Of a stretch of DNA of 64,000 nucleotides, positions 1 to 64,000 are shown one piece after another. The stretch's first letter is position 1, and every line of letters begins with the position of its first letter. A program made the translations under genes and the position numbers. The notes under the pieces were generated by a model, which saw only the letters and a program-made list of their open reading frames with translations, was not told the DNA's origin and did not search any database. The DNA is from Leptospiraceae bacterium (lineage in GTDB: Bacteria; Spirochaetota; Leptospiria; Leptospirales; Leptonemataceae), in NCBI GenBank assembly GCA_026005135.1, contig BPKM01000001.1:248001-312000 (forward strand), in the 5' to 3' direction.

Positions 1-315
1 GCTTCTTATTGTAGTTTTAATTTTTTTTCTTAATCTTGTTTTATTAGAAAAATTTTCTTTAATATTATTAGATTCTATCGATTTATTTTTATTTAAAAAC
101 TCTGATTCTTCTAAAAATTTTTGTATGATTTTATCAAATTCTTCTTGCTGGTAATCATTTAAATGTTCATAAAAATGATTTAAAAAATTGGTAGTAAAAA
201 TTTCATCTTTTAAATTATCTATTATATTATTAATATAATCTGGAATTTTCCCTTCTAAAATCATGCTATTTTTTCCTCTAAAGCGAGGAATAAATGCTCT
301 TCTTCTTCTTGCCAT
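1..315 (-). CDS. Hypothetical protein, 3' end beyond window
   Basis: An open frame of 105 codons begins with ATG at 313-315 and runs off the left edge without a stop. The product starts MARRRRAFIPRF, a strongly basic N-terminus, and continues as a Lys/Asn/Glu-rich, probably helical protein with no motif I recognise. There is no clear Shine-Dalgarno sequence ahead of the ATG (the upstream bases are an AT repeat), so the exact start is uncertain. It is transcribed away from the small genes at 613-973. Function unknown. Confidence 0.5.
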   Translation of the reverse strand, partial: MARRRRAFIPRFRGKNSMILEGKIPDYINNIIDNLKDEIFTTNFLNHFYEHLNDYQQEEFDKIIQKFLEESEFLNKNKSIESNNIKENFSNKTRLRKKIKTTIRS

Positions 316-612
316 ACATATATATATAGTAAAAAATTTGTTATTTAGTTTCATTTTTTTGTATTTTTTTATCCTTACAATTAGAAAAAATGAATAATTG
401 TAAATAAGTGCCAAATTATTAAAAAATAACAAGTAAAAATTGCTCATAAATATCGTAATAAACTATAAAACAAATGTATAGTTAAATATTGTAATAAAAT
501 AGAAAAAATGCTTGTAAAAAGATTTCATATTTAAATAATTCTCCTATTGATACGTCTAAATAATATATAATATATGGAAGGAAAAATGGTTTAATAAAAA
601 AGGAGTATCTTT
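316..612. other. AT-rich divergent intergenic region
   Basis: About 300 bases between the leftward edge ORF and the rightward gene at 613. I see no coding frame or RNA gene. A possible promoter for the rightward unit is TTGATA at 547-552 followed after 18 bases by TATATG at 571-576. An AGGAG ribosome binding site at 601-605 belongs to the next gene. Confidence 0.4.
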
Positions 613-777
613 ATGGATAAAAATAATGATCTAACCAATAACAATGATATGATATTAGAAATTAAAATGTATAACGAAAAAAAGGAAATAACAAAAAAAA
701 TTTTAACACGGGAAATAGAAAAAGAAATTGAAGATCTTGTAAAAGATTTAGAAAATTGGTTTAATGAAGAAATCTAA
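613..777 (+). CDS. Small charged protein, 54 aa, unknown
   Basis: ATG at 613 is preceded by AGGAG with normal spacing. The 54-residue product (starts MDKNNDLTNNND, ends WFNEEI) is rich in Lys and Glu and predicted helical, with no membrane segment. It overlaps the following zinc-finger gene by 14 bases, so the two are probably translationally coupled and act together. A partner role for the downstream anti-sigma-like protein is only an inference from this overlap; no sigma factor lies next to them. Confidence 0.6.
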   Translation: MDKNNDLTNNNDMILEIKMYNEKKEITKKILTREIEKEIEDLVKDLENWFNEEI

Positions 778-973
778 AAATCATCCAACGCTGGTAGAAT
801 TAATGAATTACCAATTAGGAATATGTTATAAAAAAGAAGTTATTTTACATTTAAAAAAATGCAAGACCTGTTTAAATAAAATTAAGAATTTAGAAAAAGA
901 GATTTTATTAACACGATTAGAAAAAGCAAATTATTCTTTTTACTATGAAAAATCCCCCGAAGGGGGAAAATAA
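764..973 (+). CDS. Putative anti-sigma-like zinc-finger protein, 69 aa
   Basis: The 69-residue product has the layout of the zf-HC2/anti-sigma zinc-binding domain: an N-terminal HPTLVELMNYQLG stretch, then HLKKCKTC around residues 28-35, giving the His-x3-Cys-x2-Cys core seen in such domains. It has no membrane segment, so it would act in the cytoplasm. It overlaps the end of the 54-aa gene upstream. In sigma/anti-sigma pairs the sigma gene is normally adjacent, and here none is visible. Its last codons lie in a GC hairpin that serves as terminator for the opposite strand. The zinc-finger assignment is moderately sure and the partner is unknown. Confidence 0.6.
   Translation: MKKSKNHPTLVELMNYQLGICYKKEVILHLKKCKTCLNKIKNLEKEILLTRLEKANYSFYYEKSPEGGK
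947..966 (-). terminator. Intrinsic terminator of the lipoprotein gene
   Basis: On the minus strand CCCCC–TTC–GGGGG (954-966, with a stable UUCG-type loop) is followed by ATTTTT. It lies just past the stop of the leftward lipoprotein gene, inside the last codons of the convergent zinc-finger gene. Confidence 0.75.
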
Positions 974-983
974 AATATTAAAT

Positions 984-1559
984 TCATTGTTCTAATAAAT
1001 AATTTACAGCATTTTTTCCGGAATTTGTTAGAGAACCCAAACGGATTTGAGGATTATCTGGTAAAGTTCCATAGTATTTAGCAACACCTATTAATTTTGT
1101 ATTTTTAACATCCCATAATAAAACATTTACTTCTATTCCAGGTACAGCTTTCTGAATAAATAAGATTTTATTTAAAATAGTAGTGGGTTGTGTAGAAATT
1201 AAAAATACATAATCGGGATCTACTATTTTTGCTGCTAAGGCGATCAAACCACTCATTTTTGCATCTGTAAGACTACCAGATGTAGCATCACTAAAGATAG
1301 ATCCCAATAGGTTTTTAATTGCATCTGGAACAGTGGGAACAATTTTTTCTGAACCTACAGCAGAGAAAATTCCGGCATTAAAAGCAGCTATTTCCTTAGG
1401 ATCAGTTAAATGTGGAACTACAATAGAAACGATATTTTTATCTTTTATGTCCACTTTTTCTGCCAATGCTTTATGGTTTTGTGGTAATGTAGCACAATTT
1501 ACCAATATACCCCAACTAAATAAACTAATAAATAAAAATAGGTTTTTTCTTTTAAACAT
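984..1559 (-). CDS. Putative lipoprotein, 191 aa
   Basis: The start at 1559 is chosen because GGAGGAAAC sits just upstream; an ATG four codons earlier lacks a site. The N-terminus MFKRKNLFLFISLFSWGILVNC is a lipoprotein signal with the lipobox LVNC, so the mature protein should be lipid-anchored at the Cys near residue 18. The rest (about 170 residues) has alternating strand-like segments and a C-terminal SLTNSGKNAVNYLLEQ. I do not recognise a family; the start VDIKDKNIVSIVVPHL is reminiscent of surface lipoproteins that assemble in the envelope. Unknown function. A hairpin terminator follows directly. Confidence 0.7.
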   Translation of the reverse strand: MFKRKNLFLFISLFSWGILVNCATLPQNHKALAEKVDIKDKNIVSIVVPHLTDPKEIAAFNAGIFSAVGSEKIVPTVPDAIKNLLGSIFSDATSGSLTDAKMSGLIALAAKIVDPDYVFLISTQPTTILNKILFIQKAVPGIEVNVLLWDVKNTKLIGVAKYYGTLPDNPQIRLGSLTNSGKNAVNYLLEQ

Positions 1560-1722
1560 TGTTTCCTCCATTGATTGAATATTAGATAATTATTATAAAT
1601 ATGAAATTTATAAAAAAGTTTCAAAAATTTTCAATTTTTTTCAATTTTAAGTTTTTTGTGTTAAGTAAAAATCTAAATGAGTTTTATTAAAAAAATTATA
1701 TAAATTTATTTTTAATTAAAAC

Positions 1723-2340
1723 CTATTCCTGAAAAATATTTTCTCTTATACCTTCATCTAACATTAATGATGTAATAACACTTGCTCTTTCTGGTGGTAG
1801 TTGGGAAAGTAAATAAGGAACGATAGATTGACTTCCTTCTTCTTCTGCTAATTCTTCCATTTTTAAAAAAACGTCAACAATATCGATATTTTTCCATCCT
1901 TGAATAATTGCTATAACATCTTCTGGCGGCATTGCATTTAATCGTTTAGCCATATCTTCGATCATTTTATTTCGTTCTTTTCGTGCATTTTCTATTTCTT
2001 GCAATTTTTGTTTTTGTTTTTCTATATTTTGTTTTTCTTCCTGTAATTCTTTTTCTTTTTCCTGTAATGCTTTTTGTTGTTCATCAATTTTTAGTTTTAA
2101 CTCATTTATTTTTATTTTTTCTTCTTCTATAATTTGTTTTTCTTTTTCTAATTTTTCTTTTTCTAATAATAATGCATTTGCTTGGGTTTGATCAACCTTA
2201 GGAGGTTCTTTTTCCATAAAAGGTAGATACTGATTTAATTGTATTAACCCCCATACATCTAATAAGTAAATAAATATACCTATTAAAAATAGATTTAAAA
2301 AAATCAAATATAATAATTTAACCTTAGGTGATAATACCAT
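1723..2340 (-). CDS. flbB: Flagellar collar-type protein FlbB (MotE-like)
   Basis: The 205-aa product has one membrane span (about residues 8-27), a long Glu/Lys/Gln-rich coiled coil (about 50-130), and a C-terminal segment (MAKRLNAMPPEDVIAIIQGW onwards) typical of the MgtE-N/MotE fold. In spirochaetes FlbB forms the base of the periplasmic flagellar collar and helps recruit stator units; that role is family knowledge. Its place directly after fliI and fliJ on the same strand supports the call. No good Shine-Dalgarno precedes the ATG, which suggests coupling to upstream translation. Confidence 0.8.
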   Translation of the reverse strand: MVLSPKVKLLYLIFLNLFLIGIFIYLLDVWGLIQLNQYLPFMEKEPPKVDQTQANALLLEKEKLEKEKQIIEEEKIKINELKLKIDEQQKALQEKEKELQEEKQNIEKQKQKLQEIENARKERNKMIEDMAKRLNAMPPEDVIAIIQGWKNIDIVDVFLKMEELAEEEGSQSIVPYLLSQLPPERASVITSLMLDEGIRENIFQE

Positions 2341-2520
2341 TTTTATCTTCCCATTTTTTAGTAATTCTTTCTATAGTAATACTTTTTTCTATTAATTTCT
2401 TTTTCAGAAGTTTTGTATAATATTCATGATCATAAACTTGTAAATTTTGTTCTCTCAGAACTAATGAATTATTTTTAATTTTCTTATTCTCATTTTGCTT
2501 ATTTGTAAAGTCTTGTTCAT
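2324..2520 (-). other. Open frame between fliJ and flbB, possible fliJ extension
   Basis: From the fliJ stop to a TAA inside the flbB start, one frame is open for about 65 codons and contains no ATG. Its product would be charged and coiled-coil-like (DHEYYTKLLKKK, ITKKWEDKNGI). If the A5 run near the end of fliJ (in the codons for YREKG) were one base shorter, fliJ would read into this frame and end overlapping flbB by 17 bases. Equally it may be untranslated spacer. I cannot choose between these. Confidence 0.25.
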
Positions 2521-3098
2521 GATTCTGGAAAAGGAATTCCTTTTTCTCTATAATATTCTCGTAATTCTCTTTCCTGCCTTGATTTAAGATCTTCTCCTGA
2601 TTCGTCCTGGATTTCTTTATGTATTGCTTGATCTTGTTTAAAATATTCATATTCTTTTTCTTTTAGTTTATTTTTTTGATTTAATTCAAATAATTCTTGC
2701 GTTTCTTGCTTTTTCCTTTTTTTATTATACTGTTGCCATTCCTTTTCTTTTAGTAATTCTATGATTTTCTTTTTTTTTCTTGCTTCAACCAATTTTTTTC
2801 TTTTTTCTTCTAATTCTGGTTGTAAAGATTCAATATAAACTTCTGTTTGTTTTTTTAAATTTTCTAATCTATTTAGAAATCTTTCGAAAGATTGATAGTA
2901 AAAACTATAAGATCCTTGTTTGGTATATTCAGAAAATTTTTTTACTTCTTGTGTATATTGAATTTCTAATTCTTTAACTTTTTCTTTTGCCTGATTAATT
3001 TTTTGCATTATACTACCTAATTCCTGCATTGCCTGTTCTTCTTCTAAGGTTCTTAAACGTAATAGTGCTTCTAAAGAAAATTTAAATTTTTTAGGCAT
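2517..3098 (-). CDS. fliJ: Flagellar export chaperone FliJ
   Basis: The 193-aa product begins MPKKFKFSLEALLRLRTLEEE, the conserved FliJ N-terminus, and is then almost entirely charged coiled coil. FliJ is the central stalk of the flagellar type III export ATPase, binding the FliI hexamer and FlhA. It starts three bases after the fliI stop, so the two are one transcription unit. It is somewhat longer than the enterobacterial form (about 150 aa), which is common for coiled-coil FliJ proteins. See the neighbouring open frame for a possible C-terminal extension. Confidence 0.85.
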   Translation of the reverse strand: MPKKFKFSLEALLRLRTLEEEQAMQELGSIMQKINQAKEKVKELEIQYTQEVKKFSEYTKQGSYSFYYQSFERFLNRLENLKKQTEVYIESLQPELEEKRKKLVEARKKKKIIELLKEKEWQQYNKKRKKQETQELFELNQKNKLKEKEYEYFKQDQAIHKEIQDESGEDLKSRQERELREYYREKGIPFPES

Positions 3099-3101
3099 AA
3101 A

Positions 3102-4418
3102 TTATTTCAAAATTTCTTTTAATTGATATAGTGTTTCTTCGAAAGTATAACCTTTTGTAATAGGTTGTTTTAAAAAATCATTAATTTTATTTATTTTTTC
3201 AATAGCAAGATCTAATTCTGGATTTGTCCCTCTAACATAGGCACCTAATTGGATTAAATCTTCATTTTGTTGGTATACTGCAAGTAAGGATTTTATTTTT
3301 GATGCTATAGAAAGATGTTCTTCTGTAATAATATTAGGCATAACCCTTGAAATAGATTCAGTAATCTCAATTGCTGGATAATGATTTTTATGTGCTAAAC
3401 GTCTGCTTAAAATAATATGACCATCTAAAATACCCCTGGTAGCATCTGCAACGGGATCATTCATATCATCAGCTTCTACCAAAACACTATAAAATCCTGT
3501 TATGGTACCTCTCTTACCGACTCCTGAACGTTCTACTAAACGACTTAATCGATACCATGTGCTTTGTGGATAACCACCTGGTCCAAGGGGATCTCCAACT
3601 GCAATACCAATTTCTCGTAATGCCATACAAAAACGAGTTACAGAATCCATAAATAAATTGACATCTTTTCCCTGATCTCGAAAATATTCTGCTATACTTG
3701 TAGCAAAATAGGCAGCATACATTTTTTCTAAAGCACTTTTATCGCTTGTTGCAACAATTACAATAGAACGTTGTATCCCTTCTCGTCCTAAATCCCTTTC
3801 TATAAATTCTCTAACTTCTCGACCACGTTCCCCAACAAGACAGATAACATTAATATCTGCTTTTGTATATCGTGCAATCATTCCTAATAAAGTGGATTTT
3901 CCTACACCTGTTCCAGCAAAAATTCCAATTCTTTGTCCTTTCCCGACTGTTAGTAATCCATCAATTGCTTTAATCCCTGTAACAAGAATAGATTTTATAG
4001 GATCTCTATCCATGGGATTTGGAGGAGAATTATCTGCTTCTCTATATTCTCCTTCATAAATAGGAAATTCTCCATCAATTGGATTTCCTAATCCATCAAA
4101 GACCCTTCCAATCATTTTTTCAGATACAAGTATCCTGATTTTTTGATTTGTATTATGAACATTTGCATTAGGAAAAATGCCATCAGGACTACCAAATGGC
4201 ATTAAAATCAAATGTTTTCCACGAAAACCAATTACTTCGCAATAAATATATTCTCCATTTTCTTTTTCTATTCTACAAATATCTTTTATTGCGGTATCAG
4301 GTGGTCCTTCTGAAATGATAGTAAATCCATTTACTTCAACTACTTTTCCTAAGGGTAATATTGTATTGGTAGAATCAATAATTTTAAAATATTTATCTAA
4401 AATATCATTTTTGATCAT
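3102..4418 (-). CDS. fliI: Flagellum-specific ATPase FliI
   Basis: The 438-aa product matches FliI along its length: an N-terminal beta domain, Walker A FAGTGVGKST at about 167-176, the VCLVGERGREVREFIERDLG block, Walker B NLFMDSVTRF, and the conserved LGPGGYPQSTW segment. It energises protein export through the flagellar type III apparatus, at the inner face of the cytoplasmic membrane. It is the first gene of the fliI–fliJ–flbB run. No fliH lies upstream within the window; the next gene upstream is divergent. Confidence 0.95.
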   Translation of the reverse strand: MIKNDILDKYFKIIDSTNTILPLGKVVEVNGFTIISEGPPDTAIKDICRIEKENGEYIYCEVIGFRGKHLILMPFGSPDGIFPNANVHNTNQKIRILVSEKMIGRVFDGLGNPIDGEFPIYEGEYREADNSPPNPMDRDPIKSILVTGIKAIDGLLTVGKGQRIGIFAGTGVGKSTLLGMIARYTKADINVICLVGERGREVREFIERDLGREGIQRSIVIVATSDKSALEKMYAAYFATSIAEYFRDQGKDVNLFMDSVTRFCMALREIGIAVGDPLGPGGYPQSTWYRLSRLVERSGVGKRGTITGFYSVLVEADDMNDPVADATRGILDGHIILSRRLAHKNHYPAIEITESISRVMPNIITEEHLSIASKIKSLLAVYQQNEDLIQLGAYVRGTNPELDLAIEKINKINDFLKQPITKGYTFEETLYQLKEILK

Positions 4419-4495
4419 ATTAAGTTAAAATAAAAATTATAAATGTTATGTTATCTGTCAAATATTTACTTGCTTTAATTCCAATTTAAATAAAA

Positions 4496-5383
4496 ATGAA
4501 AATAATGGATTCTATTGAAATATTAAAATTATTAGATGAATATGAAGTTTTAAAGAAACCTTTTCAGGAAATTGTAGATGATTTTTTAGAAAGCAAAAAA
4601 CTTTTACCTGTTTATCTATATGAAAATAATCTAATTAAAGAAAAACAATTATATAAGTTAAATCAGGTAGAATTTCAATTAAACAAATCAAAAATTTATG
4701 AATTTAAAAATTTTATTATTTATCCCAAAACATATCCTAAATTTTTTACAAGTGGAGATGTATTTGGTATTTTTCCTTTAAAAGATAATCGCGTTGTTAT
4801 TACTCTTTCTGATGTAAGTGGAAAAGGTTTAGAAGCTGGACTTCTTGCTTTTATGTTATCTTATTATATAAACTATGAATTAAATATGAGTAGTTTAACT
4901 CCACAGGCATTATTAAAAAAAGTCAATCAATTGTGTTTAGAAATATTTGATGATTTAAAATTTGCTACTTTTTCGATTATTGTTTTAGATTTACTATCCG
5001 GAACCATAGAGTATGCAGGTGCGGGCTGTCCACCTATATTACATTATAATTTTAAAGAGCAAATGATAGAAGAAAGAGATACTGTAAATATACCCCTTGG
5101 AATTGATGAAGATTTCATATATAAAGGAATAAAAATTGATTTTAATCCTGGGGATGTAATACTTAGTTATACAGATGGTGCTTTTGAACAGGAAAATCGA
5201 AAAGGAATTCCTTATGGTATAGAAAGATTAAAAAAAGCATTACAAAAAAATGCAACAAAACCAATAAAAAAAATCATTCGAAATTTATATTGGGAACTTA
5301 GGTTTTATAGTATTTTTAAAGCTCCCGCAGATGATACAACTTATATTGCTATAAAGTACAAAAAGAAACAAAGACATTATTAA
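4496..5383 (+). CDS. RsbU-like PP2C (SpoIIE) phosphatase
   Basis: The 295-aa product has the SpoIIE phosphatase core: SGDVFGIF at about 86-93, LSDVSGKGLEAG at about 104-115, the GAGCPP block, a PLG motif and SYTDGAFE. These carry the metal-binding Asp residues. The N-terminal 70 residues have no clear sensor domain. RsbU-type phosphatases usually dephosphorylate anti-sigma antagonists in partner-switching pathways; no antagonist or RsbW-like kinase is encoded next to it. It is divergent from fliI, which hints at, but does not prove, a motility link. A second ATG three codons in is possible. Confidence 0.85.
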   Translation: MKIMDSIEILKLLDEYEVLKKPFQEIVDDFLESKKLLPVYLYENNLIKEKQLYKLNQVEFQLNKSKIYEFKNFIIYPKTYPKFFTSGDVFGIFPLKDNRVVITLSDVSGKGLEAGLLAFMLSYYINYELNMSSLTPQALLKKVNQLCLEIFDDLKFATFSIIVLDLLSGTIEYAGAGCPPILHYNFKEQMIEERDTVNIPLGIDEDFIYKGIKIDFNPGDVILSYTDGAFEQENRKGIPYGIERLKKALQKNATKPIKKIIRNLYWELRFYSIFKAPADDTTYIAIKYKKKQRHY

Positions 5384-5386
5384 AAT

Positions 5387-7134
5387 ATGAACAAAAAATT
5401 TGATCTATATGGAGAAATTGCTTCTTATGGTTTTGGCGAAGGAAAAGCTATTATATTATATCCCTATAATTATTATATTCCTAACAACAAAACTTAAGCC
5501 TTAAAGAAGAAAAGTTAAAAGAATATGATAAATTTCGATACTACGTTAAAAAAACAATTAACAAAATTAAAAAGATTCAAAAAGAATTTCCAGACACATT
5601 AAAAGAACTTTTAGAAATTCAGATTTATTTTTTAAAGGATCCTGTATTTCAGGAAGCTGTTGAGGAGAATATTTTAATACATGGTAAAAATTTAGCTTTA
5701 TCTATTTATGATGGATCATTAAAATTAAAGGAATTCTTCGAAGAACAGGCTTCTGATTTTATGAAGCAACGCTGGATTGATTTCCAGGATGCTATTTATC
5801 AGTTATTAGACGAAGTAGTGGGAATTTCGTATATCGATTTATGCTTAAATAAAATAAAGGAACAAATCAAAAATAATAAAAGTTATATTCTTGTAGCAGA
5901 AGATATAAGTCCTTTATTATATTTAAAACTTCCTAAACCACGAGGTATTATTTTAAAAAAAGGAAGTTTATCAGGTCATTTATCTCTTTTAGCTGCAAAT
6001 CAAGGAATACCTATATTAGTTCATGCATTTCCAGAGGAATATTTTAACCAGATCCAGGAAGGGCAATGGATAGTTATTGATACAACTAAAGGTAAAGCTA
6101 CTGTATTTTCTGATTTTTTTTTAAAAGACAAAAAATTCCAGATAAGAAAATTAGATTTCGATAAAAAAGAATCAATTACAAAAGATTATAATATAAATGA
6201 CTCTAATGTTATAATTTCTCTAAATGTAGATGATATAGATATTATTAAGGAACATCAAAAAAAATATCAATTATCCGTAGGATTATTTAGAACAGAATTT
6301 ATTTATCTAAAAAATCCAGAACTTCTATTTGATATAAATAAAGCATCTGAAGTTTATTATAATATTTATGAGCAACTTCGTAATAATGAGATTTTAACAC
6401 TTCGCTTAATTGATGTTGATGAAGATAAGTTTTCTTATTATTTTTATACATCTCCCGAAAATCGAGGTAAAAGAGGAATTGATTATTATAGAGCAGAAAC
6501 TAATATTATTAAAAATCAGATAAAAAGTATTTTAAAACCATTAAATAAATTTAATACAATCAGATGGCAGCTTCGTATTATGATACCTATGGTTGCAACT
6601 TATGATGATTGGATTTTTATTAAAACATTGCTTTACAAAGAACTGAATAATATTAAAAACGAGATAAAAAATCAAATTAAAATTGGCATTATGTTAGAAG
6701 TACCTTCTATTTTATTTTCTCTTCCCATTTTAGAAGAAGAAATGGATTTTTATAGTGTTGGAACAAATGATTTATTAGCGAATTTTATCGGGAAAAGACG
6801 GAATCAAATTACTATAGAAGATTATTATGAGCCATCTTTTTTTCGTATGCTTTATTTAGCTTTAAAGGATAGTAAAAAAGAAATTTCTATTTGTGGTAAT
6901 ATGGCAACTTATTTGGAATTTTTACATTTATTTTATTTTTGTGGCATTCGAAATTTTAGTGTTCCATATGGTATATATCCTAAAATATATGATTTTTTTA
7001 TAAATTATAAAGAAAATTATAAACCAAATCTTATAGCCCAGCTTTTATTAAAAAAAACAAAACAGGATTTTAAAGAAAAATTAGAGGAAATCATTTCTGA
7101 AAATACAAAAAATAAAAATTTAAGTGTATTATAA
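5387..7134 (+). pseudogene. ptsI: PTS enzyme I (ptsI-like), frameshifted
   Basis: ATG at 5387 opens a frame (MNKKFDLYGEIASYGFGEGKA) that hits TAA at 5495. The next frame continues without an ATG through KEEKLKEYDKFR into the 457-codon ORF at 5761-7134. Adding one A to the AAAA run at 5489-5492 joins them into 582 aa, the usual size of enzyme I. Features include the phospho-His loop GSLSGHLSLLAANQGIP, the LFRTEF block, GIMLEVPSI, YSVGTNDL, and the catalytic Cys in ISICGNMA. It would transfer phosphate from PEP to HPr. No HPr or EII gene is adjacent, and the sequence is divergent. Either a recent frameshift or a homopolymer error. Confidence 0.8.
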
Positions 7135-7138
7135 TTTT

Positions 7139-7918
7139 TTATAATAAATTCATACTTTTATAAAAATTAATTAATTTTTTATAATGACTTCCTTCCCAGT
7201 AATATTTTTTACAAACAGGACAATAATAAAAATACTCATATAATTGTTTTATTTTAGAAGGAATATAATCCATATTTTCTTTGATTTCCATTTTTGATAA
7301 TTTAATTAATAAGTGATTGCATAAACTACATCGCGTAAAAGGTTTAGCTCTAATAGAAAAATAATTAAAAAATTCCAATAATTGTTGTGGAGGTTCTCTA
7401 TTTATAATATAACAGCCATACTGAACAATTTTTTGTTTTAATATACCTTTGTCCTGTGTTAAAAGAATTCTTTTTTCTTCAATAGATTTGCGAATTAATG
7501 TAGTATCGTCCCAATGTATATTATATAAAATATCAATGCCTAAGAAACGTAAATATTTTACCAATTTTCCAAGATGTACATCTGCGATAAACTTAGAAAT
7601 TTTATAGTTCTGAAATTTAAACCAGTAATCTTTTTTGATTTTTTTTGATAAAAATGGATCAAACATAATATGTTTATATAAATCAATATATAAATATTGC
7701 ATTTTTGGATAAGCAGAGATCTTATCATTATCGTATATATGATCGTAAAAACCAGAAATTTGTTGATTTTTTAATATAAAGTATACTTCTGTATGGGGTA
7801 CACCAAGAGCTTCTATTATATCTATTATGGTAGGTTTATTTCTAAACGAATAAATCCAATATTCTTTTCCAGAAATAGATTTTAATCTTCCATAAAAACG
7901 TATATAACATTGTTTCAT
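7139..7918 (-). CDS. Mut7-C RNase domain protein with ubiquitin-like N-terminus
   Basis: The 259-aa product has an N-terminal beta-grasp (ubiquitin-like) domain (about 1-80) followed by the Mut7-C domain: FIADVHLGKLVKYLRFLGIDILY, RILLTQDKGIL, and a C-terminal zinc ribbon with CSLC and CPVC pairs. This domain order is the standard one for bacterial Mut7-C proteins, which have a PIN-like nuclease fold with conserved Asp residues. The cellular substrate is not known. It converges on the enzyme I gene with only 4 bases between. Confidence 0.85.
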   Translation of the reverse strand: MKQCYIRFYGRLKSISGKEYWIYSFRNKPTIIDIIEALGVPHTEVYFILKNQQISGFYDHIYDNDKISAYPKMQYLYIDLYKHIMFDPFLSKKIKKDYWFKFQNYKISKFIADVHLGKLVKYLRFLGIDILYNIHWDDTTLIRKSIEEKRILLTQDKGILKQKIVQYGCYIINREPPQQLLEFFNYFSIRAKPFTRCSLCNHLLIKLSKMEIKENMDYIPSKIKQLYEYFYYCPVCKKYYWEGSHYKKLINFYKSMNLL

Positions 7919-7968
7919 TTTGAAAAAATCAATTGCTACTATTTTTTTTTTTATTTTTATGGTTTTTT

Positions 7969-9135
7969 ATGAAAGCTCAAGAATATTTTACTTTTCATAT
8001 AAAAAAAAATCATGTTAAAATATTAGGGTATTTGATTATAACAATTTTTTCGGTATCTATTTTGTTTTATTGTGTCAAAGAAAATTCTTCTTTTTTAAAA
8101 GAAGTTTATGCAGAATCACCTTTAAAAGATAAACATAAAAATACTTCTGTTTATGAATTACAGGAGGCCTTCCATGATGTTTATGAACTTTATAAAGATT
8201 CTGTTGTATTTATTAGTACAGAAAAAACTGTTCGTATCGAAAATCCATTCTATAATGATCCCTTTTTAAGAAAATTTTTTAATATTCCTGATTTACCAGA
8301 AACACAGAAACAAAGAGGTTTGGGTACAGGTTTTGTTATTTCCAGTGATGGTTATATATGTACAAACCACCATGTAGTTGCTGGTATGGATGTTGTTAAA
8401 GTAAAAATTAATGGTAATGAATATAAAGCGAAGATTGTAGGTTCAGATAAATTTGTTGATATTGCTTTGTTGAAAATTGATGGTGTTAAAGATTTAAAAC
8501 CAGTTCATTTTGGAGATTCAGATAAAGTAAAAGTAGGGGATTGGGCTATAGCAATTGGTAATCCCTTTGGATTGGATAGAACATTTACTGTTGGTATAAT
8601 TAGTGCTGTTGCACGTAAAGATGTGGATCAGATGGGAAATTCGCATATACAAACCGATGCATCAATTAACCCTGGTAATTCTGGTGGACCATTGATAAAT
8701 ATTGATGGGGAAGTGATTGGTGTAAATAGAATGATCTATTCTCAGACTGGAGGAAATCTCGGAATAGGTTTCGCTATTCCTATTAATACAGCAAAGGCTG
8801 TTTTAGAACAACTTAAAAAATATGGTCGTGTAAAAAGAGGGTATATAGGAATTCAAATTGCACCTATTACAGAAGAAATTGCAGCAGAATTAAAAATAAA
8901 AGATAAAAAAGGTATTGTAATTATTGGTATTGTGGAAGATAGCCCAGCAGAAAAGGCTGGATTACGCATTGGAGATGTTATAGTAGAAGCTAATGGAAAA
9001 GAAATTAATGAGCCAGATGATTTAATTCAAATTGTAAATGAAACACCTATAGGAAAAGGAATTCAATTAAAAATTCATCGAGGTAAATCTACATTAAATA
9101 TACTGGTAATTATTCAAGAAAGACCACAAGAATAA
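7969..9135 (+). CDS. HtrA/DegP-family periplasmic serine protease
   Basis: Taken from ATG at 7969 (388 aa); an upstream TTG in frame adds only hydrophobic codons. An N-terminal membrane anchor (about residues 19-36) is followed by a trypsin-like domain with the triad His (TNHHVV, about 135), Asp (DIALLK, about 164) and Ser (GNSGGPL, about 238), then one PDZ domain (GIVIIGIVEDSPAEKAGL). One PDZ rather than two makes it closer to DegS/HtrA single-PDZ forms. It should degrade misfolded envelope proteins. An oligopeptide-type ABC ATPase gene begins directly after its stop codon. Confidence 0.9.
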   Translation: MKAQEYFTFHIKKNHVKILGYLIITIFSVSILFYCVKENSSFLKEVYAESPLKDKHKNTSVYELQEAFHDVYELYKDSVVFISTEKTVRIENPFYNDPFLRKFFNIPDLPETQKQRGLGTGFVISSDGYICTNHHVVAGMDVVKVKINGNEYKAKIVGSDKFVDIALLKIDGVKDLKPVHFGDSDKVKVGDWAIAIGNPFGLDRTFTVGIISAVARKDVDQMGNSHIQTDASINPGNSGGPLINIDGEVIGVNRMIYSQTGGNLGIGFAIPINTAKAVLEQLKKYGRVKRGYIGIQIAPITEEIAAELKIKDKKGIVIIGIVEDSPAEKAGLRIGDVIVEANGKEINEPDDLIQIVNETPIGKGIQLKIHRGKSTLNILVIIQERPQE

Positions 9136-10098
9136 ATGATTATAAATATAAATAAAATTTCTACTTATTATAAAATAAAAAAACAGTTATTTACAAAACC
9201 TTCCTGGAATTATGCATTAAGAGATATCTCTCTTTCTATCCAGGAAGGTGAAGTTCTTGCTATTGTTGGCGAATCTGGTTGTGGAAAAAGTACCTTAGGA
9301 AATACTATTGCTGGATTGTTATCGCCTTATTCTGGAAATATTCAATTTAAAAATCAAACGATCCTTACTCCAGAAATAAATCATTTAAAAGAAAATAAAG
9401 AATTGCGTAGAAAGATTCAGGTTATTTTTCAGGATCCATATTCGTCTTTAAATCCACAACATACGATTAAAAGAATTATTGGCTCTCCTATGTTGATTCA
9501 TAAATTAGCAAATTATAAGGATTATAAAGAAAAGGTTCAATATTATCTTTCTTTAGTAAAGTTAGATAAAAATTTAATTTATAGAAAACCATCTGAACTC
9601 TCTGGTGGACAAAGACAAAGAGTTGGAATTGCAAAAGCTATTGCATTAGAACCAGAAATTTTGATCTGTGATGAGATTACCTCTGCATTAGATGTTTCTG
9701 TTCAGGCATTTATTATAGATTTGTTATTTGAATTAAAAGAAAAGTTTAAATTAACGATTTTATTTATTACTCATGATCTTTCTCTTGTAAGACATATAAG
9801 TACTAAAATTTGTGTAATGTATGGTGGAGAATTGATGGAATTAGGACAAACAAATGAAATTTTTCAAAATCCTAAGCATCCATATACAAAGGCTTTATTA
9901 AGTGCTGTTCCTACATTAAATCGTAATAAAAAACCTTATATCCTTAAAGGCGAACCACCAAAAACAAATGAAATTTATGAATATTGTATTTTTTATGATC
10001 GCTGTCCCATTAGAGAAAATCAATGTAAATTAGAAAAACCCGATTTATATAATATTAATAATCATTTTACGAAATGTTTTTATTATAATAAAGTATAA
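9136..10098 (+). CDS. Oligopeptide-type ABC transporter ATPase (OppF-like)
   Basis: The 320-aa product has Walker A GESGCGKST (about 54-62), Q-loop FQDPYSSLNP, signature LSGGQRQRVGIAKA, Walker B ILICDEITSALD, and the C-terminal oligopeptide extension with a Cys cluster (CIFYDRCPIRENQC) found in OppD/OppF. It would power peptide uptake, but no permease, binding protein or OppD gene is near. The ATG abuts the stop of the HtrA gene (no gap), so the two are co-transcribed. An obvious idea is recovery of peptides released by the protease, but that is inference. Confidence 0.88.
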   Translation: MIININKISTYYKIKKQLFTKPSWNYALRDISLSIQEGEVLAIVGESGCGKSTLGNTIAGLLSPYSGNIQFKNQTILTPEINHLKENKELRRKIQVIFQDPYSSLNPQHTIKRIIGSPMLIHKLANYKDYKEKVQYYLSLVKLDKNLIYRKPSELSGGQRQRVGIAKAIALEPEILICDEITSALDVSVQAFIIDLLFELKEKFKLTILFITHDLSLVRHISTKICVMYGGELMELGQTNEIFQNPKHPYTKALLSAVPTLNRNKKPYILKGEPPKTNEIYEYCIFYDRCPIRENQCKLEKPDLYNINNHFTKCFYYNKV

Positions 10099-10110
10099 GT
10101 TTTTTTATAA

Positions 10111-10863
10111 CTATATAATCATTATAAAAGAAAAATTATCAGAAGGATTTACTTCCATACATTTTTTTATGATTTTACTTGCTTTTTTTTCTGGAGATTT
10201 TTCTTTTGTTAATATTTGTTTTAATTTTTTATCGGGAATGGTTTCCCATATTCCATCACTACATAAAAAAAAGTTGGTATTGTTTAAAGGAAAGGAATCA
10301 GCATGGTATTCTAATTTATTGATATCAATATTGGTTGTTATAGCAGATTTTAAATAATTTCTCATAGGATGTTGAGCAATATCTTCGTGTTTTAAAAATC
10401 CTCTATCTACAAGATCCTGAACATGTGTATGATCTCTTGTTAATAATGTTAAATTTTGTTCATTAAAACTATAAATACGTGTATCACCTATATGAAAAAT
10501 ATAAGCGTAATCTCCCTGAATTCCTAAAACAGAAATTGTTGTTCCCATTCCCTCTAATTCTGGGTGCTTTTTTTGATAATTTTGAAAATAAATGAAAATT
10601 TTTTCTAATAATTGAGAATATTCCTTTTTAAAAATTAAATGTTTATATTTTTTAATAATCTCTAAGGATAGGCTACTCGCAATTTCTCCCCCTGGCCTTC
10701 CACCTATACCATCTGCTATACCAAAGATTAAATCCGTTTTTGAATGTATTTCGATAAAATAAAATGTTTCCATCGAAATTGAGGAATGTAATTGATCATG
10801 AATTAATAAACTATCTTCGTTTTTTTTTCGTGAACCAGCATTTGTAAAGAATAGTACTTTCAT
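10111..10863 (-). CDS. PP2C-family protein serine/threonine phosphatase
   Basis: The 250-aa product shows the Stp/PrpC PP2C pattern: N-terminal NAGSRKKNEDSLLI, FGIADGIGGRPGGEIAS, GMGTTISVLGI, HIGDTRIY, LTRDHTHVQ and FFLCSDGIWETI, which include the metal-ligand Asp residues. Such enzymes reverse Ser/Thr phosphorylation by Hanks-type kinases, and no kinase gene is in the window. Its start overlaps the penicillin acylase stop by four bases (ATGA), so it is translationally coupled to that gene. Confidence 0.88.
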   Translation of the reverse strand: MKVLFFTNAGSRKKNEDSLLIHDQLHSSISMETFYFIEIHSKTDLIFGIADGIGGRPGGEIASSLSLEIIKKYKHLIFKKEYSQLLEKIFIYFQNYQKKHPELEGMGTTISVLGIQGDYAYIFHIGDTRIYSFNEQNLTLLTRDHTHVQDLVDRGFLKHEDIAQHPMRNYLKSAITTNIDINKLEYHADSFPLNNTNFFLCSDGIWETIPDKKLKQILTKEKSPEKKASKIIKKCMEVNPSDNFSFIMII

Positions 10864-13265
10864 TTATGTACAGGTAAAATTTGTAATAGATACATATACG
10901 TAAAATCTTTTTTGTTATCATCTGGTTTAATAAGTGTGAATTTTCTATATTCAAAATTTAAAAACATTTTAATTTGATTCCCATAATATAGACTAAATGG
11001 ATTACCACTAATTCCAGTAGGAATAATCCTTAAAGATTCATTTATATTACCTGGAAGTAAAATAAGACGTTCCGATGCACCCATTCTTACATAAAAAGGA
11101 AGCGATTGATCAAAACTAAAATCCATAGGAGAAATAGTAGAAATAGAACCTTCTACAAGGTAGGGACCTCGATTTACAATTTTTCTCAATAAAGGATTTT
11201 TTCCAAAAGGATGTTTATATTCTAATTGATGAATATTTCCCCATTCCCAATCTTTTTTATTATTAGAATAATTCTTTAGTATTTCGATTGTTTTTAAGAA
11301 ACTATTATAAATAATCTCATTTCTTGTTTCTTTTTTTACAGTTTCTGGATTATCAAACCAGTAGGAATTATTATCTTTTAATTGAATTCGTAAAGCATTA
11401 ATAGGGATAAATTGTTTTTTTAAATATTGTTTAAATAATTCTTCTCCTAAATGAGGATAAAAAGTATTAAATAAAATTTGTTGTAATAAAATATGAAAAA
11501 TGGAACTTGCAATGCTTGTTTTTTCTGTATTATAATCCCAGTGTTTTAATTCATTAATAAATTCTATTGCATCTGGATTGTTCGAAAAATCAAATTTAGA
11601 TAGAGCTTCAAGAATTATAGGGGTTAGTTCTTCTGCTATAAGAAGTTTAATATCTTTTTGCATTGTTTTAATATCTTCTATAGAGAATTTTTCTTTTGCA
11701 TTTAATAATTGTTTAATTCGTTCATATCGATCAGGATAATGATAATAATTAGAAATAGTATAGGGATAATTCGAAGAATGTTTATTATTTGCTGTTGCAA
11801 TCCAGCCTTTTTTAGGATTTCGAATTCTCGGTTGTAAATATGTGGGTACATATCCAAGCCATTCATATGTACCTGTCCAACCTGGAACAGGTAATAATCC
11901 ATTAAAACCTCTTCTAATAGGAATACCAACAGCAGCTGTATAACCTATATTTCCATCTTTATCTGCATATACCCAGTTCTGTCCGGGCGTTTTAAAATAT
12001 TCAATAGCTTTTTCTAATTCATCAATATTTTTTGCATGGTTAGCAATATAAAGTGCAATTGCTCCAAAATAATGATCATAAGCAGTCCATTTAAGACTGA
12101 ATACTTCTTTCGTTTTTATTGGATAGATGGAATTGATAACAGGACCATGAATTGATTTCTTAATAAAAAATTCCTCTTCTTTAAAACCATTTTTTGTTTT
12201 TATTCTAAATAACTTTTTCTCTATATCAAAGTTTCTATATTGCTCTCTATATAGATATTGATTTTCGTTTTGTGGATTTAATAATTCAATATAAAAATCT
12301 GCATCATCTGCCATTACATTCGTAAATGCCCATGCAACATATTCGTTTGATCCTACAACAACAAAAGGTATGCCGGGTAAAAGTACTCCAGAAACATTCA
12401 TATCTGGTGTAATTAATTGTGCTTCGTACCAAATACCTGGAAGACCAAATTCTAAATGCATATCACTTGCGACAATAGGTGTATTAGATAATGATTTTTC
12501 TTTTGATATTACCCAATTATTCGATGCACCAATTCTTTGTGTTCCCAATATAGATTGAACCTGATCAATTGTATTTAAAAATGATAATAAAAAATTTAGA
12601 GATGCTGGATTTTCTTTTAAAGAAGTTTCTAAAATTTCTCCTTTCTGAGGAATATAATCTGGAAATAATTCCTTAGCTTTTTGATAACCAAATTTTTGAT
12701 TTAGTATATAAAATAAAATTTCTGTATCGTATGCCATATTTAAATTATATGACATATAATAAAAAACAGATAAACTATCTTCTGGTTTCCATTCTTCTGG
12801 TTTATAACCAAGAATATGGAATTCTACTGGTAATCGGTTTTGTTTAATAAAATAATTTACACCATCAGAATAGCTTTGCATAATTTGTTTTATATGTTCG
12901 GGATAATTTTTATACATTTCTTCGATAGTTCTTCCTGCTGTTATTGTTAAAAAAAATTTATCAACGTTAATTAAATTTTCTCCTAAAATTTCTGAAAGTT
13001 TTCCTTGAATTGCTCTTCGAATTAAATCCATCTGAAATAAACGATCCTGTGCCATTGCATATCCAATACCAAATGCCAGATCATTATCATTATTGGCTTT
13101 AATAATTGGCATTCCAAAATCATCTCTATAGATTTCTATGGGGTTAGAAATATGTTCGGAATAAATTTTTCCTTTATAAGATGGTAAAGTAAATTGAATT
13201 AAAATCATAAGACAAGCAAAACAAACTAATAAAGTTATAAAAAAAATTTTTAGTATTTTAGTCAT
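10860..13265 (-). CDS. Penicillin acylase-family Ntn hydrolase
   Basis: Taken from the ATG at 13265 (801 aa); an ATG five codons earlier is also possible. An N-terminal membrane segment (signal or anchor) precedes the alpha region (YRDDFGMPIIKANNDNDLAFGIGYAMAQDRLFQMDL). The nucleophile Ser follows GA in GASNNWV (about residue 248), where self-cleavage would generate alpha and beta chains. The beta chain includes TNVMADDADFYIE and YTAAVGIPIRRG. Family members hydrolyse amides such as beta-lactams, acyl-homoserine lactones or N-acyl amino acids; the true substrate cannot be told. It shares a 4-base overlap with a PP2C gene, an odd pairing. Confidence 0.88.
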   Translation of the reverse strand: MTKILKIFFITLLVCFACLMILIQFTLPSYKGKIYSEHISNPIEIYRDDFGMPIIKANNDNDLAFGIGYAMAQDRLFQMDLIRRAIQGKLSEILGENLINVDKFFLTITAGRTIEEMYKNYPEHIKQIMQSYSDGVNYFIKQNRLPVEFHILGYKPEEWKPEDSLSVFYYMSYNLNMAYDTEILFYILNQKFGYQKAKELFPDYIPQKGEILETSLKENPASLNFLLSFLNTIDQVQSILGTQRIGASNNWVISKEKSLSNTPIVASDMHLEFGLPGIWYEAQLITPDMNVSGVLLPGIPFVVVGSNEYVAWAFTNVMADDADFYIELLNPQNENQYLYREQYRNFDIEKKLFRIKTKNGFKEEEFFIKKSIHGPVINSIYPIKTKEVFSLKWTAYDHYFGAIALYIANHAKNIDELEKAIEYFKTPGQNWVYADKDGNIGYTAAVGIPIRRGFNGLLPVPGWTGTYEWLGYVPTYLQPRIRNPKKGWIATANNKHSSNYPYTISNYYHYPDRYERIKQLLNAKEKFSIEDIKTMQKDIKLLIAEELTPIILEALSKFDFSNNPDAIEFINELKHWDYNTEKTSIASSIFHILLQQILFNTFYPHLGEELFKQYLKKQFIPINALRIQLKDNNSYWFDNPETVKKETRNEIIYNSFLKTIEILKNYSNNKKDWEWGNIHQLEYKHPFGKNPLLRKIVNRGPYLVEGSISTISPMDFSFDQSLPFYVRMGASERLILLPGNINESLRIIPTGISGNPFSLYYGNQIKMFLNFEYRKFTLIKPDDNKKDFTYMYLLQILPVHK

Positions 13266-13344
13266 ATTGTAATAATACAATAGATAATTTTCTTGTCAAT
13301 TATAAGTAGAATAAAATTATATTTCTAATATATGGGAGGGAATA

Positions 13345-14967
13345 ATGGATGATTCTTTTGAAAATATAGATTCCAATAAAATAGACGATTTGGTTCAAAA
13401 AAAATTAGTACGTATTTTTTTAAATTTACGATATTTTCTTGTAATATTATATTTAATTGGTGCAACTTTAAATTATAAATCAGTTACTCATTTACAACTA
13501 ATAGTATATTATTGTGGTTCTATTTTAATGTTAATCTGGGGTTTATTATACGAAATAATATTAAGAAAATATTTCCCCACCAGGAAGAAGGGACGAGAAT
13601 TTATACATAAATGGAATTTTATTACATTGTTTATAGATATATCAATAGTTATTGTAGTATTTATTTCTAATGTAATTATATCAAAAGCATATGCTGGAAC
13701 TTTTTGGAAAAATCCTATTTTATTAATGATACCATTATTTTATTTAATGTTTGCAAGTTTCTTTTCCTTTAAAAAAAGAGAAGCATATTTTATAGGATTT
13801 TATGCAATTATAGGTATTTTAATTTGCTGGTATTTATCTTATAGAATAGGGGTAGATTTTGTTAGTACTAGTATGGTATTTTTACCTGGGAGTGTTAATT
13901 ATTCTTTTCCTATTTTAATTTCTATTTTTTATTTTATGTTTACATTTATATCAGCAAATTTTGTAGAGTTTTTAAGACAGATACTATTTTTTGTGGAAAA
14001 AAATCAATATAGAATGAAGCGAATCAATACTCGATTATCTATGATTAATAAAAAAATTTTAAATAGTACAACAGAAATGGAAGCATATATAGATTTTATT
14101 TCTAATTTTTCCAATAAATTTATGGGAGAAGTTCAAGATCAAAGTGCAGCAATTGAACAGATTTCTGCAACAATGGAAGAAATTGCACAAACTTCTTTAA
14201 GAACGACAGAAATGGTTTCTAATGAATATAAAATGATAGAAGAAATCCAGAAAGATACCAAACATTTAGAAGGGCTTTTAAAAGAAATAGAGAAAGATGC
14301 AGAACATTTATACGAAGAACTCTTAAAAACAAAAAATCAATCAAACGAAGCAATCTCTGCTTCAGAAAATTTAAAAAAAGTAATAGAAACATTTAAAAGT
14401 TCTTTTCAGAAGGTAAGTGAAGTAACCAATATAATGACAGATATAGCAGATAGAACCAATTTATTATCATTAAATGCCTCTATAGAAGCTGCAAGAGCTG
14501 GCGAACATGGAAAAGGTTTCGCAGTAGTAGCACAGGAAGTAAGTAAATTAGCAGAAAATAGTATAGAAAATGCAAAAAATATAAATAAGATCATAAAAGA
14601 AAGTACAAAGCATTTAATTAATGGAGAAAATAGTATTGCAATTACATCTAATCTAATAGAATTACAAAATCATAATATAGAATCTGCTTTAAGTTTTTTT
14701 GAAGAATTAAAAACAAAAATACAAAATCAAATCAAGATCAATCAAAAGTTTATTGATTATTTAGAAAATTTATATAATATCAGTAAAGAAATAGAAGGAT
14801 ATTCTAAGGAACAATCCCTTGGTATAGAAGAAATATCTAAAACAGTTTCAGAAATGGAAAAATCAATCCAGAAAATTGTACAGAAATTTATGAATTTGAA
14901 TGACCAGATAATTGGTTTAAAAAATCTATCTGAAAGTTTAAAACAGGCAGTAAAAAAAGAAGAATAG
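13345..14967 (+). CDS. Methyl-accepting chemotaxis-type receptor, multi-TM
   Basis: A GGGAGGG site precedes the ATG. The 540-aa product has about six hydrophobic segments in the first 210 residues and no obvious HAMP domain, then a cytoplasmic coiled-coil signalling domain whose hairpin tip is [31 protein letters not shown] (about 366-396). The tip is the site that contacts CheA/CheW. A membrane-embedded sensor of this sort would detect a membrane or small-molecule signal; no ligand can be inferred. It ends 18 bases before purL. Confidence 0.9.
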
Positions 14968-14985
14968 TAAATAGAGGGCTGTAGA

Positions 14986-17355
14986 ATGGAAAATACAAAA
15001 GTTCCTGCTTTATATACAGAAAAAGAAATTACATTAGAAGATGCATTAGAACATAATTTAACAGAAGAAGAATTTAATAAAATATGTGAAATTTTAGGAA
15101 GAAAACCTACTGTTACGGAATTAGGAATGTTTTCTGGAATGTGGTCTGAACATTGTAGTTATAAAAATTCTATTTTACTTTTAAAAGATTTGCCAAAGGA
15201 TTCTCCAAGAGCAATTGCAAAAGCAGGAGAAGAAAATGCAGGTGCATTAGATATTGGTGACAATCTTGTTGTCGTTTTTAAAATCGAGTCCCATAATCAT
15301 CCCACAGCTGTTGAGCCATTTCAGGGGGCTGCTACTGGTGTTGGTGGAATTATGAGAGATATTTTTACAATGGGGGCAAGACCTTTATGTTCTTTAAATT
15401 CTTTACGTTTTGGACCTATAGATAATTCGCGAAATCGTTATTTATTTAGAAAAGCAGTTGAGGGGATTGCCTTTTATGGGAATTGCTTAGGAGTAGCAGT
15501 AGCAGGAGGAGAAGTATTTTTTGATCCTTCTTATACAAAGAATTGTCTTGTTAATGCAATGACAGTAGGTATTGCTTTTAAAAACCAATTAGCAAAAGCA
15601 AAAGCAAGTGGAATTGGTAATCCAGTCTTTTATGTTGGTGCAGATACAGGAAGAGATGGTATACATGGTGCTAGCTTTGCATCACAGGATTTAACAAAAG
15701 AAACAGAATCCAAAAGAAGTGCTGTACAGGTTGGCGACCCTTTTAAAGAAAAATTATTATTAGAAGCTACCTTAGAAGCAATACGAAGTGGTGCAGTTGT
15801 TGGAATCCAGGATATGGGAGCAGCAGGTCTTACATCCAGTTCTTCAGAAATGGCATCTAAGGGTGGTGTAGGGATTGATCTCTTTTTAGATAAAGTTCCA
15901 TTAAGAGAAACGGGAATGAATCCTTATGAAATAATGTTATCAGAATCTCAGGAAAGAATGCTTGTTATTGCAGATAAAAATAAAAAAGAAATGATTAAAG
16001 AAATTTTTTCTAAATGGGATTTACATGCTGAAGAAATTGGTGTGGTTACGGATACAAAAAGAATACGCGTTTTTTTTCATAATAAATTATATGCAGATAT
16101 TCCAGCAGATGCACTGGCAAATGGAGCTCCAAGATATAAAAGGGAAGTTCAAGAGCCTGAACATATAAAAAAAGCTTCTTTATGGGATAAAAAAGAACTC
16201 TCAGAACCAACAACATCGCGAGAGTTAGAAAACTATTTTTATCAATTATTACAAAGTCCTAATATTGCTTCAAAAAGACCAGTATATGAACAATATGATC
16301 AGGAAGTTGGTTTGGTACGTGTTCAAAATCCAGGAGGACAGGGTGGACTAATACGCATATCTGTAAATTTATTAGAAGATTTAGAATTAGTAAATGAAAA
16401 ATATCATAAAACCATTTCCTTAACAAAAGAACAAAAAGAAAAGATATTAAAAAAAGGCATAGCAGTAAGTACAGATTGTAATGGAAGATATGTTTATTTA
16501 AATCCCTATTATGGTGCTCAGTTAGCAGTATTCGAAGCAGCACGTAATATTGGTGTATTGGGTGCAGAACCAATAGGTATTACGAATTGTTTAAATTTTG
16601 CAAATCCTTATAAACCAAAAAATTATTATATGTTTGAACAAAGTGTTAAAGGGATGGGGGAAGCATGTAGAATATTAAATATTCCTGTAACAGGTGGAAA
16701 TGTATCTTTTTATAATGAAAGTGAAGATGGTCCCATTTTACCAACACCAACAATTGGAATGGTAGGAATTATAGATGATGTTCAAAAGGCTATTTTACCA
16801 TTTTTTGATAATAAAAAAGAACAAGAAATTTATCTAATAGGAAATTTTCGACCAACTTTTGGTGGAAGTGAATATTTATGGTTAAGAAAAAAAGAAATTA
16901 CTGGTCAGATTCCTGATGTTGATCCAAAAATAGAAATTCAGTTATTAAAATTTTTAAAATATTCCTCAGAAAATCAATTGATTCTTTCTGCTGGAGATAT
17001 TTCTATTGGTGGACTTGCTATCTTATTATTTCGTATGTCTTATAATAGTTGGAATAAACAATGTGTTTCTTTTTCTTTAAATAGAAATACTTTAGAACAA
17101 TTAAAACAACAATGGGAACGATGGGATTTAATTTTTTTTGGAGAAACCAGTGCATCTGTTGTTGTAAGTATTGATAAAACAAAAAAAGATAAGTTTATAA
17201 AATCAATTTCGGAATTTCAAATTCCTTATTATTATTTAGGGAATGTTTTAATAGATAATAATATGAGTTTTGATTTTTCTGTATTTTCTGCCAGTATTTC
17301 TGCTTCTATAGATTTCTTTGAAAATGCACTTATATCGGTATTTTATAGAATTTAA
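14986..17355 (+). CDS. purL: Phosphoribosylformylglycinamidine synthase PurL
   Basis: The 789-aa product has the short PurL architecture: GMWSEHCSYKNS (about 57-68), ESHNHPTAVEPFQGAATGVGG, GIQDMGAAGLTSSSSEMA, and the second half-repeat with ITNCLNFANPYKPKNYYMFEQ and VTGGNVSFYNE. It makes FGAM from FGAR, ATP and glutamine-derived ammonia. Short PurL works with separate PurQ and PurS subunits, and neither gene is in the window. The C-terminal 40 residues (ending FENALISVFYRI) extend a little past the usual end. It follows the chemoreceptor gene closely. Confidence 0.95.
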   Translation: MENTKVPALYTEKEITLEDALEHNLTEEEFNKICEILGRKPTVTELGMFSGMWSEHCSYKNSILLLKDLPKDSPRAIAKAGEENAGALDIGDNLVVVFKIESHNHPTAVEPFQGAATGVGGIMRDIFTMGARPLCSLNSLRFGPIDNSRNRYLFRKAVEGIAFYGNCLGVAVAGGEVFFDPSYTKNCLVNAMTVGIAFKNQLAKAKASGIGNPVFYVGADTGRDGIHGASFASQDLTKETESKRSAVQVGDPFKEKLLLEATLEAIRSGAVVGIQDMGAAGLTSSSSEMASKGGVGIDLFLDKVPLRETGMNPYEIMLSESQERMLVIADKNKKEMIKEIFSKWDLHAEEIGVVTDTKRIRVFFHNKLYADIPADALANGAPRYKREVQEPEHIKKASLWDKKELSEPTTSRELENYFYQLLQSPNIASKRPVYEQYDQEVGLVRVQNPGGQGGLIRISVNLLEDLELVNEKYHKTISLTKEQKEKILKKGIAVSTDCNGRYVYLNPYYGAQLAVFEAARNIGVLGAEPIGITNCLNFANPYKPKNYYMFEQSVKGMGEACRILNIPVTGGNVSFYNESEDGPILPTPTIGMVGIIDDVQKAILPFFDNKKEQEIYLIGNFRPTFGGSEYLWLRKKEITGQIPDVDPKIEIQLLKFLKYSSENQLILSAGDISIGGLAILLFRMSYNSWNKQCVSFSLNRNTLEQLKQQWERWDLIFFGETSASVVVSIDKTKKDKFIKSISEFQIPYYYLGNVLIDNNMSFDFSVFSASISASIDFFENALISVFYRI

Positions 17356-17409
17356 TAAAATAATTTTTAAATGTAACTATAATGATTTAATTAAGCGAAA
17401 TGTAATATA

Positions 17410-18867
17410 ATGAAAATAAGTTTAAAATGGATATTTATAACTTTCAATGCTATACTATTTTTTTTAATAACTTTTGTAATATTAATATTAACCTATTATA
17501 GTGAAAAACAACAAATAATCAAATATTTAAGAGGTGGTTTAGAAATATTTGTTGTTAATGCTTCTTTATTATTTGATGGAGAAGATATTAAACAATTAAA
17601 TCAAAAAGAAGATTGGAAAAAAGAAGCTTACCATCGTGTATATCAAAAGTTAAAAGATTTATATATTTTAAATTATGAAAAAGGCTTTAAAGAAAATCAA
17701 ATTTATATATTAAAGCCATTACCAGAAAAAAATAAAACCATTTTTGCAGCTCATTTACCAGGTGATTCTTCAATGCCATATAATTTAGGTACTATAGAAA
17801 AAATGGCAGATCCACAAGTAAATTATATTGGTGATGAATATGAATATACACCTTTAATGAAAGCTATTATGGAAGGAAAAGTAAAGGTCTTATCAACAGA
17901 TATTTATACAGATGCATATGGAATGTGGATTTCTGCTTATGCCCCAATAAAAGATAAAAATAATCAACCGATTGCTATTTTAGAGGCTGATTATGATGTT
18001 TCATTTCTATATCAGACATTAAAGCAAGTGTTTATGCCAATTATGTTCAGTGTTTTTATAATTGGAATTTTTGCTTTTTTAGTAGTATTAATTTTTTCTA
18101 ATTATGCATTAAAACCTATTGAAGAATTAGTCTTTGCAACACAAAAAATTACATCTGGGATATTTGAATATAGAATACCTATAAAAAATAAAAAAATACA
18201 AAATGAACTGGATATTTTAAAAATATCATTTAATGAAATGGCTTCTTCTATTCAGGAAAAGGTTCATTTAAGCTCTTATGTATCTAAGGAAACCTTAGAA
18301 AAAATTCAAAACGAATCAAAAGATAGAAAATATTATTCAAAAATTGTAGAAAAAGTGATTTTATTTACGGATATTAGAGGTTTTACAAAATTTTCTGAAA
18401 ATCGCCAACCAGAAGAAGTTGTTTATGTTTTAAATTCTATTTTAGGAAAACAAACAGAAATCATAGAAAAATATTATGGTAAGGTTGATAAATTTGTTGG
18501 TGATGAAGTAGTAGCAACATTTGATATTTCAGAAAATATTGCTGATAAAGTAATGGAATGTACAAAAGAAATATTTGAAGAATTAAAAGATATATTGGAC
18601 TTTTATCAGATTTCTATAGGGATAGGAATTCATATAGGAACGGTACTATTAGGGGATATTGGTGCACCAAATAGAAAAGATTTTACCATTATTGGTTCTA
18701 ATGTAAACTTATGTGCTCGATTATGTTCTGGAGCGAAATCAAATGAAGTATTAATTTCAAAAGAATTTTACGATAGATTAAAAGCAAAAGAAATATTTCA
18801 CTTTAAGGGAAATGCAAAATTAAAAGGATTTTCCGAATATATTCCCGTTTATTCTTATCAATTTTAA
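17410..18867 (+). CDS. Class III adenylate/guanylate cyclase with periplasmic sensor
   Basis: The 485-aa product has a membrane span (about 9-28), a periplasmic domain of about 175 residues of Cache-like character (TDIYTDAYGMWISAYAPIKDKNNQPIAILEADYD), a second span (about 208-235), a HAMP-like segment (ALKPIEELVFATQKI), and a class III cyclase domain. Catalytic metal residues are in LFTDIRGFTKF and KFVGDEVVATF; IGSNVNLCARLC is the usual downstream motif. It should make cAMP or cGMP in response to an external cue. Many such cyclases occur in Leptospira-like spirochaetes. The 3' end overlaps a convergent small gene by 4 bases. Confidence 0.9.
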   Translation: MKISLKWIFITFNAILFFLITFVILILTYYSEKQQIIKYLRGGLEIFVVNASLLFDGEDIKQLNQKEDWKKEAYHRVYQKLKDLYILNYEKGFKENQIYILKPLPEKNKTIFAAHLPGDSSMPYNLGTIEKMADPQVNYIGDEYEYTPLMKAIMEGKVKVLSTDIYTDAYGMWISAYAPIKDKNNQPIAILEADYDVSFLYQTLKQVFMPIMFSVFIIGIFAFLVVLIFSNYALKPIEELVFATQKITSGIFEYRIPIKNKKIQNELDILKISFNEMASSIQEKVHLSSYVSKETLEKIQNESKDRKYYSKIVEKVILFTDIRGFTKFSENRQPEEVVYVLNSILGKQTEIIEKYYGKVDKFVGDEVVATFDISENIADKVMECTKEIFEELKDILDFYQISIGIGIHIGTVLLGDIGAPNRKDFTIIGSNVNLCARLCSGAKSNEVLISKEFYDRLKAKEIFHFKGNAKLKGFSEYIPVYSYQF

Positions 18868-19049
18868 GATTGATTTGATTTTATTGATAAAAGAAGTTTA
18901 TTTTTTTCTTTTTCTGATATATATATTTGTAAATGATTATTTTGTTTTGTTAATTCAAGAAAATCTTTTAATAATCGATATTCTTTTAGAGAAATCATTG
19001 CAGATGTTTTATATGATTTAAAATAATTTTCTATGCTTTGTTTTTTCAT
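18864..19049 (-). CDS. Small hypothetical protein, 61 aa
   Basis: An ATG-started frame (MKKQSIENYFKSY…) gives a Lys-rich, soluble, probably helical protein without any motif I know. It converges on the cyclase gene with a 4-base overlap. No strong ribosome binding site is seen. Its length is close to the chance range in this AT-rich DNA, so it may not be real. Confidence 0.35.
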   Translation of the reverse strand: MKKQSIENYFKSYKTSAMISLKEYRLLKDFLELTKQNNHLQIYISEKEKNKLLLSIKSNQS

Positions 19050-19173
19050 TTTATATAAAAATCGATTTTTTTTTGTTGAAAATTCAATAAGGGAAATTTT
19101 TTTTTAAACATTATTAAAAATTTATATTAATAAAGGATACATTACATATACTAAATAAAAAAAGGATAACAAT

Positions 19174-21024
19174 ATGAATAAAAAATCAAATCAATTTTAT
19201 TTTATTATTTTATTTCTTGTAAGTTTATACTTTGGATTCTGTGGTTGTAATTCTGCTGAAAGTCGAAGTATCCCAAAAGATTTTGGACGTGAGGAATTTG
19301 ATGAAATTATCAATTATGCTATAGCAAATTACTATGATCCCAGAATGATTAATGTTAAAAGAGCATATATAAATGCTTCTGAATTTGCTCTTAAATCATT
19401 ACCTTATAGTTTAGTTATTTATCCAGAAGATTTTTATAAAGATATAAGAAAATATGTTAAACCAGAACGAATTGTTCCAGGTAAAATTATTAAATTACAT
19501 CCAGAAGATAAATATATTATAATTGAACCAGATTATAAAGAATTAGAAAAAAGAAATAAAGAAAGGGAAGAAAAATTCAAGAATTTATCTTTTAAAGAAC
19601 GTTTAGAGTTATCCAAAAAAATTCAAGAAGAAATAAAAAAAGAACAAAAGATTTTAGATGATTTTTGGCAAAAGATAGAATTTTCCAGAAATGATTTTTT
19701 AAAAATTACCCAATTTATAGAAAATAACTTAGATAAATATAAAGAACCCCCAGTACTGGAAAAAGAAAATAAAAAACAAGAAGAAAATGATTATAAAGAT
19801 TTTGGAATGAACTATGTTTATTTTTTTGCAGCCAATGGATTTTTATCTTCTTTTGATCCCCATAGTGGTTTAATTGATTTAGAAAGCTGGGATAAAATGA
19901 GAAAAGAATCAGAAGATGCTACGTTTGAAGGCATTGGAGCATTATTACGAGGAGGAGGAACTTCTGATGTAATTGTAGAAACACCCCTACCAGGTTCTCC
20001 TGCTGTTAAGGCTGGATTAAAAGCTGGAGACATTATAAGAAAAGTAAATGGAGAATCGATTGAAAATTTACCATTAAGTGAAGTAGTAAAAAAAATTCGT
20101 GGTCCTAAGGATACCATTGTAGAGTTAGAAGTAGAAAGACCAACAGAAATGAGAATCTTAACAATCAAAATTAAAAGAGGTGTAATTGAACAAAAAGCAG
20201 TATCTTCTATGTATTTACCAGAAAGTCCTTTTAAAGATTTTATTCCATTAAAAGTAGGTGTAATTAAAATTAATTCTTTTTTATATGATAAAATTCCTCA
20301 ATCCGAAATGATACGTAAAGAATATTACAGTTTAATGGAAAAATCAGAAGGAAAATTAGAAGGATTAATTATAGATTTAAGAAATAATCCTGGTGGAGAT
20401 TTAGATGAAGCAATTCGTGTAGCAGGTTTATTTTTACCAGAAAATGCAATAGTAGTTGAAATTCGGGCTAAAGGAGGAGTATCCGAAAAAAGAAGAAATC
20501 CTATGTCTCCTCTTGTATTAAATAATAGACAAATTCCTGTTATCGTTCTGGTAAATGCAGGTTCTGCTTCTGCGAGTGAAATTTTTGCCTCTGCTTTAAT
20601 GGATCATAATATGGCATTAGTAGTAGGAGAAAGAACATTTGGAAAAGCAACCGTTCAGGGTTTAAGAAGAATAGGAGATGTAATTATAAAAATCACAACA
20701 GCAAGATATTATGCACCTAAGGGCTATACCATTCAAGTTTATGGTGTAGAACCAGATATTCCAATTTCTGATGAATTAGATGGATCTTTTCCACCAAGAT
20801 TTAGAGAAGAAGATATGTGGAAACATTTACCAGAATTAGAAAAAAGACCACCTGATCCAAAAAGAGAAGAATGGGTTAAAAAATTAAAACGTTTGGCAGA
20901 ACCATTAACAAAAAAAGCAGAAGAATATCTAAAAAAACATGAACATGATGCAATAAAACCAGATGCAATGTTAATTCGTGCATTACCTTATATAAAAGCA
21001 ATGAAAGTTTATCCAAAACCATAA
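19174..21024 (+). CDS. C-terminal processing peptidase (S41, CtpA-like) lipoprotein
   Basis: The 616-aa product has a signal sequence ending in a lipobox-like LYFGFCGC, so it is probably lipid-anchored in the envelope. A helical region with EREEKFKN… repeats (about 100-200) precedes a PDZ domain (EGIGALLRGGGTSDVIVETPLPGSPAVKAGLKAGDII) and the S41 catalytic core: LIIDLRNNPGG, nucleophile Ser in NAGSASASEIFASAL and Lys in ERTFGKATVQG. Such proteases trim the C-termini of envelope proteins. nadB starts 2 bases after its stop. Confidence 0.9.
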   Translation: MNKKSNQFYFIILFLVSLYFGFCGCNSAESRSIPKDFGREEFDEIINYAIANYYDPRMINVKRAYINASEFALKSLPYSLVIYPEDFYKDIRKYVKPERIVPGKIIKLHPEDKYIIIEPDYKELEKRNKEREEKFKNLSFKERLELSKKIQEEIKKEQKILDDFWQKIEFSRNDFLKITQFIENNLDKYKEPPVLEKENKKQEENDYKDFGMNYVYFFAANGFLSSFDPHSGLIDLESWDKMRKESEDATFEGIGALLRGGGTSDVIVETPLPGSPAVKAGLKAGDIIRKVNGESIENLPLSEVVKKIRGPKDTIVELEVERPTEMRILTIKIKRGVIEQKAVSSMYLPESPFKDFIPLKVGVIKINSFLYDKIPQSEMIRKEYYSLMEKSEGKLEGLIIDLRNNPGGDLDEAIRVAGLFLPENAIVVEIRAKGGVSEKRRNPMSPLVLNNRQIPVIVLVNAGSASASEIFASALMDHNMALVVGERTFGKATVQGLRRIGDVIIKITTARYYAPKGYTIQVYGVEPDIPISDELDGSFPPRFREEDMWKHLPELEKRPPDPKREEWVKKLKRLAEPLTKKAEEYLKKHEHDAIKPDAMLIRALPYIKAMKVYPKP

Positions 21025-21025
21025 A

Positions 21026-22657
21026 ATGCAGGAAGAATATTATTGTGATTTTTTAGTTATTGGTAGTGGTATTGCAGGTTTATATACTGCATACCATTTA
21101 TCAGAATTAGGAAGTGTAATATTAATTACAAAATCTAATCTTATAGAAGCAAATACTTCTTATGCACAGGGTGGGATTGCAAGTGTTTTAGATCAGCATG
21201 ATTCTTTCGAAAGTCATATTCAGGATACATTAAAAGCAGGCGCAGGTTTATGTGATGAAGAAGCAGTAAAAATTCTTGTTACAGAAGGTCCCAAACATAT
21301 AAAAAAATTAATAGAATTAGGGGCAAAATTCGAAACCACACCAGAAGGAAATTTAGACTTACATCGAGAAGGGGGGCATAGTTATAATCGTATTGTTCAT
21401 GCAGGAGATTTAACTGGAAAAGAAGTAGAAGAAGTTTTAATTCATGCTGTAAAAAATAAAAAAAATGTTCAGATTTTAGAATATCATGTTGCAGTAGAAC
21501 TGATTACTCAATTCCATTTAGACGAAAGAGGCGATCCTATTTTAAAGGAACCTGTTTGTTATGGAGCTTATGTTTATTCCAGAAAAACATGGGAAATTTT
21601 TAAAATAATAGCAAATGCTACTATTCTTGCAACAGGTGGAGCAGGGCAGGTATATTTACATAATACAAATCCAGAAGTTGCTACAGGTGATGGTATAGCT
21701 TTAGCATATAAAGCTGGTGCTATTATTACCAATATGGAATTTTATCAATTTCATCCAACTGTATTATATGCACCAGAAAAAGCTACATTTCTTATTACAG
21801 AAGCTTTAAGAGGTTTTGGGGCAAAATTACTCAATTACGAAGGGCAACCATTTATGCATAAATATGATGAGCGAAAAGAATTAGCACCCCGTGATATTGT
21901 AGCAAGAGCTATAGATGCAGAAATGAAGAAAACAGGATGCCCACATGTTTATTTAGATATAACACATAAAAATCCCGAAGAAATCAAAGAAAAATTTCCC
22001 CATATTTATCATACCTGTTTAGAACATGGAATTGATATTACAAAGCAATGGATACCTGTTGTTCCAGCAGCACATTATATGTGTGGTGGCGTAGAAGTTG
22101 ATATATGGGGGCGAACACGATTAAAAGGATTATTTGCAGTAGGAGAAGTAGCACATACAGGAGTACATGGAGGAAATCGCTTAGCTTCTAATAGTTTATT
22201 AGAAGGACTGGTTTTTGGTTATAGAATTTATGAATATTTAAAAAATAATCCTATAAAAAAAACCAATAAAATTTTTAAACCATGGTATAAAGAAGGATTA
22301 AATAATCCAGAAGAATGGATTTTAGTTCAACATAACTTTCAGGAAATAAAAAATATTATGTGGAATTATGTTGGAATAGTTCGTTCCAATCTAAGATTAG
22401 AAAGAGCATTAAGAAGAATCAATTTATTATACGAAGAAGTAATAGATTTTTATAGAAGAACTGTAATACAAAATAAAATCTTAGAATTACGAAATATAAC
22501 ACTTGTTGCAAAAATTATTATTTTATCTGCTTTAAATAGAAAAGAAAGCAGAGGTTTACATTACTCTACAGATTATCCAGAAAATCGACAACCATCAAAA
22601 ACCTATACGAGAATTATACGAACCGTAGGAAAAGAATTCTATATTTTAAAAGATTAA
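21026..22657 (+). CDS. nadB: L-aspartate oxidase NadB
   Basis: The 543-aa FAD enzyme has the dinucleotide motif VIGSGIAGLYTAYHL at the N-terminus, TSYAQGGIASVL, the substrate-site EFYQFHPTVLY and HGGNRLASNSLLEGLVFG blocks, and the C-terminal helical domain (MWNYVGIVRSNLRLERAL). It oxidises aspartate to iminoaspartate, the first step of NAD synthesis, with NadA and NadC, which are not in this window. The ESRGLHYSTDYP motif near the end separates NadB/SdhA-like flavoproteins with their C-terminal domain. It is tightly linked to the protease gene upstream. Confidence 0.93.
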   Translation: MQEEYYCDFLVIGSGIAGLYTAYHLSELGSVILITKSNLIEANTSYAQGGIASVLDQHDSFESHIQDTLKAGAGLCDEEAVKILVTEGPKHIKKLIELGAKFETTPEGNLDLHREGGHSYNRIVHAGDLTGKEVEEVLIHAVKNKKNVQILEYHVAVELITQFHLDERGDPILKEPVCYGAYVYSRKTWEIFKIIANATILATGGAGQVYLHNTNPEVATGDGIALAYKAGAIITNMEFYQFHPTVLYAPEKATFLITEALRGFGAKLLNYEGQPFMHKYDERKELAPRDIVARAIDAEMKKTGCPHVYLDITHKNPEEIKEKFPHIYHTCLEHGIDITKQWIPVVPAAHYMCGGVEVDIWGRTRLKGLFAVGEVAHTGVHGGNRLASNSLLEGLVFGYRIYEYLKNNPIKKTNKIFKPWYKEGLNNPEEWILVQHNFQEIKNIMWNYVGIVRSNLRLERALRRINLLYEEVIDFYRRTVIQNKILELRNITLVAKIIILSALNRKESRGLHYSTDYPENRQPSKTYTRIIRTVGKEFYILKD

Positions 22658-22728
22658 CTATATATTTTATTTCTTGACAAAAAATTATTTTTATAGATTT
22701 ATTAAATAAAATAAAGAGAGGTATCAAT

Positions 22729-23655
22729 ATGATAACAATACAAAATTATGATTCTAAAATAGATATAACACCGTATATAAATTCAGATTTTATAACCAAA
22801 ATAGAAGAAAGAATGGATTCTTTATTAAAAGAAATAACATCAATACCTATTTATCTTGTCAATGAAGAAACAATGGATAAGATTTACCCACCACAGAAAT
22901 TAAAATCAATAGATCAAGAATGCGTTATTTATAAACTTGAAAAAATATCTCTACCTTCAAGTTTTAAAGAAATAGAGAAAATTTTAGAAGAATGCGAGAG
23001 ACTAATCCCACATACTAAATATGTGATTGCAGTAGGCGTTTATATAAGAAATATACCATATTTTATAAAAATAAACAGAAATGATCCAGTAATTTTTATC
23101 TGTCCAGAGCGATGCGAAAATTGGGCAAAAAGATTAAATATAGATCCCTTAGTAATTTTTCAGAAAGTTATTTATCATGAATATGGGCATGCTTATATGG
23201 ATGTAGATACAACATATAATTATTATGATACTAGGTTTGGTAAACTTATCGAAGAAAGCCTGGCAAATTTAATTGCGTTACTTCATTATAAGAGAAATGA
23301 AGTATTAGAAATTATTAAAATTATTTATAATCAACCAATGGAATATAAAAGTAGTATATTATTATATTTTTTTGGTAATATATATGTTATTGGTTATAGA
23401 TATTATTTTCATTATTTACATAATTTATATAATGAGAATTTATATAATAAGAACAAAAATAAAATAAATAAAAAATTGCTATTAAAACGTTTATTTTTAA
23501 TTGAGGGATGGAAGGAATTCAAAAAAACAAATAATAATAGATTAGAAAGATTTTTTATAATTCTTTATGATAAAATTTTTAAATTAAAATATACTAAAGA
23601 AATACTGAATAAATCATATATTGATATTTTTGAATTATATTTTAGAAGATTATAA
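22729..23655 (+). CDS. Putative zinc metallopeptidase (HExxH), unknown family
   Basis: The 308-aa product contains IYHEYGHAYMD with HEYGH at about 150-154, and GKLIEESLANLIALL about 22 residues later, where a Glu could be the third zinc ligand as in gluzincins. No signal peptide or membrane segment is visible, so it appears cytoplasmic. The remainder (Tyr/Asn/Lys-rich C-terminal half) has no recognised domain. TTGACA at 22674-22679 could be its -35 element; GAGAGG precedes the ATG. I do not know the substrate. It converges on another unknown gene at 23668. Confidence 0.65.
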   Translation: MITIQNYDSKIDITPYINSDFITKIEERMDSLLKEITSIPIYLVNEETMDKIYPPQKLKSIDQECVIYKLEKISLPSSFKEIEKILEECERLIPHTKYVIAVGVYIRNIPYFIKINRNDPVIFICPERCENWAKRLNIDPLVIFQKVIYHEYGHAYMDVDTTYNYYDTRFGKLIEESLANLIALLHYKRNEVLEIIKIIYNQPMEYKSSILLYFFGNIYVIGYRYYFHYLHNLYNENLYNKNKNKINKKLLLKRLFLIEGWKEFKKTNNNRLERFFIILYDKIFKLKYTKEILNKSYIDIFELYFRRL

Positions 23656-23667
23656 TAAAACATAATT

Positions 23668-24399
23668 TTATATTTCCATAAAAAACGCCCCATAAAGAGG
23701 GGCTATGTTATTTAATATTTGGTATTTTAGGAAATAGAAGCTATTAATTATTTTTATTATATTTTTTAAAGCTTTATTTCTAACAAAAAGAATATAATTA
23801 AAAATTTTTTCATTTGTATGTATATTTTTGTAAATTTGAAAATCTTCTTCTGGTAAATAAGTTAGAAATCGTAAGAGTAATTTATATTGAGATAAATCTT
23901 TTTCGTTTAATTCACTTGCTTTGTAGAAGATATTACAGAATTCTTCTATATAAGAATACCAAGTTTCAATAAAATTTACTTTGTATATTTTTTCTAAGCT
24001 TTTTAGAATTTTTAAGAATTTTAAACATTCTTTATTAAAGAGCATATAATCAGGTACTCCATTATAATTATAATATTTTTCTAATAGAGAAGTTAAAATA
24101 AATTCATAAAATTCTTTTAGAGAAAAGGAATTATCAAGTTCATATTTATATTCAATTTTGTAATTTATATTACAATTTTCGCATATAATATCAATATTTC
24201 TTCCTCTTATTTGTCCTATGTTTGCTAAATCCATTCTGCTTGATTCAGTATAGATACTATTCCAGCAATTACACGTAATAAGGTTATTACAGAATTGTAT
24301 TAACTCTAATATAGGGAAAATATCTTTGACTTCTGTAACATTATATGCTTTTATAGGTAATGAAATACTTTTTTGTACTGTTTGCATTTTGTTTAACAT
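23668..24399 (-). CDS. Hypothetical protein with Cys pairs, 243 aa
   Basis: The 243-aa product has an N-terminal region with Cys residues in CNNLITCNCW and ICENCNINYKIEYKYEL (about 36-86), suggesting a small zinc-binding module, and a helical C-terminal part. I do not recognise it. The reading frame runs through a hairpin with a U tract (23679-23703) before reaching its TAA, so transcripts that end at that terminator would lack the stop codon. It is convergent with the HExxH protein gene. Confidence 0.55.
   Translation of the reverse strand: MLNKMQTVQKSISLPIKAYNVTEVKDIFPILELIQFCNNLITCNCWNSIYTESSRMDLANIGQIRGRNIDIICENCNINYKIEYKYELDNSFSLKEFYEFILTSLLEKYYNYNGVPDYMLFNKECLKFLKILKSLEKIYKVNFIETWYSYIEEFCNIFYKASELNEKDLSQYKLLLRFLTYLPEEDFQIYKNIHTNEKIFNYILFVRNKALKNIIKIINSFYFLKYQILNNIAPLYGAFFMEI
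23679..23703 (-). terminator. Intrinsic terminator inside the 3' end of a coding frame
   Basis: On the minus strand GCCCC–TCTTTAT–GGGGC is followed by GTTTTTT, a textbook Rho-independent terminator. It sits upstream of the TAA (23668-23670) of the leftward gene. On the plus strand the same hairpin is followed by a weaker U-containing stretch and may also stop the convergent gene. Confidence 0.8.
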
Positions 24400-24444
24400 A
24401 TTATATATATGTTTATTTTTTTAGAAAAAGTTTCAAAAAATAAA

Positions 24445-25997
24445 TTAAATTTTACTTTCTATTCCAAAAATAAGAGAATGTAATTGCATTGTTCTATTAT
24501 ATTTAAAATAAGAAGGTGATTCTTTTATTGCATGGAATAAAAACCAATCAGAGATAAATTTTGCTCTGGATAATTCAAATTCACTTTTATTTTTAAAGCC
24601 ATGTTCATAGCTAATATAAAATGTAGTTAAAGAAAATTTTTTTGATAAACCAATTGTTAGATGATGTTCAATAGTAAGGGTTAATAGAGGATGAAATCCT
24701 TCTTCAGGAGTAGGTAATTTTCCATAATTATATCCGAAAGATAATATTATGGATTTAAGGTCTTTTTCTATACCAAATAAATAAACAAGTTGGTTTTTCC
24801 AGTTTTGTCTGATTATTACTTGATTACTTTTGGTATTAAAAGGTGTAGTAAGAAAAGGTAAATCAGCATAAATTTTTATATTTCTAAAATAAGAATTCCA
24901 TAGAATGTAATTTATATCAAAATAGATTTTAAATGTATTAAAAATCATCTGGATACCTGTTCTATAAAATTCTGGAAAATTGATTCTGGCATAAGCTTTT
25001 TGTTCGAATATGTTTTGATTATTATTGTAATCAAAGAATTCATAAGATTTTATTTTTCCTTTAATTTTATAATAATTTGCTGAATGATAAGAAAAACCCC
25101 ATATTAATGAAAAAGAATATAAATGTATTTTCTGGCTTATTCCAAGAATTACAGAATGAGAAATATCATTTCCAGAAAATTCGAAGGATTGTTTAGGTTC
25201 TATAAAATAATTATTATAATCTTTTTTATGATTTTGCATTTTTAAAATTAAATAACTTGAATCATACCCTATTCCTAAATTAATATTTCTTAGTTTTAAT
25301 CCTAATCCTTGAATTATTGAAGGATTAGCCATTCGTACAATATAATTTTCTTTTATGAATTTATAATTTTCATCAAAACTTATAATATTTTCTAAATTAC
25401 CTCCTCCTCCAGCTTTAACAAGAAAAGAGATAGAATAAAATAATTTTTTACTAAGAGGAATACCATAACCTAAGGAAGGTAAATTTGCTTGAAGTAAATT
25501 TTTATAATGATTTAAATAAATTTTATTATTTTTTATATTTATAAATTGATCTTTATAGATTGATTGAACAAAATTATTTCTTTAAGAAAATTGGCTCTGT
25601 TGCATAAAAGTTAATTATTTTCTATTTATAAAAATATTTATCAACATTCTTAGACAATTTTTCATGGAATGAAAAAAGTATAGAATTTTTAAACATATGT
25701 TAGTGTTATTTGAAAAAAATTTCGCTTTTATAAAGAATTTTGCTTTAAAATGAGAGTTATGCAACAAAGCTAAGAAAATTCAAAAATAGAATAATTTTCT
25801 TCTAAGTAAAAAGAAAGATTGGCTGGATTTAGATAATTAGAAAAAATAGATTCTTTTGTTGAAGCTCCAGCACCAGCAATACCTGAAAATTTTGCACCAT
25901 AAGAAATCATAAAAAATCCATTAGTAGGATATAAAATTTCTGGAATGATCCATAGTATAATAAATATAATATATTGTTTCTTGTTCGAAGAATTCAT
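24445..25997 (-). pseudogene. FadL/OmpP1-like outer membrane protein, broken by a MITE
   Basis: The N-terminal 75 codons (25770-25997) encode a signal sequence and GFFMISYGAKFSGIAGAGAS…LNPANLSF, typical of OmpP1/FadL-type porins. The rest (from 25582 down to 24445) continues in the same frame through NLLQANLPSLGYGIPLSKKL and a run of amphipathic strands ending SLIFGIESKI. Removing the 178-bp insertion plus one 10-bp target copy restores a 454-codon frame, the normal size. One TAA codon remains at the junction; its third base lies outside the duplication and may be a later change. An ATG at 25332 is not a true start. It follows a Fur-linked cytochrome gene by 20 bases. Confidence 0.8.
25593..25770 (-). 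mobile_element. MITE-like element, copy 1, with 10-bp target duplication
   Basis: This 178-bp AT-rich element begins GGCTCTGTTGCATAA and ends TTATGCAACAAAGC, near-perfect terminal inverted repeats. TAAGAAAATT is directly repeated at 25583-25592 and 25771-25780. A second, inverted copy lies at 58165-58341 and aligns along its whole length. It encodes no protein. The ends resemble those of several IS families (GGCTTTGTTG-type), so a full-length transposase elsewhere probably moves it. It has inserted into the porin gene. Confidence 0.85.
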
Positions 25998-26016
25998 TAT
26001 TTGTTCTCCTGTAAAA

Positions 26017-26463
26017 TTATTTTTCTTCGACTTCTAATGCATATAAGTCATGGCAACTTATACAATAAGAAGTTAATATAGATAAATTTTTCTGAATTTC
26101 TTTATTATTTTTATGTTTTATAGATTCTGCTAAAATATCAAATTGTTTATGTGTAGAAAATCCTAATTGTTTAAACTCAGAAGGAAGTTTTAATAATATA
26201 AATTTTTCCGCTGCCTGTAATTCATTTACCATATTCATACCTACTTTTTTTGCAGAATTATAAGCAAAATTGTAATTTTCTTCATATAATCCAGTATGAA
26301 TATTATGTATGGATTTTAATAATTGTCGCATTTCCATTAAAACAAATTCTTTTTCTTCTTTAGTTAAATAGATAATTTTTCGTTGGGGTATATTTTGTTT
26401 CGGAAATTGGCATAATACTAAAGTTATGTTTAAAATCAAAATTAATAAAAAATTTGGTTTCAT
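26017..26463 (-). CDS. Cytochrome c'-like monohaem protein
   Basis: The product (about 148 aa from ATG at 26463; an ATG three codons earlier is also possible) has an N-terminal signal with a LVLC lipobox-like end, a helical middle, and one haem-binding CISCH near the C-terminus (about 137-141 of the longer form). Haem attachment close to the C-terminus of a helical bundle is typical of cytochrome c'/c556. It would act in the periplasm, possibly in NO handling or electron transfer. A perfect Fur-type palindrome lies just upstream, and the porin pseudogene follows on the same strand. Confidence 0.75.
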   Translation of the reverse strand: MKPNFLLILILNITLVLCQFPKQNIPQRKIIYLTKEEKEFVLMEMRQLLKSIHNIHTGLYEENYNFAYNSAKKVGMNMVNELQAAEKFILLKLPSEFKQLGFSTHKQFDILAESIKHKNNKEIQKNLSILTSYCISCHDLYALEVEEK

Positions 26464-26476
26464 AAAACCCATATTT

Positions 26477-26491
26477 TGAGAATGATTCTCA
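26477..26491. promoter_or_regulatory. Fur-type operator (perfect 7-1-7 palindrome)
   Basis: TGAGAATGATTCTCA is a perfect 7-1-7 inverted repeat inside TTTTGAGAATGATTCTCATTATC, close to the known Fur box pattern TGATAATNATTATCA. It lies about 14 bases ahead of the cytochrome start. A related site precedes the feo operon. Confidence 0.75.
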
Positions 26492-26632
26492 TTATCAATA
26501 AAAATTTATATTTATATATTTTCTAATAGTTAGTTTTTTATTAACATTATAAATAAAATAATTAATGCTATGAAGATTATAATATGATTGAAGGCTAAGG
26601 CTTCTAAAAAATTTATCTTTATTAAATAAATC

Positions 26633-27817
26633 ATGAAATTACATAAGGTTATTTTAAATATAATTTTAGAAGCATTAAATAAAATTATTAAACAAAATCA
26701 TTATTCAGATAAAGTATTAGAGCATTATTTTCGAACAAATAGAAAACTTGGCAAAACGGATCGAAAAATTATTGCAGAATCAGTCTATAATATAGTAAGA
26801 TATTATTATCTTTATGAATATATAGCACAAAGTGATGATTTAAATAAAATCCTTTCTTCTTATTTTTATTTTAATCATATTCTTTTTGATAATTTAGAAG
26901 AACTACTTCCTAATATAGATGTTAAGCAAATCGATATTAGTAAAATTCCAGATAGAATTAAATATTCTTATAACGAAGAATTATGGCTGGAAGGACTCAA
27001 TCAATTAGGAGAAGAAAAATGGTTTAAAGAAGCAGAAGCTCTAAATCAACAGGCGAAACTTGTAATAAGGGTAAATACTTTAATAACAACTAAAAAAGAA
27101 TTACAACAACTATTATATGATTCAGGAATTGAATCAGTAGAACATCCGGAAGTAGAAGAGGCATTAATTATTCAAAATAAAACGTTTTTAAGTCCTAATG
27201 AATATTTTTTAAAAGGTTATTATGAATTTCAGGATTTATCGTCTCAGCGAGTGGCTCATTTTATTCCTAAGGATATTTTAGAACAAGCAAATCGAATAAT
27301 CGATGCATGTGCAGGTGCTGGTGGTAAATCTCTACATCTTTCTGCTTTAAAGCAAAATAAAGGACAAATTATAGCTTTGGATATAGAATCAAAAAAACTA
27401 AATGAATTAAAAAAACGTGCAAAAAGAAATCGTAGTTCAAATATTATTATTAAGCCTATTGAATCATCAAAAACCATAAAAAGATTAAAAAATAGTGCAG
27501 ATATATTATTACTTGATGTTCCCTGTACTGGTACAGGAGTAATTAAAAGAAATCCAGATACAAAATTAAAATTTTCTAAGGATAATATGAATAATATTAT
27601 TGAATTACAAAGAGATATATTGTTACAATATTCAAAAATGTTAAAAGAGGGAGGATATTTACTTTATGCGACGTGTAGTATTTTACCATTAGAAAATGAA
27701 TACCAGATACAATGGTTCATAAAAAATAAAACTCAATTCGAGTTGATTAAATATCAAACAATTTATCCATCGGAAGGTTTTGATGGTTTTTTTATGGCTT
27801 TATTAAAAAAGAAATAA
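26633..27817 (+). CDS. rsmB: RsmB-like rRNA cytosine-5 methyltransferase
   Basis: The 394-aa product has an N-terminal helical domain (YFRTNRKLGKTDRKIIAESVYNIVRYYY, NusB-like) and a SAM-binding C-terminal domain with DACAGAGGKSLHLSALKQ, LLLDVPCTGTGVIKRNPD and LLYATCSILPLENE, where the two catalytic Cys residues sit. RsmB methylates C967 of 16S rRNA in E. coli; assignment to RsmB rather than a sibling RsmF-type enzyme rests on the domain layout and length. Divergent from the cytochrome gene. Confidence 0.85.
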   Translation: MKLHKVILNIILEALNKIIKQNHYSDKVLEHYFRTNRKLGKTDRKIIAESVYNIVRYYYLYEYIAQSDDLNKILSSYFYFNHILFDNLEELLPNIDVKQIDISKIPDRIKYSYNEELWLEGLNQLGEEKWFKEAEALNQQAKLVIRVNTLITTKKELQQLLYDSGIESVEHPEVEEALIIQNKTFLSPNEYFLKGYYEFQDLSSQRVAHFIPKDILEQANRIIDACAGAGGKSLHLSALKQNKGQIIALDIESKKLNELKKRAKRNRSSNIIIKPIESSKTIKRLKNSADILLLDVPCTGTGVIKRNPDTKLKFSKDNMNNIIELQRDILLQYSKMLKEGGYLLYATCSILPLENEYQIQWFIKNKTQFELIKYQTIYPSEGFDGFFMALLKKK

Positions 27818-27866
27818 TAGGAATAATATCAATTGACTTAGATTCTTGATCTATCAATTTTGTAGT

Positions 27867-28313
27867 ATGTGGTATATAATCCTTATTTTTTTTCATTTAT
27901 TATTTGCAACAATATGGGTTGGTGGCCATCTTCTATTAAGTATTGGCTATTTACCAAAGGCTTTAAAATTAAAAGATGAATCTATAATTTTAAGTTTTGA
28001 ATCTATTTATGAAAAAATTGGTATTCCCAGTTTAATTGGACAGTTGATAACAGGGTTATTATTATTTTTTAATCGAATAAATGATTATAGTTTATTTTTT
28101 AATTGGAATGATTTTACTGGAAGGCATTTTATTTTAAAAATCGTTTTATTATTATTAACAATTGGACTGGCAATTCATGCAAGATTAAGAATTATTCCAG
28201 AATTAAATAAAAATAATTTATGGATTTTAACAATCCATATTATAAGTGTAACAATCATTGGCATACTATTTATCTTTGTAGGGATAAGCATAAGATTTAG
28301 TATTTTCTATTAA
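27867..28313 (+). CDS. Small membrane protein, CopD-like
   Basis: Taken from the ATG at 27867 (148 aa); the in-frame TTG upstream is less likely. Four membrane segments are evident, starting WYIILIFFHLLFATIWVGGHLLLSIGYLP, with conserved-looking His residues in HLL, WVGGH, GRHFILK and HARLRI. The His arrangement resembles CopD/YozB-type haem or copper membrane proteins, but the family is uncertain. It follows rsmB closely. Confidence 0.55.
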   Translation: MWYIILIFFHLLFATIWVGGHLLLSIGYLPKALKLKDESIILSFESIYEKIGIPSLIGQLITGLLLFFNRINDYSLFFNWNDFTGRHFILKIVLLLLTIGLAIHARLRIIPELNKNNLWILTIHIISVTIIGILFIFVGISIRFSIFY

Positions 28314-28365
28314 TTAATTTTGAAATTTGTTTGACTCAATAATAAAAATAAATAGCATAAATTAT

Positions 28366-29142
28366 ATGAAAGAACAATTGTTTATCATAGTGATTTTAAT
28401 CTCTTCTTATATTTCTTTATGGGGTATTGATGTAGAACCAGCAGTAAATTATATATGCCGATTAGCTAAAGAAAAAAATCAATATGAAGTTGCAGTATTT
28501 CCTTTTACATCTATTGATGGCGAAGAAACAAAAGAAACCAAAAAAATTCATCAATTATTTATAGCAAAATTACTTCAATGTAAAGATTTAACTATAATTG
28601 ACCAACAAAAAATAGATAAAGTTTTAGAACAACAGGCAAAACTACAATCCGGACTTTATTCAGATGTTGATGATATACAATTAGGACAATTAGTTGGAGC
28701 AAAAACCTTACTTTATGGCATGTATGATGAAAGTTTTCTACAGATCAGTCTTATAGATGCTGCCAAAGGAAATGTTATTGGTGCTTATGCTATTGATAAA
28801 GAGAATAAAAAGGAATTATCACAAAAACAAGCAGAAGATCATCATAAAGAATTCAAAATAAAACAAGCCTTACGTTATTTATTTCATCATAGACCAGCCT
28901 TATTTGTATATGTTGTTACAACAGATGAAGAATTACAAGAACTAAAAAAAAGAAGACCAAGTCGACATAAAAAATTTATGAATTTAATAGATCATATAAA
29001 AAATTCTATTAAGGATCCCCAAAAAAAAGAAGAATTAGAAGAATTAAGAAAAATAGTACATAAACTACGAGAAAATCCAAAAATAGATACAATTCTAAAA
29101 CAACGAAGAAAGCAGGCTTTAAAAAGAATTCAGGAAAAATAA
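28366..29142 (+). CDS. FlgO/CsgG-like envelope protein
   Basis: Taken from the ATG at 28366 (258 aa). A signal segment (LFIIVILISSYISLWG) is followed by YEVAVFPFTSIDGEE, TIIDQQKIDKVLEQQ and VGAKTLLYGMYDESFLQISLIDAAKGNVIGAY, the pattern of the CsgG/FlgO/LpoB alpha-beta fold that senses or assembles in the envelope. The C-terminal 90 residues are basic and coiled-coil. The precise role is unknown; several spirochaete lipoproteins of this fold are uncharacterised. It ends 1 base before the stop of a convergent gene. Confidence 0.6.
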   Translation: MKEQLFIIVILISSYISLWGIDVEPAVNYICRLAKEKNQYEVAVFPFTSIDGEETKETKKIHQLFIAKLLQCKDLTIIDQQKIDKVLEQQAKLQSGLYSDVDDIQLGQLVGAKTLLYGMYDESFLQISLIDAAKGNVIGAYAIDKENKKELSQKQAEDHHKEFKIKQALRYLFHHRPALFVYVVTTDEELQELKKRRPSRHKKFMNLIDHIKNSIKDPQKKEELEELRKIVHKLRENPKIDTILKQRRKQALKRIQEK

Positions 29143-29143
29143 T

Positions 29144-29827
29144 TTACTTGATACGAATTGCTTTCCATTGACCGGAGCTATGAGTTCCGGTATATTTTCC
29201 TTCTATTTCGCCTTTATTATTTAGAGAGCCATAATAAATTTGTTTGAATTCATAAGGAGCGCCAATTTCAATACAACTTCTATCTGAACAGGAACGTATA
29301 AATTGAATAGAATTCCCTTTAATTTGTAAAAATTGTAAAAATTCAATTTTACCTTTTCCCCAATGAGGGAACTGTACATAACCACCAGGAAATCCAGATT
29401 GTGTATAATAAATTGTTAAATAACCTTCATGTCCACCTGCTGTTATCTTATATTTACCAATAAAATTTTTAATAGTATAATTCTGATAAGTAGATAATAA
29501 ATCTTCTTTAAAGGAATCTTCATCGCTAAAAAAAACAATTTTTTTAATAGAATCTAATGAATAATCATTTATAGTATATTCTTCTTCGGATTCTGAAGGT
29601 TCTTTTAATTGAATTTTATCTATATTAATAGAAGATAATATACCTTGTTTTGTATCTTGATTTTTGAAATATATATAAGCAGGTTTATCGATTTTACAAC
29701 TTTGTTGTGTTAAAAAACTTTGAATCATTCCAGTTGCAAGAGAAGATAATGCCATTAAAGAAATTGTAGTAAATAGATTTTTTTTTGTATTAAAATATCC
29801 TTTAAGATGTTGAACAATCATATTCAT
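29144..29827 (-). CDS. Hypothetical secreted or anchored protein, 227 aa
   Basis: The 227-aa product has a hydrophobic segment (about 17-37, LFTTISLMALSSLATGMIQSF) then an extracytoplasmic part. KPAYIYFKNQDTKQGILSSINIDKIQL resembles a small beta-barrel; the C-terminal half contains two Cys in SCSDRSC and IEGKYTGTHSSGQWKAIRIK, a motif common in short secreted beta-rich proteins. No family can be named. Convergent with the FlgO-like gene, 1 base apart. Confidence 0.55.
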   Translation of the reverse strand: MNMIVQHLKGYFNTKKNLFTTISLMALSSLATGMIQSFLTQQSCKIDKPAYIYFKNQDTKQGILSSINIDKIQLKEPSESEEEYTINDYSLDSIKKIVFFSDEDSFKEDLLSTYQNYTIKNFIGKYKITAGGHEGYLTIYYTQSGFPGGYVQFPHWGKGKIEFLQFLQIKGNSIQFIRSCSDRSCIEIGAPYEFKQIYYGSLNNKGEIEGKYTGTHSSGQWKAIRIK

Positions 29828-30053
29828 TATATCGGTTTTTTTTGATTTTAATAAGAGGATATTTTATTATATTGAGATAATTAATATAAAACTTCTTTTA
29901 CTTAACATAAACGAAAGCTAAATGATATTTATAGAGTTAATAGTTGATAAAATATTTTATATTAATAAAAAAATTGACGTCAAATACCGATAAGAAATAA
30001 TAAGATTGACAATCATAATAAATGTGTAAAATATTATATAAATTGAGGGAAAA

Positions 30054-31138
30054 ATGTCACTTTCAGAGGAAAAAATTAATTATCCGATAGAAATTCTAAA
30101 TTACGAAAAGAAAATATATGATCAACGCCAATTAATTGAAATATCACGTGCATTAAATTCAACCTTAGATTATAAATATTTAATTAATGCAGTAATTGAT
30201 GTATGTTTAGCTCAGGTTCAGACTTTAAGTGCAGCTTTATTTTTAAGTCCAGAACAGGATGCTTCCTATTTAGAACTTGTACCAGATTTTAAAGGATTTG
30301 ATTTACTGAATCTTTTAGAATTCTATAAGATTTCTTTAGAATCTAATTTAATAGAATTGTTAAAAAAAACAAATAAAGCATATATTATTAATGAATTAGA
30401 AACTATTTCTGAACTTTCTAACGAAAAGGAATTACAGATTTTAAAAGAGTTAGGTGCCCATTTAGTAATTCCAATGAAGGCAAAGGGAAATATTATAGGA
30501 ATTATTGCTTTAGGAGAAAAAATAACTGGAGAAGAATATACTAATTCAGAAAAGGAATTTTTAGTTGATTTAGCTTCGCTTGGTGCAATTGCTGTAGATA
30601 ATGCTCGTTTATACGAAAGAGCAACAGTAGATATGATGACTGGATTAAAAAATCATGCTTATTTTCAATCTCGATTAAAAGAAGAAAGAGAAAAAGCCTT
30701 AAAAAGAGGAACAAATTTATATCTAATGTTAACAGATATAGATAAATTTAAAAATTTTAATGATACTTATGGACATCAAGCAGGGGATGAAGTTTTAAAA
30801 GCAGTAGCAAAAGTTTTAAATTCCTTAGCAAAATCCCCTTTTTTTGCTGCTCGTTATGGAGGAGAAGAGTTCTGTCTTGTTATGCCAGGTGTGCAAAATG
30901 ATGAAGAAGCCTTAGAAATAGGAGAGAAATTTCGTTCAGGTGTGGAAGATATGATTGTATATCATGAAGGGTTAGAATTAAAAGTCACTTCTTCTGCTGG
31001 CATTGCAAAATTTGATCCAAAGTAGATGCAAAAACCAATAAGTATTTAATTGAAAGAGCAGATAAAGCATTGTATGAATGTAAAAGACGAGGTCGAAATA
31101 GAGTATTATTATATCATAAAATATTTCAATCAAATTAA
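30054..31138 (+). pseudogene. GAF-GGDEF diguanylate cyclase, 3' frameshift
   Basis: The 323-codon frame encodes a GAF domain (about 35-185) and a GGDEF domain with DMMTGLKNHAYFQSRL and the active-site motif YGGEEF. It stops at TAG just after FDPK, but the next frame carries on as VDAKTNKYLIERADKALYECKRRGRNRV…, the normal last helix of GGDEF domains, to a TAA at 31138. One extra A in the AAA run ahead of that TAG restores a 361-aa protein. Upstream are TTGACGTCAA (29974-29983) and TTGACA (30006-30011) as possible -35 elements. Either a real truncation of the last helix or a homopolymer error. Confidence 0.8.
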
Positions 31139-31315
31139 TTTAAAAAACTCCATTCATTATTTAAAATCCAGTTTTACCCTGAACTGAACAAGGTTCATTT
31201 ATAATAAAATTTAAATATCAATAAAAAATATTGTAAATTTATTGCTTTATGGTTGACGAAATCCTTAAAGCAAAAAAGCTATCCATCGTTTAGAAAATAA
31301 AAAAAGGGGAAATAA

Positions 31316-32230
31316 ATGTATTCTTATGTATTTGCAGGACAAGGTTCACAAAGACCTGGAATGGGAATAGATTTTTACGAAACATACGACGAAGCAAAAA
31401 AAATTTTTGATATTGCATCAGAATCCTTAGGAGAAGATATAAAGAAAATTTGTTTTGAAGAAGATCCACGATTAAATCTAACAGAATATACGCAACCAAG
31501 CATTTTAACAATGGAAATTGCAGTATATGAAGTATTAAAAAAATTTAATAAAAAAGGTGAATATTTTGCTGGACATAGTCTTGGAGAATATTCAGCCTTA
31601 ACAGCTGCAGATGTTTTTACAATTACAGATGCTGTTAAAATAGTAAAAAAACGGGGAGAATTAATGCAAAGAGCAGTTCCAGAAGGTGTTGGAGCAATGG
31701 CTGCTTTAATTTCAGAGGATATAGAACAATATGATTATAAAACAATTTTACAAAAATATGATGTAGATCTTGCTAATATAAATTCCAAGGATCAGGTAGT
31801 TATTAGTGGAAAAAAAGAAAATGTAGAAAAGGCTGTAGAAGAAATTAAAAATAATTATTTATCTATCGAAGCAGTTTTTTTGAATGTAAGTGCACCTTTC
31901 CATTCTCGGTTAATGAAAGAGATAGAACCAGAATTTCGCGATTATTTATTACAATTTCCAATAAAAAAAGAAAATTGTATTTCTGTGCTTTCGAATTATA
32001 CAGGAGATTTTCATCATCCAGATAATTTAATTGATAACCTTGTTTTTCAGATTAGTGGTTCTGTTAGGTGGATAGAAAATATGAACAATCTAATAAAAAA
32101 GAAAAATAAAATTATCGAAATTGGTCCTAATAGACCACTGGGAAAATTCTTTTTAACCCTGGGAGAAGAGGTGCCATCTATAATTAATGTTCGTTCCTTA
32201 TATAAGATTTTTCCAGAATTAAAAAAATAA
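31316..32230 (+). CDS. fabD: Malonyl-CoA:ACP acyltransferase FabD
   Basis: The 304-aa product shows FAGQGSQRPGMG at the N-terminus, the nucleophile Ser in GHSLGEYSAL (about 84-93), and VSAPFHSRLM with the catalytic His. It loads malonyl units on ACP. It is the first gene of a seven-gene same-strand fatty acid synthase cluster and follows a 177-base gap that presumably holds the promoter; the gap has no clear operator. A GGGGAAAT site precedes the ATG. Confidence 0.93.
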   Translation: MYSYVFAGQGSQRPGMGIDFYETYDEAKKIFDIASESLGEDIKKICFEEDPRLNLTEYTQPSILTMEIAVYEVLKKFNKKGEYFAGHSLGEYSALTAADVFTITDAVKIVKKRGELMQRAVPEGVGAMAALISEDIEQYDYKTILQKYDVDLANINSKDQVVISGKKENVEKAVEEIKNNYLSIEAVFLNVSAPFHSRLMKEIEPEFRDYLLQFPIKKENCISVLSNYTGDFHHPDNLIDNLVFQISGSVRWIENMNNLIKKKNKIIEIGPNRPLGKFFLTLGEEVPSIINVRSLYKIFPELKK

Positions 32231-32253
32231 ATAGTTTTACCAAAGGAGATTTT

Positions 32254-33198
32254 ATGTTTCGAAATAAAAATTATTGGGCAATAATATTAGGTGGTTCTAG
32301 TGGATTTGGTTTAGCAAGTGCAAAACGTCTCGCAAAAGCTGGTATGAATATATGTATTGTTCATCGAGATAGAAAAGGGGCAATGCATAGAATTGAACCA
32401 GAATTCCAGAAAATTCGTGATGAAAATGTTCAATTAAAAACCTTCAATTTAGATGCATTAAGCGAAGAAGGCAGAAAAACAGTATTAGATGATTTACAAA
32501 ATGAGCTTCAGAAGACAAACGGAAAAATTCGTACTCTTTTACATTCTATAGCATTTGGTAATTTAAAATTAATGGTTCCAATCAAAAAACATAGAAATTA
32601 TGATCCAGCAGAAAAGTTAGCATTAAAATTGGGAATAGATAAAGAAAAATTACGTGAAGAAGCAACCAAACTTTTTTTAGAAGAAAATATTGATGAATTA
32701 ATGTATATTGCAAAAGAACCAGAATATAATGAAGAGTTCTTTTTAACAGACGAAGATATAGCAAATACAATTTATGCAATGGGTACAAGTTTATATACAT
32801 GGGTAAAAGATATATTTAATCGAAATTTATTTGCAGAAGATGCAAGAATACTTGGACTTACAAGCGAAGGAAATGAAGTTGCTTGGAGAGGATATGCAGC
32901 TGTAAGTGCTGCTAAAGTAGCTTTAGAATCAATATCTCGTTCAATAGCCTATGAATTTGGACCATATGGAATAAGAAGTAATATTTTACAACCTGGTGTT
33001 ACTGATACACCAGCATTAAGGTTAATACCTGGAAGTTCTCATATGGCTGCTCATTCTCGTTTAAGAAATCCATTAGGACGATTAACAACACCAGAAGATG
33101 TAGCAAATGTTGTTTATGTTATGAGTTTAGATGAAACAGCATGGATCAATGGGACAATTATACGCGTAGATGGTGGAGAAAGAATTGCAGGTAATTAG
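32254..33198 (+). CDS. Enoyl-ACP reductase, FabI/FabL-type SDR with insertion
   Basis: The 314-aa SDR has the cofactor loop GGSSGFGLASAKRLAKAG, SIAFG in place of the usual active loop, and RGYAAVSAAKVALES, giving the Tyr-x6-Lys spacing of enoyl-ACP reductases rather than the Tyr-x3-Lys of FabG. A helical insertion of about 70 residues (roughly 110-185) makes it longer than FabI (about 260 aa). It would reduce the enoyl-ACP at the end of each elongation cycle. An AAGGAG site precedes it. The assignment rests on the motif and its neighbours. Confidence 0.8.
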   Translation: MFRNKNYWAIILGGSSGFGLASAKRLAKAGMNICIVHRDRKGAMHRIEPEFQKIRDENVQLKTFNLDALSEEGRKTVLDDLQNELQKTNGKIRTLLHSIAFGNLKLMVPIKKHRNYDPAEKLALKLGIDKEKLREEATKLFLEENIDELMYIAKEPEYNEEFFLTDEDIANTIYAMGTSLYTWVKDIFNRNLFAEDARILGLTSEGNEVAWRGYAAVSAAKVALESISRSIAYEFGPYGIRSNILQPGVTDTPALRLIPGSSHMAAHSRLRNPLGRLTTPEDVANVVYVMSLDETAWINGTIIRVDGGERIAGN

Positions 33199-33221
33199 CT
33201 AAGAAAAAAAATAAATTTATT

Positions 33222-33809
33222 ATGAAATATAAAGAATTTTTAGAAAGAACACAATTTGATAAAATAGAACTTTTAGCATTTTCTCAGGGAAATCTTATAG
33301 AAGACCCCCCAGGAGAAATAGCGAAATTACCAGCCCCACCATTTTTATTAATCGATAGAATTACTCTTATTGAAAAACAAGGGCGAAAAGGGAGAATTGT
33401 AGCAGAAAAAGATATTTTAATTGATGAATGGTTTTTCCAGTGTCATTTTCGTGATGATCCTGTAATGCCGGGTTCTCTTGGAATAGATGCTATTTGGCAA
33501 TTAATTGGATTTTTTTGTTGTACAAATGGAGCAATAGGTTCTGGTCGTGCCCTTGGTGCAGGAGAAATTGAATTTAATGGTCAGGTTCGACCTTATAATA
33601 AAAAAATAGAATATCAAATTGATATTTTACGATATAGTGAATTAAAAGAACAGGGTGTAGCTATTGCAGTTGGAGATGCCAAACTATTAGTTGATGGAGA
33701 ATTAATTTATACAATTAAAAAAGCAAGAGTTGGAATATTTAAAGATATTGCTTATAGAAATTATCCTTTAAAAACAAAACACCATTTAGGTGGTATATTA
33801 AAAACTTAA
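33222..33809 (+). CDS. fabA: 3-hydroxydecanoyl-ACP dehydratase/isomerase FabA
   Basis: The 195-aa product has the FabA hallmark CHFRDDPVMPGSLGIDAIWQ with His about 75 and Asp about 89 at the spacing of the E. coli catalytic pair, followed by GRALGAGEIEFNGQV. FabA dehydrates 3-hydroxyacyl-ACP and isomerises the trans-2 to cis-3 double bond, the entry to unsaturated fatty acids. A true FabA outside Proteobacteria is unusual and is one of the notable features of this cluster. The first 40 residues are longer than in E. coli. Confidence 0.9.
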   Translation: MKYKEFLERTQFDKIELLAFSQGNLIEDPPGEIAKLPAPPFLLIDRITLIEKQGRKGRIVAEKDILIDEWFFQCHFRDDPVMPGSLGIDAIWQLIGFFCCTNGAIGSGRALGAGEIEFNGQVRPYNKKIEYQIDILRYSELKEQGVAIAVGDAKLLVDGELIYTIKKARVGIFKDIAYRNYPLKTKHHLGGILKT

Positions 33810-33820
33810 AAGGAGATATA

Positions 33821-34549
33821 ATGAGTGAAAAAAAATTAGCACTTGTAACAGGTGCAAGTAGAGGAATAGGAAGAGCTATAGCAAAAGAATTACATCAAAA
33901 AGGATTTCTTATTGGTATTCATTATAATTCCTCTAAGGAATCTGCTGAAACTTTATTACAGGAATTAGGAGATGGTTTATTAATTCAGGCAGATTTATCT
34001 ACTATAGAAGGTTGTGATAAAATATACGAAGAAATTAAAAATGCAAAAATACCCTTAGAAGTTTTAGTGAATAATGCTGGATTTGTAAAGGATAATCCAA
34101 TTTTTAATGCATCTTTAGAAGAATTTGATCAAATGGTTAATATCAATATGAAGACAGTCTGGTATTTAACAAAACGATTAATGCGATTGATGATTCGCAA
34201 TCGTTCTGGAAGAATTATTAATATTTCTTCTATTATTGGAAGTATAGGTAATCCCACTCAATCTATTTATGGTATGACGAAAGCTGCAATTGATAATTTT
34301 ACAAAAACAGCAGCAATGGAAATGGCAGAATATGGTATTTTAGTAAATTCCGTAGCACCAGGCTTCATAGATACAGATATGACAAAAGATTTACCAGATG
34401 ATCATAAAAAAATGATACTTGATAGAATACCATTAAAACGTATGGGAAAACCAGAAGAAATTGCAGAAGTTGTGGGTTTTTTAGCTACATCAGGAAGTTA
34501 TATTACTGGAACAGTAATCCATGTAAATGGTGGTATGTATGGCGGTTGA
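33821..34549 (+). CDS. fabG: 3-oxoacyl-ACP reductase FabG
   Basis: The 242-aa SDR has TGASRGIGRAIA near the N-terminus, NNAGFVKD, the Ser in ISSIIGSIG, and the Tyr-x3-Lys in YGMTKAAI, then VAPGFIDTDMT, all standard for FabG. It performs the first reduction after condensation. AAGGAG precedes the ATG. Its last codons overlap the start of the FabZ-like gene. Confidence 0.92.
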   Translation: MSEKKLALVTGASRGIGRAIAKELHQKGFLIGIHYNSSKESAETLLQELGDGLLIQADLSTIEGCDKIYEEIKNAKIPLEVLVNNAGFVKDNPIFNASLEEFDQMVNINMKTVWYLTKRLMRLMIRNRSGRIINISSIIGSIGNPTQSIYGMTKAAIDNFTKTAAMEMAEYGILVNSVAPGFIDTDMTKDLPDDHKKMILDRIPLKRMGKPEEIAEVVGFLATSGSYITGTVIHVNGGMYGG

Positions 34550-34988
34550 TTTAGAATTAAAACAAAAAATTTTAAATGCAATTCCACAACAGCCCCCTTT
34601 TCGTTTTATTGATGATATAATAGAAATTTCTGACGATAGAATTGTCGGAAAATATACTTATAAACGAGATGAGTTTTTTTATAAAGGACATTTTCCCGAG
34701 AAACCAATAACACCTGGTGTAATTATCTTAGAAACAATGGCACAAACAGGTGTAGTTGCTCTTGGAATATATTTAGAATTAAAAAAGAATCAACCCATAG
34801 ATAAAACAACATTATTTACAGAAGCTCAAGTAGAATTTTCTAATGTTGTTTTGCCAGAAGAAACAGTTTATATTTATGGAAAGTTAATCTATTATAGAAA
34901 GAATAAAATTAAAGCACAGGTAGAAGTTAAAAAAGAAAATGGTACATTGGTAGCTATAGGTGAGTTAGCAGGAGTGGGAGTAAAATAA
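34539..34988 (+). CDS. FabZ-like 3-hydroxyacyl-ACP dehydratase
   Basis: Taken from the ATG at 34539, which overlaps the fabG end by 11 bases; an ATG four codons earlier is possible. The 149-aa product has PPFRFIDDIIEI, GHFPEKPITPGVIILETMAQTG with the catalytic His, and a hot-dog fold pattern. The cluster therefore has two dehydratases: FabA for the isomerising step and this FabZ-like one for general dehydration. FabZ is the nearest known family. Confidence 0.85.
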   Translation: MAVDLELKQKILNAIPQQPPFRFIDDIIEISDDRIVGKYTYKRDEFFYKGHFPEKPITPGVIILETMAQTGVVALGIYLELKKNQPIDKTTLFTEAQVEFSNVVLPEETVYIYGKLIYYRKNKIKAQVEVKKENGTLVAIGELAGVGVK

Positions 34989-35002
34989 ATCAAGGAGTAT
35001 AT

Positions 35003-36283
35003 ATGGAACGAAGAGTTGTTGTTACTGGAATTGGAATAATAACATCAAATGGTCATGGTAAGGAAGAATTTGCCAATGCATTAAAGCAGGGGAAAAGTGG
35101 TATTCGTTTTCGTAAAGAATTAGAAGAATTAAAATTTTCCTGTCAGGTTGGTGGTTGGATAGACAAAGAAATCTTAGACGAAAAAGCAAAACAATATTTT
35201 TCTGAAGAAGATCTTTTAGCTATGAATGAAATTATGATCTTAGCTGGAATAGCTGGTATAGATGCCTGGAAAGATGCTGGTTTCGAAGTTCCAGATCCAA
35301 AATCTGATACAGTAAACTGGGATACAGGTTGTGTGATTGGTTTAGGATTATCTGGAATGGATACAATTGCAGAACGTGTTATTCCTTATATAGATGCAGG
35401 GAAAGTAAAAAGATTGGGATCAACAATGGTTGAACAAATTATGATGAGTTCTGTATCTGCGAAGATGAGTGGCTTGCTGGCTCTTGGAAATCAAGTAACT
35501 TCTAATAGTAGTGCGTGTAATACAGGTACTGAAGCAATTATAATGGCATATGAAAGAATACGAAGAGGAGATGCAGAAAAGATGTTAGCAGGTGGTGCAG
35601 AATCTTCTTCTAAATATATCTGGGGTGCATTTGATGCAATGAAAGTTCTTTGTTCAAAATATAATGATCAACCAGAAAAAGCTTCTCGACCAATGAGTGC
35701 AAGTGCAGGTGGTTTTATACCTGGTTCTGGTTCAGGTATATTATTATTAGAAAGTTTAGAAAGTGCAAAGAAACGCGGAGCAAAAATTTATGCAGAGATT
35801 ATAGGTGCGCATCTCAATTGTGGTGGTCAGCGAATGGGTGGAAGTATGACAGCTCCAAATTCTACATCAGTTCAAATGTGTATACGAGAAGCTGTAAGGA
35901 AAGCAGGTATTCAACCAGAAGAAATCGATGCAATTAATGGACATTTAACAGCAACAATGGCAGATCCAATCGAAGTAAATAATTGGGCACAGGCATTACA
36001 ATTGCCTCCGGAAAAATTTCCTTATATTCAATCAACAAAATCTATGGTAGGTCATTGTCTTGGAGCTGCTGGTAGTGTCGAATCTGTTGCAGTTATGTTA
36101 GAGTTAGAACAGGGATTTTTACATCCTTCTATTAATTGCGAAGATTTACACGAAAAAATCAAACCATATGAATCAAAGGTTGTAAGAACCCTTATTGAAA
36201 AAGATATAAAAATTATCGCTAAAGCAAGTTTTGGTTTTGGTGATGTTAATGGTTGTATTATATATAAAAAATGGGAAGAATGA
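35003..36283 (+). CDS. Beta-ketoacyl-ACP synthase (FabF/FabB-type)
   Basis: The 426-aa product is a KAS II/I enzyme: the active Cys is in SSACNTGTEA (about 172), and the two His residues are in NGHLTATMADP and GHCLGAAGS. The usual HGTST motif is HLTAT here. It is the condensing enzyme of this cluster. Whether it acts like FabB (accepting the FabA product for unsaturated acids) or FabF cannot be read from the sequence; pairing with FabA suggests the former. AAGGAG precedes the start. Confidence 0.9.
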   Translation: MERRVVVTGIGIITSNGHGKEEFANALKQGKSGIRFRKELEELKFSCQVGGWIDKEILDEKAKQYFSEEDLLAMNEIMILAGIAGIDAWKDAGFEVPDPKSDTVNWDTGCVIGLGLSGMDTIAERVIPYIDAGKVKRLGSTMVEQIMMSSVSAKMSGLLALGNQVTSNSSACNTGTEAIIMAYERIRRGDAEKMLAGGAESSSKYIWGAFDAMKVLCSKYNDQPEKASRPMSASAGGFIPGSGSGILLLESLESAKKRGAKIYAEIIGAHLNCGGQRMGGSMTAPNSTSVQMCIREAVRKAGIQPEEIDAINGHLTATMADPIEVNNWAQALQLPPEKFPYIQSTKSMVGHCLGAAGSVESVAVMLELEQGFLHPSINCEDLHEKIKPYESKVVRTLIEKDIKIIAKASFGFGDVNGCIIYKKWEE

Positions 36284-36322
36284 TGTAGTATTTTAAATTA
36301 AAATCATAATAAGGAGTGAACT

Positions 36323-36571
36323 ATGGAAAATCAAGAAATAATGCAAAAAGTCCTTAAAATTTTAGGACCCTATGCAAAAAATAAAGAAGCATTAAACAAT
36401 GCAAATGAAAATACAAATATCTTAAAAGATTTAGAAGTTAACTCTTCTCGTTTAGTTGATATTATCTTAGCTTTAGAAGATGAATTTGATATTGAAATTG
36501 ATGATTCTGAAGCAGATAAAGTTCAAACAGTTGGAGCAGCAGTTGAGTTAATTAAAAAGAAAGTAGGCTAA
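36323..36571 (+). CDS. Acyl carrier protein
   Basis: The 82-aa acidic product aligns with ACP: LEVNSSRLVDIILALEDEFDIEIDD, where Ser 41 is at the position of the phosphopantetheine Ser (the usual Asp-Ser-Leu is Asn-Ser-Ser here). This divergence from the housekeeping motif suggests a cluster-specific carrier. AAGGAG precedes the ATG and a strong terminator follows the stop. Confidence 0.88.
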   Translation: MENQEIMQKVLKILGPYAKNKEALNNANENTNILKDLEVNSSRLVDIILALEDEFDIEIDDSEADKVQTVGAAVELIKKKVG

Positions 36572-36575
36572 TATA

Positions 36576-36598
36576 AAAGGAGACATTTTGTCTCCTTT
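36576..36598 (+). terminator. Intrinsic terminator after the ACP gene
   Basis: AAAGGAGACA–TTT–TGTCTCCTTT is a perfect 10-bp stem with a 3-base loop, followed by ATTTCTTATTT. It ends the fab cluster transcript, so the acyltransferase and PPTase genes beyond may need their own promoter or read-through. Confidence 0.85.
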
Positions 36599-36609
36599 AT
36601 TTCTTATTT

Positions 36610-37356
36610 GTGAAAAAATTATATATTAAGCATATTATTTTATTAAATTTGCAAAAATTATTAGGCAATATATTTTTTCCATTTATAGGTTGTCTTATTG
36701 TATTTTATTTTAGGTATTTTCAAAAATATAAAATTCCAGAAATAAAAAAAATTCGAGATTATTATAAAAGCTTAATAAAACAAAATAAACCAATATTAAT
36801 TTGTCCCAATCATTTAACGATGATAGATTCTGCCATAATTCAATGGGCATTAGCTAGTAATATATTTTATTTGTTTCATTTTTCTAAATTTCCCTGGAAT
36901 ATTGTAGCAAAAGAAAATGCAGAAAAAAATATAATATTTCGTATTATTACTTTTTTAAATAAATGTATTTTGATAGATAGAAAGGGAACAAAAGAACATA
37001 AAGAATTAATATTAAATAAACTTCGTTATGTATTATCTAAAAAAGAATCTGTTTGTATTTTTATTGAAGGAACAAGAAGTCCAACAGGAAAATTATTAGA
37101 AAATCAAATTAATTATGGTGCTGGGCAATTAATATTAGACGTTCCAGAAACAAATGTCATTGTGATTTATTTAAGAGGTAAGCATCAAAAAACTAAATCA
37201 GATTTTCCGATAAAAAACGAAGAATTTTTTTTAAGATATTTTACATTACAACCAGAAACTGATAAAAAAGGATTACGAGCTCAAAAAGAAATCACTTTAC
37301 AAATTTTAGAACAATTAAAAAAATTTGAAGATGAATATTTTTCTATCTACCAATGA
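36610..37356 (+). CDS. PlsC-like 1-acyl-glycerol-3-phosphate acyltransferase
   Basis: The 248-aa product (GTG start at 36610; no good ribosome site, but no nearby ATG) has a hydrophobic N-terminal helix, NHLTMID (the His-x4-Asp acyltransferase motif) and FIEGTRSP. It would transfer an acyl chain from ACP to a glycerolipid or related acceptor, in the membrane. Its place directly after the fab cluster suggests it handles that product. It overlaps the next gene by 32 bases. Confidence 0.8.
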   Translation: MKKLYIKHIILLNLQKLLGNIFFPFIGCLIVFYFRYFQKYKIPEIKKIRDYYKSLIKQNKPILICPNHLTMIDSAIIQWALASNIFYLFHFSKFPWNIVAKENAEKNIIFRIITFLNKCILIDRKGTKEHKELILNKLRYVLSKKESVCIFIEGTRSPTGKLLENQINYGAGQLILDVPETNVIVIYLRGKHQKTKSDFPIKNEEFFLRYFTLQPETDKKGLRAQKEITLQILEQLKKFEDEYFSIYQ

Positions 37357-38083
37357 TGTGATATATGGTAATGATATTGTAGATCTAAATGTTCCAGATA
37401 CTTCAATAGAGCATCTTAATCTAAGATTTATTAATAAAATTTGTACCGAAAATGAAAAGAAAAATTTTTTCTCGATGTTGGAAAAACCAACGAAAATAAG
37501 CTTAAAAGAAATGCTTGTAAATTTATGGACAATATGGTCTCTAAAGGAATCTTCTTATAAAACTGTTTCTCGAATTTATTTTATACCATTTCGCTATAAA
37601 GAATTTGAAGTCCAGAAAGGTTTTAATAATACAATTTATAAAAAATTTTTATTAAATAATATAATTTATAATAATTCGGATTTTATTCTGACTTTAACAT
37701 ATTTTTCAGGTAAAATGAATTTAAATAAAACCTCAGAGAGTCATTTTATTTTTTTGTCCTGGCTCAAAATTAAAAATGAATTACAACGTGAATATGAAAA
37801 TTATTCTCATCAAATACGTAAATATATAAATCAAACATTATATAATATATTTAAAATAAAAACAAAGGTATTCAGAAAATATGCACAAGAAGAAGAGATA
37901 TTTATGCCACCATATTTATATTTTGATAAAAAATTTTATCCAATATCTTTAAGTCATCATGGTCGATTTTTATTATTTACCTTAGCTATTAAGAAAGATA
38001 ATTTAAGTATATTTAGCAATTATTATTATAATCAAATCATCAAAATATCCAAAAATCATTATTTAATTATAGATAAAAATTGA
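37325..38083 (+). CDS. 4'-phosphopantetheinyl transferase
   Basis: The 252-aa product contains YGNDIVDLNVP (the metal-binding GNDIVDL block near residue 15) and WSLKESSYK (the KExxxK-type motif), the two signatures of AcpS/Sfp transferases, plus a C-terminal half with LSHHGRFLL. At 252 aa it is longer than AcpS (about 120) and nearer Sfp length. It would load the phosphopantetheine arm onto the cluster's own ACP. It overlaps the acyltransferase gene, so it is co-translated. Confidence 0.8.
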   Translation: MKMNIFLSTNDVIYGNDIVDLNVPDTSIEHLNLRFINKICTENEKKNFFSMLEKPTKISLKEMLVNLWTIWSLKESSYKTVSRIYFIPFRYKEFEVQKGFNNTIYKKFLLNNIIYNNSDFILTLTYFSGKMNLNKTSESHFIFLSWLKIKNELQREYENYSHQIRKYINQTLYNIFKIKTKVFRKYAQEEEIFMPPYLYFDKKFYPISLSHHGRFLLFTLAIKKDNLSIFSNYYYNQIIKISKNHYLIIDKN

Positions 38084-38153
38084 AATTATAAGTTTCTTTT
38101 TCCGATGTTATATATAAGCTAAGGAAGGCTAATTACTAACATGGAGGTTTATA

Positions 38154-38321
38154 ATGCTAACTACTCTTCCAGAAAAAACAATTGAAAAAATAGATAATGA
38201 AATTTTTAAAAAAAATCAATCCTATAAAATCGTTAAGAAAAAACAAATAGAATTAGTATGTAAATGCAATCTGGCAATAAATGGAAAGCATAAGGAAAAT
38301 TGTATTTATAATTTAGTTTAA
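38154..38321 (+). CDS. Small Cys-containing protein, 55 aa
   Basis: The ATG at 38154 is preceded by a perfect GGAGGT with good spacing, which makes this short frame credible. The product is basic with a C-terminal CKCNLAINGKHKENC cluster of three Cys and a His that could bind zinc. No family is recognised. It ends six bases before the tRNA-Leu gene on the opposite strand. Confidence 0.55.
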   Translation: MLTTLPEKTIEKIDNEIFKKNQSYKIVKKKQIELVCKCNLAINGKHKENCIYNLV

Positions 38322-38326
38322 AAAAA

Positions 38327-38410
38327 TGCCGAAGGTCGGACTCGAACCGACACGGGCGTAAGCCCGGTAGATTTTGAGTCTACTGCGTCTACCAATTCCG
38401 CCACTTCGGC
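38327..38410 (-). tRNA. tRNA-Leu(CAA)
   Basis: Read leftwards, the gene begins GCCGAAGTGGCGGAATTGG, has an acceptor stem GCCGAAG/CTTCGGC, a D arm with GGTAGACGC, an anticodon stem GTAGA/TCTAC around the loop CTCAAAA (anticodon CAA, reading UUG), a variable arm GGGCTTACGCCC typical of class II tRNAs, and a TΨC arm with GGTTCGAGTCC. No CCA is encoded; a T run follows the discriminator base. Confidence 0.95.
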
Positions 38411-38473
38411 ATTAACGCAATTTAAAATTTTTTTATTGTTATCTTCCTGTAAAGAAAAATTTATCCATTGAAT

Positions 38474-39188
38474 ATGTTAATAATATATAGAGAAAAAAAA
38501 GAATTACAAAATCAAGAATTGTTAGTGTTGGAAAGAAATGAAATTAATCATATAAAAGCATTAAGATTAAAAGATGACGATGAAATTCTTGTTTCCGATG
38601 GAGAAGGAAAAGCATATAAATCAAAATTAAAATACCCTGATAAACTTATTATTAATTATAAAGAAATTATCTTAGAACAAAAAAAACAAAATGTAACAAT
38701 TTGTTCTGCTATCCCTTCTGGAAATCGCTTAGAAAAAATGATCGATATGGCAGTTCAACTTGGTATAACAAATTATATTCCAGTTATTTATCGTTATTCC
38801 GAAAGAAAAGATTTTTCTATTGAAAGAATAAAAAAAATCATAAGACAGGCATCTTCTCAATGTGGGAGATTAACGTTAGCAAATATTTATGCCCCAATTC
38901 GATTTCAAGATATATTTCAATATTATAAACATAAAATAATGCTATTTGCAGATAAAAATCCAGAACATAAAATTTCATTTAATGAATTAGTTCAAATCAG
39001 TAAAAGAAAATGAATTGGAAAATATTGCTATAATTATTGGACCAGAGGCTGGCTTCTCTAAAGAAGAAAAACAATATTTAAATCAGAATTTTAAGGGTTT
39101 AATATTAAATGAAAATATTTTACGAATAGAAACAGCTGTTATTAATGTATTATCTATTTTTCAATTTTTAAAAATGAATTATCAGTGA
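38474..39188 (+). pseudogene. rsmE: RsmE 16S rRNA m3U methyltransferase, frameshifted
   Basis: The 5' part (to 39013) encodes the RsmE N-terminal domain and the start of the SPOUT domain (ICSAIPSGNRLEKMIDMAVQLGI), then meets TGA. The next frame continues ENIAIIIGPEAGFSKEEK and LRIETAVINVLSIF, the conserved SAM-binding knot, to TGA at 39188. One A fewer in the AAAA run a few codons ahead of that TGA joins them into 237 aa, the family length. RsmE methylates U1498 of 16S rRNA. Either a mutation or a homopolymer error. The stop codon shares its last base with the 8-bp repeat of the adjacent cassette. Confidence 0.85.
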
Positions 39189-39195
39189 TTATTTT
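39188..39195. repeat. Left copy of 8-bp target duplication ATTATTTT
   Basis: ATTATTTT here and at 39885-39892 flanks cassette copy 1 exactly. Removing the cassette and one repeat would leave the rsmE stop and the chemoreceptor stop directly abutting, a natural convergent arrangement. Confidence 0.7.
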
Positions 39196-39884
39196 ATAAG
39201 CTTTCAAAGAAAGCCATATAATTTATAGTTCCTATTAACTTTGCTTCTAAATTGTTATTTTATAATAAAAAAATTTGATTTTATTATATTTTTTTAGTAA
39301 GTTTTTTAATAAAAATTAGACTATAATTATTGATGGCTACCTATATAAGAAAGAATATACAAAGTCCTAACGAAGAACTAGAAGAATCAAGCAATACGAC
39401 TATTTTACACTTTATGATTTATACTCCATATAAAGAAGATTTACAGAATTTAAGAAATCAGCATTCCAGCTATTCGGATATGTTTTTGTTTTTAATTTCT
39501 AAATACATAGAAAGATTAAAAAAATTAGCAAATCAAAAGAAAACCAGTAAAAAAATTTATCAGATAGTATGTAATGATTATGAACACTATTCTATAAGAG
39601 TAAGTCAGAATATTCATCAATTATTAAAGGATATATCCGAGATGACGGGATATAGTGTAAGTCATATTATAAGGCTACTAATAGAATGGGAATGTTATAG
39701 AAGGTTTGATGATAAGGTATTTCTATTGAGGGTACCGTTAAGGGAGATTGGCAGTGAATTTGTAACAACTATTACAGAAATCAGGATAGAGCATCGATTT
39801 TACAGGGCAAGGGAACTGGTAGAAGAAGACGTTGAAATATTATGTGCTTAAAATAATTTACGAAAATATAAATTGATCGCTTAC
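39196..39884 (+). mobile_element. Single-gene TIR cassette, copy 1
   Basis: A 689-bp unit that starts ATAAGCTTTC and ends GATCGCTTAC (inverse GTAAGCGATC), imperfect terminal inverted repeats. It is flanked by the direct repeat ATTATTTT (39188-39195, 39885-39892). A second copy at 49235-49922 matches along the whole length, including non-coding ends, and stops matching at the same points. The only gene is the 172-aa DNA-binding-like protein. The left end also holds a small hairpin, GCTTTC–AAA–GAAAGC (39200-39214). No transposase is present, so another enzyme would have to move it. Confidence 0.7.
39333..39851 (+). CDS. DUF1564-like tandem ribbon-helix-helix protein, copy 1
   Basis: The 172-aa product starts at the ATG at 39333; an upstream TTG in frame is not needed. 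Two halves each show a short strand followed by two helices: TILHFMIYTPYKEDLQNLRNQ…SDMFLFLISKYI (about 22-64) and HYSIRVSQNIHQLL…MTGYSVSHIIRLLIEW (about 84-118). The second half closely resembles a ribbon-helix-helix DNA-binding fold. The overall plan recalls DUF1564 proteins of Leptospira from memory. TATAAT at 39322-39327 ends 5 bases before the ATG and there is no Shine-Dalgarno, so the mRNA is probably leaderless. Five residues differ from copy 2. Confidence 0.75.
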   Translation: MATYIRKNIQSPNEELEESSNTTILHFMIYTPYKEDLQNLRNQHSSYSDMFLFLISKYIERLKKLANQKKTSKKIYQIVCNDYEHYSIRVSQNIHQLLKDISEMTGYSVSHIIRLLIEWECYRRFDDKVFLLRVPLREIGSEFVTTITEIRIEHRFYRARELVEEDVEILCA

Positions 39885-39885
39885 A

Positions 39886-42008
39886 TTATTTTAATTCAAA
39901 AAATTTCATAATATTTTGTAATTTTTTGATGTACTCTTTCGTTTGTTTTGTGGGTTCTGGTAGTTTTTCTATATAAGTTAAATGTTCTATAAATTCACTT
40001 TGAATTATCTTGATTGAATCTTCCATCTTTTGATTATAAATATTTATATTTTTTAAATATGTTGAAAAATTTTTAATAGTAATTTCAAATTTTTCTATAA
40101 TGTTTTTAACATTTTGATTTTCTTCCATTAGATTGTTTTTAATTTTGATTATTTCTTCAATTACATCCTGTATAGTATTTAAATCAATTATAACACGATT
40201 AAAAAGTCGGCTTGTTTGTATTGCATTTTCGTATCCTTTCTTACTGGTTTCTTTATTATTTTCTACAATAGTTTGTATATCTTTTACATTTTGATCAATA
40301 CGATTGGATAGTTTAGAAATTTCTTCTGCAACAACAGCAAAACCTTTTCCGGCTTCTCCTGCTCTTGCTGCTTCTATCGAAGCATTTAATGAAAGTAAAT
40401 TTACCTGTTTAGAAATATCCTGTATAAATTTTACAATCTTCTGAATTTTATTAGAATTTTCGTCTAAATCTTTGATTATATTTTTTTGTTCTTTTAATAG
40501 GTTTTTTCCTATATTTGCTTCGTTTTTAGTTGAAGTATAGAGAGAAAGTAATTTTTGGATAGTATCATTCATATAATCGATTTCTTTATTTAGTAATTTA
40601 ATAGAATAAAAATAAGTATCTGTCATGGATAATTTATCCTCTAATTCGTTGAGAATAATCTTTGTATTTTGGTTTATATTTTTAATTGTAGAATAAATTT
40701 CATTTATTGTTTTTGTCACTTCTTCTGATTTTTTTTGGGTATCTTGAATTAAATCTTCATGAAAATTAAGTATTTTATTTAGTAATTCATTAATTAATAA
40801 AACTTCTCTTAGAAGTTGCGAAATACGTATCACATAATTTTCTAATTTTAATATTGTAATTCCAATTACACTATTAGGAATATTTCCATTATAAGGAACG
40901 GGTAATTTTCCTTGATAAATTTTATCAATAAATTGATTGATTATTCTTATTTGTTTTAAGTCCTTTCCATAATTCAATGTAATAATTGTACTACTTAAAA
41001 TTGCAATAGGTACTGCGATAAAAAAATTGATAAAAAAATTAAATTAATAGGATAGATAATTTCTAAAACTGGAATGAATAAAAAAATTTCTTTATTATCT
41101 AAATTATAGGATTTTAAAAAATAATCATTTTGATTGATGTAACTATTTTGTCATTGAAAGAGGAAATGGGAATCTACATTTACGTTCATGAATGGATTAT
41201 ATAATATTCTTTGATTTTCTTTTAATAAAATTTTATCTTTTAAAGAAGAAACATTTATTAGTTGTTTTAGAATTTCATCAGAAGTATTTAGATGATAGGA
41301 TTCTATCATAATGTTTAGTGTATTGTAATAACTTTTATAAGTATGTTTAATGGTATAATCTAATGAAAAATAATATCCAATTGTGCCTAATAGACCTGTT
41401 ATAAGGTTCATATTAATGAAAAGTTGCAAAAATAATCGAATCCTTAATTTAGGATAGCGAATAATTTCCGGAGAAAGACCAAAAAACTTTGTTATAGATA
41501 TAATATGATCAATGATTTTTCCTGTTAAGGTTTGTTGAATAATAAAATAAATACCACTAAAAAATAGCAATAAGCAAATAGAATAGGGAAAAAAATAAAG
41601 TTGATTTTTTAATAATAATACATTTAAAGTTAAATCCAATATAAGGATAAATAAAAAACGAATAAAAGAAAGAATAAAAAAATATGGATTAAAATGAATA
41701 AAAAAATGAAAGGATTTTAATAAATTAATTTTATTTTCCTCTGATAGTTCATTAAAATTATGTATTTTTTCAATTAAAGATATTTTATGTTTTAAATAAA
41801 ACTTCCATACTATCCAACTAATTAAAATATGGATGAAAAAAATTGCAAGAAAATAATTTATAATTACCTTTTGAGAGGGTAGTTCAGAAAAATAAAAGGA
41901 AAAATATATATTAAAATATAAATAAAAAGTTAAAATAATTAAAAATAAAGCTTCGTTTATTATATATATAGATTTTATACGAGATTGTAGTGTTAGATTT
42001 AAGGACAT
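39886..42008 (-). pseudogene. Methyl-accepting chemotaxis receptor, decayed
   Basis: The 5' part (41151-42008) starts with a good AGGAGAACCT site and encodes 285 residues with several membrane spans. It ends at TGA (41151-41153), but the same frame continues as DYFLKSYNLDNKEIFLFIPVLEII. A further one-base loss in one of two A7 runs (41020-41026 or 41032-41038) is needed to reach the frame of [17 protein letters not shown] and the signalling domain with [29 protein letters not shown]. With both repairs the protein is 707 aa. A nonsense change plus a frameshift points to genuine decay. The TTG at 40977 is not a real start. Confidence 0.85.
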
Positions 42009-42113
42009 AGGTTCTCCTGAATAAGTTTTAATTTATAAGATTGTTTTGTCAATATAAATAATAAAAAAAATTGATTAAAATTTAATTACAATTATTTTAA
42101 TTAATTTATTTAA

Positions 42114-42881
42114 TCATTTAGTCTGTATAAATTCTGAAACAGCTTTTAGAAATTCTTTTTGATTGCTATAATGTAGCCAGTGATTACCTTTTAGTTCGAT
42201 AATTTTTGCTTTTGGAAAATAGGTTTTGATTAATGGATAATCTTCGCTTGTGATATAAAAGGAATCTGTGGCTTTTATAAATAATGTATCCTTAGAAAAG
42301 GTTTTTTGATTAAATTCTTTTATTTCCTGTAAATAGATTCCTTTTTCGAGAGCAGTAACATTAATTTTCCATTGATAGCCAGTTCCTGTTCTTTGTAAAT
42401 TCATCATTAAAAATTGACGAATAACTAGATCTGGATGTATCTGGGATAGATATTGATCGATTTCCTGTCTGGATTTAAACTGAGAAACATCCGTTTTAAG
42501 CACTGCAAATTCTTTTTGATGATGTGGAGGATAGGGTTTGGGTGCTATATCTATAACAATTAATTTATTAAGAGAATCTGGAAAATTTAAAGCATATCCC
42601 ATAGATACAAGTCCCCCCATAGAATGTCCCATAAGGATAATATTATTCAAAGAATGATCTTCAATAAATTCTTTTAAATCTAAAATCATATCTTTTAAAG
42701 TATGAGTTTCACTATGGGGAGAATTACCATGATTACGTAAATCTAAAGTATATACATTAATAATTTTAGATAATTCTTTTGCAATTGTAATCCAGTTTTT
42801 AGAAGAACCAAATAGTCCATGTAAAATAATCAGATTATTATCATTATTATTAGAAGGATAAAAAATATAATGTAATTTCAT
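42114..42881 (-). CDS. Alpha/beta hydrolase (YbfF-like esterase)
   Basis: Taken from the ATG at 42881, two bases after the feoB stop, rather than an ATG inside feoB (255 aa). It has HGLFGSSKNW (oxyanion region), TLDLRNHGNSPHS, nucleophile Ser in GHSMGGLVSMG, and a C-terminal His in GNHWLHYSN. The pattern is that of YbfF-type acyl esterases; substrate unknown. It is the last gene of the feo transcription unit, probably by coupling rather than function. Confidence 0.82.
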   Translation of the reverse strand: MKLHYIFYPSNNNDNNLIILHGLFGSSKNWITIAKELSKIINVYTLDLRNHGNSPHSETHTLKDMILDLKEFIEDHSLNNIILMGHSMGGLVSMGYALNFPDSLNKLIVIDIAPKPYPPHHQKEFAVLKTDVSQFKSRQEIDQYLSQIHPDLVIRQFLMMNLQRTGTGYQWKINVTALEKGIYLQEIKEFNQKTFSKDTLFIKATDSFYITSEDYPLIKTYFPKAKIIELKGNHWLHYSNQKEFLKAVSEFIQTK

Positions 42882-42882
42882 A

Positions 42883-45180
42883 TTAATAAAAGAAAAATTT
42901 TCCTGTTTGATAAACAATTAAAGATAATAAATAAGCAAGTCCAGTCATATAAAGAAAAACATATATAGGATATTTCCATGAACCTAATTCTTTTTTGATA
43001 ATAGCTAAGGTACTCATACACTGAGCACATAAAGCAAAAAATACCATAAGGCTTATTGCTGTTAAAGGTGTATAAACGGGACTACCATCTGGAAATTTTT
43101 CGTTTAATAGTTTACTACGAAGACTATCTGATTCTTCATCTGCTTCCCCTACATTATATATAATACCCAAAGTAGATATAATAACTTCTCTTGCTGGAAA
43201 TGCACTTAAAATACCAATGCTTAATTTCCAATCAAATCCCAGAGGTCTAAATATGGGTTCGATGGTTTTTCCCATTCTTCCTAAATAACTATTACTTAAA
43301 TGAAATGCTGCAATTTCATTTTCAATTTCTTTTTCTAATAATTCAATCTGTATCTTTCTTTCTGGGAAAGGAGTTCCATTTTTAATATCTTCTTGTTCTA
43401 AATTTTTTAATTCTTCAAGTTGTTGTAATAATGGTTCTACATTTTTTTGTGCTAATTCTTCGTCATGAGGAAAATAAATTAATCCCCATATAATAATAGA
43501 CATAGCAAAAATAATAGTACCCGCTCGTTTTAAGAAATTTTTAACAGCATCTATAACTCTAAAATATATATTTCTTAGGGAAGGTATATGATATTCAGGT
43601 AGTTCCATAATAAATGGAATAGAAGGAGTTTTTAGTATTTTTTTATTCATAATTAGAGATACAAAAAAAGCAACAATTAATCCTATACTATGCATTGCAA
43701 ATAAACATAATCCAGCAATTAAAGCGCCATATTTAGGTTCAATAAATGTTCCAATAAATAATATATATACAGGAAGTCGAGCAGAACAGGACATTAAGGG
43801 AGCTACCAGAATAGTGCTTTTTCGAACTTTATCGTCATTAATTACTCTGGTAGCCATAATACCTGGAACAGCACAAGCAAAACTTGAAATTAAAGGAATA
43901 AAAGAACGTCCATTTAAACCAGTCCAGGATAAAAGTTTATCCATTAGAAAGGAAGCACGTGCTAAATAACCAGAATCTTCTAAAATAGCAATGAAAAAAA
44001 ATAAAATTGCTATTTGAGGAACAAATACAACAACAGAACCAACACCAGCGATAATTCCATCATTAATAAAAGATTCCATCATAGGAGAAAAAATACCAGA
44101 ATTTGAAACAATTTCCGTTAAATAACTAAAAAATTCTTCTATTAGATCCATTAATGGAGTTGCCCATGTATAAATAGACTGAAACATTATAGCCATAATA
44201 TTAATAAACAAAATTAAGCCCAAAAATTTATGTGTTAATATAGAATCTAAGGTTTCTGTAAGGGTTTTTTTATTTAGAATTTCTTTCTGTTGAACTGTTT
44301 CTTTAAGAATAGTATCAATAATTTTATATCGATATTGTATAATCTGAGAATTCGAATAGATTTGAAATTCTTTTGATGATTCTATTATCTTTTGTATTGT
44401 TTGTTTTAAATCATTAAGAATTATTTGTATAGAATTTTTATCTTGGGATTTTTCTGTTAGAAGTAATTGTTCTAAATAAAATAAAAATTCATTTTGATCG
44501 GTTAAACATAAAAAGGCATCTGCTGGTGTTAAAGATATATTAATATGATTCTTTTTAAAAAATTCATTTAACTCTTTTAAGCAATATTTATAATATTCAT
44601 TTATATTTTTAGGATATAATTTTTTTATATTATCGTAGTTATGATAGTTTAATGCATGATTTATTGCCTGATTTAAATTTTCTTTAAGATTTTGAATGTC
44701 CTTAGAATTTTTAGCATTAATGGAAAAAATTGGTATTTGTAATTTATCTTGTAATTTTTTTGTATCACATATGATTCCTTTTTTTTCTGCTATATCAATC
44801 ATTGTTAGAATACCAATAACAGGAATATTTAATTCTAAAATTTGTAATAATAAATATAAATTTCGTTTTAAATTCGAAGCATCAATTATATATAAGATAA
44901 TATCTGGTTTTTTATTTTCTAATAAACGACCTGTTAAAACTTCTAATGCAATTTTTTCATCACTGGAAGTTGCACGTAAACTATAAAGTCCTGGTAAATC
45001 ATAAATTTCTAAATGATAATCCTTTATATCTAAATAACCAATTCGTTTTTCTACTGTAACACCAGGATAGTTTCCTGTTTTTTGTTTAGTTCCACATAAT
45101 GCATTAAAGACGGTTGTTTTTCCTGTATTAGGATTACCGATTAGAGCAATACTTAATTCTTTTTTAGCTGTTTGTTGCAT
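42883..45180 (-). CDS. feoB: Ferrous iron transporter FeoB
   Basis: The 765-aa product has an N-terminal GTPase domain (GNPNTGKTTVFNALCGT, about 16-32; TVEKRIGYLDIKDYHLEIYDLPG follows), a helical GDI region, and a membrane domain with about eight spans containing the conserved Cys in SFACAVPGIMATRVI and SCSARLPVY. It imports Fe2+ across the cytoplasmic membrane. It overlaps feoA by 17 bases. The operon is headed by a Fur-like palindrome, so repression by iron is likely. Confidence 0.95.
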   Translation of the reverse strand: MQQTAKKELSIALIGNPNTGKTTVFNALCGTKQKTGNYPGVTVEKRIGYLDIKDYHLEIYDLPGLYSLRATSSDEKIALEVLTGRLLENKKPDIILYIIDASNLKRNLYLLLQILELNIPVIGILTMIDIAEKKGIICDTKKLQDKLQIPIFSINAKNSKDIQNLKENLNQAINHALNYHNYDNIKKLYPKNINEYYKYCLKELNEFFKKNHINISLTPADAFLCLTDQNEFLFYLEQLLLTEKSQDKNSIQIILNDLKQTIQKIIESSKEFQIYSNSQIIQYRYKIIDTILKETVQQKEILNKKTLTETLDSILTHKFLGLILFINIMAIMFQSIYTWATPLMDLIEEFFSYLTEIVSNSGIFSPMMESFINDGIIAGVGSVVVFVPQIAILFFFIAILEDSGYLARASFLMDKLLSWTGLNGRSFIPLISSFACAVPGIMATRVINDDKVRKSTILVAPLMSCSARLPVYILFIGTFIEPKYGALIAGLCLFAMHSIGLIVAFFVSLIMNKKILKTPSIPFIMELPEYHIPSLRNIYFRVIDAVKNFLKRAGTIIFAMSIIIWGLIYFPHDEELAQKNVEPLLQQLEELKNLEQEDIKNGTPFPERKIQIELLEKEIENEIAAFHLSNSYLGRMGKTIEPIFRPLGFDWKLSIGILSAFPAREVIISTLGIIYNVGEADEESDSLRSKLLNEKFPDGSPVYTPLTAISLMVFFALCAQCMSTLAIIKKELGSWKYPIYVFLYMTGLAYLLSLIVYQTGKFFFY

Positions 45181-45433
45181 ATTCTACCTCTATATTTGCA
45201 GCATCGCTTTTCCTTATACAGAGTTTATAACCCATGATTAATATTTCTATTGGATCACCAAGTGGTGCTATTTGAACAATCTTTACTTTTTCTCCTGGAA
45301 TGATACCCATTTCCATTAAACGTATCATAGAAGAAGAATTATAATAAATATTTTTTATTATAACTTCTTGATTAATTTTAATTTTATCTAAGGTATTTTT
45401 ATTATTAATATTAATCATATTAGGAAAGTTCAT
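45164..45433 (-). CDS. feoA: FeoA-domain protein
   Basis: The 89-aa product has the SH3-like FeoA fold: SSMIRLMEMGIIPGEKVKIVQIAPLGDPIEILIMGYKLCIRKSDA. FeoA is thought to regulate FeoB GTPase activity. GGAGGACAAA precedes the ATG. It overlaps the feoB start and follows a 51-aa Cys-rich gene, all on one strand. Confidence 0.92.
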   Translation of the reverse strand: MNFPNMININNKNTLDKIKINQEVIIKNIYYNSSSMIRLMEMGIIPGEKVKIVQIAPLGDPIEILIMGYKLCIRKSDAANIEVEYATNS

Positions 45434-45449
45434 TTTGTCCTCCTTCTAT

Positions 45450-45605
45450 CTATATAGATTTAATTTTTTTATAATGCCTATTGTCTACGCATTTTGAACA
45501 GGATCCCGTTTCTTTTGTTTTTTTTATAGAATTATACATATAATATCCAAAATATATAACAGCACACATAAAAATAGTACCAATTATGAAAAAATCTGTG
45601 TTCAT
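45450..45605 (-). CDS. FeoB-associated Cys-rich membrane protein
   Basis: The 51-aa product begins with one membrane span (TDFFIIGTIFMCAVIYFGYYMY) and ends with GSCSKCVDNRHYKK. This plan (single span followed by a Cys pair) matches the FeoB-associated Cys-rich family encoded next to feoB in many bacteria. AGGAGATGAT precedes the ATG. It is the first gene of the feo operon and its role is probably in iron delivery or FeoB stability, which is not established. Confidence 0.75.
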   Translation of the reverse strand: MNTDFFIIGTIFMCAVIYFGYYMYNSIKKTKETGSCSKCVDNRHYKKIKSI

Positions 45606-45689
45606 ATCATCTCCTAAATTTAAAATTTAATAGTATAAATAGTAGTTATTTACCAATAAAATTCTTTTAAAAATAACGTCAATATATTT

Positions 45690-45704
45690 TGAGACTCATT
45701 CTCA
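45690..45704. promoter_or_regulatory. Fur-like operator of the feo operon
   Basis: TGAGACTCATTCTCA is a 7-1-7 palindrome with one mismatch, in the context TTTTGAGACTCATTCTCAAAA. It lies about 85 bases ahead of the first feo gene; TTGACGTT on the minus strand (45675-45682) could be the -35 element next to it. Confidence 0.7.
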
Positions 45705-45785
45705 AAAAAGTTATTTATTACTGTTTTATTTATAAAAATAATACGAAAGATTTTATAAAAAATCTTAAATCTCTAAATTCCAAAT

Positions 45786-46409
45786 TTATTCTATTTGAAA
45801 AATAAAAAAACTTTGCTTGGGTAAAATTTTATATTCATCTACTAAATGATAACCAGCTTTTTTCATTATGTTGAAAATGATTTGAGGTTCAGTTCCATGT
45901 TTTTTTATACCAATAGAAGGTGCATGTTCAGGTAAATAATCAATAATGATAACTAATCCCGAAGGTTTTAATTTCGTTTTTAATTTTATAAAATATTTTT
46001 CTGGATTTTCTATGTGATGAAAGACATTTCTTATAAAAATCAAATCTGCAATAGAATCTGGTAAATTAGAATCATCTTCGTTTGCTAAAATATACCGAAT
46101 ATTTTTTATCTGTTCTTTTTCTGCATGTTCTTTTATATAATTTAAATATTCTTGATTTATATCAACAGCATATACCAAACCAGAGGGAACAACTTCTTTT
46201 GCAAATCGTAATGTAAAATAGCCACCTCCAGCTCCAAGATCGACAATTATTTGATTTGGTTTTATTTTAGATTTGATGACTTGTAAAATTTCATCAGGTT
46301 TACTTTCTTTACTTTGTGCAATTTGATTAAATCGTTCTGCTAAAAAAGGTTTACATAAAAGTCCGGTAATTATAAAAGATAAAACAAATAAAATAGTAAT
46401 AAATTTCAA
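45786..46409 (-). CDS. Class I SAM-dependent methyltransferase with signal segment
   Basis: The 207-aa product (TTG start at 46409; no strong ribosome site) has a hydrophobic N-terminus (FITILFVLSFIITGLLC) and a SAM-binding domain: IVDLGAGGGYFTLRFAK, VYAVDIN, and DLIFIRNVFHHIENPEKYF. It looks like a membrane- or envelope-located methyltransferase of the UbiE/small-molecule type. Substrate unknown. It lies upstream of the feo operator on the same strand. Confidence 0.7.
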   Translation of the reverse strand: MKFITILFVLSFIITGLLCKPFLAERFNQIAQSKESKPDEILQVIKSKIKPNQIIVDLGAGGGYFTLRFAKEVVPSGLVYAVDINQEYLNYIKEHAEKEQIKNIRYILANEDDSNLPDSIADLIFIRNVFHHIENPEKYFIKLKTKLKPSGLVIIIDYLPEHAPSIGIKKHGTEPQIIFNIMKKAGYHLVDEYKILPKQSFFIFQIE

Positions 46410-46477
46410 CTTTTCATTTAAGACTCTTCATAAAAAACATAAAAATAAAAAAAATATTTCTGTCTATGATAAATTTA

Positions 46478-48268
46478 TTAATCAGAAATGTTTGTAGATA
46501 TAGACATAGAGGGAGATGTTAAAGCTACCATGGTTCTATTTTTACCAGATTTTTTAGCTTGATATAATGCTTCATCAGCTTTTCTTAATAAATGATCATA
46601 ACTATAACCATGTAAAGGGAAAATACTTATACCAATACTAATAGTAATCTTAGGTATATTTTCTAATCCAAAATTTTTATAATGAATATTTTCTATATTT
46701 TTACGGACTTTTTCTGCAACTTTAAAAGCATATTTTTGATTGGTATTGGGTAAAATAATAATAAATTCTTCTCCACCAAAACGGCCAACTATATCACTTT
46801 TTCTTATAGATTGTTTTAATACTTTTGCAACAATTTTTAATACTTCATCTCCTATTTGATGTCCATATTCATCATTGAAATTTTTAAAATTATCAATATC
46901 TATCATTAAAATTGCTAATTCGCCTTTATTACGTTCACTAATATATAGCAATGTATTTAATGTTTCTATAATATAACGGCGATTATAAAGATTTGTTAAT
47001 GGATCTGTAATTGCCATAGTTTTATAAGATTCTAAAATACTAATGTTATGAGATATTATACCAGCAATATTAAAGTATATTTGTAAATGATTTTTTAATA
47101 TTTCTGTTATTTGTTCAAAAGTAAGAAATTGTTCTGAATATAAGTTTATTATATCATCTTTATTAAAAATCAATAAACCTATTCCTGTTATTTTACTAAT
47201 ACTAAGTATAGGTATTACAAATAAAATTTTATTCTTTAATGAATGATTAAATAAAATCTGGTTAGAAAAACAACAATGGGCTTCTTTATGGTTCTCGGTT
47301 AATACTTGAATTTGATTTGTTCTATATGCTATACATTGTTCTGGTAGACATTGCTCATTATTAATATGTATATTTAATTCACTATATTCATAAATTTTTT
47401 CGAATCGATTTGTACTAAAATTTAATTCTAATATGGAAATATGTAATATTGGTATTAATTCATTAAGACTAAAATGTAATTTCTTATATACATCTTCTTT
47501 TTGATTATAACTAAAAATTTCATTAGTATAGCGAGTAAAAATATTAGCTGTATTGGAAAAAATCACTAAAATATTTATATATCTTTTTAACATATGTTGT
47601 ATAAGAGGAGGGAATTTTTTTTCTTCTATTGTAAGTTCTTCTTTATTGATTTTCTGACGATGGATTAGTTTAATTAAAATTTGTTTTATTTTTTCATCTA
47701 TAATAAAAAGATTTTTAAAGGGTATTTCTAGTTGGTATTTTGAAATATAATAAGTCATTATTGTAATGAGAAGAATTAAAATAAATATTAAAATATTAAT
47801 AGAGCTTAAAAGAGAGATAATTTTAGAATTTATCGAACTTACTTCAAAACCACCAAGAATTTCATATTCTTTATAATATAAATATTTAATATAAAACTTT
47901 TTCTTATTAATAGTAATAACTTGAATTGTGGGTGCCTGTTTTAAATAATTTTGAAAAAATTCAATCTTTAAAGGTAGATTCAACAAAAACACAGGTACAG
48001 ATTTCTTTTGTATAAAAAGAAATTCGTATTCATTATTAAAAATAATATTATTTTGATTATTTAAAAAGTCAGTAAGGTTTTGATTTTTAATAGGATTTTC
48101 ATGGTAAATCTGGATAAGATTCATATAATGATATAAATTTTTATTTAAATGATTTTTAGATTCATTAATAAAATATTCTTGTAATAAAATAAAGGCTATA
48201 ATATTACTAATTATCAAAACTATAAATGAAATAATAAGACTATATAATGTTGGATAAATAGATTTCAT
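46478..48268 (-). CDS. Membrane GAF-GGDEF diguanylate cyclase
   Basis: The 596-aa product has a membrane span (about 9-30), a periplasmic domain of roughly 120 residues, a second span (about 152-175), a GAF-like region (about 250-400) and a C-terminal GGDEF domain: DPLTNLYNRRYIIETL, DIDNFKNFNDEYGHQIGDEVL, active-site FGGEEF, and the intact last helix LLRKADEALYQAKKSGKNR. It should make c-di-GMP in response to an external or bound signal. TTGACGTC lies 57 bases ahead of the ATG on the minus strand, shared with the other GGDEF gene. Confidence 0.9.
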   Translation of the reverse strand: MKSIYPTLYSLIISFIVLIISNIIAFILLQEYFINESKNHLNKNLYHYMNLIQIYHENPIKNQNLTDFLNNQNNIIFNNEYEFLFIQKKSVPVFLLNLPLKIEFFQNYLKQAPTIQVITINKKKFYIKYLYYKEYEILGGFEVSSINSKIISLLSSINILIFILILLITIMTYYISKYQLEIPFKNLFIIDEKIKQILIKLIHRQKINKEELTIEEKKFPPLIQHMLKRYINILVIFSNTANIFTRYTNEIFSYNQKEDVYKKLHFSLNELIPILHISILELNFSTNRFEKIYEYSELNIHINNEQCLPEQCIAYRTNQIQVLTENHKEAHCCFSNQILFNHSLKNKILFVIPILSISKITGIGLLIFNKDDIINLYSEQFLTFEQITEILKNHLQIYFNIAGIISHNISILESYKTMAITDPLTNLYNRRYIIETLNTLLYISERNKGELAILMIDIDNFKNFNDEYGHQIGDEVLKIVAKVLKQSIRKSDIVGRFGGEEFIIILPNTNQKYAFKVAEKVRKNIENIHYKNFGLENIPKITISIGISIFPLHGYSYDHLLRKADEALYQAKKSGKNRTMVALTSPSMSISTNISD

Positions 48269-48353
48269 ATAAATTATCTTATATTAAACTCCCAATATAA
48301 GTTCATATATTATTAATATTAATAGACGTCAATTTCTAAAAATTATAAATAAT

Positions 48354-49151
48354 TTATTTCAAAATAATACTCAAAATAATATAGCATATTCCTACTATAA
48401 TTTGTATCCATCCTAATTGTTGTGCTTTTTTTATGATGTTGAATTGTATAAAATAATAAAACATTACAAATAACAATAGATAGATTAATAATAAATAAAA
48501 TATGTTAATATTGATAGAATAATATAAATACAGGATAAAAATAATTAATAGAAATACAAAACAAGAAAGAAAAAAGTTTTGCATTTTTTTATATTTTATA
48601 AAATCTACCAATTTTCTGGTTAAAACAATAGAACTTATATTTCTAAATCCAAGGATCATTGTAATATAAAAAATCGTATCAGGTTGTACTTCTAAGGTTG
48701 TATTCATACTTAGAGCAAAGCAAATAGGTACAAAAGAACCAATAATTTCGGTTATTATATGTTGATAAAATCCTTTTATTTCTAAAATAATAGCGATAAA
48801 CCCTAAAACAAAACTTAAAATAATAAAATGCCAGAATGGATATAAAGCAAATTGATTGGCAAAATAGAAAAGAATTAAAAATACAATTCCAAATATAAAT
48901 AAAAAAAATAATGCTATATATTTTCTTAAAAAAGTTCTTTTTGCAAAAATATCCTGTAAATAAATTTTTAATGTTTGTTTCGCAAATGGTAGTAAAATCA
49001 TCATAATTCCAATAAAAGGTTTTGCTGATCCTTCCGATAATAAATAACCTACAAGTAAGGCTTCTATGGTAAATCCCCAGATACCATGTTCAGGAGGTAT
49101 TAAAATTGGTTTTAAACGAATATTTTTTATTTGTTCTTTTATAGAATCCAT
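48354..49151 (-). CDS. YwiC-like multi-pass membrane protein
   Basis: The 265-aa product starts MDSIKEQIKNIRLKPILIPPEHG, with the PPEHGIWGF motif that marks the YwiC family, followed by about seven membrane spans. The YwiC family has no firm function; B. subtilis ywiC lies near anaerobic respiration genes. No informative neighbour is present here. Confidence 0.75.
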   Translation of the reverse strand: MDSIKEQIKNIRLKPILIPPEHGIWGFTIEALLVGYLLSEGSAKPFIGIMMILLPFAKQTLKIYLQDIFAKRTFLRKYIALFFLFIFGIVFLILFYFANQFALYPFWHFIILSFVLGFIAIILEIKGFYQHIITEIIGSFVPICFALSMNTTLEVQPDTIFYITMILGFRNISSIVLTRKLVDFIKYKKMQNFFLSCFVFLLIIFILYLYYSININIFYLLLIYLLLFVMFYYFIQFNIIKKAQQLGWIQIIVGICYIILSIILK

Positions 49152-49234
49152 AGAAACAAAATAATTAAAATTATTGATATAGCAATCAAATTTAAGATAT
49201 TATTGTATTAAATAATTAATATGAATAATAAAAA

Positions 49235-49922
49235 GTAAGCGTTCAAAGAAAGCCGTATAATTTATAGTTCCTATTAACTTTGCTTCTAAATTGTTATTTA
49301 TAATAAAAAAATTTGATTTTCTTATATTTTTTTAGTAAGATTTTTAATAAAAATTAGACTATAATTATTGATGGCTACTTATATTAGAAAGAATATACAA
49401 AGTCCTAACGAAGAACTAGAAGAATCAAGTAATACGACTATTTTACACTTTATGATTTATTTACCCTATAAAGAAGATTTGCAGGATTTAAGAAATCAGC
49501 ATTCCAGCTATTCGGATATGTTTTTGTTTTTAATTTCTAAATACATAGAAAGATTAAAAAAATTAGCAAATCAAAAGAAAACCAGTAAAAAAATTTATCA
49601 GATAGTATGTAATGATTATGAACACTATTCTATAAGAGTAAGTCAGAATATTCATCAATTATTAAAGGACATCTCCGAGATGACGGGATATAGTGTAAGT
49701 CATATTATAAGGCTACTGATAGAATGGGAATGTTATAGAAGGTTTGATGATAAGGTATCTCTATTAAGGGTTCCGTTAAGGGAAATTGGCAGTGAATTTG
49801 TAACAAGTATTACAGAAATCAGGATAGAGCATCATTTTTACAGGGCAAGGGAGCTTGTAGAAGAAGACGTTGAAATATTATGTGCTTAAAATAATTTACG
49901 AAAATATAAATTGATCACTTAT
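49235..49922 (+). mobile_element. Single-gene TIR cassette, copy 2
   Basis: A 688-bp unit starting GTAAGCGTTC and ending GATCACTTAT, homologous to copy 1 (39196-39884) from end to end and bounded at the same points. The left terminus here and the right terminus of copy 1 form the better inverted repeat pair (GTAAGCGTTC against GTAAGCGATC). Flanking 8-mers (AATAAAAA and TTTAAAAA) match at six positions only, so its target duplication, if any, has decayed. It sits in the gap between the YwiC-like gene and a kinase-like gene. Confidence 0.65.
49371..49889 (+). CDS. DUF1564-like tandem ribbon-helix-helix protein, copy 2
   Basis: This 172-aa protein differs from the copy at 39333 in five residues: Thr to Leu and Asn to Asp in the first domain region, and Phe to Ser, Thr to Ser and Arg to His towards the C-terminus. 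The presumed DNA-contact strand HYSIRVSQN and the second-domain helices are unchanged. TATAAT lies at 49360-49365, 5 bases from the ATG, with no Shine-Dalgarno site. Keeping both frames intact while neighbouring genes decay suggests they are expressed or recently moved. Confidence 0.75.
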   Translation: MATYIRKNIQSPNEELEESSNTTILHFMIYLPYKEDLQDLRNQHSSYSDMFLFLISKYIERLKKLANQKKTSKKIYQIVCNDYEHYSIRVSQNIHQLLKDISEMTGYSVSHIIRLLIEWECYRRFDDKVSLLRVPLREIGSEFVTSITEIRIEHHFYRARELVEEDVEILCA

Positions 49923-49979
49923 TTTAAAAATTAGATTATTTTTCTTGTATAGAGGAGGAATAAAGAAAAAATCTCAATT

Positions 49980-51629
49980 GTGGATATAAATTTTTTTCAA
50001 GAATTATCAAAGTCAGAAAATTATCCTCATAAACCAGATAAAGTAGAAATAAAACAAACCCATGCCTCCTATATCTTTATTGTTAAACCTTATGTTTTTA
50101 AAATTAAGAAAAATGTTAATTTTGGTTTTTTAGATTTTTCTGATTTACGAAAAAGATTTTATTATTGTATTGAAGAAATCAAACTAAATCAACGATTATG
50201 TAAGGAATTGTATATTAATCTTGTTATTCTCTATTATGATAAAAATAATAAGAATGTTATTTTTCAGGATATATTTACTAACGATAATAAAGATTTAACA
50301 AAAATAGATTATGACAAAGTTTTTCATTCAATCATACAAAATATAAATTCGGATAGTACAGAAATCGAATTTGCTATTAAAATGCATTATATAGAGGATA
50401 AATATTTTTTAAAAAATCAATCGATTACAATAAAAAAATTGGAATTTATAGCAGAAAAGTTAATCCATTTTTATAATAATTTGCAACCATTAAACGAAGA
50501 TTATTCTAAAAAAAATATTATAGAAAATTTAGAAGATTGTAAGAATTTTATAAATTTGACTATTCCAGATATAATGTATCGATTAATAAAAAAATTTAAC
50601 GAATATTATTTTAAAAAGTATCATTATAAATTACAAAAAAGAATTAAAGATGGCTGGATAAAAGATTGTCATGGAGATTTACATTTAGAACATATCATAG
50701 TAAAAAATAATTCTATCTGCATTTATGATTGTATTGAATTTAATAAAGAATTTCGTCATATTGATATAGCAAATGATATTGCTTTTTTATGTATGGATCT
50801 TGAATTTTATGGTTATTATAGAGAATCATTTTATTTTATTAAATATTTTTATAAAAAAATTTATAATTATGATATGATATTTTTACAGGATTTATATCGG
50901 TGTTATAGGGCTTTCGTAAGAGGGAAGGTTTATTCTTTAAAAAGTTTACAAAAGCAAATTTCCGAAGAAGAAAAAAATGATAGTATTTATTTAGCAAGAA
51001 AGTATTTTAATTTGAGTTTTAAATATGCATTAACAGATATCCATCCTACTATAGTCGTTTTTATGGGAAGAATAGGTTCTGGCAAAAGCACTCTTGCAAG
51101 AAAATTTGCTGATTTTTTAAATATAAATATTTATTCTTCTGATGTAATAAGAAAATCTTTATTTGGTTTACCATTATACGAAAGAACACCTGAGCATTTA
51201 AAGTCAATTGTATATTCAAAATTAATTACATATATCGTTTATAACAAAATGATAGAAAATGCTATAAAAAGTTCTTTAAAAGATGGAATAGCAGTAATTG
51301 ATGGAACATTTGCCACCCGTTCTTTAAGAAATATAGCTTTATTTCGTTCTTTTGAAGAGAATATAAAAATTTTATTTATAGAAGTAGAAACACAAAAAGA
51401 AATTATTATAGAACGTTTAAAAAAACGTCAAAATTCAAAAGAAGAAGTAAGCGATGCTGGAATAGAAGAGTTTTTATCTTTTTACGATAAATATGAACCA
51501 CCTTTGGAAATTCCTATTAATCATAAAATAAAGATCAAAATACAAAAAGAGTGGAATATAGATAAATTATTTAACTATATGTTAAGAAAAATTCTTATTC
51601 ATCGATTTTCTTACAAACATATTTATTGA
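49980..51629 (+). CDS. Bifunctional phosphotransferase-like/P-loop kinase protein
   Basis: The 549-aa product (GTG start at 49980) has an N-terminal aminoglycoside-phosphotransferase-like half with KDCHGDLHLEHIIV and CIYDCIEFNKEFRHIDIANDIAFL (the catalytic HGD and metal-binding Asp), and a C-terminal P-loop half with VVFMGRIGSGKSTLARKFA and VIDGTFATRSLRN. This fusion is a known uncharacterised family. The substrate is unknown and antibiotic resistance should not be assumed. A GAGGAGG site lies 21 bases before the GTG, too far for normal use, so the real start may differ slightly. Confidence 0.75.
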   Translation: MDINFFQELSKSENYPHKPDKVEIKQTHASYIFIVKPYVFKIKKNVNFGFLDFSDLRKRFYYCIEEIKLNQRLCKELYINLVILYYDKNNKNVIFQDIFTNDNKDLTKIDYDKVFHSIIQNINSDSTEIEFAIKMHYIEDKYFLKNQSITIKKLEFIAEKLIHFYNNLQPLNEDYSKKNIIENLEDCKNFINLTIPDIMYRLIKKFNEYYFKKYHYKLQKRIKDGWIKDCHGDLHLEHIIVKNNSICIYDCIEFNKEFRHIDIANDIAFLCMDLEFYGYYRESFYFIKYFYKKIYNYDMIFLQDLYRCYRAFVRGKVYSLKSLQKQISEEEKNDSIYLARKYFNLSFKYALTDIHPTIVVFMGRIGSGKSTLARKFADFLNINIYSSDVIRKSLFGLPLYERTPEHLKSIVYSKLITYIVYNKMIENAIKSSLKDGIAVIDGTFATRSLRNIALFRSFEENIKILFIEVETQKEIIIERLKKRQNSKEEVSDAGIEEFLSFYDKYEPPLEIPINHKIKIKIQKEWNIDKLFNYMLRKILIHRFSYKHIY

Positions 51630-51788
51630 GTTTTTAATTTGCAATATTATAGATGATAAACAAAAAAATAAAAAAAATTAACTATCTAAAAAATATTATA
51701 ATAGAATTCATTTCAAATTTAAATAATTGAATATTATTCAATAAAATTTCTATAACAAAAAAAATTATTTATATAGGATAAATTGTTA

Positions 51789-51816
51789 TTGACAATTTAA
51801 AACTGAGAATTATACT
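51789..51816 (+). promoter_or_regulatory. Promoter of the iron-sulphur electron-transfer operon
   Basis: A consensus TTGACA (51789-51794) is separated by 16 bases from TATACT (51811-51816), the best sigma70-type promoter in the window. The predicted start, about 51823, coincides with the left edge of a long palindrome. Confidence 0.7.
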
Positions 51817-51821
51817 CTTTT

Positions 51822-51850
51822 AAAGTACATATACTTAGTATATGTACTTT
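51822..51850. promoter_or_regulatory. Perfect 13-bp inverted repeat at the transcription start
   Basis: AAAGTACATATAC–TTA–GTATATGTACTTT has perfect 13-bp arms with a 3-base spacer and lies at +1 of the predicted promoter. It could be an operator for a TetR/GntR-type repressor, or an mRNA 5' hairpin; the T run after it also makes it attenuator-like. No such regulator gene is in the window. Confidence 0.6.
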
Positions 51851-51876
51851 TTTACTTCATTCAAATGGAGGAGTGT

Positions 51877-53472
51877 ATGTCAAAACAAATAATCAATCAA
51901 ACACAAAATGAGCAAACCATTTTAAAAAAATTTGTTGATTCTTTAGATCGTTGGTTAACAAGTGAAGATATTGGAATAAATATATATGGATGTGTAGAAT
52001 GTAATCAATGTGGTGAAGCATGTGCATGGTATATCGAAACTGGAGAAGAAAAAATGCATCCTAAAGTAAGAGCAGATTTTATTAGAAAAGTCTGGAAGAG
52101 ATATAAAACACCTATGGGAAAAATTTTAGGAAAATTGGGTATAATCGATTCTCCCAATGTTGAAGATTTAAGAGAAAATATGTACATATACTGGCAATGT
52201 ACATTATGTGGTAGGTGTACTCTTGCTTGTCCAATGAATATTTCGAATCGTTCTTTGTATCGGGCAATGAGAGCTGCTTATACAGAATCTGGTTTATCTT
52301 ATGAAAATCCTACTATTAAAAGTATCATAGAAAGTACAGAAAAAGTACGACATTCTTTTGGTTTATCAAGAGATTATGTATTTGCTAGACCTGGTTTATT
52401 TCTGGGTTATGAGGGAGTTGAAGTTCCTGTTGATGTAAAAGGTGCTGAATATATGTTTGTATGTCCATCTGCAGGAAATACAAAAATTCCCGAATTGGGA
52501 ATTAAACTAATTAAAATATTGAATGTAGCTCAGATTAATTATACTATTTCTTCAAAAGTGACCGATACGGGAACTGAAATTGATCATATTGCTGTTCATC
52601 ATGAATTATCAAAAGTAATGTTAGAAGAATGGGAGAGTGCAGCAGAAGAATTGGGTGCCAAATTTGTTGTTGTAGCTGAATGTGGTTGTGATGTAAGAAC
52701 CATGTATATAGAAGCGGAAAAGACTCTGGGAAGGCCATTTAAATTTCCTATTATTTCTATTGATACAATAATGGAACAGGCAATTGATGAAGGAAAATTG
52801 CCCGTTGAACCAATAGATGAATCTATTACTTTTCATGATCCATGTTATGTCGTTAGACTTTCTGGAAGAGGAGAAGAATATCGCAGGTTTCTGACTAAAA
52901 TAGTAAAGGATTTTAGAGAGATGACACCAAATAGAGAATATAATTATTGCTGTAATGGAGGAGCTGGAGGAATGAGACTTCCAGAAAATACAGAGAAAAG
53001 AAGAAAAATATCTCGTTTAAAAGCTGAACAAATTAAAAATACAGGTGCAAATTTAGTAACTACACCCTGCGCTGTTTGTTATTTAAATTTAAAAGATACT
53101 ACAGAAGTTTATGGACTTGCAACTTCTGATAATAGAAAAGCAAGAATGTTATTTGAAATTGTCTATGATGCTATGATGAAAGCATTAAAAAATCGAAATG
53201 AAGAATATAGAGTAAAAATACCTTATGTTTTTAAAACTATGTCTAAGGAAAAACAAATTAAACATAGTTTATCTGGTTTTATGGAACAATTAATACAATC
53301 TGAACAATTTCCTGAATTGTTAAAAAAACTTAAAGATGATCCTAATGTTCATGCTTATGCGAAAGAAAATCCAGATTTCTGGGAATACTTCAATAAAATT
53401 GAAAAAGAAATAATGTCAATACACAATTATCTGACTTACGGACTAAAAATAGGACATTGGGTAGAAGTATAA
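51877..53472 (+). CDS. HdrD/GlpC-like iron-sulphur oxidoreductase subunit
   Basis: Taken from the ATG at 51877, which has GGAGGAG at good spacing (531 aa). It contains two [4Fe-4S] motifs (CVECNQCGEAC… and CTLCGRCTLACPM, about 34-120), and two Cys-rich CCG-type domains (the last with YCCNGGAGGMRLPEN and TTPCAVCYLNL). Such subunits pass electrons between soluble donors and membrane quinones. Its true end was changed by the IS: the last codons (GHWVEV) are read from the IS terminal repeat. The original end is probably in the sequence just past the IS (54708-54730). Confidence 0.85.
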   Translation: MSKQIINQTQNEQTILKKFVDSLDRWLTSEDIGINIYGCVECNQCGEACAWYIETGEEKMHPKVRADFIRKVWKRYKTPMGKILGKLGIIDSPNVEDLRENMYIYWQCTLCGRCTLACPMNISNRSLYRAMRAAYTESGLSYENPTIKSIIESTEKVRHSFGLSRDYVFARPGLFLGYEGVEVPVDVKGAEYMFVCPSAGNTKIPELGIKLIKILNVAQINYTISSKVTDTGTEIDHIAVHHELSKVMLEEWESAAEELGAKFVVVAECGCDVRTMYIEAEKTLGRPFKFPIISIDTIMEQAIDEGKLPVEPIDESITFHDPCYVVRLSGRGEEYRRFLTKIVKDFREMTPNREYNYCCNGGAGGMRLPENTEKRRKISRLKAEQIKNTGANLVTTPCAVCYLNLKDTTEVYGLATSDNRKARMLFEIVYDAMMKALKNRNEEYRVKIPYVFKTMSKEKQIKHSLSGFMEQLIQSEQFPELLKKLKDDPNVHAYAKENPDFWEYFNKIEKEIMSIHNYLTYGLKIGHWVEV

Positions 53473-54608
53473 AATTTAGGATATAGATGAATATAGATAT
53501 ATTCCAATGTTTTTTGATAGATTTGTATTATAGTTTCTTTGTTTATATTTAAATGTCGAAAATCAAAAAATAAAATTAAGAATATTTCTGAATACTTTTT
53601 TTTAAAGTTATTATTTGTAATGAATTGATGTTTTGTCACATATCCTGTAATGGCAATAATGTGATAGGTTAAACAAAATAAAAATAAAAGTGTTTCTAAT
53701 TTAGATAATTTTCTTGTCATATTGTCTTCAATACTAAAGTAAGATTTTATATCACGAAACATTTCTTCGATTCTCATTCTTTTTTGATAAATTTCTATAC
53801 ATTTTTCTGGGTCATCCATATTTGTGATTAACCATAATGGTTTATGGTATTTTGGGTCCCAAAAACCAATCAGGTTTACTTTTTCCTTACCTTTATAATA
53901 AACATTTTTTATGACTTTCAATTCTGAGGGTTGAATAGATAAAGAAACTTCTTGTTTTTTCTTATTATCATAATATAATTTTACTTTTTTATCAGTGAGA
54001 CGAATAATAAATTTACAAAGATAAAGACGGAAAAAATGTATTAGGCTTTCATAAGCAAATTCTCTGTCTAAAACAATGGGAATTTCTCGTAATATCTGAA
54101 TAATTTTCTCAAAAGCCTCTTTATGCTTTAAATTACGGGAAGTTTTTTCCTGTTCTATTAAAGAAGAAGAATAGAGTAGGAAATAAATTGGTAAAGCTCG
54201 TCCTTCAAAAGGGGCAGAAATGCTTAATAAAGTATAACCTCTTTCTCCTACTTTAAGTTTTCCTACGTAATCTGTTTTATAAGAATAAAGTCTTTCGATT
54301 TCTGTTGGATCACCAATAAGAAATTCTACTTCATTATGTAATAAAGAGAATAAAATATTCCAATCACACTTTGTTGCTAAATCTTCCAATTTTCTGTTTA
54401 ACCATTTGTAAATACTATTAAAACTTCTTAATTTTCCTTTATCTTTGCCTCTAATCCTATTTTGAGGAAGATGTCTAGCAATTTCAGAAACATTTAAAGA
54501 TTTTGCAAGGATGATAGCATAACAAATTTCAGTAAATGTATCAATAATTTTTGATTGATAAGGTAAGATTTGTTGATAAGATTGTCTTATAAAATTTTTA
54601 CTAATCAT
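53436..54608 (-). CDS. IS4-family DDE transposase
   Basis: Taken from the ATG at 54608, preceded by GGAGGAAG (390 aa); an upstream in-frame ATG at 54689 is not used. It has ATRHL-type N-terminal helices, IGDPTEIERLYSY (first Asp), IPIVLDREFAYESLIHFFR (second Asp region) and the YREK-like signature YQKRMRIEEMFRDIKSYF (catalytic Glu). The frame passes through the left terminal repeat and stops at 53436-53438 in the interrupted gene, so its last residues come from the target. It runs against the flanking operon. Confidence 0.88.
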   Translation of the reverse strand: MISKNFIRQSYQQILPYQSKIIDTFTEICYAIILAKSLNVSEIARHLPQNRIRGKDKGKLRSFNSIYKWLNRKLEDLATKCDWNILFSLLHNEVEFLIGDPTEIERLYSYKTDYVGKLKVGERGYTLLSISAPFEGRALPIYFLLYSSSLIEQEKTSRNLKHKEAFEKIIQILREIPIVLDREFAYESLIHFFRLYLCKFIIRLTDKKVKLYYDNKKKQEVSLSIQPSELKVIKNVYYKGKEKVNLIGFWDPKYHKPLWLITNMDDPEKCIEIYQKRMRIEEMFRDIKSYFSIEDNMTRKLSKLETLLFLFCLTYHIIAITGYVTKHQFITNNNFKKKYSEIFLILFFDFRHLNINKETIIQIYQKTLEYIYIHLYPKFYTSTQCPIFSP

Positions 54609-54707
54609 AATTGCTTCCTCCTTCAGTCTGGTTATTAAATAAAAAATTAATGATAAATTACAGATTGAAGGAGGACTTTTTTTGTACAATTAAAAAATGT
54701 CCTATTT
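53447..54707 (-). mobile_element. IS4-type insertion sequence
   Basis: Terminal inverted repeats AAATAGGACATT (53447-53458) and AATGTCCTATTT (54696-54707) bound about 1261 bp with one transposase gene. No direct target repeat is obvious at either side, so the insertion may be old or rearranged. It lies at the junction between the first and second genes of an iron-sulphur operon, on the opposite strand. Confidence 0.8.
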
Positions 54708-54745
54708 CTTGGGATAATTTCAGACAATTAATCAGGAGGTCTTTT

Positions 54746-55573
54746 ATGGAAACTATTATTATTTTTTTAGATCATTATGCTTTAGTTTCACTTATTATAA
54801 GTGTAATAGGAATATTGTATAAAGTAGTATTACATTTTTTACGCTTATATACCCATCCACCAGTATTAAAACCATATAAAAATAATACAATTGATGGTAT
54901 TCAACCAAGGGGGATGATGGAGTCTATTGTAAAATTCTTTTTAACTCCTACAAAGCATGCAACACGGGGTAATCCTCTATTTGCAATTGGAGCTGTTTTA
55001 TATCATATAGGTATTATTACTGTTTCTACAGGTTATGGTATATCTTTATTAATATTATTATATCATATCTTAAAGGGAAATCCTATTCCAGATATTTCTA
55101 CAGGAATGACTGAATCTTATAATTATTCTTTAAGTAATATTTTTGCTATCATTTTTGGCAATGGTGAATGGTTACAAGCAAAATTTTTATTTGGAGATTT
55201 AGCAGATTTATTCGTTTATTTTACATGGATTATTGTAATCAGTGCTTTTATTGGAAATTCATTACTAATGATTGTACATATATTTAGTTTAAGTGGAGCA
55301 ATTATAAAAGATATTGATCCTGCTGCTAAAGGTGTAAGATTAAAAGGAAGATTTAATTTATCTCATCTATTATTTACCAGCCTTGTTTATGCAATTATCT
55401 GGACAGAAATACTAGCAAGATTAGAAATTTTTCATGGTATGGTATACATTCATTCTATTTTGGGTGCTACTATGATATTGATATTTCCTTATAGTTATTT
55501 ATTCCATATGTTTTATGCTCCTGTAGCTGTTTATTATGGTGCGAGAAGATGGAGATATAGATATATAGCTTAA
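54746..55573 (+). CDS. NarI/HdrE-like membrane subunit
   Basis: Taken from the ATG at 54746, preceded by AGGAGGT (275 aa). It has five to six membrane spans with His residues placed as possible haem b ligands (HAT RGNPLFAIGAVLYHIG; YSLSNIF; VHIFSLSG; LFHMFYAP). It resembles the gamma subunit of nitrate reductase and HdrE and would carry electrons to menaquinone for the FeS subunit upstream. The IS lies between it and that subunit; its ribosome site is intact. A terminator follows. Confidence 0.75.
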   Translation: METIIIFLDHYALVSLIISVIGILYKVVLHFLRLYTHPPVLKPYKNNTIDGIQPRGMMESIVKFFLTPTKHATRGNPLFAIGAVLYHIGIITVSTGYGISLLILLYHILKGNPIPDISTGMTESYNYSLSNIFAIIFGNGEWLQAKFLFGDLADLFVYFTWIIVISAFIGNSLLMIVHIFSLSGAIIKDIDPAAKGVRLKGRFNLSHLLFTSLVYAIIWTEILARLEIFHGMVYIHSILGATMILIFPYSYLFHMFYAPVAVYYGARRWRYRYIA

Positions 55574-55581
55574 TATAAAAA

Positions 55582-55619
55582 ACTGTAATCAGTTTTTTAT
55601 ACTGATTGCAGTTTTTTTT
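55582..55619 (+). terminator. Intrinsic terminator after the NarI-like gene
   Basis: ACTGTAATCAGT–TTTTTAT–ACTGATTGCAGT forms an 11 of 12 base stem followed by TTTTTTT. It separates this gene from the EtfD-like gene, so that gene may have its own promoter. Confidence 0.8.
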
Positions 55620-55747
55620 ATTTCTTCCCACTTCCCTTAATAAAAGTATCTTGTTTTAACAACTCAAATAAAATTCTAAATTAGTGGACATCATAAGTAT
55701 ATAAAAATTATTTGCATTCAAATAAACCTTTTATTAAGGAGCGTTCC

Positions 55748-58036
55748 ATGATTCAACAAGGAGACATAATTGCTCATATTGTGCATATTTTGATTTTTAC
55801 TGCTGCGCATATTGCGTTTATTTATGCATTATATTATCGCTATAAAATAATGCGTAAGGCGCAGCCAGTAAAAAATTTTGTTAAGATGGAAGCACGCATC
55901 AGATCATTTTTATTTAATGTGTTATTTCAACAAAAGTTATTTAAACATCCATTGCGTGGTCTGATGCATGCTTTTATCTTTTATGGTTTTATTGCCTATA
56001 TGTTCCATACTTCCAGTCAAATGGTCGCTGGAAATCTCTGGACATTACTAAAATATTTTGGTATAAATCCCTATGATTTCTTAATACCAGAATATACTTA
56101 TATGGGGCTGGATTTAACAGAGGGTAGTGCACTTGCAATTTTTTGTGGTATTCTTGTTCTAATGGTTCTTACATATGGTGTATATTATAAATTAGGTGGT
56201 AAAGATAATTTCGAATTAACTCGTAATGTTAAATTACAATGGATTACTTTAAGTTTATTAATGATTGAATTTATTGCTTTATTTGTTGTAGCGATTGGCT
56301 CTGGAAAAGAAATATACGAAGCAATTGTTCAAAACTTTTCTATTTTAGTTCTAACAGGTTTGATCTATTTTGCATATAGAAGATGGATTCGTAGGGCTAA
56401 AGGTTTAGATATCCCATCACCTCAATCTGCTATTGTAATTTTATTAATTGGTACCTTAATGATTTCTACTCTTGTTGGTTCAGCTGCAAAATCTTTTATA
56501 GAAGGACATGCAATATCATGGGTAAATCATTTGATACTTCCAATTTTACAATTTTTTGGATTAGATCAAATTCACGAAGCAAAAGCAATTTATGAATTTA
56601 CCTGGTGGGTACATATAGCAACTGTTTATATCTTTTTAGCTTATATTCCAAATTCGAAACATTCTCATTTATTATATGCACCTGTTAACTTTTTTCTGGT
56701 TAAAGATCAACCTCGTGGTGCAATGAATTATATGGATATAGAAAACTCTCAAACCTGGGGAGCAGGTAATGTTACTGAGTTACCCTGGACTTCTTTATTG
56801 GATAGTATGTCCTGTATTGAATGCGGTAGATGTACTGTTCAATGTCCAGCTAATAGAACAGGGAAACCTCTTGATCCTAAAAAAATAATGGTTGATATAA
56901 AACATGCAATGTTAGATTATGCAGATGATATACTTAAACATGAAGGAGAAGAAGCAACAACATCTCGAATTATTGGGGAACCATATATAACAGAAGAAGA
57001 ATTATGGTCCTGTACATCCTGTTATGCATGTGTTGAAACCTGCCCAGTAGGAAATAATCAATTAGAAGCAATTTTAGAAATGAGACGTTATCTTGTATTG
57101 GCAGAAAGTAATTTTCCACAGGAATTACAAAATGCTTTTGTTAATATGGAAAATAATTCTAACCCATGGGGTATAGGAGCACATACTAGAGCTGATTGGG
57201 CAGAAGGATTAGGTGTAAAAACCTTAGCAGAAGATCCAGATGTAGAAGTTCTTTATTGGGTAGGATGTGCAGCATCTTTTGATGATAGAAATAGAAAAGT
57301 TGCACGTTCTCTTGTTCAAATTTTACAAAAAGCAGGTGTTAAATTTGGAATTTTAGGAACAGAAGAAAATTGTTCTGGAGATTCAGCAAGAAGAGGTGGT
57401 AATGAATATCTATACCAAATGTTAGCGCAAACTAACGTGGAAACTTTAAATCGATATAATATTAAAAAAATTGTTACTGCCTGTCCACATTGTTTTAATA
57501 CAATTAAAAATGAATATCCACAATTTGGTGGAAATTACGAAGTTTATCATCATTCTGAATTTATCGAAAAACTTATCGAAGAAGGCAAAATCCAATTGGA
57601 TGATCAAGCTGTACAGGAAATGAAGAAATTACGAGGTACATTCCATGATTCCTGTTATTTAGGTCGATATAATAATGTTTACGATGCTCCAAGAAATATA
57701 TTAGAAAAATCCTTAGGAAATGCTTTAGCAGAGCCTGTTGATCATAGAAAAACAGGATTATGCTGTGGTGCTGGTGGAGCACAAATGTGGATGGAAGAAA
57801 AATATGAACGTGTAAATATAAAAAGAACAGAACAATTATTGGATACAGGAGCAGATACAATTGGTGTTGGATGTCCCTTCTGTATGATTATGATTACTGA
57901 TGGTGTTAAAGCAAAAGGTGTAGAAGAAGATGTAAAAGTTCTGGATATTTCTGAAATCGTTTTAGCTGCAATGAAAGATGGAACTGGACCTATAAAAGGT
58001 GGATTTGCTAAAAAAGAATCTGCAAATAAATCATAA
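55748..58036 (+). CDS. EtfD-like ETF:menaquinone oxidoreductase
   Basis: Taken from the ATG at 55748 with AAGGAG upstream (762 aa). An N-terminal NarI-like membrane domain (about five spans) is followed by two [4Fe-4S] motifs (CIECGRCTVQCPA and CTSCYACVETCPV) and two CCG domains (NCSGDSARRGG… and CCGAGGAQMWMEE). This is the architecture of EtfD, which passes electrons from ETF, reduced by acyl-CoA dehydrogenases, to menaquinone. That would tie it to beta-oxidation, a main energy route of leptospires. No etfAB is within the window. It follows the NarI-like gene beyond a terminator. Confidence 0.85.
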   Translation: MIQQGDIIAHIVHILIFTAAHIAFIYALYYRYKIMRKAQPVKNFVKMEARIRSFLFNVLFQQKLFKHPLRGLMHAFIFYGFIAYMFHTSSQMVAGNLWTLLKYFGINPYDFLIPEYTYMGLDLTEGSALAIFCGILVLMVLTYGVYYKLGGKDNFELTRNVKLQWITLSLLMIEFIALFVVAIGSGKEIYEAIVQNFSILVLTGLIYFAYRRWIRRAKGLDIPSPQSAIVILLIGTLMISTLVGSAAKSFIEGHAISWVNHLILPILQFFGLDQIHEAKAIYEFTWWVHIATVYIFLAYIPNSKHSHLLYAPVNFFLVKDQPRGAMNYMDIENSQTWGAGNVTELPWTSLLDSMSCIECGRCTVQCPANRTGKPLDPKKIMVDIKHAMLDYADDILKHEGEEATTSRIIGEPYITEEELWSCTSCYACVETCPVGNNQLEAILEMRRYLVLAESNFPQELQNAFVNMENNSNPWGIGAHTRADWAEGLGVKTLAEDPDVEVLYWVGCAASFDDRNRKVARSLVQILQKAGVKFGILGTEENCSGDSARRGGNEYLYQMLAQTNVETLNRYNIKKIVTACPHCFNTIKNEYPQFGGNYEVYHHSEFIEKLIEEGKIQLDDQAVQEMKKLRGTFHDSCYLGRYNNVYDAPRNILEKSLGNALAEPVDHRKTGLCCGAGGAQMWMEEKYERVNIKRTEQLLDTGADTIGVGCPFCMIMITDGVKAKGVEEDVKVLDISEIVLAAMKDGTGPIKGGFAKKESANKS

Positions 58037-58051
58037 ATAAAAATATCTCTT

Positions 58052-58088
58052 AAATTCAGAACACTTCTTTATGGGGTGTTCTGAATTT
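58052..58088 (+). terminator. Intrinsic terminator after the EtfD-like gene
   Basis: AAATTCAGAACAC and GTGTTCTGAATTT form a perfect 13-bp stem with an 11-base loop, followed by TATTTCT. Confidence 0.85.
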
Positions 58089-58164
58089 TATTTCTATATA
58101 ATAAAATTTGCACTTATATAAAAAAATAAGTTTTTAAATCAAAAAAACGAAATAAAACATTCTT

Positions 58165-58341
58165 GGCTTTGTTGTATAACTCCCATTTGAAAGTAAAATC
58201 ATTTATAAAAGCAATATTTTTTTCATAATTACTAACAAATGTTTAAAAATACTTATTTTTTTCATATTACGAAAAATTGTCCGAGAATGTTGATGAATAT
58301 TTTTATAAATAGCAAATAATTAACTTTTATGCAACAAAGCC
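58165..58341 (+). mobile_element. MITE-like element, copy 2 (inverted relative to copy 1)
   Basis: A 177-bp element beginning GGCTTTGTTGTATAA and ending TTATGCAACAAAGCC aligns in reverse complement with the element at 25593-25770 over its full length. No clear target duplication is visible. It lies in the gap between the EtfD-like gene and the convergent lpd gene and interrupts nothing. It has no coding capacity. Confidence 0.8.
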
Positions 58342-58391
58342 TATTTTCTTAATAAAAAAAACTTATAGTTTAATCCTTGAATAAAAATCAC

Positions 58392-58418
58392 AAATAGCAG
58401 AGAAATCTTCTGCTATTT
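58392..58418 (-). terminator. Terminator of the sucAB-lpd operon
   Basis: On the minus strand AAATAGCAGA–AGATTTC–TCTGCTATTT is followed by GTGATTTTTATT. The lpd stop codon TAG lies inside the first arm, so the hairpin overlaps the end of the gene. Confidence 0.8.
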
Positions 58419-59840
58419 ATGAATTGCTTCTTTATTTACATCTAAGGCTGCTTCTTTTATAACTTCTAATAAATTGGGATGAGAATGAAAAGAACGACCT
58501 AAATCTTCTGCTGAACCACCAAATTCCATTGCAACAACCGCTTCTCCAAGGATCTCAGAAGCATAAGGTCCAACAATAGAAACACCAAGAATTTTATCCG
58601 TTTTTTTATCTGCTAAAATTTTTACCTGGCCTTCTGTTTCTCCCATTCCTTTAGCTCGACCATTTGCACGAAATAAAAATGTACCAACATTATATTCGAT
58701 ACCTTCTTCTTTTAGTTTTTCTTCACTTTTACCAACCCAGGCAATTTCTGGCCAGGTATAAACAACAAATGGACAGAGATTATAATTAACATGGGCATAT
58801 TTATTTGCAATATAATTAGCAACAGCTACTCCTTCCTCTTCAGCTTTATGAGCAAGCATGGGTCCTTCAATTACATCACCAATTGCAAATATATTTTTTA
58901 AATTTGTTTCCCAATGTTCATTTACCTTAATTCTACCTCTTTCATTTAATTCTACACCGATTTTTTCTAAATTTAAGCCTGTGGTATAGGGTTTTCTTCC
59001 TACTGCTACTAAAACTTTTTCTGTTTCGATTTCAATTGTTTCGTTTTTTGGGGTCTGGATTTTGGAAAGAACAGAATTTTGTTTTTTTTGTAAATCTATT
59101 ACTTTATGTTGCAGTAAAAATTTTAAACCTTGTTTTTCTAAGGATTTTCTTGCGATCTGCCTCATTTTACCATCTAATCCCATTAATATATCGGGTAAAA
59201 CTTCTACTATTGTGACAGCAGTTCCTAAGCGATTCCAGACAGAGCCAAGTTCTAAACCAATTACACCACCACCAATAACAAGCAAACTTTTAGGTATTTT
59301 TTTCAAGGATAATGCATGATCAGAGATGATAATTTGTTCACCATCAATATCTACATTTAAACCTATATCCTTTGGTGTAATTACCTGTGAACCTGTTGCT
59401 ATGACACATTTTTTAGTTTCTATTATTTCTTGTTTATCATTATTATGAATCTGGATCTCTATTTTGTCTGTAGAATAGGAATAAAAACTTCCAATACCAT
59501 TAAATACTTGAATTTTATTTTTATTCATTAGAAATTTAATACCATCCGTAAGCTCTTTTACTACCTGATCTTTTCTTTTCATCATTGTTTCTAAATCAAT
59601 GGCAATATCTTTAATCTGGATTCCATGTTCTTTAAAATGATGAATTGCCTGATAATATTTCTCTGAACTATCTAATAATGCTTTAGATGGTATACATCCA
59701 ATATTTAAACATGTACCACCAAGACTGGAATTTTTTTCTACAATTGCTGTTTTAAAACCAAGTTGTGCACATCGAATTGCACATACATAACCACCTGGAC
59801 CACTACCAATAACAACGACATCAAATTTATTTTCAGCCAT
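58413..59840 (-). CDS. lpdA: Dihydrolipoamide dehydrogenase (E3)
   Basis: The 475-aa flavoprotein has the FAD motif VVIGSGPGGYVCAIRCAQLG, the redox-active pair in GGTCLNIGCIPSKALL, the NAD motif VIGGGVIGLELGSVW, and a C-terminal His in HSHPNLLEVIKEA. It reoxidises the lipoyl group of the E2 subunit encoded next to it. It starts 30 bases after sucB. Confidence 0.95.
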   Translation of the reverse strand: MAENKFDVVVIGSGPGGYVCAIRCAQLGFKTAIVEKNSSLGGTCLNIGCIPSKALLDSSEKYYQAIHHFKEHGIQIKDIAIDLETMMKRKDQVVKELTDGIKFLMNKNKIQVFNGIGSFYSYSTDKIEIQIHNNDKQEIIETKKCVIATGSQVITPKDIGLNVDIDGEQIIISDHALSLKKIPKSLLVIGGGVIGLELGSVWNRLGTAVTIVEVLPDILMGLDGKMRQIARKSLEKQGLKFLLQHKVIDLQKKQNSVLSKIQTPKNETIEIETEKVLVAVGRKPYTTGLNLEKIGVELNERGRIKVNEHWETNLKNIFAIGDVIEGPMLAHKAEEEGVAVANYIANKYAHVNYNLCPFVVYTWPEIAWVGKSEEKLKEEGIEYNVGTFLFRANGRAKGMGETEGQVKILADKKTDKILGVSIVGPYASEILGEAVVAMEFGGSAEDLGRSFHSHPNLLEVIKEAALDVNKEAIHK

Positions 59841-59870
59841 AAATTATCCTTTATAATAGTTTGTTTTAAA

Positions 59871-61094
59871 TTAAATTTCGAACATCATACGTTCTGGATT
59901 TTCCACACATTCTTTAACTCGAACTAAAAAGCTAACTGCTTCTTTGCCATCTATAATGCGATGATCATAGGATAATGCTAAATACATCATTGGGCGAATA
60001 ACAATTTGATCATCTACTACAACAGCACGTTTTACAATATTATGCATACCGAGTATACCTACCTGAGGTGGATTTAAAATAGGTGTAGACATCATAGAAC
60101 CATAGATTCCTCCATTAGAAATAGTAAAAGTACCACCACTTAACTCTTCTAATGTAATTGTTCCTTCTCGAACTTTTTGTGCAAGACGAGCAATTTCTAA
60201 TTCTATTTCAGCAAAACTTAATTGATCTGCATTTCGAACAACGGGAACAACTAATCCTTTTGGACCACCAACAGCAACTCCAATATCATAGTAATATTTA
60301 TAAACAATATTCTTATCCCGTATTTCTGCATTTACAGCGGGAAATTCTTTTAATGCTTGAACACATGCTTTTACAAAAAAAGACATGAATCCTAATTTTA
60401 TACCATATTTTTTCTGAAAGATTTCTTGATATTTTTGTCTATATTCTATAATTTTAGACATATCTGCTTCATTAAAGGTAGTAAGAATTGCTGCTGTATG
60501 TTGAGCTTCTACAAGACGTTCTGCAATTTTCTGGCGAAGTCTGCTCATCGGAACAATTTCTTCTCTTACTTCTCGTTTCACTTTAGGTATAGATGGTAGA
60601 GGTACTTCTTTTTTGGTTTCCTTAATTTCCTGTTTTTTTGAAGTTGTTTCTTGTTGTTTTTCTAAATAAAGTATTACATCTTCTTTTGTGATCTGGCCAT
60701 GTTTACCTGTGCCTTTAATTTTTGATGGATCAAGTTTATGTTCTTCAATTAATCTTTTTACAGAAGGAGGTAATTCTGTTTTCTGTTTGGATTCTTTTAC
60801 TTCTGGTTTTGATAATTCTTTTTGTGGAGGTTGTTTTTGAGGGGATTCTGCTATTGCTCCTTCTTCTACAATTGCTAAAATTTCATCTAAATGAACAGTT
60901 TCTCCACTTTGTTTTATAATTTCTTTTAGAACTCCATCTACTGGACTCGGTACTTCCATTGTTACTTTATCTGTTTCTAATTCTACTAAAATTTCTCCTT
61001 GTTGAACTGGCTCGCCAGGATTTTTATGCCAGGTTGCAACAGTAGCTTCTGTAATGGATTCTCCCATTGGAGGGACTTTAATTTCTATGGACAT
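59871..61094 (-). CDS. sucB: Dihydrolipoyl succinyltransferase (E2), SucB
   Basis: The 407-aa product has an N-terminal lipoyl domain ([17 protein letters not shown], lipoyl Lys about 43), a Pro/Lys/Glu-rich linker, an E3-binding domain ([19 protein letters not shown]), another linker, and the catalytic core ending with [16 protein letters not shown], which carries the active His. One lipoyl domain is the usual number for 2-oxoglutarate E2. It is between sucA and lpd. Confidence 0.95.
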
Positions 61095-61121
61095 AGCTAT
61101 TTCCTTTTATAAAAAGTTTTT

Positions 61122-63896
61122 TTATAATTCTATTGCTTCTTTAATTATTGCTTCTTGTTCTTTTAAGTGAACTTTAAAGTATCCAGTAGCAGGACTTGGA
61201 GATGCCTGTCTTCCTATATAATTTAATTTTTTGGGGCATAAATGCCCTAAGTGATTTTCCATATAAATCCAGGCTCCTTGATTTCTTGGTTCTTCCTGAA
61301 CCCAATAATATTCTTCGACATTAGGGTATTTAGAAATAATATCTTTTGTTTTCTCAGCAGGGAATGGATATAATTGTTCAATACGAACAATAGCAATATG
61401 ATTTTTTTGTTTATTTTTTCGTGCTTCTCTTAATTCATAGTAAATTTTCCCTGTACAGAAAATTAATTTTGTAACTTTTTCTGGTTTAATTTCTTTATCA
61501 GTTTCATCTATTACTTCAAGAAAATTTCCACTTGTAAAGTCTTTTAATTCACTTACTGCTTCGACATGTCTTAATAAGGATTTAGGCGTCATAACAATAA
61601 GTGGTTTTCTGTAATTTCGTTTAATTTGACGTCTTAATAGATGAAAGATCTGCGAAGGAAGAGTAGGATAGACTACTTGAATATTATGTTGACTACATAA
61701 TTGTAGATAACGTTCTAATCTTGCACTGGAATGTTCTGGTCCCTGTCCTTCGTATCCATGTGGTAAAAATAAGGTAATTCCAGACATTCTTTGCCATTTT
61801 GCTTCTGAACTACTAATAAATTGATCTATAATAACCTGTGCTCCATTTGCAAAATCTCCAAATTGTGCTTCCCAGATGACAAGAGTTTTTGGATCTGCTA
61901 AGGAATAACCAAATTCAAATCCAAGAACGGCTTCTTCAGATAGAAGACTATTTATTATTTCGAACTTGGCCTGCTTAGGTGCTAAATTCTGTAATGGTAT
62001 ATATTCTTCGCCTGTTTCCGTATCATAAACAGCAGCATGTCTATGGCTGAATGTTCCTCGTTTACAATCCTGACCTGATATTCTTACAGGTGTTCCTTCT
62101 AATAGTAAAGAACCATAAGCAAGTAATTCTCCCATTCCCCAGTCAATTTTCTTTTTATCTGGATAAAAGATCATGTCATATCGTTCCTGAAATAATCTTT
62201 TTAATTTAGGATTAAGATGGAACCTTTCAGGAACAGATGTTAAGACTTCTGTTACTTTTTGTAATGTTGAAAGATTTACAGATGTATCAGGCTCATTATC
62301 AAAATCAATTCTTTTTAAACCTTTCCATTGATCTGTAAGTGTTTGTATATATATTTTTATATCTTCTGATTCTAAACGTTTATGAGCATTTTCAAAAAAC
62401 TGACATATTTCTTGTTTTATTTTGTCTTTTTCTTCATTGCTTAAAACAGAAGAAGTAGGAGATTTATCAAATAAAGTAAATGTACCAGGATGTTTTTTTA
62501 TTTTTTTATACATTACTGGTTGAGTAAAACTTGGTTCATCTGTTTCATTATGACCCCATTTACGAAAACAAATCAAATCAATAAAAACATCTGTATTAAA
62601 TGTTTGACGAAATTCAACTGCTAATTTTACAGCTCGACAAACTGCTATAGGATCATCACCATTTACATGAAAAATAGGTGTTTGCAAAAGTTTACCTATA
62701 TCGGTTGCATAAGGAGTAGAACGTGCATCCTGTGGCTCTGTTGTAAAACCTATTTGATTATTAACTACAATATGTATACTACCGCCAATTGTATATCCCT
62801 TTAAATGAGCCATATTTATCATTTCATAATTAATACCCTGACCAGCAATTGCAGCATCACCATGTATTAATAATGCAAAATGTTTATCTCTTGTTTCGTC
62901 TTTGTTTTTTGTTTGTCTTGCTCGAACAGAACCCATTACAACAGGGTTTATAACTTCTAAATGACTTGGATTAAAAGCAAGACTTAAATGAATTGATTTA
63001 TTATTAAGTGTTTTATAATCACTGGAATAACCAAGATGATATTTTACATCTCCCATTGAGATGTCTTCACCTACATTTTCATTAAATTCTGCAAAAATTT
63101 GAGCTGGATCTTTTCCCATTATATTTGCTAGAACATTCAATCGTCCTCTATGAGCCATACCAATAACAATTTGCTCAACATCATATTTGCCAGCTTCTTC
63201 AATAAGTGTTGCAATAGCTGGAATTAAACTTTCTCCACCTTCTAAAGAAAAACGTTTTTTACCCGGATATTTAATTGATAAAAATTTTTCAAAATATTCT
63301 GCACTAAATAATTTATAATATAACATTCTTACAATTTCGTAAGGTAATGGTTTATAGAAATCTTCCGATTCTACTCGATCTATAATCCAGTTCCTTTTTT
63401 CATCATCTCTAATATAATAGAATTCAAATCCTGTAGTAGAACAATAGATATTTTGCATCTTATTAATGATATTTTCTACGGTATCTATGTAATCCTTATT
63501 CGCTATAGAAACTGTCACTTTTCTTTTTAAATCAGCTTCTGTTATACCATATTTAGAAATATTAAAAAACATTTTAGGATCTTTTTGGTGCATTCCAAGA
63601 GGATCAATATTAGCAACAAAATGACCATGTCTTCGGTAATCCTGAATTAATTTATGTACTTTAAGATTAAGATCTGCTGTTATCCAATCCGATGGCAGGT
63701 CTTCTGGTTGAATTTCTGAAGTTAAAGTGATAGCTTTCTTTTCAATCCTAGTTCCATTATCTTTTTCTAATGAATCGAACAGGATTTTCCAATCTTCAGG
63801 TATGCTTTCTGGACTTTCCAAATATTTTTCGTATAATTGCTCCAGATATTCTTTTTGATCTCCCTGGAGCACGGAGATATAATTTATGGGGTTCAT
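61122..63896 (-). CDS. sucA: 2-oxoglutarate dehydrogenase E1, SucA
   Basis: The 924-aa product begins with the sucA-type N-terminal segment (YLEQLYEKYLESPESIPEDW) and has the thiamine diphosphate region (GMAHRGRLNVLANIMGKDP, IHGDAAIAGQGINYE) and GHNETDEPSFTQP. The full length matches homodimeric E1 and the order sucA–sucB–lpd supports a complete 2-oxoglutarate dehydrogenase in the oxidative TCA cycle. Its promoter would lie in the last 100 bases of the window, where I see no clear -35/-10 pair. Confidence 0.95.
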   Translation of the reverse strand: MNPINYISVLQGDQKEYLEQLYEKYLESPESIPEDWKILFDSLEKDNGTRIEKKAITLTSEIQPEDLPSDWITADLNLKVHKLIQDYRRHGHFVANIDPLGMHQKDPKMFFNISKYGITEADLKRKVTVSIANKDYIDTVENIINKMQNIYCSTTGFEFYYIRDDEKRNWIIDRVESEDFYKPLPYEIVRMLYYKLFSAEYFEKFLSIKYPGKKRFSLEGGESLIPAIATLIEEAGKYDVEQIVIGMAHRGRLNVLANIMGKDPAQIFAEFNENVGEDISMGDVKYHLGYSSDYKTLNNKSIHLSLAFNPSHLEVINPVVMGSVRARQTKNKDETRDKHFALLIHGDAAIAGQGINYEMINMAHLKGYTIGGSIHIVVNNQIGFTTEPQDARSTPYATDIGKLLQTPIFHVNGDDPIAVCRAVKLAVEFRQTFNTDVFIDLICFRKWGHNETDEPSFTQPVMYKKIKKHPGTFTLFDKSPTSSVLSNEEKDKIKQEICQFFENAHKRLESEDIKIYIQTLTDQWKGLKRIDFDNEPDTSVNLSTLQKVTEVLTSVPERFHLNPKLKRLFQERYDMIFYPDKKKIDWGMGELLAYGSLLLEGTPVRISGQDCKRGTFSHRHAAVYDTETGEEYIPLQNLAPKQAKFEIINSLLSEEAVLGFEFGYSLADPKTLVIWEAQFGDFANGAQVIIDQFISSSEAKWQRMSGITLFLPHGYEGQGPEHSSARLERYLQLCSQHNIQVVYPTLPSQIFHLLRRQIKRNYRKPLIVMTPKSLLRHVEAVSELKDFTSGNFLEVIDETDKEIKPEKVTKLIFCTGKIYYELREARKNKQKNHIAIVRIEQLYPFPAEKTKDIISKYPNVEEYYWVQEEPRNQGAWIYMENHLGHLCPKKLNYIGRQASPSPATGYFKVHLKEQEAIIKEAIEL

Positions 63897-64000
63897 AACA
63901 CATAACCTATTTTTATACTCTCTCTCATTTGTTTAATAATATCTTATTTTTTTAATGAATCAACGTTTTGTAAATGGTAATAAATTTGCCATTCTGGCTC

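Follow-up and report, generated by a model that had tools for sequence, protein, structure and literature searches.

A multicopy cassette with IS66-type ends and a selected gene for a predicted DNA-binding protein in a Leptospiraceae genome

A 689-bp cassette in the genome of a Leptospiraceae bacterium is probably a non-autonomous element of the IS66 family, that is, a mobile insertion cassette (MIC), and its only gene, which encodes a predicted DNA-binding protein, most likely serves the element itself. The genome (G000) is a draft of 3.42 Mb in 18 contigs and is 94% complete. The window, meaning the whole stretch of 64,000 nucleotides that was analysed, corresponds to positions 248001–312000 of its contig C1. 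About 46 related copies of the cassette, 88–96% identical, and additional relics are present in this 3.4-Mb genome.

At the window locus, the element occupies positions 39196–39884 and lies between two ATTATTTT octamers (39188–39195 and 39885–39892), which confirms the earlier description of a unit bounded by terminal inverted repeats (TIRs) with an 8-bp target duplication. The consensus ends of the copies are GTAAGCGATC...GATCGCTTAC and form a 12-bp perfect inverted repeat, GTAAGCGATCAA. The ends of the window copy itself are imperfect (ATAAGCTTTC / GATCGCTTAC), its left end being degenerate. The cassette separates rsmE from a convergent chemoreceptor gene, and both stop codons are in or beside the duplicated octamer, as the earlier note had described. 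It contains a single ORF (39333–39851, 172 aa) and has no match to a transposase. The TATAAT sequence at 39321–39326 is located 6 bases before the ATG of this gene, in a highly conserved stretch which is likely a promoter or operator. The features of the window are the following.

25587–25778, no strand: uninterrupted miniature repeat of about 190 bp, a related empty site for copies L094 and L091
39188–39195, no strand: left copy of the target duplication, ATTATTTT
39196–39220, plus strand: left end of the cassette, consensus GTAAGCGATCAAAGAACGCCGTATA, which corresponds to the right end of the genome's own IS66 element
39276–39335, plus strand: conserved non-coding stretch directly upstream of the gene (mean conservation 0.93–0.96 over 44 copies)
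39333–39851, plus strand: gene for the 172-aa protein, a predicted tandem ribbon-helix-helix (RHH) protein and divergent relative of DUF1564
39873–39884, plus strand: right terminal inverted repeat, TTGATCGCTTAC
39885–39892, no strand: right copy of the target duplication, ATTATTTT, which includes the chemoreceptor stop codon
49235–49922, plus strand: the other cassette copy of the window, with about 96% identity, an intact gene and flanking 8-mers that differ at 2 bases

The reading of the neighbouring rsmE (38468–39189) changes frame: one frame stops at 39013, and the C-terminal GPEAGF part lies in another one that runs to 39189. Either the gene is truly frameshifted or the assembly is wrong at this point.

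A DNA search of the genome returned at least 40 near-full copies (88–96% identity) and one short match. A 32-base pattern internal to the cassette has 46 matches, compared to none for the control, and a protein-level search added degraded relics with many stops. For the analysis of ends and duplications, 45 near-full copies were taken out with their flanks. Exact 8-bp duplications are present at fixed positions in 22 of the 45 copies, and in 27 if one mismatch is allowed. Among 1,976 shifted controls no exact pair of 8-mers was found, and 0.56% of the pairs have at most one mismatch; when the flank partners are swapped between copies, 0.35% of the 8-mers are identical. The 8-bp duplication is therefore not a chance feature. 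Duplication lengths of 5, 6, 7, 9 and 10 are represented by zero or one exact copy each. The target has an A+T content of 89%, and 32 of the 33 rebuilt sites that could be evaluated have no open frame of at least 100 codons across them, showing that the insertions are intergenic. The flanks switch abruptly at the TIRs, and the duplicated 8 bp vary from site to site.

The copies L094 and L091 are inserted in a repeat of about 190 bp which has its own inverted ends, GGCTCTGTTGCATAA...TTATGCAACAAAGCC. When the cassette is removed, their joined flanks align to uninterrupted versions of this repeat, at 25587–25778 and 58160–58354 in the window and at L023. The identity to the window repeat is 91% for L094 and 85% for L091, with 1–4 gap bases. 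On these alignments, the uninterrupted repeats are empty sites of a related rather than orthologous kind. The miniature repeat, which contains no gene, is present at many other sites of the genome besides these two positions of the window.

A profile search of genome contigs mostly returned matches that are 98–99.8% identical to G000 and are filed under unrelated hot-spring MAGs. In contigs that are nearly identical to G000 and come from the same species, filed in two such MAGs (KatS3mg002 and KatS3mg068), the insertions are at the same places as in G000 (L148/L006, L149/L012 and L150/L094); the near-identical contigs compared thus did not yield a strictly orthologous empty site from another strain. 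Two other contigs, L147 and L151, are partly near-identical to G000, and the DNA on one side of the cassette differs from G000; a rearrangement at the element or an error at a contig end are both possible. Neither was retained as a clean empty site, the flanks beside the element being rearranged. No relative of the cassette was detected in the viral contigs and plasmids searched.

The origin of the ends, which the earlier note had not assigned to the IS66 family, is indicated by a resident element. The genome has four full-length reading frames for IS66-family TnpC (PF03050, E 1e-86, plus other IS66 domains). The resident IS66 element is 1.79 kb long, has a single gene and the ends GTAAGCGCTCAATAAAG and GTAAGCGCTCAAAGAACAGCGTATA, and exact 8-bp duplications are found at 2 of its 4 copies. 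The left end of the cassette is identical to the right end of the IS66 element at 22–25 of 32 bases; for the right end of the cassette, the agreement with either IS66 end is limited to about 13 bases (12–13 of 16). Published IS66 ends start with GTAAGCG (PMC12888890) and the IS66 elements of Paracoccus produce 8-bp duplications (PMC3281130); the cassette has both features. A complete IS66 element encodes a TnpC with the IS66 DDE domain, and the cassette has no tnpC; it is therefore a derivative of IS66 and not an IS66 element. A genome-wide search with the left end returned essentially cassettes, IS66 copies and relics only, and essentially no elements with the same ends and another cargo.

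It is highly likely, from the comparison of the ends, that the cassette is moved in trans by the resident TnpC. This transposase would recognise the GTAAGCG ends common to both elements, and the insertions that it drives would leave the 8-bp duplications at AT-rich intergenic targets. The mobility presumed in the earlier note is thus supported by the approximately 46 copies, the 8-bp duplications, the related empty sites and the presence in the genome of an IS66 transposase whose element has similar ends.

Of the 45 copies, 36 have an intact reading frame; this count includes L025, in which the misalignment affects the stop codon only, and L097, which has an in-frame deletion. In pairwise comparisons of the 35 aligned intact copies, the mean pS is 0.27 and the mean pN is 0.033. 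The pN/pS ratio is about 0.12 at every divergence, including the closest pairs, in which 8% of the synonymous sites are still different, while neutral simulations give values of 0.7–1.1. The protein, and not only the ends, has therefore been selected. The divergence is 10–15% at third positions and in most of the non-coding DNA, and it reaches 21% in bases 1–25 of the left end. The nine broken ORFs have a pN/pS as low as that of the intact copies, so that the breakage seems to be recent and these copies are not clean neutral controls. Judged from these ratios, the protein has been under purifying selection on each lineage of copies.

The AlphaFold2 model of the protein, built with 14 homologues, shows strand-helix-helix modules at residues 22–67 and 83–125, with pLDDT mostly above 90 and disordered ends. 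One 172-aa gene with two such modules and no transposase is what the earlier note had described. The protein is thus predicted to be a single-chain tandem RHH protein, and as such it very probably binds DNA. In the PDB, the best Foldseek matches are relaxosome chains of the F plasmid, followed by VirC2 and AcaB; these matches are weak (best E 6e-3). They name the relaxosome complex rather than the subunit; TraY is the tandem RHH protein of that complex. Fold matches in a viral library include RHH proteins of archaeal viruses, with E values down to 1.8e-4, and PHROG 582, an Arc-like repressor, matches residues 25–124 (1e-5).

The proposed kinship with DUF1564 is supported, though the cassette protein alone matches PF07600 with 18 bits (E 0.0025), under the Pfam gathering cut-off of 25 bits. 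PF07600 matches 10 of the 14 family members, and several members from the same genus pass the cut-off. A comparison by hhalign with the bona fide DUF1564 proteins of the genomes G008, G014 and G015 gives a probability of 97.4 and an E value of 1.3e-11 over both modules. The cassette protein shares with DUF1564 the two-module layout, the YQ and GYS motifs and the profile match; it differs in being below the Pfam cut-off and in its position between IS66 ends, where no other member was seen.

A function for the element is the most likely explanation of the gene's conservation because purifying selection persists copy after copy, and this copy-by-copy selection points to the element because many copies per genome would be redundant for the cell. 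The protein could help the cassette itself, for example as an autorepressor, or as an accessory factor which binds the ends and favours the copy that encodes it. Such a role in the mobility or control of the element is proposed with less than even confidence. The more specific version, in which the tandem RHH protein would bind its own ends or promoter in cis, would recruit or control the foreign IS66 transposase and would be selected copy by copy, is more tentative still.

Alternatively, the protein of the same IS66-type cassette could be an ordinary passenger from which the cell benefits, as a regulator or Arc-like repressor, and which is maintained by selection at the level of the cell. In MICs and tIS66 elements, the passenger is usually a gene of use to the host (PMC3913671, PMC12888890). 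Purifying selection on the same protein family is also seen in relatives where it has no cassette ends, with a ratio of 0.21 in G008 and 0.19 in a subset of G003. However, more than 30 intact and near-identical copies in a single genome should be redundant, selection by the cell on each copy is hard to explain, and pN/pS is low in the closest pairs too. In a variant of this explanation, part of the selection may have taken place before insertion, in different cells or strains. A cell-useful passenger is considered rather unlikely.

It is quite improbable that the cassette is an addiction or silencing unit, whose protein would resemble an antitoxin or a repressor on which the cell depends. RHH folds are common among antitoxins and Arc-like repressors and there are weak RelB-type matches (E 0.007–0.013), but the cassette has no toxin gene and no other ORF, and identical copies would be redundant. 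Least credible of all is a reading of the copies as inert repeats or gene-conversion products, with a low pN/pS resulting from homogenisation: the second dispersed family L190–L197 has insert patterns which suggest exchange between copies, but gene conversion has no preference for synonymous over non-synonymous changes, the flanks change abruptly at the TIRs, and the 8-bp duplications vary between sites.

The cassette has counterparts among known systems. MICs, such as MIC231 of Bacillus cereus and others, have the inverted repeats of an IS, a passenger which replaces the transposase and a target duplication, and they are moved in trans by a related IS (PMC3913671). The cassette resembles them in the first three respects, and would resemble them in the fourth. 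It differs from MIC231 in its ends, which are of the IS66 and not the IS231 type, in its number (about 46 copies versus 4 of the helper IS), and in its passenger, a predicted DNA-binding protein under measurable purifying selection. Like the tIS66 elements with passengers, such as ISPa75 with fosZ, it belongs to the IS66 family and has repeats starting with GTAAGCG and a passenger gene, but ISPa75 keeps tnpA, tnpB and the DDE transposase, whereas the cassette has none of them (PMC12888890). It is also similar to high-copy MITEs such as MITECca01, of the IS982 family, in that both are lineage-specific, outnumber the parental IS and are mostly intergenic (PMC9769881); unlike these MITEs, the cassette bears a selected gene for a 172-aa protein. 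The predicted arrangement of two RHH modules in one chain would be shared with the relaxosome chains of the F plasmid, VirC2 and AcaB, but the identity is about 8–13% in the aligned part, and these proteins have roles in conjugation and regulation, not in transposition.

An intact and selected gene is unusual for such hitchhiking elements. The usual view is that the cargo of non-autonomous elements in bacteria is either inert DNA or a gene from which the cell benefits. A high-copy cassette with a gene for a predicted DNA-binding protein that is strongly selected in dozens of copies suggests that a hitchhiker which borrows the catalytic enzyme may evolve a control or accessory factor of its own. 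The cassette is a concrete system in which this can be tested, and it offers an initial clue to the function of the DUF1564 family; in the open-access library searched, no paper was found under the name DUF1564.

DUF1564 is present in 12 of 22 genomes of the bacterial family, with separate expansions in several of them. The idea that cassettes were a general route by which DUF1564 paralogues multiplied is not supported: no GTAAGCG ends were found at the homologues in six genomes (G001, G002, G003, G008, G014 and G015). PF03050, and with it the IS66 transposase, is absent from the same-genus genomes G001–G003, and cassettes were rejected as the carriers of the DUF1564 families of other genomes. 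On these comparisons, the cassette explains the copies in this genome and not the expansion of the family in general.

DUF1564-like genes form 16–40 dispersed copies per genome in G003 (L107–L126) and G008 (L170–L185), where the homology extends little beyond the gene, to about 50–90 bp upstream, with no inverted repeats. In G000 itself, another DUF1564-like family has at least 7 dispersed copies (L190–L197, on contigs C1, C2, C3, C4 and C6). It encodes a protein 29% identical to that of the cassette; its left boundary has a hairpin, TTTTAGTAAGCTTTTTACTAAAA, and it lacks IS66 ends. These copies share and swap insertions of miniature repeats, and the cassette copy L091 is nested in one such repeat.
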